Source of the DNA: a virus
Reading direction: 5' to 3' (one strand)
DNA: 23,030 bases
IMG/VR virus record: IMGVR_UViG_3300035698_006986
Coordinates: 1 to 23,030 of that record
The notes under the pieces are model-generated. The model ran no database searches, was not told the origin of the DNA, and was given only the letters and a program-made list of their open reading frames with translations. This document shows positions 1-23,030 of the stretch, in pieces. Each line of letters starts with the position of its first letter. The stretch's first letter is position 1. The translations under genes and the position numbers were made by a program.

Positions 1-296
1 AAAATATCTTTGAATGAATCTATCGTTATATATTCTCTAATTTCGTTATATACCTCTTTTTCTTTTAAGAACTCTCTGAGATTATACGACATAAACACCA
101 TCATTATTATCTCATTTGGATGTACTGTGTGCTCTTTCGAAACACGCCCTAATGAATAACTTGATAAATGTATACTAGTAATATCTCTAGCTATGTAATA
201 CTCTTTGCTTAATCCAGCAAATCTAACGCTGTTGAAAAGATATGTGCTGTAAACTGGAAAACAGTTGTGATAATTTATCTTATGTTCCTGATTCAT
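1..296 (-). CDS. Hypothetical protein, 3' end cut by window edge
   Basis: An open minus-strand frame starts with ATG at 294-296 and runs off the left edge, giving 98 residues beginning MNQEHKINYHNCFPVYSTYL. An AGGAG site lies nine bases upstream of the ATG, inside the end of the preceding gene, so the start is well supported. The visible part is mixed hydrophobic and charged, ends in a lysine/glutamate-rich segment (REFLKEKEVYNEIREY), and shows no motif I recognise. It begins directly after the stop codon of its neighbour (297-461), so the two are probably cotranscribed and translationally coupled. Function unknown; the truncation prevents judging its full length. Confidence 0.65.
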   Translation of the reverse strand, partial: MNQEHKINYHNCFPVYSTYLFNSVRFAGLSKEYYIARDITSIHLSSYSLGRVSKEHTVHPNEIIMMVFMSYNLREFLKEKEVYNEIREYITIDSFKDI

Positions 297-461
297 TTAA
301 CACACTCCTATAAATAAGCATTCTTCATGTTTCCATACTTCATATGTCGTTGAAGTGTCTGAATCTACATACATAGTATCTTTCATAAAAGACATAAGTG
401 TATCAAAACACATCTTTGTAGTAGTTGAACTACCTTCTTTTTTTACTATGACCTGATACAA
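297..461 (-). CDS. Small hypothetical protein with TTG start
   Basis: A 54-residue minus-strand frame read from a TTG codon at 459-461. The start is chosen because a near-perfect ribosome binding site (AAGGAGGT, within 465-473) stands five bases upstream; the first ATG in the frame, about 20 codons further on, has no such site. The product reads (M)YQVIVKKEGSSTTTKMCFD and ends HEECLFIGVC, with three cysteines but no recognisable domain. Its 5' end overlaps the 3' end of the zinc-ribbon gene at 430-597 by 32 bases and its stop abuts the next gene, a typical compact phage arrangement. Function unknown. Confidence 0.55.
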   Translation of the reverse strand: MYQVIVKKEGSSTTTKMCFDTLMSFMKDTMYVDSDTSTTYEVWKHEECLFIGVC

Positions 462-597
462 TAGAACCTCCTTGATGATAGTTCTCTTTTCTTTGCTTCA
501 TACGTTTAACGATACCAGAATAAAACGATATATTACATCTACCACAGAGTAATATATCGTTTGGTATAGGCTTACTACAAATCAAACATATTTTCAT
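430..597 (-). CDS. Small zinc-ribbon-like protein
   Basis: A 55-residue minus-strand frame starting ATG at 595-597. The N-terminal half has two CxxC pairs, CLIC at residues 4-7 and CGRC at 18-21, spaced as in a minimal zinc ribbon or zinc finger; the C-terminal half is strongly basic (RMKQRKENYH, GHSKKRR). This suggests a small zinc-binding, possibly nucleic-acid-binding protein, though that is inferred only from the cysteine spacing and charge. The start lies inside the 3' end of the gene at 575-787 (23-base overlap), and the 3' end overlaps the next gene, so expression is probably coupled through the leftward operon. Confidence 0.55.
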   Translation of the reverse strand: MKICLICSKPIPNDILLCGRCNISFYSGIVKRMKQRKENYHQGGSIVSGHSKKRR

Positions 598-787
598 ATA
601 GTATTCTGCCTTCTTCCGTTGGAGTCCAGCATCTAGTCACTTGGTATGAATACCCACCATATCTTTTAAAGGTACATTTTGCTACGAAATCCCATTGTGA
701 TTTCATATGATATTTTCCAAGTAAACTTAGTAATATATCTTTGTCATCTTCGTTTGAAAATTCTACGATCTCATTTCTTACATTCAT
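575..787 (-). CDS. Hypothetical protein, 70 residues
   Basis: Complete minus-strand frame of 70 residues, beginning MNVRNEIVEFSNEDDKDILL. An AGGA element about nine bases upstream of the ATG can serve as ribosome binding site. It is followed closely upstream by the gene ending at 794 (six-base gap) and overlaps the next gene downstream, so it belongs to the leftward operon. The middle contains SQWDFVAKCTFKRYGGYSYQVTRCWTP (split by basic and aromatic residues), compatible with a small beta-rich fold. I do not recognise a family and assign no function. Confidence 0.65.
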   Translation of the reverse strand: MNVRNEIVEFSNEDDKDILLSLLGKYHMKSQWDFVAKCTFKRYGGYSYQVTRCWTPTEEGRILYENMFDL

Positions 788-793
788 ATCTAT

Positions 794-1249
794 TTATCCT
801 ATGTTAATCCAACCGATTTCACTCTGTACTTGTAAAATTGCATCAATATCATTGTCGGTAAGACTGTTTACTGCTCCTGTAGAGCCATTAAGAATCCACT
901 TCTCATATCTTGGTGAAACATACCATTGTGTGATAGCTTTCTTTGATTTACCTTCAGCATCAAGATACTCTACTGCTGCAATAGCCTTGCCACTAGATAA
1001 AGAGCGCACTGCTATTTTTGTCTGTGTTCTAATAATGGTTCCCTTGCCAGTGGTCTTATCTTTTGCAGTATAAGAATAGTCAATACTGCTAAAATCGGTG
1101 GTAAGTGATACTAGCTTCTGTTCACGTTCTAACTTACCAGCATCATACTTTAATGCTCTGCCTTTTTCCTTATCAACAACCATTGTAATACCGTCAATCT
1201 CAATAATACGGTTACCCTTGCTGTCAAAACCCAGTTCTTTGACGTCCAT
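794..1249 (-). CDS. Hypothetical protein, 151 residues
   Basis: Complete minus-strand frame starting ATG at 1247-1249, preceded by an AGGGGC ribosome binding site eight bases upstream. The N-terminus (MDVKELGFDSKGNRIIEIDG) and the middle are rich in alternating hydrophobic/polar residues and glycines, suggesting a mainly beta protein; there is no signal peptide, membrane segment or catalytic motif I can identify. Antisense frames over the same region lack ribosome binding sites and are taken as shadows. It sits in the middle of the leftward cluster, with 37 bases between it and the preceding gene. Function unknown. Confidence 0.7.
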   Translation of the reverse strand: MDVKELGFDSKGNRIIEIDGITMVVDKEKGRALKYDAGKLEREQKLVSLTTDFSSIDYSYTAKDKTTGKGTIIRTQTKIAVRSLSSGKAIAAVEYLDAEGKSKKAITQWYVSPRYEKWILNGSTGAVNSLTDNDIDAILQVQSEIGWINIG

Positions 1250-1286
1250 AATATGCCCCTTTTTGTAGAAGTGAAACTGTTATTAT

Positions 1287-1721
1287 TTAATATTTCTTTG
1301 TAGAACAGTGATGCATACATTTTATACGAACTGTCTTTGTTTTATCTTCATGTGTTACGGTCAAGGCTTTTGGTTTATGTTTGGTTGTTGTATCATCATG
1401 TTTTATATTGATTATAACACCATCTACAATAACTGTGTCGTATCTTCCATAACCTATGTTGCCTTTGATAATAGCGTTTCTTTTTGTATTCACAGACTTG
1501 ACATGTCTTACAGCTTTACGTGTTGTATCATCTATATGTGATGATGTGGCATAGTATTGTCCATCATTCTTACATATTTTTTCTTCTCTCGATCTATGGA
1601 ACATGCCTGCTTCTGAGTTAGCACGTTTATAGATCGTTTTACCATAATTATGGCTAGTAACTGACTTGTTACTTGCGCCACAATGTACTAGTCCAGCTCT
1701 TGTACTGCTGCCTGTTTTCAT
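1287..1721 (-). CDS. Hypothetical basic protein, 144 residues
   Basis: Complete minus-strand frame with ATG at 1719-1721 and a strong GAGGAAAT ribosome binding site directly upstream, which overlaps the stop codon of the small membrane gene (1728-1850). The product is lysine/arginine/histidine-rich throughout (for example HRSREEKICKNDG and THEDKTKTVRIKCMHHC) and ends with a Cys/His cluster, KCMHHCSTKKY, that could bind a metal. A small beta segment near residues 92-108 reads YDTVIVDGVIINIKHDD. No family is recognised. The plus-strand frame over the same bases has no ribosome binding site and is rejected. Confidence 0.65.
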   Translation of the reverse strand: MKTGSSTRAGLVHCGASNKSVTSHNYGKTIYKRANSEAGMFHRSREEKICKNDGQYYATSSHIDDTTRKAVRHVKSVNTKRNAIIKGNIGYGRYDTVIVDGVIINIKHDDTTTKHKPKALTVTHEDKTKTVRIKCMHHCSTKKY

Positions 1722-1727
1722 ATTTCC

Positions 1728-1850
1728 TCACATATCATTGAATAGGTTTTCATATAACCATGCTATTTTAGTGATTAAGGCACTAATTATATATGATAAT
1801 ACCAAGAGCAATCCAATAATTGAAAATCCTATTAACAGTTCTTTTCCCAT
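1728..1850 (-). CDS. Small single-pass membrane protein
   Basis: A 40-residue minus-strand frame starting ATG at 1848-1850, whose A is shared with the stop codon of the upstream gene (TAATG overlap), indicating translational coupling. Residues about 5-28 form a continuous hydrophobic segment (LLIGFSIIGLLLVLSYIISA) long enough for one transmembrane helix, followed by a short charged/aromatic tail ending ENLFNDM. Its stop lies a few bases before the next ATG and overlaps that gene's ribosome binding site. A small inner-membrane peptide is likely; whether it acts in lysis, superinfection exclusion or something else cannot be told from the sequence. Confidence 0.6.
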   Translation of the reverse strand: MGKELLIGFSIIGLLLVLSYIISALITKIAWLYENLFNDM

Positions 1851-2023
1851 TATAGCCCACAGTCTATATAGAATATATCTTTATCATCAATAAGCTTGGC
1901 ATGATACAGTACTACTGCAATGGCAGTAACGCAATCAATCCATTGAATAAACTGTATGTAGTTACTAGACCTGTCTGGCATTACATTTTTTAATGCCTTT
2001 GATATTAACAGTTCTTGTTTCAT
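1850..2023 (-). CDS. Hypothetical protein, first gene of the leftward operon
   Basis: A 57-residue minus-strand frame starting MKQELLISKALKNVMPDRSS. The frame stays open further upstream to 2167, but that part runs through a 12-bp hairpin and has no ribosome binding site, whereas AGGGG stands five bases before the ATG at 2021-2023; I therefore choose this start. The centre (FIQWIDCVTAIAVVLYHA) is moderately hydrophobic but short and interrupted. Its stop overlaps the next start by one base. It appears to be the promoter-proximal gene of the leftward cluster, with a structured leader immediately upstream. Function unknown. Confidence 0.6.
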   Translation of the reverse strand: MKQELLISKALKNVMPDRSSNYIQFIQWIDCVTAIAVVLYHAKLIDDKDIFYIDCGL

Positions 2024-2044
2024 AAAAACCCCTAAGAAATAGGA

Positions 2045-2074
2045 AAGGCACCTAACAATTAAGTTAGGCGCCTT
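2045..2074 (-). terminator. 12-bp stem-loop before the leftward operon (attenuator or terminator)
   Basis: Arms AAGGCACCTAAC (2045-2056) and GTTAGGCGCCTT (2063-2074) enclose a six-base loop. In plus-strand RNA one position is an A-C mismatch; in minus-strand RNA the same position is a G-U pair, so the stem is continuous only in leftward RNA. Downstream on that strand the sequence is U-rich but interrupted (TTTCCTATTTCTT), followed by the AGGGG site of the first gene. It may act as a weak terminator, an attenuator, or the 3' end of a leftward RNA. Confidence 0.5.
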
Positions 2075-2083
2075 ATTATTGTT

Positions 2084-2190
2084 TGTTATCGTTTGCTGTC
2101 TGATAACATTAAGTACATTCAAAGCATTCCAGCTTAACGATGTACTTATCGTATAATAACGAGACACTTATGTCTATAAATGCCTCGATG
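2084..2190. other. Cluster of tandem hairpins
   Basis: Three further inverted repeats follow: TGTTATC/GATAACA (2084-2090 with 2102-2108), TAAGTACAT/ATGTACTTA (2110-2118 with 2140-2148, with an inner AAGC/GCTT helix at 2122-2135), and AGACA/TGTCT (2162-2166 with 2171-2175). The stems are perfect. Two inner closing positions (2091-2101, 2119-2139) would be G-U in plus-strand RNA. They could be part of the 5' leader of the leftward operon or an extension of the large RNA at 2340-2842. Confidence 0.4.
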
Positions 2191-2339
2191 CTAACATTGT
2201 TTGTTTTTTGCTTGGGTGATTAGTCCATTCGGGTAGTAATAATGCATTTTATACGATTATTTAACATATACTTACATTGCCAACGCTCACAGACAAAGTT
2301 ATTTAGACTTTATGGTGAACTATATAGCATATGTGGTGT

Positions 2340-2842
2340 CGGTTCTTTTTTGGAGTGACTCCACCAATCGCACGCCTTCGGCATCCCGCTATTAACGGTT
2401 ATCCTCATTTGCATTTTGCGATGCACTTTTGCCTTAATAGTACGCAATCAATCCGGTGCGCTTCCTACCTATTAGGCTAATTACTACCTGTCAAGCGATT
2501 TGTGAATAAGAATCCTCATGTATCCTATTGTTGCTTCATACCTGTGACCATTGCCCAGTCTGCTTGCCGTGTTATCCAGCCGTGATTGCCTTTAACACGA
2601 TTGCACAAGCTATCTGTCAACCTTTGGTGCAGTATATATTTTAAGGACAATTCCTTAAAAGTCAACGAAGCACAAACCTATGTCGCCACCCGATTGAATT
2701 AAAGTGCCTAATGAGTGACGGCACTAATGTACGTTCGCTTGTGTACATCAGACAAGACAATAACCATCTGCATTTGTACAGGCTTTGGACTGTTCCTAAC
2801 AATAATTGTTAGAAGCTGCATTAATGCCCGAAGGCATTTTTT
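2340..2842 (+). ncRNA. Candidate large structured non-coding RNA
   Basis: No credible protein gene is present, yet the region is GC-richer (133 of 300 bases, 44%, by hand count over 2341-2640) than the AT-rich coding DNA, and contains ordered hairpins: TGGAG/CTCCA (2351-2363); TGCAT/ATGCA (2410-2425); a 13-bp composite helix (2431-2477: GCC/GGC, TAATAG/CTATTA, CGCA/TGCG); a 12-bp composite helix (2562-2610: GCTTG/CAAGC, CGTGTTA/TAACACG); a 9-bp helix (2639-2660); AGTGCC/GGCACT (2703-2725); ATGTAC/GTACAT (2727-2748); CTAACAA/TTGTTAG (2796-2812); and a terminator at 2823-2842. The plus strand is preferred because the U-tract follows the last hairpin on that strand, but wobble pairs do not settle the strand. 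The 5' end is arbitrary; it may reach back to about 2084. Large ornate phage RNAs such as ROOL and GOLLD are precedents; I cannot verify membership by eye. Confidence 0.4.
2823..2842 (+). terminator. Rho-independent terminator
   Basis: AATGCC (2823-2828), loop CGAA, GGCATT (2833-2838), then TTTT on the plus strand. On the minus strand the loop becomes the stable C(UUCG)G but no U-tract follows, so it is a rightward terminator. It marks the probable 3' end of the structured RNA and of any rightward transcription from the left. Confidence 0.6.
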
Positions 2843-2903
2843 AGTTCATTGCTGGAATTAAAACAACAAAGATAAGAAACGCAATGCATAGTGCAATTAA
2901 CAT
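2841..2903 (-). CDS. Possible 20-residue hydrophobic peptide
   Basis: Minus-strand ATG at 2901-2903 opens a frame encoding MLIALCIAFLIFVVLIPAMN and stopping at 2841-2843. A GGGG ribosome binding site lies six bases upstream, spaced like those of the genes at 794-1249 and 1850-2023. The peptide is almost entirely hydrophobic, enough for one membrane helix, with length and composition resembling Ibs-type toxic peptides of type I toxin-antitoxin loci. The stop coincides with the U-tract of the plus-strand terminator. So short a frame can arise by chance; the ribosome binding site and extreme composition are the only support. An in-frame ATG four codons earlier has no ribosome binding site. Confidence 0.35.
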   Translation of the reverse strand: MLIALCIAFLIFVVLIPAMN

Positions 2904-2927
2904 AATAAACCCCATCTATTAAAGTGA

Positions 2928-2954
2928 TCATAAACTCGTTCATAAACTCGTTCA
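2928..2954. repeat. Tandem 12-bp direct repeat
   Basis: TCATAAACTCGT occurs twice back to back (2928-2939 and 2940-2951), followed by a partial third unit TCA. It lies between the hydrophobic peptide frame and the control region further right. It may be a protein-binding site or a slippage duplication. Confidence 0.7.
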
Positions 2955-2987
2955 CTTACCTACCCACAAACTAGCCTGACATCTTAC

Positions 2988-3094
2988 CCGAAACCTAAAA
3001 CGTTTGCCGGTGTCTATCAAAGTAGACTAGTGAAACAGGCTGAAGTGTGAAAGAACGTACCAACATTGACCCCGGAACCTAAAACAGGCTGAAG
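2988..3094. repeat. Two-part direct repeats in the intergenic control region
   Basis: Element A, CCGRAACCTAAAAC, is found at 2988-3001 and 3072-3085 (one mismatch). Element B, AAACAGGCTGAAG, is found identically at 3033-3045 and 3082-3094. In the right-hand copy A and B are fused, sharing AAAC; in the left-hand copy they are separated by 31 bases that contain a small hairpin (GTCTA/TAGAC, 3012-3027). No gene covers this stretch. Such arrangements fit protein-binding iterons or a duplicated site interrupted by an insertion. Confidence 0.6.
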
Positions 3095-3179
3095 GAATCA
3101 ATAAAGGGTCGTGTGTGCATGCGTAATCCTTTATATGCACTCCAAGGCTGCCAGATGGGGGGTGTATCCCATTGAAGGT

Positions 3180-3204
3180 GGGGTGGGGTGGGTGCTGTGA
3201 TGGG
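3180..3204 (+). other. G-quadruplex-type G tract
   Basis: Four G runs on the plus strand: 3180-3183 GGGG, 3185-3188 GGGG, 3190-3192 GGG and 3202-3204 GGG, with loops of 1, 1 and 9 bases. This satisfies the usual sequence pattern for an intramolecular G-quadruplex and stands out in an AT-rich genome. Another G6 run lies just upstream (3157-3162). Confidence 0.5.
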
Positions 3205-3238
3205 AGAAAGGTAATCCACGAATCACAAACGTCAAAAC

Positions 3239-3269
3239 ATGACTTCTATACAATAGTCTATAAATAGAC
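3239..3269 (+). promoter_or_regulatory. Weak promoter-like site with overlapping palindrome
   Basis: ATGACTTCTA at 3239-3248 matches 9 of 10 bases of the promoter 10-mer TTGACTTCTA. A TATAAA lies at 3259-3264, only 14 bp downstream of the -35 position, and at the usual 17-bp spacing only AAATAG is present. The candidate -10 area is covered by the inverted repeat GTCTAT/ATAGAC (3256-3261 with 3264-3269). It may be a degenerate or repressed promoter, or an operator for the promoter at 3329. Confidence 0.3.
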
Positions 3270-3278
3270 AACTATCTA

Positions 3279-3315
3279 GTGCATCTTGGCGATCACAAGT
3301 GCATTTGGGCGATTA
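3279..3315. promoter_or_regulatory. Paired 17-bp direct repeats upstream of promoter (activator or repressor site)
   Basis: GTGCATCTTGGCGATCA (3279-3295) and GTGCATTTGGGCGATTA (3299-3315) match at 14 of 17 positions and start 20 bp apart, two helical turns. The right copy ends 13 bp before the -35 element at 3329. This geometry is typical of a dimeric regulator binding on one face of the DNA next to a promoter. Confidence 0.5.
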
Positions 3316-3328
3316 ATTTCCATAATCC

Positions 3329-3357
3329 TTGACTTCTAGAGTGGTTTTTATTATATT
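3329..3357 (+). promoter_or_regulatory. Promoter, TTGACTTCTA family
   Basis: TTGACT at 3329-3334, 17-bp spacer, TATATT at 3352-3357. The first ten bases TTGACTTCTA are identical to three other promoters in the window (4007, 8305, 20656). A start about 7 bp after the -10 would give a short leader to the gene at 3390. Confidence 0.65.
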
Positions 3358-3389
3358 TTAGATCTAAAATCTAGCATAAAGGAGTATCT

Positions 3390-3572
3390 ATGACAACAGT
3401 AAATGTACCAAAGACCTGTCAACTATGTCATGGTGAGTTGATAATACAGACAATTCAACGAATGAGTGCAAGTAAGCCAGCCTATGTGTGTCGATGTAAG
3501 GAATGTGGGTACACTGAAGGTGATGAGTTTAAGACAAAAGAAGAAGCAATAGCCTTAAAAAACGCCAAGTAA
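3390..3572 (+). CDS. Small zinc-ribbon protein
   Basis: A 60-residue protein starting MTTVNVPKTCQLCHGELIIQ, with an AAAGGAG ribosome binding site a few bases upstream and its own promoter at 3329. It contains CQLC (residues 10-13) and CRCKECG (residues 34-40), the two-knuckle arrangement of a zinc ribbon, separated by about 20 residues; the end is charged and helical (DEFKTKEEAIALKNAK). Zinc ribbons of this size often bind nucleic acid or modulate transcription, but the particular role cannot be assigned. It is a single-gene unit between two long non-coding control regions, which hints at an early or regulatory function. Confidence 0.75.
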   Translation: MTTVNVPKTCQLCHGELIIQTIQRMSASKPAYVCRCKECGYTEGDEFKTKEEAIALKNAK

Positions 3573-4006
3573 CTCCAGTCTAACTTCTAGAAACGCCTAT
3601 AATAGTATATCTTAAAGTAATACTAAGATAAGAGTAACCTAACTTAAAGAGGCTTAATGTAAGAGTAACCTATCTACTGTTTAAATAATAATATAATAAT
3701 ATTTATTTTTGTAAGGATAAGATAGGTAAGAGTTAGTTAGGGGGTGTGGGGGGAAGGAAGAGGGAGGAAAGAGAAACCATTCACTTTTGACGTCACTTCT
3801 AGAAACAATGTACTACAAATTATCGTTTGTTGTTTGTTTGTAGTGTAACACACATCTAATCTTCTCTCAGACGTCCGCTAATGCCCCTAGGATCACTTTA
3901 AGTTACCCAACCCCACTCAGAGTACACCTTCTCCTGTTTGAAGCCTTGTAGGCCATCCTGAGAGCCTTCTATTGTTTGATAAAAATAAAAATATCAAACA
4001 AACCTA
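3573..4006. other. Non-coding control region, candidate replication origin
   Basis: No supported gene in this stretch. It holds the 13-bp direct repeat TAAGAGTAACCTA at 3629-3641 and 3660-3672 (31 bp apart, three helical turns), a degenerate third copy TAAGAGTTAGTTA at 3727-3739, a 30-nt run of only A and T at 3681-3710, a purine/G-rich tract at 3740-3767, two copies of ACTTCTAGAAAC (3583-3594 and 3795-3806), and the inverted repeat 3972-4001. Iterons beside an AT-rich unwinding region is the classic layout of a replication origin, but no initiator gene is visible in the window, so this is inference. Confidence 0.35.
3972..4001. repeat. Perfect 10-bp inverted repeat with A-rich loop
   Basis: TTGTTTGATA (3972-3981) and TATCAAACAA (3992-4001) flank a ten-base A-rich spacer. 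It ends five bases before the -35 of the promoter at 4007, so it may be an operator; as RNA it could be a terminator for upstream transcription, but no run of T follows on the plus strand. Confidence 0.6.
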
Positions 4007-4035
4007 TTGACTTCTATATTTAACACTGTTATATT
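4007..4035 (+). promoter_or_regulatory. Promoter, TTGACTTCTA family
   Basis: TTGACT at 4007-4012, 17-bp spacer, TATATT at 4030-4035, with the full 10-mer TTGACTTCTA. It stands 28 bp before the start of the DUF1353 gene and probably drives the packaging operon that follows, with a perfect inverted repeat directly upstream. Confidence 0.65.
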
Positions 4036-4062
4036 TAGTGTATACTTAAGAAAAGGAAGAGT

Positions 4063-4542
4063 ATGACACTCGTACAACCAGACAATAGACCCATTGGTGA
4101 AAAAACGTACCTTTTATGTGGTATGTATCGTTATTTAAGAGGATCGTATAACGTAACTGTACCAGAAGGCTTTGTTAATGATGGTGCTAGTGTTCCTAGA
4201 TGGGCTTGGAGTATTACAGGGCTAACACCTGATGGGGAATTAAGAGCTGCTGCTCTTTTACATGATTACTACTATCGTTTTGGTAAGGCCAACAGAATGA
4301 TAGCAGATAAGATGTTTTATGATGTGATGGTTGATGCAGGAGTGCCTAAATACAGGGCTAAGATGGCTTATTGGGCAGTTAGAGTAGGTGGTAGGAGTGC
4401 TTATGGTAAAATAACACCACCTAAGACAGATACGTATGATGATCTTCACTACGCAATAACATATTACTTTAAAAATAAGATTATTGACACTGAAGGCTAT
4501 AATTACGCAATTAGTATGATTAATCAGTTTAAGTTTAAATAA
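4063..4542 (+). CDS. DUF1353 family protein
   Basis: 159 residues with an AAAAGGAAG ribosome binding site. The family signature is clear: GFVNDGASVPRW at residues 36-47, ALLHDYYY at 64-71, then IADKMFYDVMVDAGVP at 80-95 and YWAVRVGGRSAYG at 103-115. DUF1353 proteins are small, widespread phage and prophage proteins with a conserved Asp/Ser and His-Asp pair; their biochemical role is not established, although the conserved H-D suggests metal binding or catalysis. Length is normal for the family plus a C-terminal extension of about 40 residues. First gene after the promoter at 4007; a tRNA gene follows four bases after its stop. Confidence 0.85.
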   Translation: MTLVQPDNRPIGEKTYLLCGMYRYLRGSYNVTVPEGFVNDGASVPRWAWSITGLTPDGELRAAALLHDYYYRFGKANRMIADKMFYDVMVDAGVPKYRAKMAYWAVRVGGRSAYGKITPPKTDTYDDLHYAITYYFKNKIIDTEGYNYAISMINQFKFK

Positions 4543-4546
4543 ATAT

Positions 4547-4622
4547 TGATCTGTAGCTTAATTGGCAGAGCAATGGTCTGTTAAACCATCGGTTGTAGGT
4601 TCAAGTCCTACCAGATCAGCCA
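4547..4622 (+). tRNA. tRNA-Asn (GUU)
   Basis: A full 76-nt cloverleaf: acceptor TGATCTG (4547-4553) pairing with CAGATCA, D-arm GCTT/GAGC, anticodon stem ATGGT/ACCAT with loop CTGTTAA (anticodon GTT), T-arm GTAGG-TTCAAGT-CCTAC, discriminator G and encoded CCA at 4620-4622. It lies between the DUF1353 gene and the next coding gene in the same direction, so it is probably processed out of the operon transcript. Phage tRNAs usually supplement host codon usage; AAT/AAC codons are frequent in the surrounding genes. Confidence 0.97.
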
Positions 4623-4644
4623 TACAATTCAAAAAGGACAAGTA

Positions 4645-4902
4645 ATGTCACCTGTTATTTTTAGTATTAACCTACGTATTGACCATGACAACATGCAGTT
4701 TATAGCTGAATACGCTGATGAACAGATAGACTTCAATGACAAGATTGACTTAGTTTATACTCAAAAAGAGATGGCAGATCCAGACATAATGGACGGATAT
4801 GCCCGTTTTATTATAGCTGAGGCTATAGAGAAACTAATTGAGAATAAACAGAATTATAGATTAAAAAGGGATGAAGAATATGCAGAAGAAGAGAGTAAAT
4901 AA
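4645..4902 (+). CDS. Hypothetical acidic protein, 85 residues
   Basis: Starts ATG after an AAAAGGA ribosome binding site, 22 bases after the tRNA. The protein begins MSPVIFSINLRIDHDNMQFI and is acidic (DEQIDFNDKIDLVY, ending KRDEEYAEEESK) with an amphipathic helix around residues 55-75 (ARFIIAEAIEKLIENKQN). No domain recognised. Its end overlaps the next gene, so they are translationally coupled. Position just before the HNH-like and terminase genes suggests a packaging or late accessory role, but this is context only. Confidence 0.7.
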   Translation: MSPVIFSINLRIDHDNMQFIAEYADEQIDFNDKIDLVYTQKEMADPDIMDGYARFIIAEAIEKLIENKQNYRLKRDEEYAEEESK

Positions 4903-5128
4903 TTTGAGTACAGGTAGAGATTATAAGTATGATACAGAATACCAAGCAAGTCCTGAACAGAAGAAACGAAGAGCAGCTAGGAATAAGGATCGTAGAGCAG
5001 CATTGAAGTCAGGGATTGCTAAGAAGGGCGATAACACTGATGTTGACCATCGTGATAAAAACCCAAAGAATCATTCAAAGAAGAATGTACACGTTATGGA
5101 TAGGTCGAAGAACAGGGCTAAGAAATGA
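4880..5128 (+). CDS. HNH-like small basic protein
   Basis: Very basic protein of 82 residues (85 if the upstream in-frame ATG at 4871 is used; AAGGG directly abuts that ATG, so the ATG at 4880, nine bases from it, fits better). After a lysine/arginine-rich stretch comes DVDHRDKNPKNHSKKN, about residues 54-69 from this start, resembling the beta-beta-alpha core of HNH nucleases (Asp-His, then Asn residues). It lacks the usual CxxC pairs. Small HNH proteins encoded beside terminase genes are known in several phages to assist DNA cleavage during packaging; here that role is inferred from position and motif. It overlaps the preceding gene and shares ATGA with the small terminase. Confidence 0.65.
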   Translation: MQKKRVNNLSTGRDYKYDTEYQASPEQKKRRAARNKDRRAALKSGIAKKGDNTDVDHRDKNPKNHSKKNVHVMDRSKNRAKK

Positions 5129-5619
5129 ATAAACCAAAGGGTAAAACAAGTAAAGTACATACTCACGGCAACCTAACAGAACAACAAGAGAACTTCTGTA
5201 TTGCCTATGTGCTTATTAATAATTTTGATGCTGCTGAGTCAGTAGAGACTGCCGGATATAAGTTTGAGGCAGTGAATGATAAAGATAACGAGAGTAATAA
5301 ACGCAAACAAGCACGTATTTTACTAAACAACCCAAAGATTAAAGAACGTATAGCTAAGTTAGTAGATGAACGTGATAATCAGACAATTATCGATAAGACA
5401 TTTGTTAAAAGTGGGCTTAAGAAGCTCGCTATGAGTGCAAACAATGAGAATACTCAAGTAAAAGCATTTGAACTTCTTGGTAAAGAATTAGGTATGTTTG
5501 TGAATAAAGAAGAGATTAGTTTAACTGATGATCCGGGAGAAATTGTTAAAAAGGCATTTGAATCCCGCATTTTGAAATTACATAAGAAAGACGATAATGA
5601 TGAAACAGAGGTATCTTAA
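5125..5619 (+). CDS. Terminase small subunit
   Basis: 164 residues. The N-terminal half has the helix-turn-helix DNA-binding arrangement typical of small terminases (LTEQQENFCIAYVLINNFDA, residues 17-36, then AESVETAGYK), followed by ARILLNNPKIKERIAKLVDE, the conserved segment in which tandem repeats and helices pack, and a C-terminal oligomerisation/helical region with VKAFELLGKELGMFV at about residues 112-126. It would recognise the packaging site on concatemeric DNA and hand it to the large subunit. Overlaps the HNH-like gene by four bases (ATGA); the large subunit gene lies about 700 bases downstream rather than adjacent, with three small genes and a structured RNA element between. Confidence 0.85.
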   Translation: MNKPKGKTSKVHTHGNLTEQQENFCIAYVLINNFDAAESVETAGYKFEAVNDKDNESNKRKQARILLNNPKIKERIAKLVDERDNQTIIDKTFVKSGLKKLAMSANNENTQVKAFELLGKELGMFVNKEEISLTDDPGEIVKKAFESRILKLHKKDDNDETEVS

Positions 5620-5773
5620 TGAAATATCCTCGTCTATTATAGGCTATTTCAGCACAGAGTCAATAGGGAATTGTGGAGAAGATTATTTGAATGTTTATGA
5701 TCTTTTAGAAATAAAACTAGGACATATGTTTGATCTTTTAGAAGAAACAGTGTGTGAAGAGGAGGATGAGTGA
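5600..5773 (+). CDS. Small acidic hypothetical protein
   Basis: A 57-residue frame beginning MKQRYLNEISSSIIGYFSTE, in a different frame from the small terminase whose end it overlaps by 20 bases (an ATG one codon earlier is also possible). It ends in a strongly acidic tail, EETVCEEEDE. No strong ribosome binding site is seen, so translation probably depends on coupling to the preceding gene. Support comes from the tight packing: its stop overlaps the GTG start of the next gene, and the frame accounts for a space otherwise empty. No function assigned. Confidence 0.5.
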   Translation: MKQRYLNEISSSIIGYFSTESIGNCGEDYLNVYDLLEIKLGHMFDLLEETVCEEEDE

Positions 5774-5949
5774 ATAAAAAAATACAAGTTGGGTATGGAA
5801 GCCATACTAGGGGATCTACTAAAAAAGGACTATATGGTAAACAGCGTTCTGGTAAGTTAAAAGAGAATGGTGGTTTTTCAGGACAGCCCACAGTAGGCTA
5901 TGTTAATATACCAGAAGAACGCTGGGAACAGATCGATTGGAATAAATAA
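5770..5949 (+). CDS. Small hypothetical protein with GTG start
   Basis: A 59-residue frame started by GTG at 5770-5772, with AGGAGG four bases upstream (5760-5765) and the upstream stop overlapping as GTGA. The protein is glycine- and lysine-rich in the first half (GYGSHTRGSTKKGLYGKQRSGK) and has a VGYVNIPEERWEQIDW ending. The opposite strand is also open over part of this stretch but has no ribosome binding site and reads as low-complexity hydrophobic sequence, so it is discarded. No family recognised. Confidence 0.55.
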   Translation: MNKKIQVGYGSHTRGSTKKGLYGKQRSGKLKENGGFSGQPTVGYVNIPEERWEQIDWNK

Positions 5950-5951
5950 TA

Positions 5952-6128
5952 TTGTTTGATAGAGAGCAGTTCTGTACTAAATGTAACATTATAACAACAC
6001 ATAATAATGGTCATTGTAAATCCTGTAGAATATATATAAAGAAAAAAGAAACACATGAGCGTAACAGGCTCACAGAAAAACAACAAAAACTGAGACTCAT
6101 TGAGGGCATCCCGTTAAATAAGACGTAA
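5952..6128 (+). CDS. Small zinc-finger-like protein, probable TTG start
   Basis: A 58-residue frame with two CxxC pairs: CTKC at residues 8-11 and CKSC at 22-25, with GHC before the second pair, as in compact zinc ribbons, followed by a basic helix (RIYIKKKETHERNRL). No ATG precedes the cysteines; TTG at 5952 is the best start, though only a weak GGA lies upstream. The cysteine pattern is the main reason for calling it. It lies just before the structured RNA element and may bind nucleic acid, possibly that RNA or packaging-site DNA; this last point is speculation. Confidence 0.45.
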   Translation: MFDREQFCTKCNIITTHNNGHCKSCRIYIKKKETHERNRLTEKQQKLRLIEGIPLNKT

Positions 6129-6294
6129 TGGTAGGTGGATGACGTGGCGTTGCTAAACTTAGTTTCCTCCCTAAGCAGTACGCGATCCTAGACCCAGTTT
6201 GCATAAGCAAAGAGTTAGCAGGGGAATAGCATACCAAGGATGAGCGACCTGAAAGTCTTTAAGAGTTAGTTGTCTTATGATAGCTAACTCTTTT
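6129..6294 (+). ncRNA. Candidate structured RNA upstream of large terminase
   Basis: About 165 non-coding bases between a small gene and the large terminase. Visible helices: closing TGGTA/TACCA (6129-6133 with 6232-6236); an extended hairpin GCG-TTG-CTTAG / CTAAG-CAG-CGC (6147-6183); TTTGC-ATAA-GCAAA (6198-6211); ATCC/GGAT (6185-6188 with 6238-6241, an alternative pairing); GAC/GTC (6246-6257); and a final terminator hairpin (6261-6292) with TTTT. It may be an independent small RNA, a leader/attenuator controlling the terminase gene, or an RNA that functions in packaging. No known RNA family was recognised, and I could not fold it computationally. Confidence 0.45.
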
Positions 6295-6296
6295 AT
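6261..6296 (+). terminator. Strong stem-loop terminator before large terminase
   Basis: AAGAGTTAG (6261-6269) pairs with CTAACTCTT (6284-6292), extendable through wobble pairs to about 14 bp with a TTAT loop, followed by TTAT. The large terminase start is only 15 bases further and has no good ribosome binding site, so termination or read-through here could set its level. Confidence 0.6.
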
Positions 6297-6310
6297 AATT
6301 CAAAGAAAAA

Positions 6311-8299
6311 ATGATGAATAGAAAAAAAAGATTACGTTATGCAGATATATTTACCCCTGAGATAATAGCATATTATCAGAAGCATATTGTAGAATTTGTT
6401 GAAGATTGTATTTTTCAAAATGACGAAGAATTTAGTTTGTCGGAACAACAAAAAGAGTTCTTATTATCAATACAAAACAACAAAAGAACAGCAGCTAAGT
6501 CCGGAAAAGGCGTAGGTAAAACGAGTTCTATATCCTTTGTGATCCTATGGTTCCTTTGTGTTTTTGATAACCCCAAGATAGTATGTACGGCTCCCTCCTT
6601 TCCTACATTGAAGTCTGCATTGTGGCCTGAAGTGGCTCTATGGCTCAATAGAAGTGTATTTAAAGACATCTTCGAGCATACCTCAGAACGCCTTTATCTC
6701 ATAGAAAAGCCTAAGAACTGGTGGGCAGAACCTCGTACAGCACGAGATAAAGAGTCTATGCAGGGACTACATGCTGATAACCTACTTATTCTCGTTGATG
6801 AGGCCTCTGGTGTGGCAGACGAGATTATAGAGGCATGTGATACCACTCTTACAAGTAAAAACAATAAGGTTGCGCTTGTAGGGAACCCCACAAGAATATC
6901 AGGGTTCTTTTTTGATTGTTTTAATAAGTTCAAACACCGTTGGGAGAAGTTTACCTTCAATGCAGAAGAATCTCCTTTCGTTAAAAAAGAACAGATAGAC
7001 TATTATTCAGAAAAATATGGCAGAAATCACCCACAATACCTAGTCAATGTACGTGGTGAGTTTCCAGAAGGTAACTCAGATTCCTTTATAAGCCTCTCAG
7101 ATGTCGTAGATGCTACTAATAGGACAGTTGTGCCAATAGGAGTGGTAGAGATAGGCTGTGACGTAGCTCGCTTTGGTGACGATTCTACAGTTGTCTACTG
7201 GAGACATGGATATAAGGTATTCCCAGCGAAAACATTACCTAAAAGCAGTGTACCAGAAGTGGTAGACCTTGTACTTAAAACCGTTGAAGAAGCCAGAGCG
7301 ATAACAGGACTACAGGACAAGATTAAAGTGAAGGTAGACGATACTGGTATCGGAGGAGGGGTCACAGACTATCTGATGCTGGATAGAGCACATAATATAG
7401 ATGTTGTTCCATGTAATTTTGGTGGTAAGGGCAATGACATATACCACAACGAATCATCTATTATGTGGGGAACTCTAAGAGACGTTATACGATTCTTAGA
7501 CTTACCAGATGACTCTAAATTAGTTGAAGAACTATCTTCCAGACGCTTTAATTTGTCTTCAGTTGGTAGAACAGCAATAGAGCCAAAAAGCCAGTTCAAG
7601 AAGGATTTTAAGTCTTCTCCTGATAGAGCAGATGCGCTTGTACTATGTTTTGCTACAAAAGCAGCAGAGAAACGAGTATTACAGAAGTTTGATACATTAG
7701 ATCCAGATATTATTAAAGATAAGTTCTCTTATACCGGAGAAGACAAGTTTTGCTCTATATATATAACAAAAGATCTTTCTGCTTCTATTCTTTACTGTAT
7801 ATGGAACGGTAGTAATATACATATATATGATGAACACGTAGGAGATGAGTCTTTAGCACATATGGCATATATTATATCTGGTCATGGAAAAATGACTAGA
7901 ATAATAGGCAATAGTAATATGTTTGGTAAGACTGGAGAAGATGTAGCTTCTAAATTTAGGAAGTTTAAGATTAATATTACCGAGAATGTTACTTACAACG
8001 AACTTGGTGCTATAGAGATGCTTGGTGTATTAACATCACAGAAAAGAATACTTATACAGAAGAACTGTACTAAAACAATAGAACAAATGAGTAAATGGAA
8101 GATAGATGGCAAGAGATTAGAACAAGAAAAGTCATTTGGTCTTTGTTATGCACTAACAAATATTATATCTTTCTTAAAAAGAAAACTTGAGTATAAACCA
8201 CAAGTTGATTACTTTACACCATATACCACTGACAAAGATAACTTTTTAAAGAATATAACAAAAGATATATCTACAAAGAATTCATGGATGTTAAATTAA
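6311..8299 (+). CDS. Terminase large subunit with C-terminal extension
   Basis: 662 residues. ATPase domain: Walker A GKGVGKT at residues 65-71, Walker B LILVDEAS at 159-166 with the catalytic Glu after Asp, coupling motif VALVGNP at 187-193. Nuclease domain: IGCDVARFGDDST at 281-293, VKVDDTGIGGG at 340-350 and SPDRADALVL at 436-445, giving the three acidic clusters of the RNase H-like fold. Ordinary large terminases end near here. The remaining ~200 residues begin again with a similar layout (SIYITKDLSASILYCIWNG, then IIGNSNMFG, then a final helix SFGLCYALTNIISFL) but without the acidic residues, suggesting a degenerate second nuclease-like domain. The two tandem ATGs at 6311 lack a strong ribosome binding site. 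Motor role: ATP-driven DNA translocation through the portal and concatemer cutting. Confidence 0.93.
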   Translation: MMNRKKRLRYADIFTPEIIAYYQKHIVEFVEDCIFQNDEEFSLSEQQKEFLLSIQNNKRTAAKSGKGVGKTSSISFVILWFLCVFDNPKIVCTAPSFPTLKSALWPEVALWLNRSVFKDIFEHTSERLYLIEKPKNWWAEPRTARDKESMQGLHADNLLILVDEASGVADEIIEACDTTLTSKNNKVALVGNPTRISGFFFDCFNKFKHRWEKFTFNAEESPFVKKEQIDYYSEKYGRNHPQYLVNVRGEFPEGNSDSFISLSDVVDATNRTVVPIGVVEIGCDVARFGDDSTVVYWRHGYKVFPAKTLPKSSVPEVVDLVLKTVEEARAITGLQDKIKVKVDDTGIGGGVTDYLMLDRAHNIDVVPCNFGGKGNDIYHNESSIMWGTLRDVIRFLDLPDDSKLVEELSSRRFNLSSVGRTAIEPKSQFKKDFKSSPDRADALVLCFATKAAEKRVLQKFDTLDPDIIKDKFSYTGEDKFCSIYITKDLSASILYCIWNGSNIHIYDEHVGDESLAHMAYIISGHGKMTRIIGNSNMFGKTGEDVASKFRKFKINITENVTYNELGAIEMLGVLTSQKRILIQKNCTKTIEQMSKWKIDGKRLEQEKSFGLCYALTNIISFLKRKLEYKPQVDYFTPYTTDKDNFLKNITKDISTKNSWMLN

Positions 8300-8304
8300 A
8301 GTTG

Positions 8305-8333
8305 TTGACTTCTATATTACATTACCTTATATT
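8305..8333 (+). promoter_or_regulatory. Promoter, TTGACTTCTA family
   Basis: TTGACT at 8305-8310, 17-bp spacer, TATATT at 8328-8333, six bases after the large terminase stop. It shares TTGACTTCTATAT with the promoter at 4007 and probably drives the structural operon beginning at 8352. Confidence 0.7.
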
Positions 8334-8351
8334 AGACATGGAGTACCATAT

Positions 8352-8588
8352 ATGTATACAATACGATGTCCAGAAGAACGAGAGCATAAAGCATCAAGTT
8401 CTAATGTAGTATATCCCACATGTGGTCATCTTTTAGCAATTATTGAAGACAGCGTTATATATTTAAGATGTCCAATTTGTAAGGTATTCTGGAAACTTAA
8501 TATAATTGATGGTAATAACGTAGAAATGCAAAAAGTTGACAAAGACACCAAGTTAAAATTATCAAGCAATATAAGAGTGGTATTATAA
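8352..8588 (+). CDS. Com-like zinc-binding protein
   Basis: 78 residues, ATG after a GGAG site. The centre, PTCGHLLAIIEDSVIYLRCPIC (residues 22-43), resembles Com-type small zinc proteins (Cys..Cys..LLA...IxCPxC), in which two cysteine knuckles bind zinc. Here the first knuckle is incomplete (Cys24 and His26, no obvious first Cys), the second is CPIC. In phage Mu, Com activates translation of an overlapping gene by binding its mRNA; this gene's stop overlaps the portal start (TAATG), an analogous arrangement, so regulation of portal translation is a reasonable but unproven idea. First gene after the promoter at 8305. Confidence 0.6.
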   Translation: MYTIRCPEEREHKASSSNVVYPTCGHLLAIIEDSVIYLRCPICKVFWKLNIIDGNNVEMQKVDKDTKLKLSSNIRVVL

Positions 8589-10663
8589 TGATCCCAGAAT
8601 TTCTACAGAAATTAAACCCATTCCCTCTTACAGACAAGCCAGTAAAAAATACACCTTCCAGTATGCCCGGTCTAACAGATAAGTTAGATAAGATTTCCTA
8701 TATAGAAAATGAATTTGATGCAGTTTTAAATGCAACAAAAGAAGATAGAGATAGATCATCCGAAAGTAATAAGTTATACTCTGGTTTTGATAACGGACAA
8801 TGGGACGCAGCAACGGTATCCCAGCTAAAAGCGGAAAACAGGAATCCGTTTCAAGGTAACTTTATAAGACAGAAGGTAGATGGTTTTGCTGGTATGCTTA
8901 CCAAGACCATTATGGATATTGATTTTGAGACAACCGATGACACTCAAATAGATTTAAGCAGAAAACTAAAGAAGGTAATGTATTCGGACAAGGAACTACT
9001 TGATTGGAATAGACATTATATTCGGGCAATAAAGAGTGGATGTGTTCATAGTTCCGTTTTAGAAATGTATGTTAGTACAGAATATAGTTCATTAGGTAAT
9101 ATTGGACTACGCTATGTTGAACCAGAACATGTTATTTTCGATCCATTTTGGGTTTCTAATGATTCGAGAGATCTCAAAAGAGCATTTAAAGTAGGTTATT
9201 TTACAGCAGAGCAAATTAAAGATAAGTGGCAACATAAGTCAGCAGAGATAGAAGAAGCCATTTTGTCTAAATTGTATAGTTCAACAGACTTTGACAACGG
9301 TGATATATTTAAAGATGGTTTTGCACACAAAGAATTAAATGAGCGTTATGGTGATACATATAGAGTTATAGAGTATCATCACATGCAGAATGAGAAACAC
9401 AAAGTAAGGTTCTCTCTGGCTGATGGTACTATTCTACCAGATAAAGAAGAAGAAGTAGAAGAGTATGCTATGGTCAATAGTGTAGATTTAACAATGGGAT
9501 CTATGCAAAAGACGCTTGAGATGAAAGTTTATTATATAACAACAATTTGTCCAGAGTTGAGTTATTCACTTTGTTTGGAAGATAGGCCTGGAGTTCTTCA
9601 GATAGGAAGATTGCCTTTCTTTCCGTGGTCTTCTGCTAGAATTAATGGCAAGGACTCAGGATTACCAGAATTACTTAAGAGTATACAGCAGACATATAAT
9701 AAACGTGAGTCGATGATTGACCACATGATTGCTACATCGGCTAATGGTTCAACATTAATAGACCCTGACCTAGTTGATGGTGATGAAGCTAAGATGGAGC
9801 GGTTACAGAGTAACTGGAATAATCCATCATATAAAGATTGGGCAGCACCGGGATCTATTTCTTCAGGTAAAAATTTCTTCCAGTCAATGCCTAAGAATAA
9901 CATAGATTTTTCCATTATAAGTGAAATTACACGTATGATGGATCTATCAGATAGAATTGGTGGACAATCAGCTACCAGTGATGGTAGAGCAGAATATTCA
10001 GCAGAGTCTGGTATATTATTTGCTAGAAAACAATTGCAGGCAGAAATATCCAATACCACTGTTTTGAAAAGTGTTGAGTATTTGTGGAATGAAATAGGAG
10101 AGGCTTATTTCTTTGCTGCTAAGAAGATTTACGGTAATGTATATAGAGAATTTTCAGTTCCTTCTACTGGTGAAAAGATAGAGTTGAATAAGCCGGTTAC
10201 TACACAAGAAGGAACAACTGTTGAAAATGATCTTTCAAAATTATCAAGATTAAAGGTTATTGTAACACAGTCTCCTGAAGGAGTATCACAGAAAGCTGTA
10301 GATAGGGCTATTAACATAGAATTTTTACGTGTACTTGGTAATGAGAACCCACTGGCTAGAGCAACAGCAATACATAACATAATGGGCACGTTGTCTCATT
10401 CGAGTGTTGAGAAAAAGAACTTTGAAGAAGCTGCTGAGATAGAGAAGGAATTAGTACTCAACAGAGTTGCCACAGAATTGATGCAACTTAAGGCAGCACA
10501 AGTACAGATACAGGCACAGATGCAGCCACAGCAGCCTCAGATGGGGCAAGGAGAGCAGGGTGGGCAAGAAGGTGGGCAACAGGAGGGTCAGCCTCCTCAG
10601 CCAGCAGGGAACCCTATGGCGACAGAACAGGGCAATAATTTGGCAGTAAGTCAACAACAATAA
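8588..10663 (+). CDS. Portal protein (P22-like)
   Basis: 691 residues, in the order terminase, portal, scaffold, capsid. The N-terminal region (NKLYSGFDNGQW, then QGNFIRQKVDGFAGMLTK) and the central part with long helices resemble P22-type portal proteins, which form the dodecameric ring at one capsid vertex through which DNA enters and leaves. The last ~60 residues are a low-complexity Gln/Gly/Pro tail (for example QQPQMGQGEQGGQEGGQQEG), likely disordered or, by analogy with P22, a coiled barrel extension reaching into the head. The start shares one base with the stop of the Com-like gene; translation is therefore probably coupled. Confidence 0.88.
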   Translation: MIPEFLQKLNPFPLTDKPVKNTPSSMPGLTDKLDKISYIENEFDAVLNATKEDRDRSSESNKLYSGFDNGQWDAATVSQLKAENRNPFQGNFIRQKVDGFAGMLTKTIMDIDFETTDDTQIDLSRKLKKVMYSDKELLDWNRHYIRAIKSGCVHSSVLEMYVSTEYSSLGNIGLRYVEPEHVIFDPFWVSNDSRDLKRAFKVGYFTAEQIKDKWQHKSAEIEEAILSKLYSSTDFDNGDIFKDGFAHKELNERYGDTYRVIEYHHMQNEKHKVRFSLADGTILPDKEEEVEEYAMVNSVDLTMGSMQKTLEMKVYYITTICPELSYSLCLEDRPGVLQIGRLPFFPWSSARINGKDSGLPELLKSIQQTYNKRESMIDHMIATSANGSTLIDPDLVDGDEAKMERLQSNWNNPSYKDWAAPGSISSGKNFFQSMPKNNIDFSIISEITRMMDLSDRIGGQSATSDGRAEYSAESGILFARKQLQAEISNTTVLKSVEYLWNEIGEAYFFAAKKIYGNVYREFSVPSTGEKIELNKPVTTQEGTTVENDLSKLSRLKVIVTQSPEGVSQKAVDRAINIEFLRVLGNENPLARATAIHNIMGTLSHSSVEKKNFEEAAEIEKELVLNRVATELMQLKAAQVQIQAQMQPQQPQMGQGEQGGQEGGQQEGQPPQPAGNPMATEQGNNLAVSQQQ

Positions 10664-10687
10664 TTAGCACAAAGCTAAGGAGACATT

Positions 10688-11899
10688 ATGAGTGAAGTCA
10701 AGGAAATGACAGCAGAAGAGATTCAGAGAGAAATGTATGAAAACAACAACACTGATGTTATAAATGGTGTTATCAATGGTACTATTAAAGCCAGATCAGA
10801 AGTAGTGGAACAGGACACTGAAGATCAGGTAGAAAATACAACAGAAGAACCGGACATTCAACCGGACATAGAAGAGACAAAAACAGAGATAAGCGAATTG
10901 GAACAAGTTCGCAGACATAACGAATTTCTGAAGCAACAACAAAATGAAATCAAACGCATTGAAGCTGAAGAAAAACGTCAGATAATTTATGAACGAGAGC
11001 AAGAACGTAAGCGAAGAGAAGAACTTGAAAAAGAACTACAAACGCTTAAAGACGCATCTATTAAAGAAAGCCCTCTTTCCCCTACGGTTGAAGACGATGA
11101 TGAAGAATATGCTTCCTCATATAGCCGTAAGACAAGGCAGATGATAAAAGAGCTAAAAGACGGTTTTGGTCAAGGTGCTTCGACCGATCCTAAACTTAAA
11201 GATTTTATTAATAAGTTTGAACTAAAGGAACGTGAAGAAGAATCAAAAAGAGCAGAACGGAAACAAATGGATGAAATTGAGCGGTTTCAATCAAACTATT
11301 CCGAACTGAAGACAGAGCGACCAATTGCCGAGATACATAAAGAGTATGTAAACTTCACTGATGAACTTACCAGTGCCATGAATTTAAAAAATACAGGGCA
11401 AGTAATTAGGGCAGTAGAAGATTACTACAAAGACGGTGATTCTAAAAAAATTGCCGACAAGTACGGGATTAAGCCCCCAAAAGATTACAATAAGTATAAA
11501 GTTATTGTTGATCTTATTGATTTGAAGCGTGGGGTCGAATATAATCCGTATTCAGGAAAAGAAAATCCCATTCTTGATGAGAATGGAAATAGAATTCGTT
11601 ATCGTTCTTTAGATGAGGCTTATAAAGTCAGTCATTATTATGACGATATTAATAAGCATGTTATTAATGCACAGAAGAATATGCAGAAAAAACTTCTGGA
11701 ACTTAATAACGCACCTGTTACGATGGATACAACAGAAGTTAGTACACCAGAACAGGTACAGACTCTTGAGAGTGATAGAGAACTTTTTGCATTAGATCCT
11801 CGTCAGTATGAGAAAAACCCAGAACTAAAGAAAGCGGTATTTGAAGCATATGCTAGGCGTGGTGTTGAACCACCAAAATACCGTGGAAGAAAATTTTAA
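10688..11899 (+). CDS. Putative scaffolding protein
   Basis: 403 residues, with an AAGGAG ribosome binding site. It is highly charged, Glu/Lys/Arg-rich, with a long coiled-coil segment at about residues 62-122 (EISELEQVRRHNEFLKQQQN and onward) and an acidic linker DDDEEYASS. The end is strongly basic (RRGVEPPKYRGRKF), as in scaffolding proteins whose C-terminal basic end contacts the coat protein. Placed between portal and major capsid genes, the normal position for scaffold. No protease signature is visible. The call rests on position and composition rather than on sequence similarity. Confidence 0.7.
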   Translation: MSEVKEMTAEEIQREMYENNNTDVINGVINGTIKARSEVVEQDTEDQVENTTEEPDIQPDIEETKTEISELEQVRRHNEFLKQQQNEIKRIEAEEKRQIIYEREQERKRREELEKELQTLKDASIKESPLSPTVEDDDEEYASSYSRKTRQMIKELKDGFGQGASTDPKLKDFINKFELKEREEESKRAERKQMDEIERFQSNYSELKTERPIAEIHKEYVNFTDELTSAMNLKNTGQVIRAVEDYYKDGDSKKIADKYGIKPPKDYNKYKVIVDLIDLKRGVEYNPYSGKENPILDENGNRIRYRSLDEAYKVSHYYDDINKHVINAQKNMQKKLLELNNAPVTMDTTEVSTPEQVQTLESDRELFALDPRQYEKNPELKKAVFEAYARRGVEPPKYRGRKF

Positions 11900-11914
11900 A
11901 GGAAATAAATAATT

Positions 11915-13258
11915 ATGGCTAATGTAACTACAGTTGGATCAAGCGAACTTAGTTCACCGGTTCTCGCTGGTGGAATCACCAATGCGAACATTACTACTAC
12001 AACTACACGTCCGTATTCTCTTGCATCTATGGATGTAGATACTGGACTCACGTATGATGCGATTAATCGTAAACTGCAAATTGAGTCTACGCTTGACGCT
12101 GTGTTTGCTGATGTAGGTACTGATGTAGTGTTTAATGGTAAGAAAATGTCAATCCCAGATGCGGTTGTCATTCGCATGTCATCCGAGAAGGGTGCTAAGA
12201 AACAAGTTCTTCCTATGATGAACCCACTTACTGGCCCCGGTGTTGGTGGAACGGCAGAAGATCAGCAGGGTGAAGAACGGGATCGTACTCTTCAGTATCA
12301 GAATGTGTATTACAACGAGTATTCACAGGCTGTCACTGGTGAAAAATGGGGTGTGAACTATAATCAGTTGGAAGTTTTCAACTATTATGCACAGAATCAG
12401 CCCTCGTTGTCTCGTTGGTTTGCAGAAGATGAAGACAAACAGTACCACGAAGCTGTTCTTAAGACTTATTCATGGCCGCTGTTGAAGACTGGTACTGGCC
12501 TCACGGATGGTACGGACAATCTGTATAATCCTAATATCTATGTAGCTAACACAGCTCTTGGATCACAGCCAGCATTCAGTACAACACCTGCAACTCAACG
12601 CACCAACATTGATACTGCTATTGCTGCTGCTGCTACTGGTACGGCTGGAGTGAATGCTAATATTGATTTGGATAACCTTCTTGCTATTGATTACTACGCA
12701 CAGAATACAAAACGTATTATGCCTGTAACCATTGGTGGAAAAAGATCGTATGTTCTATTGCTTCCTTCTCCTCAGTATCACAAGTTGCTTCAGGACAGCA
12801 AGGGTCAGCTTGGTGATGTATGGACGAAGGTAACTCAGCTTTCTGATGAAGAGCAGAATTATCCGGGCATTATCGGTCGTGTTAAGAGTCTTGTTATCGT
12901 AGAGGATCAGCGTTATCCTACTATCGTTACTGATGGGGCTGGTACACACACTGTTGAGTACGTAGAACCGGGTAATGATGACAGCCGTAACAAATCAGTA
13001 TACAACAGTTCAACGAACTTGGGAGTTGATGTTGGATGTTTGCTTGGTGCTGGTGCTGTTATTGACTGGAAAGTAACTCCTCTGCACTTTGAGATGGAAT
13101 CTACTTCCTACGGTAAAAAGTATGGACAGGGTGCATTTATCGAACGTGGTATTCAGATGGGTTCACGTTTTGATATTGATACTGCTGGCAATGCTATCAA
13201 GAACTTTGGTTCGATGGTATGTCTCTGGAGTGCTACGAGTATCGTAACTGTCGCATAA
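11915..13258 (+). CDS. Major capsid protein
   Basis: 447 residues, AAAGGA ribosome binding site. Begins MANVTTVGSSELSSPVLAGG with a Thr-rich stretch, then sequences such as GKKMSIPDAVVIRM, YYNEYSQAVTGEKWGVNYNQ and SLSRWFAEDEDKQYHEAV that resemble the DUF4043/N4 gp56-type capsid group, and ends in SFxxGAFIERG-like and CLWSATSIVTVA segments. Codons are slightly more GC-rich and biased than in neighbours, as expected for the most abundant protein. It would form the icosahedral shell (HK97-type fold by family inference). A 9-bp hairpin follows the stop. Confidence 0.85.
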   Translation: MANVTTVGSSELSSPVLAGGITNANITTTTTRPYSLASMDVDTGLTYDAINRKLQIESTLDAVFADVGTDVVFNGKKMSIPDAVVIRMSSEKGAKKQVLPMMNPLTGPGVGGTAEDQQGEERDRTLQYQNVYYNEYSQAVTGEKWGVNYNQLEVFNYYAQNQPSLSRWFAEDEDKQYHEAVLKTYSWPLLKTGTGLTDGTDNLYNPNIYVANTALGSQPAFSTTPATQRTNIDTAIAAAATGTAGVNANIDLDNLLAIDYYAQNTKRIMPVTIGGKRSYVLLLPSPQYHKLLQDSKGQLGDVWTKVTQLSDEEQNYPGIIGRVKSLVIVEDQRYPTIVTDGAGTHTVEYVEPGNDDSRNKSVYNSSTNLGVDVGCLLGAGAVIDWKVTPLHFEMESTSYGKKYGQGAFIERGIQMGSRFDIDTAGNAIKNFGSMVCLWSATSIVTVA

Positions 13259-13276
13259 GTAGTCCGTTAGTATAAC

Positions 13277-13302
13277 AGAGAGGGGTGAAATATCCCCTCT
13301 CT
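13277..13302 (+). terminator. Stem-loop after major capsid gene
   Basis: AGAGAGGGG (13277-13285) and CCCCTCTCT (13294-13302) pair perfectly over 9 bp with an eight-base loop. No U-tract follows, so it is more likely a partial terminator or an mRNA-stabilising 3' hairpin for the capsid message than a complete terminator. Confidence 0.6.
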
Positions 13303-13332
13303 ACTCATAATTCCATTTAAGGAGAAGAAGAA

Positions 13333-13986
13333 ATGTTGATCAAGAGAAATGTAATATCTGGCAGTAGAGAGATTGATAATATTTTTGATACTGCTGCATC
13401 TAGTGGTGTTGATTTAATTGAAGTTTGCTGGTCTAAGTTACGCCCATCTATTCCTAAAGTATACGGGTATGAAATACCTCGAATACACGATGGTAGTGCA
13501 GCAGACTTTTCAGCTAGTTTAGAATATGACGTTAATTGGGTAGAAGGTGTTACAAAGTTTTATCCTGATGTTAATAATAGATGTTGGGGATATATTTATG
13601 ATACGCCTAAGAATAGAGAACGTATTGAAAATTGTATGTCTACTGGATGGTTCTTTATTGTAGACAAACAGATTAAAGATGAGGTTAGGAAATCGGCAAC
13701 AGAAAAAGGCAAAGAAGTAGACCACGTAGAAAACATTATCGATGTTAAGAAAACTCACCGTGAAATAGAAGCACAGCGTACTATAGGTTCACTAACTTTT
13801 CGTCTTGAAGAAATGAAGAAGAAACAACGTGAACTAGAGATACAGCTTGCTGGTAAAAAAGGTGAGAAGGCAGATATGGCTAATAAACGTGCATTACATG
13901 GCGTTAAGATTCAAAATAGAGACGAAGTAATGGCAAAACTAGAGGATAAGAAAAATGCTAGTAAGCTCACTGATTACGCTTCTTAA
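13333..13986 (+). CDS. Hypothetical structural protein, coiled-coil C-terminus
   Basis: 217 residues starting MLIKRNVISGSREIDNIFDT, with AAGGAG 10 bases upstream. The first ~120 residues look globular (VYGYEIPRIHDG, WVEGVTKFYPDVNNRCWGYI); from about residue 120 it is highly charged and helical (EIEAQRTIGSLTFRLEEMKK and following), predicting a coiled coil. It sits between major capsid and connector-like genes, so it may be a minor head or head-completion protein. No family is recognised. The last 32 bases overlap the next gene. Confidence 0.7.
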   Translation: MLIKRNVISGSREIDNIFDTAASSGVDLIEVCWSKLRPSIPKVYGYEIPRIHDGSAADFSASLEYDVNWVEGVTKFYPDVNNRCWGYIYDTPKNRERIENCMSTGWFFIVDKQIKDEVRKSATEKGKEVDHVENIIDVKKTHREIEAQRTIGSLTFRLEEMKKKQRELEIQLAGKKGEKADMANKRALHGVKIQNRDEVMAKLEDKKNASKLTDYAS

Positions 13987-14545
13987 GAAGCAGTTTCCAG
14001 ACTGGTCTACTCAAAACCTTGTTGATATAATCAATGAGGTACATAAAATATGCCTGACATCAAGACCCGTTGCACAAATGCGTGTAATGGGTTCTGGTGA
14101 AAACGGGGATGTTGTTCTTACTACTGTAGCAGGAACCAAGAGTTATGATATAGACATAACAAATGGATTTGATGCTGATATGTGGAGAATAACAAATGTT
14201 TATGCAGATAATATTGATACACGAGCTAGTGTAACATGTTATGATGCTACACAGGACGTTAGTGCAAAGATTGTTTTTAACGAAGATCCGGGCACTTCAA
14301 CATTTAATATCAGATGTTATAAAAAACCAACAGAGATAACTTCTGTCAGTATTGAAATGCAGATACCCGAATCTAAAGTGTTGTCTCATTTTTATCCCGG
14401 TATTGTTAGTTTCATTGAAATGTCAACTAACGGTAACTATGACAGATGGATACAGTTTAATAAACTACTTATCCCAGAAATGTTGTATACGATGAACACA
14501 GGAGAACGTGGAGATACGTTTCTTACAAAATATAAAGGTTATTAA
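13955..14545 (+). CDS. Probable head-tail connector protein
   Basis: 196 residues beginning MLVSSLITLLKKQFPDWSTQ. The N-terminal helix followed by WSTQNLVDIINEVHKICL and then a beta-rich middle fits the adaptor (gp4-like) proteins that sit directly below the portal in podoviruses, and the gene occupies the expected place between capsid and nozzle genes. No catalytic motif is visible. Its start overlaps the preceding gene by 32 bases with GAGG upstream, and its stop shares one base with the next start. Assigned mainly by order and size. Confidence 0.6.
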   Translation: MLVSSLITLLKKQFPDWSTQNLVDIINEVHKICLTSRPVAQMRVMGSGENGDVVLTTVAGTKSYDIDITNGFDADMWRITNVYADNIDTRASVTCYDATQDVSAKIVFNEDPGTSTFNIRCYKKPTEITSVSIEMQIPESKVLSHFYPGIVSFIEMSTNGNYDRWIQFNKLLIPEMLYTMNTGERGDTFLTKYKGY

Positions 14546-16992
14546 TGTCATTAAACGCATTTAATCCTAAGTCACAACGGCAAGACGAGAGAGAGATTGT
14601 CCGAACGCAGGAGGATTTTTCTTCTGGTATGTTTAAAGACATTCCTGCTTCTAAAGTACCCGATAATGGTATTGTTAGTTTAAAGAACATGACAAACTAT
14701 GGTACATTCGTTCAGGCTCGCGCAGGAAGCCGTGAGTGGGGTGATTACAGCACTTACACACCATCGGCAGAGTTACCTACCCTAGTGACTGAGATAGCCT
14801 CTACGAGCGTTGTGATTGGCACAGAACGGACAATAACAATTGTATCTGGCTATACGCCAACGGCGGACAGTGTAGGTGATTGGTTTGTTCACGATGATGG
14901 TATACACGAACGTATTATAGCATATACCTCACCTACTGAGATAACTACCTATACAGATGATGATAGTGCTAAAGACTCCACTGCTGCTAAAGTAAGAGCA
15001 CAAGTAAACTCAATATACTTCCATAACACACAGCGTAAAGTAGTCCTTCTCATAGGTCAGAAATTATATATTTCTAACGACTATACTATGACATCGTGGC
15101 TACCTATTACATTTGTTGGTAATAACTCAGAACTACCTACTAACGCTGTATCACAAATTGAAGAGTTTCAGAATATAGTATTCTTATTTAATCCAAATGG
15201 AATATATAAGTTCTATTTAGATCAGTCACCATACTTAGTATATAAACTCAATGTTGATGTACCAGAAGGGCTTCCAGTAGATAATAATGGGGATACTGGA
15301 GATTACAAAAGAAGATATACATACACTAATGTTAGATTAAGTGGGTCTGGTGTAAGAGATAGGAACACAGAAGGTGTTATAATTGAATCTGAAACAGGTA
15401 ATGTTAAAGCAGATAGTGACTATAAAGATTACACGGAGATAGAAAATAAATATAAAGTAGGTGTCGTTGACTTAAATGTTGGAAATTTAAATTTCAAAAG
15501 AGCCAATGTTGTTAGTGATTTAAATGTATCTAAGAACGCTAGTGAATATACACAAACATTTACTCACATTGGATTATATGCAACATTGGATACTGGTGAA
15601 TATGGCACTAACCCAACTACAGGCAGAGGGAACAATCCAGAATTATATATATGGGTAGCAGATATACCACTATTTAATTATGGTATAGTTGATTTTGCTG
15701 GGTTTGTTGCAAGAGTAACCGATGGAAGTAGTATCTCTATCAACGAACCATTCAACATGTTTAATCCTAGTATTTCTGGCTATGAAGAAAGAGCAATAAT
15801 ATCTATATCTGGAACCGATCTTTATTTAAGCGGAGTTCCTACAAACTATTCAAAACTTACAGCTAATGTTCTTTCTGGTGATCCTAAACTATATGATACA
15901 GGGCATCCAATAACAATTAGTGGCACTCCTATAAATTGTTTTCTTTCTTATGGTGACGTTCCATATGCCGATGTAAGTGGATTTTCCTATAGAAATATGT
16001 ACTATACCACAAATATAGAGTCTGGTGGGTTTCAATTAGCATCTACTTATAATGCAGCATTAGCAGGAACTCCGGTTGTGACCCCATTGATAACAATAGT
16101 GGGCGGTGGTATAAATTATATTTCTGGTGCAGTTGATTCATATTTTACAACAGGGACTCCTTCAACACTTTTAAATATAGAACAAGATGCATCTGGAAAT
16201 GTTACACAAAGCACGTATTCAACAGCATTTGATAGTGGATATGTCGGAAAAACAATATACATACAAGATCAAACATATAGACACATAACTGGTTTTGTAG
16301 ATGCATCTGGAGTGACTGTAGCAGAAACAGGTAGTGGGTGTGTATTGCCATCTGGAACAATAGGGGCTATTGACATATCTTCTGTTTCGGCCTCTGATAC
16401 TAAGACAGACGCTGAATTACGTACAACGGTCGCAGGATGGATATTAAACAATCGTTTCTATGAACCCCTACCAAGCAGTGACATTGGTGCTATAGTGCCG
16501 GGATACATGGCTGTAGCCACTCGTGATGAGAATAAGATGTATTACTCAGCTATGTCGGAAGGATATGAATATCTTACTGGTTATTATCATCCGGGATACC
16601 AGTATGCTAACTTTAAGGGATCTATACGTGGTATAGCAGAACTTCCTAATATGTTAGTTGTATACTGTGCTGGATCTACTTATACAATGCCTATTAACGT
16701 ATTTGAAGAACGTAAGATAGAAGAACTAGGTATTAGTATACCTATTATTGCTGGACAGAACATGGTTGATGGCAGTATTGGTTTACTTGACTACGGTAGT
16801 TTGGCTAATGTTGATATGGGTAGACATATCATGATTACTAACGAACCAGCAATACGAGTATTTGATGGGTATAGTTATTCTGAGAATATAGCTAGTCAAA
16901 GAGTCATGGATGACCTACGTAGTCTACAGATGGCTACTAGTGCAATATACCACAATATCATTGGTTATGTCTTTTGGGGGAACAATGAGTAA
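14545..16992 (+). CDS. Large tail nozzle-like protein
   Basis: 815 residues. The N-terminal segment DFSSGMFKDIPASKVPDNGI followed by KNMTNYGTFVQARAGSREW (about residues 24-65) matches the pattern seen in podovirus tail hub/nozzle proteins: a 'stripped of non-zero loci, then one landmark list' section that places the chain at the tail entrance. The rest is long, beta-rich with many Gly/Ser/Thr/Asp and a domain near residues 620-815 (RGIAELPNMLVVYCAGSTYT) of beta-propeller-like character. It would form the lower part of the tail tube (P22 gp10-type by analogy). Start overlaps the previous stop by one base; a 44-codon gene begins eight bases before its stop. Confidence 0.65.
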   Translation: MSLNAFNPKSQRQDEREIVRTQEDFSSGMFKDIPASKVPDNGIVSLKNMTNYGTFVQARAGSREWGDYSTYTPSAELPTLVTEIASTSVVIGTERTITIVSGYTPTADSVGDWFVHDDGIHERIIAYTSPTEITTYTDDDSAKDSTAAKVRAQVNSIYFHNTQRKVVLLIGQKLYISNDYTMTSWLPITFVGNNSELPTNAVSQIEEFQNIVFLFNPNGIYKFYLDQSPYLVYKLNVDVPEGLPVDNNGDTGDYKRRYTYTNVRLSGSGVRDRNTEGVIIESETGNVKADSDYKDYTEIENKYKVGVVDLNVGNLNFKRANVVSDLNVSKNASEYTQTFTHIGLYATLDTGEYGTNPTTGRGNNPELYIWVADIPLFNYGIVDFAGFVARVTDGSSISINEPFNMFNPSISGYEERAIISISGTDLYLSGVPTNYSKLTANVLSGDPKLYDTGHPITISGTPINCFLSYGDVPYADVSGFSYRNMYYTTNIESGGFQLASTYNAALAGTPVVTPLITIVGGGINYISGAVDSYFTTGTPSTLLNIEQDASGNVTQSTYSTAFDSGYVGKTIYIQDQTYRHITGFVDASGVTVAETGSGCVLPSGTIGAIDISSVSASDTKTDAELRTTVAGWILNNRFYEPLPSSDIGAIVPGYMAVATRDENKMYYSAMSEGYEYLTGYYHPGYQYANFKGSIRGIAELPNMLVVYCAGSTYTMPINVFEERKIEELGISIPIIAGQNMVDGSIGLLDYGSLANVDMGRHIMITNEPAIRVFDGYSYSENIASQRVMDDLRSLQMATSAIYHNIIGYVFWGNNE

Positions 16993-17119
16993 CAATGTAA
17001 CTAATATCAATGCCCCCGATAATATGGCAACCCATAGAACAAATAAGTCCTATACCTACGGCGTACAGCTACCTAAAAAAGAGACCTCACAACAGAAACC
17101 AATGCAAGGAAGTAAATAA
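16985..17119 (+). CDS. Small protein with THRTNKSYT motif
   Basis: 44 residues, MSNNVTNINAPDNMATHRTN onward, starting at ATG 16985 with GGGGG four bases upstream; the longer upstream frame is the shadow of the nozzle gene. The motif THRTNKSYTYG (residues 16-26) is nearly identical to THRTNKSYTLG at the C-terminus of the PKD protein encoded at 18315-19010, and similar to TNKGYNLG at the N-terminus of the next protein. The rest is Lys/Gln-rich, apparently unstructured. Perhaps a short adaptor or docking peptide in the tail; not in any family I recognise. Overlaps the genes on both sides. Confidence 0.6.
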   Translation: MSNNVTNINAPDNMATHRTNKSYTYGVQLPKKETSQQKPMQGSK

Positions 17120-18315
17120 TGGCAGTTTATCAAATTGAGACAGATATTTGTCATGGGCGTGGGTTCGTTGCGGCAGACGCAAATGGGTATCTTGCGAAAT
17201 TATTTGCATGGGTAACCAAGACACCCGCTAATGGTGGCCCAGAATGGTACATCTACGATGACCAGAGTGCACTAGGAACCGATCCGTATATTATCATTTG
17301 TGACGTTGCTGCCCCTGTCGTGAATGATTATAACACTGGTAAGAGTGGTGGGGCACCTAAATTTATCAAAGTGGGATTGATTACAACCGAAGCCGGATAC
17401 ATTCGTTGCCAAAACTACCTATGGTGGGACAGTGGGGCACATACGGGGCAAGGTCTTTGGGCTGGATATCGGATTGAGACCTACGATGATGCCGATTTTG
17501 TGTATGATTTTCGCGGTGGCGACGAAGCGATGATTTTCCAAGCGCGGCTCGGGACTGCATGGGACACTTTCATTCTCGACGATTTTGTTACAGACGCAAA
17601 TCTTCTTGAGGCAGACACAAAGGTCGGGACAGTTCAAACAGGCATTACCGCAGGTAGTAGCGTCGTATTACAACTTGACACTGGAGAAGCCGCGAATTTC
17701 ACTGTTGATAGCTACTACTACATTTTTGACATGGATGGGCATACGTGGTGTGATTACGCACAGGTAACGGCTAGAGATCTGGGTACAGACCAGATAACGG
17801 TTGACTCACTGGCACAGGACTATCCTTCCGGAGCTGTGATTGGCGCATATCTGCACAGGTTCTACACAAGTTGTAATGGTATAGTCACCTCCCCAATTGT
17901 CGATATGAATCACAATGGATATGAATACCTAAAAATACCGTACTCTTCTGGTACGGCTGGACATGTGATACATGACCAAACGAATTACATTTATGGTGGA
18001 GGCAAGTTTGATGCTGCGTTTTTGTATTTATCAACAATGGCCCCTAACGATGATGGTGTTTATGCCGTCCAACGACCCGGAATTTGTGAAGCTTATACAG
18101 AAAACGCTACCTTTAATACCACAACCGGAATGAATAGGTCTTATGGTGTTTCCAAGAATATCTATGTTACTCAGGTAGGCACAATGGCAGCTGGGCAGGA
18201 TGGAAGAACTATAAATACAAAGAACTATCTATACTTTCAGCTTCTTAGTGTGATGGCATATGCTGGAAGCGCACAGGTAGGCCTAATGATTCTTGACACG
18301 GAGTCGCTGTCGTAA
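17119..18315 (+). CDS. Probable tail structural protein, GC-richer than neighbours
   Basis: 398 residues beginning MAVYQIETDICHGRGFVAAD. Beta-rich, Gly/Tyr/Trp/Asp-rich sequence without coiled coil; features such as GYLAKLFAWV, AGYRIETYDDADFVYDFRGG and a C-terminal NYLYFQLLSVMAYAGSAQVG suggest a folded virion protein. A hand count of GC on two lines (17161-17220: 30 of 60; 17521-17580: 33 of 60) is clearly higher than adjacent genes (for example 18 of 60 at 20281-20340), indicating different codon use and possible acquisition by recombination. Start shares a base with the preceding stop. Likely tail or receptor-related, but no family recognised. Confidence 0.6.
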   Translation: MAVYQIETDICHGRGFVAADANGYLAKLFAWVTKTPANGGPEWYIYDDQSALGTDPYIIICDVAAPVVNDYNTGKSGGAPKFIKVGLITTEAGYIRCQNYLWWDSGAHTGQGLWAGYRIETYDDADFVYDFRGGDEAMIFQARLGTAWDTFILDDFVTDANLLEADTKVGTVQTGITAGSSVVLQLDTGEAANFTVDSYYYIFDMDGHTWCDYAQVTARDLGTDQITVDSLAQDYPSGAVIGAYLHRFYTSCNGIVTSPIVDMNHNGYEYLKIPYSSGTAGHVIHDQTNYIYGGGKFDAAFLYLSTMAPNDDGVYAVQRPGICEAYTENATFNTTTGMNRSYGVSKNIYVTQVGTMAAGQDGRTINTKNYLYFQLLSVMAYAGSAQVGLMILDTESLS

Positions 18316-19010
18316 TGGCATTTGAAACTGGACTAGATATTAACGATGTCATTGGATATTTATCTAGTACAGATTATAGAAATTTTTTACCAACTGTCCA
18401 CATAGATAGTGTAGTTTTAGACGATGTTGCTGCGTATTTTAGTAGTGGGAGTTATGTAAGTAGTGCTGCTAAGGTTTTCACTGAAGCTGTTAATCTAGGT
18501 AATTTGTTCGATGGTGAGTTTGGTATCCCTTATGTGGTATCAGATCCAGTTAAAATCAGTACAGGTTCGGCAGTAGTATTCTTTTCGACAAGACCAACGA
18601 TAACAGATGACGATGCAGTAGAGGTTGTCTTTGGAAGATTTTTTGAAGTAGATTTCAAGATGACCCCTGCTTTTGGGGAAGCTCCTCTTGGAGTAGTGTT
18701 TAAAAACTTGGGCTTTGTAACATTTGATTATGGTGAAGATGATACAATTACTTATTCGTGGAATTTTGGAGATAGAACTACATCGGCTCTGGAGAATCCA
18801 ATACATACTTATCGGTATCCCGGTATTTACACTATTACTCTCACAACACATGTTGACAATGATCAAAAAAGTGTCTCTAAACCCATTGTTGTTTATGTGA
18901 GTGGAATGAATACACACAGAACAAATAAATCATATACATTAGGCATTGTTAATGATCTTTTAGAAGACAGTGAGGCTGAAAATTATGACAATGACGAACA
19001 AGGGGTATAA
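18315..19010 (+). CDS. PKD-domain tail protein
   Basis: 231 residues. Residues about 112-195 form a PKD domain: FKMTPAFGEAPLGVVFKNLG, the signature YSWNFGDRTTS at 147-157, then NPIHTYRYPGIYTITLT at 161-177. PKD domains are immunoglobulin-like folds used for surface binding, often to carbohydrates, and occur in phage tail and head-decoration proteins. The first ~110 residues are unassigned. After the PKD domain comes SGMNTHRTNKSYTLGIV, the motif shared with the 44-residue protein, then an acidic tail. A location on the virion, contacting host surface or cell envelope polysaccharide, is inferred. Start shares one base with the upstream stop. Confidence 0.8.
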   Translation: MAFETGLDINDVIGYLSSTDYRNFLPTVHIDSVVLDDVAAYFSSGSYVSSAAKVFTEAVNLGNLFDGEFGIPYVVSDPVKISTGSAVVFFSTRPTITDDDAVEVVFGRFFEVDFKMTPAFGEAPLGVVFKNLGFVTFDYGEDDTITYSWNFGDRTTSALENPIHTYRYPGIYTITLTTHVDNDQKSVSKPIVVYVSGMNTHRTNKSYTLGIVNDLLEDSEAENYDNDEQGV

Positions 19011-20088
19011 CTTGGGACTTGCATATGAACAAGGAGTCAGTTTCTCTGAAAACACAGGCTATTGGCCTATGCCAGAGGCACGTACTGGCACTGTTCTTGT
19101 ATTAGATGGTAACGATCAACCTCATGTTATTGTGTTAGACTATAGAGACGGTAAGTTCTATGATATAACAACTCGTGATGGCCCATCTTCCACTGGCATG
19201 GTAAGACAAGTTAAAGATAAAGTTTCTGTGTCTGGGACTGGTGGTTATGACATGTCTCCAGAGATACGGTTTAAAGAAGACCGTGGAACTGTAGAAAAAT
19301 TCTACTTACAGCAACAATTATCAAAAATTTTTATTCGACCTGACAGCGAAGAAGACAGGAATGCTAGTGGTAGAGATAGTAAGGGGTTCTTAGATAACAT
19401 AGAATTTGAAACGAAAATATATGTTGATGGTGAGCCAACTACTGCAACTGCAACTGCAAAAGATGTTGGTATAAATGATGATATTGTCTATGATAGAAAA
19501 GTACGTGGGCATAGACTACAAACTACTTTTGGTGCTAATAAAGGTGGCTTTAAACTAACAGGGTTAGAGAATCATTATATAGCACAAGATATACCAGTAG
19601 CACCAGACGATAGAATTACAACTGAGGGAGATCACCAGTTGTCTTTAGAGTCTCCTTCAATGTGGTTCACACGAGGTAGTTTATACCTAGATCGTAGTGT
19701 TGGTTCTAAGGCCTCTGGAAGCCCCGTGGCGACACTTGGGCCTGATGGGGGTAGTAAGAGTGCCTTCACGATAGATGTGGCTAAGACGATGGGTTCTAGC
19801 CCCTCTGTGAGCAGCAAGACAGTAATGTTGTGGGTAAGTGGTGCAAGTGGTGATGTTTCTGTGTCAATTGGTGGTGCAAATACCCCTTTGATTAATTATA
19901 GTGGCACAACTGGATGGAATCTAAATTATGCTTCTGGTATAACTGATTCTGGTAGTGTTGTATTAACTCCAAGCACTTCAAGTGCAGTGTGTGACTTTAG
20001 AATACATACTGGGGATAAGACAGATGACTTAGAATACTACTTTGGTGATATTATTGAAAACAATGGGAATAACGTACTACCACTATGA
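18985..20088 (+). CDS. Probable tail protein, beta-rich
   Basis: 367 residues starting MTMTNKGYNLGLAYEQGVSF. The ATG at 18985 is preferred because GAGG stands nine bases upstream; a GTG at 18970 in the same frame would add five residues but has no ribosome binding site. The N-terminus TNKGYNLG echoes the TNKSYTLG motif of the two proteins before it. The middle has a charged, mixed segment (EDRNASGRDSKGFLDNIEFE) and the C-terminal third is Ser/Gly/Thr-rich beta sequence with a jelly-roll-like pattern (VMLWVSGASGDVSVSIGGAN). Probably a virion surface or baseplate/fibre-linked protein. No catalytic motif. Confidence 0.65.
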   Translation: MTMTNKGYNLGLAYEQGVSFSENTGYWPMPEARTGTVLVLDGNDQPHVIVLDYRDGKFYDITTRDGPSSTGMVRQVKDKVSVSGTGGYDMSPEIRFKEDRGTVEKFYLQQQLSKIFIRPDSEEDRNASGRDSKGFLDNIEFETKIYVDGEPTTATATAKDVGINDDIVYDRKVRGHRLQTTFGANKGGFKLTGLENHYIAQDIPVAPDDRITTEGDHQLSLESPSMWFTRGSLYLDRSVGSKASGSPVATLGPDGGSKSAFTIDVAKTMGSSPSVSSKTVMLWVSGASGDVSVSIGGANTPLINYSGTTGWNLNYASGITDSGSVVLTPSTSSAVCDFRIHTGDKTDDLEYYFGDIIENNGNNVLPL

Positions 20089-20546
20089 ATAATAGACCTT
20101 ACTCTTTATCTAGAAAAAATATAACGGAGGGAATAACCCGTTCTATAGAGCAACTATGGCAAAAAGTGAGTTCTTTGACAAAGAGTTTAAGTTATATAAC
20201 TGGATTATATGATATAAATTATAAAATAAGTGACTTATTGTTTTTTATAAGTAAGAGTAGAAGAGTATATAATACAACAAGAATAACATCAACTGATAGT
20301 CCTTATACCGTTAAATTAGAAGATCATATTCTGTTTGTAGATACTGACGGTGGTGATATAACTGTTAATCTTCCAGAGGGAATTAATGGTACAGCGTTAC
20401 GTATTATTAACTGTGGTTCGTCTAGTAACGATGTTAGTATATCTCCATCTACAGGTGAAAAACTATTTGGTTCACTTTTATATGACACAATAGCTGATGA
20501 TGAAGTAGTCGATATTGTATTTGAAACAACGGAGAATTGGCGATAA
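20085..20546 (+). CDS. Tail fibre-like protein
   Basis: 153 residues. The N-terminal ~60 residues are helical/coiled (IEQLWQKVSSLTKSLSYITG), which may trimerise; from about residue 64 follows a beta pattern common in phage fibre tips and base proteins: SPYTVKLEDHILFVDTDGGD, then ITVNLPEGINGTALRIIN and VSISPSTGEKLFGSL. This 'D-x-GG-x-ITVNLP' pattern is widespread in fibre and tailspike-associated modules. No receptor-binding domain can be identified. Overlaps the preceding gene by four bases (ATGA) and the next by one. Confidence 0.65.
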   Translation: MNNRPYSLSRKNITEGITRSIEQLWQKVSSLTKSLSYITGLYDINYKISDLLFFISKSRRVYNTTRITSTDSPYTVKLEDHILFVDTDGGDITVNLPEGINGTALRIINCGSSSNDVSISPSTGEKLFGSLLYDTIADDEVVDIVFETTENWR

Positions 20547-20659
20547 TGAGTAGATGGCATAAACTAACAGCTTATAATGGTAGCGATCATGTTGATATTA
20601 TAGCAGATGATATAACAAATGTTATATTAACGTGGTATGAACACACAAATATCAATTGA
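20546..20659 (+). CDS. Small hypothetical protein
   Basis: 37 residues, MSRWHKLTAYNGSDHVDIIA onward, ending HTNIN. ATG at 20546 shares its first base with the preceding stop, and GGAG stands 11 bases upstream, within the earlier gene. Its stop codon lies inside the -35 element of the promoter at 20656. Too short for a family call; coupling to the fibre gene suggests it belongs to the same unit. Confidence 0.5.
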   Translation: MSRWHKLTAYNGSDHVDIIADDITNVILTWYEHTNIN

Positions 20660-20684
20660 CTTCTATATGTGTTTATAGTAACTT
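20656..20684 (+). promoter_or_regulatory. Promoter, TTGACTTCTA family
   Basis: TTGACT at 20656-20661 in the full 10-mer TTGACTTCTA; the -10 position 17 bp downstream reads TAACTT (20679-20684), weaker than the TATATT of its relatives, though TATATG follows closely. It overlaps the stop of the preceding small gene and drives the gene at 20716. Confidence 0.55.
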
Positions 20685-20715
20685 ATATGGTATATAAGTA
20701 ATAAAAGGGATAACA

Positions 20716-22848
20716 ATGACAAATTATTTAAGATCAACGACAGAAACTACTGATGATACACCTCTGCTTGATCCAAACTATGTACCACCTGTAACGGGAA
20801 CAGCATCATTTGGCGATGTGAGGACATCTCCTGTAAATATACCTCTGTTTAATATTAACAATCTTCCTACTACAGGATTAGATGATTTAATAGCAGATAC
20901 TTCCCAAGAAGATATAGAAACTGTAGGCACAGATCTAGAAACAGAAAATAGCATTGTTATCTCAGGTGCGGTTGACGATGCAATAAGCGGATTGGATGAC
21001 GCAAATAGACCTGTAACTCAAGAAGACATTGATAGGTTTAACGACCTTCGTGGTAAAACACCTATTTTTGATACTTTTGAAAGATCCCTTAAAGAACTAG
21101 AAGATGGTGCTACTAATGGATTCCAAGTAGACAAGAACATAGCTGATGCCTCACTTACTGACTTTGATGCACGTACACAGGCAGCCAACTTAGCTAATGC
21201 TCGACGCATGGCATCTAACCCTAATATCTCACAGGGAGCACGTAACGCCTTCCGTATGGAAGCGATAATGACACAGGCTAGTCAGAGATCACAACTCTCT
21301 GGAGAGCTTGCTATTAAGGCACAGGAGCGTTCATTCCAAGCTCTTAATAAACTAAGTGAAATGGCACTAGCTGGAGCACAACTCGAAGAGAATATGCTTC
21401 AGAGTGATATTAGTAATGTATTTAAAGAGATAAGCAATGATATAAATGTTGCTATTGCTAAGGGTGAGATTACGATGAAGGAAGCCCAACTCATCGTTGA
21501 TACTAACATTGAAGTAGCAAGAATACAGGTTGAAGGAATTATTGCTAATTTAGAGAAACTTAAAGCAATAGCTCCTATTGAGATAGAAAGAGATAGAGTT
21601 GATGCTTATATTAAAGAGACAGAGAACGCCATTCTTGCTGGTCTTAATACAAGTGCAATGAATTTTATACAAATGGCATTGCAGTATACGGAAGATGTAG
21701 ATGGCAATGAAGTTGTTAAAGTACGCACACCAGAAGAGTTATGGGACAATACCGTTGTTAGAGAAAGAGTAGGCGCAGTCTACACAGAAGTAACTGGTAA
21801 TGTTGCTAGTAAAGATGACCCTGTATTTAAAGAATACTTTATGAATTATGTTAGACCAGTTAAGACTGTAACACAAGCAGAAACAGAGAATGCTAGAGCA
21901 AAGTTACAGGAAATACCCGGACTTACTGCTGAAGATATTGACATATTGTTAGGAGCTGCTACAGCAGCCACAGTGTTAGGTGGTATTATTAGAATAGACG
22001 AAAATTCATTAAAGCTAATGGGGCTTGATAACGAAACCACTATTCTTTCTTTTAAGAAGGTTGATGGTAAGTGGGTTGATAATATGGATGAAGTCGATAC
22101 TGATAACGGGGGAGACCCTCTAGTAATCTATGAAGATTTAAATGATAACGAGAAATGGGACAAGGTAAAAGAAACAATACCAGACGTGTTGATTGATGAT
22201 CCAGCAGAAGAATTAAAATTTTTCACAAAATGGAAAAGTGCCGGAAAACCAGAAGATTTTGATTACACGCTTCCAATAAAACAAGGAGAAAAAATAGTAG
22301 TGGCTTCTAATCAGGGCAAAGATGCATCTTTGGAATTTCTTAAAAATCCAGAAGGTGATATTAATAATCTGGACAATTGGGATTTTTCGGCTCTTAATCT
22401 AGCATTAAGCACTAACCCAGACAGATATATTATAAATAGCACGGTTGATACCAATCAGTTTTATAATAATGGGGAACACAGATCGTTATATGAGTTAGGA
22501 GTATTTGGTTCTCCCGGCGAAGGATTTGATAATATTTTCACAAGAACAGCAGAAATAACAGAACTAAACAAGAGTCTTAATTTAAAAGAGCATATTTCTT
22601 CTTGGTTAAATGCCAACATAGGCAAGGTTATCAATATCGGAGGAAGAGCATTGATCCCACTGAACGTCACACAAGGAAATCCGGCAAATGGAGTGGGACT
22701 AAATGGAAAATCTGATACGATAACATTTATAGACCCCACAACAGGTAAGAAATTTACAATAACTGACAACACCGTGTCTTTACCAGAATTTATGGTTGCA
22801 AATGGTGTTATTGGGTCTGCGGCAGAATATAAAACATTAGTAGATTAA
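20716..22848 (+). CDS. Probable internal virion / ejection protein
   Basis: 710 residues, with AAAAGGGA upstream and its own promoter at 20656. N-terminal ~120 residues are acidic and loop-rich; residues about 150-330 are Ala/Gln/Glu-rich and helical (for example QASQRSQLSGELAIKAQERS and IVDTNIEVARIQVEGIIANL), compatible with a long coiled bundle; the remainder is mixed and acidic. No lysozyme or transglycosylase motif was seen. Large helical proteins encoded after the tail genes of podoviruses are usually internal core or ejection proteins that form a channel across the envelope during infection; this is inferred from composition and position only. Confidence 0.5.
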   Translation: MTNYLRSTTETTDDTPLLDPNYVPPVTGTASFGDVRTSPVNIPLFNINNLPTTGLDDLIADTSQEDIETVGTDLETENSIVISGAVDDAISGLDDANRPVTQEDIDRFNDLRGKTPIFDTFERSLKELEDGATNGFQVDKNIADASLTDFDARTQAANLANARRMASNPNISQGARNAFRMEAIMTQASQRSQLSGELAIKAQERSFQALNKLSEMALAGAQLEENMLQSDISNVFKEISNDINVAIAKGEITMKEAQLIVDTNIEVARIQVEGIIANLEKLKAIAPIEIERDRVDAYIKETENAILAGLNTSAMNFIQMALQYTEDVDGNEVVKVRTPEELWDNTVVRERVGAVYTEVTGNVASKDDPVFKEYFMNYVRPVKTVTQAETENARAKLQEIPGLTAEDIDILLGAATAATVLGGIIRIDENSLKLMGLDNETTILSFKKVDGKWVDNMDEVDTDNGGDPLVIYEDLNDNEKWDKVKETIPDVLIDDPAEELKFFTKWKSAGKPEDFDYTLPIKQGEKIVVASNQGKDASLEFLKNPEGDINNLDNWDFSALNLALSTNPDRYIINSTVDTNQFYNNGEHRSLYELGVFGSPGEGFDNIFTRTAEITELNKSLNLKEHISSWLNANIGKVINIGGRALIPLNVTQGNPANGVGLNGKSDTITFIDPTTGKKFTITDNTVSLPEFMVANGVIGSAAEYKTLVD

Positions 22849-22868
22849 AGACCAAATAAAGGACAAAC

Positions 22869-23030
22869 ATGGCAGCCGGATACACTCAATTAGACCAACC
22901 ATTACCTTACGCTGATTTTAAAAGTAGTGTTAATAATCCATACAGGATTGACACTAACAAAGCCCCTCTTACTCCTCCGGCAAGCCTACCAGAAGGCAAT
23001 GCTGGTGGTCTTACCCTCCCACAACAAGAA
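22869..23030 (+). CDS. Hypothetical protein, cut by right window edge
   Basis: ATG at 22869, with AAAGGA five bases upstream and 20 bases after the preceding stop. The visible 54 residues begin MAAGYTQLDQPLPYADFKSS and are Pro/Ala/Asn-rich with no structure predicted by eye, open to the window end. It follows the helical virion protein in the same direction and is presumably another virion component of the same operon. Confidence 0.6.
   Translation, partial: MAAGYTQLDQPLPYADFKSSVNNPYRIDTNKAPLTPPASLPEGNAGGLTLPQQE

Follow-up and report, generated by a model that had tools for sequence, protein, structure and literature searches.

The window analysed here is the whole of a 23,030-base IMG/VR virus record (IMGVR_UViG_3300035698_006986), a phage with its terminase, portal and major head genes on the right side. 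Genes run leftward to the left of ~2170 and rightward to the right of 3390, and between the two blocks is the longest gene-free gap of the window, 1222 bases at 2168-3389, in which no convincing gene is found. A preliminary description of 2340-2842 had drawn attention to the missing genes and to a local richness in GC, and both observations hold: the GC content of 2340-2760 is 43.7% as compared to 37.4% window-wide. Read on the minus strand, the region contains in order a short membrane-peptide open reading frame (ORF), a hairpin, a type-P1 twister ribozyme, ~700 non-coding bases and an intrinsic terminator; leftward from 2822 no convincing gene is met before 2022, where a 57-residue ORF ends the gene-free part of this strand (Table 1). 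BLASTN of the gene-free region against phage records gave no match.

A number of other features are seen in the same neighborhood. The cumulative GC-skew reaches its minimum at ~2900-3100, between the divergent gene blocks, and a G-rich run (GGTGGGGTGGGGTGGG) at 3160-3200, near this minimum, may be an origin or a G-quadruplex. A promoter-like motif, TTGACTTCT...TTATATT, recurs before rightward genes at 3329, 4007, 8305 and 20656 on the plus strand and is common to the related records L099, L100, L101 and L117. A tRNA-Asn gene is located at 4547-4619 (plus strand); tRNAs in the same neighborhood are also found in the relatives L042 (Gln, Asn, Thr) and L117 (two tRNAs).

Table 1. Features of the leftward unit, in window coordinates
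Feature	Position	Strand	Remarks
20-aa single-membrane-span ORF (MLIALCIAFLIFVVLIPAMN)	2841-2903	-	immediately 5' of the ribozyme; may start further upstream, at 2915
Hairpin AAUGCC-UUCG-GGCAUU	2823-2838	-	its last base is the base directly 5' of the predicted cleavage 2823|2822
Type-P1 twister ribozyme	2760-2827	-	predicted cleavage 2823|2822; Rfam RF03160, own model, covariation
Proposed mature non-coding RNA, ~780 nt	2045-2822	-	twister cleavage to intrinsic terminator; fold, closing helix, syntenic L042 unit
Closing helix, 5' arm (GUUAUUGU-C-UUGUCUGAUG)	2746-2764	-	directly after the twister core; 18-bp long-range helix
Internal hairpin GCUUGU/GCAAGC + CGUGUUA/UAACACG	2562-2610	-	12-bp helix of the preliminary description; pair probability 0.92-0.98
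Two strong 3'-proximal hairpins (2187-2160, 2148-2110)	2110-2187	-	
Closing helix, 3' arm (UAUCAGACAG-CAA-ACGAUAAC)	2085-2105	-	directly before the terminator; pair probability 0.91-0.98
Intrinsic terminator	2045-2074	-	12-bp stem, then TCCTATTTCT
57-aa ORF (MKQELLISKALK...)	1850-2022	-	directly after the terminator

The twister ribozyme and the hairpin at its predicted cleavage site

A permissive Rfam scan of 1900-3400 yields a single strong match, to the twister-P1 family (RF03160) at 2827-2760 on the minus strand (54.1 bits, E 5.7e-11). The score is below the family gathering cut-off of 67.2 bits but counts as normal, because clear, textbook phage twisters score 56.1-59.7 bits against the same cut-off; a model based on 28 phage twisters, not including that of the window, scores the element at 63.6 bits (E 3e-17). 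Weak matches in the scan to trpB, EF3314_EF3315, CrcZ and others were below cut-off and without context, and are attributed to chance. In a side observation of wider bearing, every phage twister tested here (38-60 bits) falls short of the RF03160 gathering score and is thus missed by default annotation.

The conserved twister core is present (UAAyGCnGC ... GUCCnAAGCC ... AAAnGCnGAnGG) together with stems P2 (UGCA/UGCA) and P4 (ACAG/CUGU), which are paired in 98% of the cells of the family alignment. Both pseudoknots are intact, T1 as CCA/UGG and T2 as GC/GC, and across 32 twister sequences these are 96-100% paired with compensatory changes. With the pseudoknots included, 91.9% of the cells pair in the 32 twisters versus 67.3% on shuffling, and the covariation score of 0.523 compares with 0.141 for shuffled alignments (0/500) and at most 0.10 for slid ones. 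A search of IMG/VR with a degenerate core pattern yielded 51 stretches, and the two free pseudoknot positions pair in all 51 of these independently found sites (C-G in 39, A-T in 8, T-A in 4); the variable pair of the window, A-U (A-T in DNA), falls within this perfect exchange. Stem P1 of the window has two of its four positions unpaired (a G-U and an A-U pair plus two mismatches), and its strands are in use elsewhere: the upstream hairpin takes up the 5' strand and the closing helix the 3' strand. Of the stems of the family P1 is the least conserved, and it does not appear to be strictly required, since it pairs in 74% of the cells of the alignment and P1-less twisters cleave at almost wild-type rate (PMC5408937). 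Judged from its core, P2, P4 and both pseudoknots, the element at 2827-2760 is almost certainly a twister ribozyme. It resembles the type-P1 family in core bases, in P2, P3 and P4, in both pseudoknots and in the UAA of the cleavage site, and differs from it in the near absence of P1 and in a score below the strict Rfam cut-off, the latter as in the other phage twisters tested.

Cleavage by this ribozyme would leave a 5'-AAUG... end that opens a 37-residue frame (2821-2708, minus strand), and a short leaderless peptide might be considered as the product of the locus, inasmuch as the syntenic relative L042 has a 36-residue frame at the same place. Such a product is hardly credible: the AUG and the residues shared by the two phages are dictated by the conserved core of the ribozyme and fall within stem P2, the frame is without a ribosome-binding site, and a peptide of this size accounts for only 110 of the 780 bases.

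The bases at 2823-2838 had been described as a plus-strand terminator, and a terminator-like hairpin is indeed present on that strand; on the minus strand, however, it is the hairpin that ends at the predicted twister cleavage site. A 14-bp pairing of this hairpin with 2372-2386 was set aside, since it would be intermolecular after cleavage and both of its strands form hairpins of their own. The arrangement is common among phage twisters. A strong hairpin ends at the cut in 30 of 58 distinct phage twister sites (52%), compared to 5.8% and 5.7% in two positional controls, and these are not ordinary terminators, because a T-run follows in only 1 of the 30. Cleavage would leave the upstream message with a 3' end capped by a hairpin, and the phage sites with twister and hairpin together suggest ribozyme-made, hairpin-capped mRNA 3' ends. 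Several twisters on the same strand of a single locus are seen at L003, L008, L015, L023, L025, L034 and L036, with three in ~1 kb at L003 and four at L008.

Most of the phage twisters found sit in short intergenic gaps with a hairpin just upstream, often several per locus. This setting favors a simple reading of the window in which the twister serves only as operon punctuation, i.e. it parts two mRNAs, and the next ~700 bases are a long, loosely structured leader of the following gene or plain intergenic DNA. Such a role is rather unlikely to be the whole account, for reasons that come from the downstream structure and from the related phages, although there too some of the evidence is on its side.

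Structure and strand of the proposed downstream RNA

The stretch between the predicted cleavage site and the terminator is bounded by a long-range helix whose arms follow the twister core directly and precede the terminator directly. The duplex of these arms is calculated at -22.2 kcal/mol versus -10.5 +/- 2.6 kcal/mol for shuffles, and is matched by 1 of 1000 shuffles when 40-base arms are used and by 0 of 1000 with 60-base arms. A closing helix beyond chance speaks against the punctuation reading. The full minus-strand unit (2845-2035) folds with a z of -5.6, much of which is due to the twister, the 3' hairpins and the terminator; without the twister and terminator (2085-2764) z is -3.1, with 0 of 32 shuffles as good, and for the inner part that is also without the 3' hairpins (2190-2764) z is -1.4 and structure is not significant. 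The frame of the RNA is on this account well supported and its interior is not. Inner 400-nt windows have z values of -1.1 to -2.0, within the range of a minus-strand coding control (mean -1.0, s.d. 1.1), and a local 150-nt fold scan shows nothing special in 2326-2700. The antisense also folds well (z -2.3 for the plus strand of the window). An interior that folds near chance speaks for the punctuation reading.

The preliminary description had instead proposed a large plus-strand RNA, either a member of the ROOL or GOLLD kind or a new class, ending at the 2823-2838 hairpin. A hairpin with a T-run at this position makes a fair plus-strand terminator and a tRNA gene is nearby, but the plus-strand RNA is highly improbable. 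Its minimum free energy is -122.5 kcal/mol (z -1.2), no better than dinucleotide shuffles, of which 13 of 100 fold as well, whereas the minus strand gives -146.1 kcal/mol (z -2.9), a value reached by 1 in 100 shuffles. A fold on a par with shuffled controls had been named in the preliminary description as grounds for refutation, and for the strand it proposed this is the outcome. The twister marks the minus strand as the sense strand, and the left end is without a good plus-strand promoter. Nor is there a match to either RNA on either strand. For ROOL (RF03087) none was found at E <= 5 in 1900-3400 or at E <= 10 in 14 records, a search in which control genomes gave no match either, and for GOLLD (RF02032) no covariance-model match was found at E <= 10 on either strand of the window and 13 related records. 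Two helices had also been singled out, at 2431-2477 and 2562-2610. Inverted repeats are found at both places; only the latter is robust in the ensemble, on the minus strand, and the former is one of several alternatives that is missing from the plus-strand minimum-energy fold. A large structured phage RNA is nevertheless plausible, on the minus strand and starting at the twister that had been overlooked, with a left end that reaches ~2045, ~300 bases beyond the end first assigned. The object first described is thus real, but its strand and its ends were wrong.

Within the stretch is a perfect palindrome, TTTTAAGGA-N4-TCCTTAAAA, at 2639-2660, with 9-bp arms and unique in the window, which may be an operator or an RNA hairpin. 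A leftward promoter-like site at 2665-2638, inside the RNA, overlaps this palindrome and could start a shorter transcript; its -35 resembles the recurring TTGACTTCT promoter of the phage. Together with the position between divergent gene blocks at the GC-skew minimum, these elements are of the sort expected in a DNA control region or replication origin, with promoters, operators and an origin, where the hairpins would be operators. As an explanation of the whole stretch this is improbable, since it does not account for a twister with intact pseudoknots or for the same twister-terminator frame in L042, although such functions can coexist with an RNA.

Related phages

Searches with TerL, portal and MCP in IMG/VR and genomes gave few relatives, and by its terminase and portal the phage belongs to a small undescribed lineage. 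Several close relatives are cut off before the region, and the records L099, L100, L119, L129 and L002 do not cover it. In L042 (also L101; IMGVR_UViG_3300026120_000001), a record with a 51% identical terminase that was also found independently by the twister pattern, the region is flanked on one side by homologues of terS, p4871, p5597, p5770 and p8352 and on the other by a homologue of window 794-1249 (31%, E 2e-13). On the strand opposite the terminase there follow in order a 20-residue membrane ORF at 12039-12101 (MIEAIVGSFLLFLVVSMCNR), of the same place, length and type as that of the window and with a good ribosome-binding site, a hairpin (CCCCUUAACUGGGG), a twister at 12117-12175, ~415-420 gene-free bases, a terminator followed by TCTTTTTTT, and a gene. 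This order matches that of the window. The full L042 unit folds with a z of -5.6, and of -2.8 without the twister and terminator; the L042 antisense, at z -5.1, is better than the sense strand, and the closing helix of L042 is not significant (42 of 200 shuffles). Elsewhere in this record (L101 ~3230-2670, minus strand) a gene of the leftward block contains many short GNVSDICGNVSGV-like repeats.

In the more distant L118 (portal 42%) there is one twister in the whole record (E 4.5e-5). This element, at 2303-2357 on the minus strand, is very divergent, with P2 and both pseudoknots kept via compensatory changes. It is located at the 3' edge of a ~650-base gene-free stretch, directly ahead of the ribosome-binding site of the gene that follows, and the stretch without its twister folds with a z of -3.7. 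The twister is thus at the 5' end of the stretch in the window and L042 and at the 3' end in L118; in L117 the same junction is occupied by a structured gene-free stretch that has no twister. A promoter-like element, TTTC(A/T)ACATA...CTCTATATGGTGTA, is repeated before leftward units of L118 (~4850, 3695 and 3005, minus strand), with one copy at the 5' border of the large non-coding stretch.

Outside the twister there is no alignable sequence among the window, L042 and L118, whose RNAs are homologous in position only, and the words shared by the RNAs of these and of L117 are at chance level; a weak match between L117 and L118 (E 0.004) is in differing structural contexts and is not claimed as a relation. 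The lack of a common sequence again agrees with the punctuation reading, against which there is the terminator that separates the stretch from the gene after it, in the window as in L042, and the long gene-free stretch that is kept in four related phages despite a compact genome. In three records there is one twister per record, always on the leftward strand and adjoining a long gene-free stretch. These three cases suggest that the job of the twister in this lineage may be to part a large RNA from a coding neighbor, on either side.

Proposed processing and known systems

On the basis of these features we infer that the stretch is transcribed leftward, into a phage RNA in which the membrane-peptide ORF, hairpin, twister, non-coding bases and terminator would follow one another, and that the twister cuts this RNA between U 2823 and A 2822. 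The 3' end of the upstream mRNA would then be formed by the blunt C(UUCG)G hairpin, which likely shields it from 3' exonucleases. The downstream product would be a structured RNA of ~780 nt that bears a 5'-OH, finishes at the terminator and is held closed by the 18-bp long-range helix. Release by a twister of a large phage RNA from a co-transcribed mRNA is probably what the locus encodes. The large RNA is likely a functional molecule in such a scheme, and the best guess as to its job is that of an ornate RNA with a structural or scaffold role. More tentatively, and with the balance leaning somewhat the other way, it may represent a class of large phage RNA that is new and has no relation to ROOL or GOLLD, and that this undescribed lineage carries at the junction of the leftward and rightward gene blocks, with a mature end (the 5' end in two phages, the 3' end in a third) made by the adjoining twister that frees it from co-transcribed mRNA.

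To our knowledge the natural roles of twister ribozymes are largely unknown. The lineage described here has a twister bordering a long non-coding RNA, and about half of phage twisters in the wider set directly follow a hairpin that would cap a 3' end; a simple role is accordingly offered, namely RNA-encoded processing in place of host nucleases that separates messages and frees structured RNAs, among twisters that the Rfam cut-off for the twister-P1 family hides. The ribozyme-separated phage gene pairs (twister loci L003-L053) share with the window the hairpin directly upstream of the cleavage site; they differ in that a gene mostly follows within ~30-350 bases, in place of the ~700 non-coding bases and terminator of the window.

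In the open-licence papers searched, no large phage RNA with a twister at its boundary was found to be described. ROOL and GOLLD are large phage RNAs (PMC12286853), and the window RNA is like them in being phage-borne, in its size class, in a fold predicted to be intricate and in having tRNA genes not far away; it is unlike them in having no covariance-model match, no known conserved sequence and a built-in ribozyme at its end. The theta (HDV-like) ribozymes adjoin phage tRNAs, at the tRNA ends (PMC10879173), and would be the closest functional analogue of the arrangement, as small self-cleaving ribozymes that bound a structured phage RNA and make its end by cleavage. The fold of the theta ribozyme is different, however, and in the window the partner would be a large RNA rather than a tRNA, with cleavage making its 5' end.
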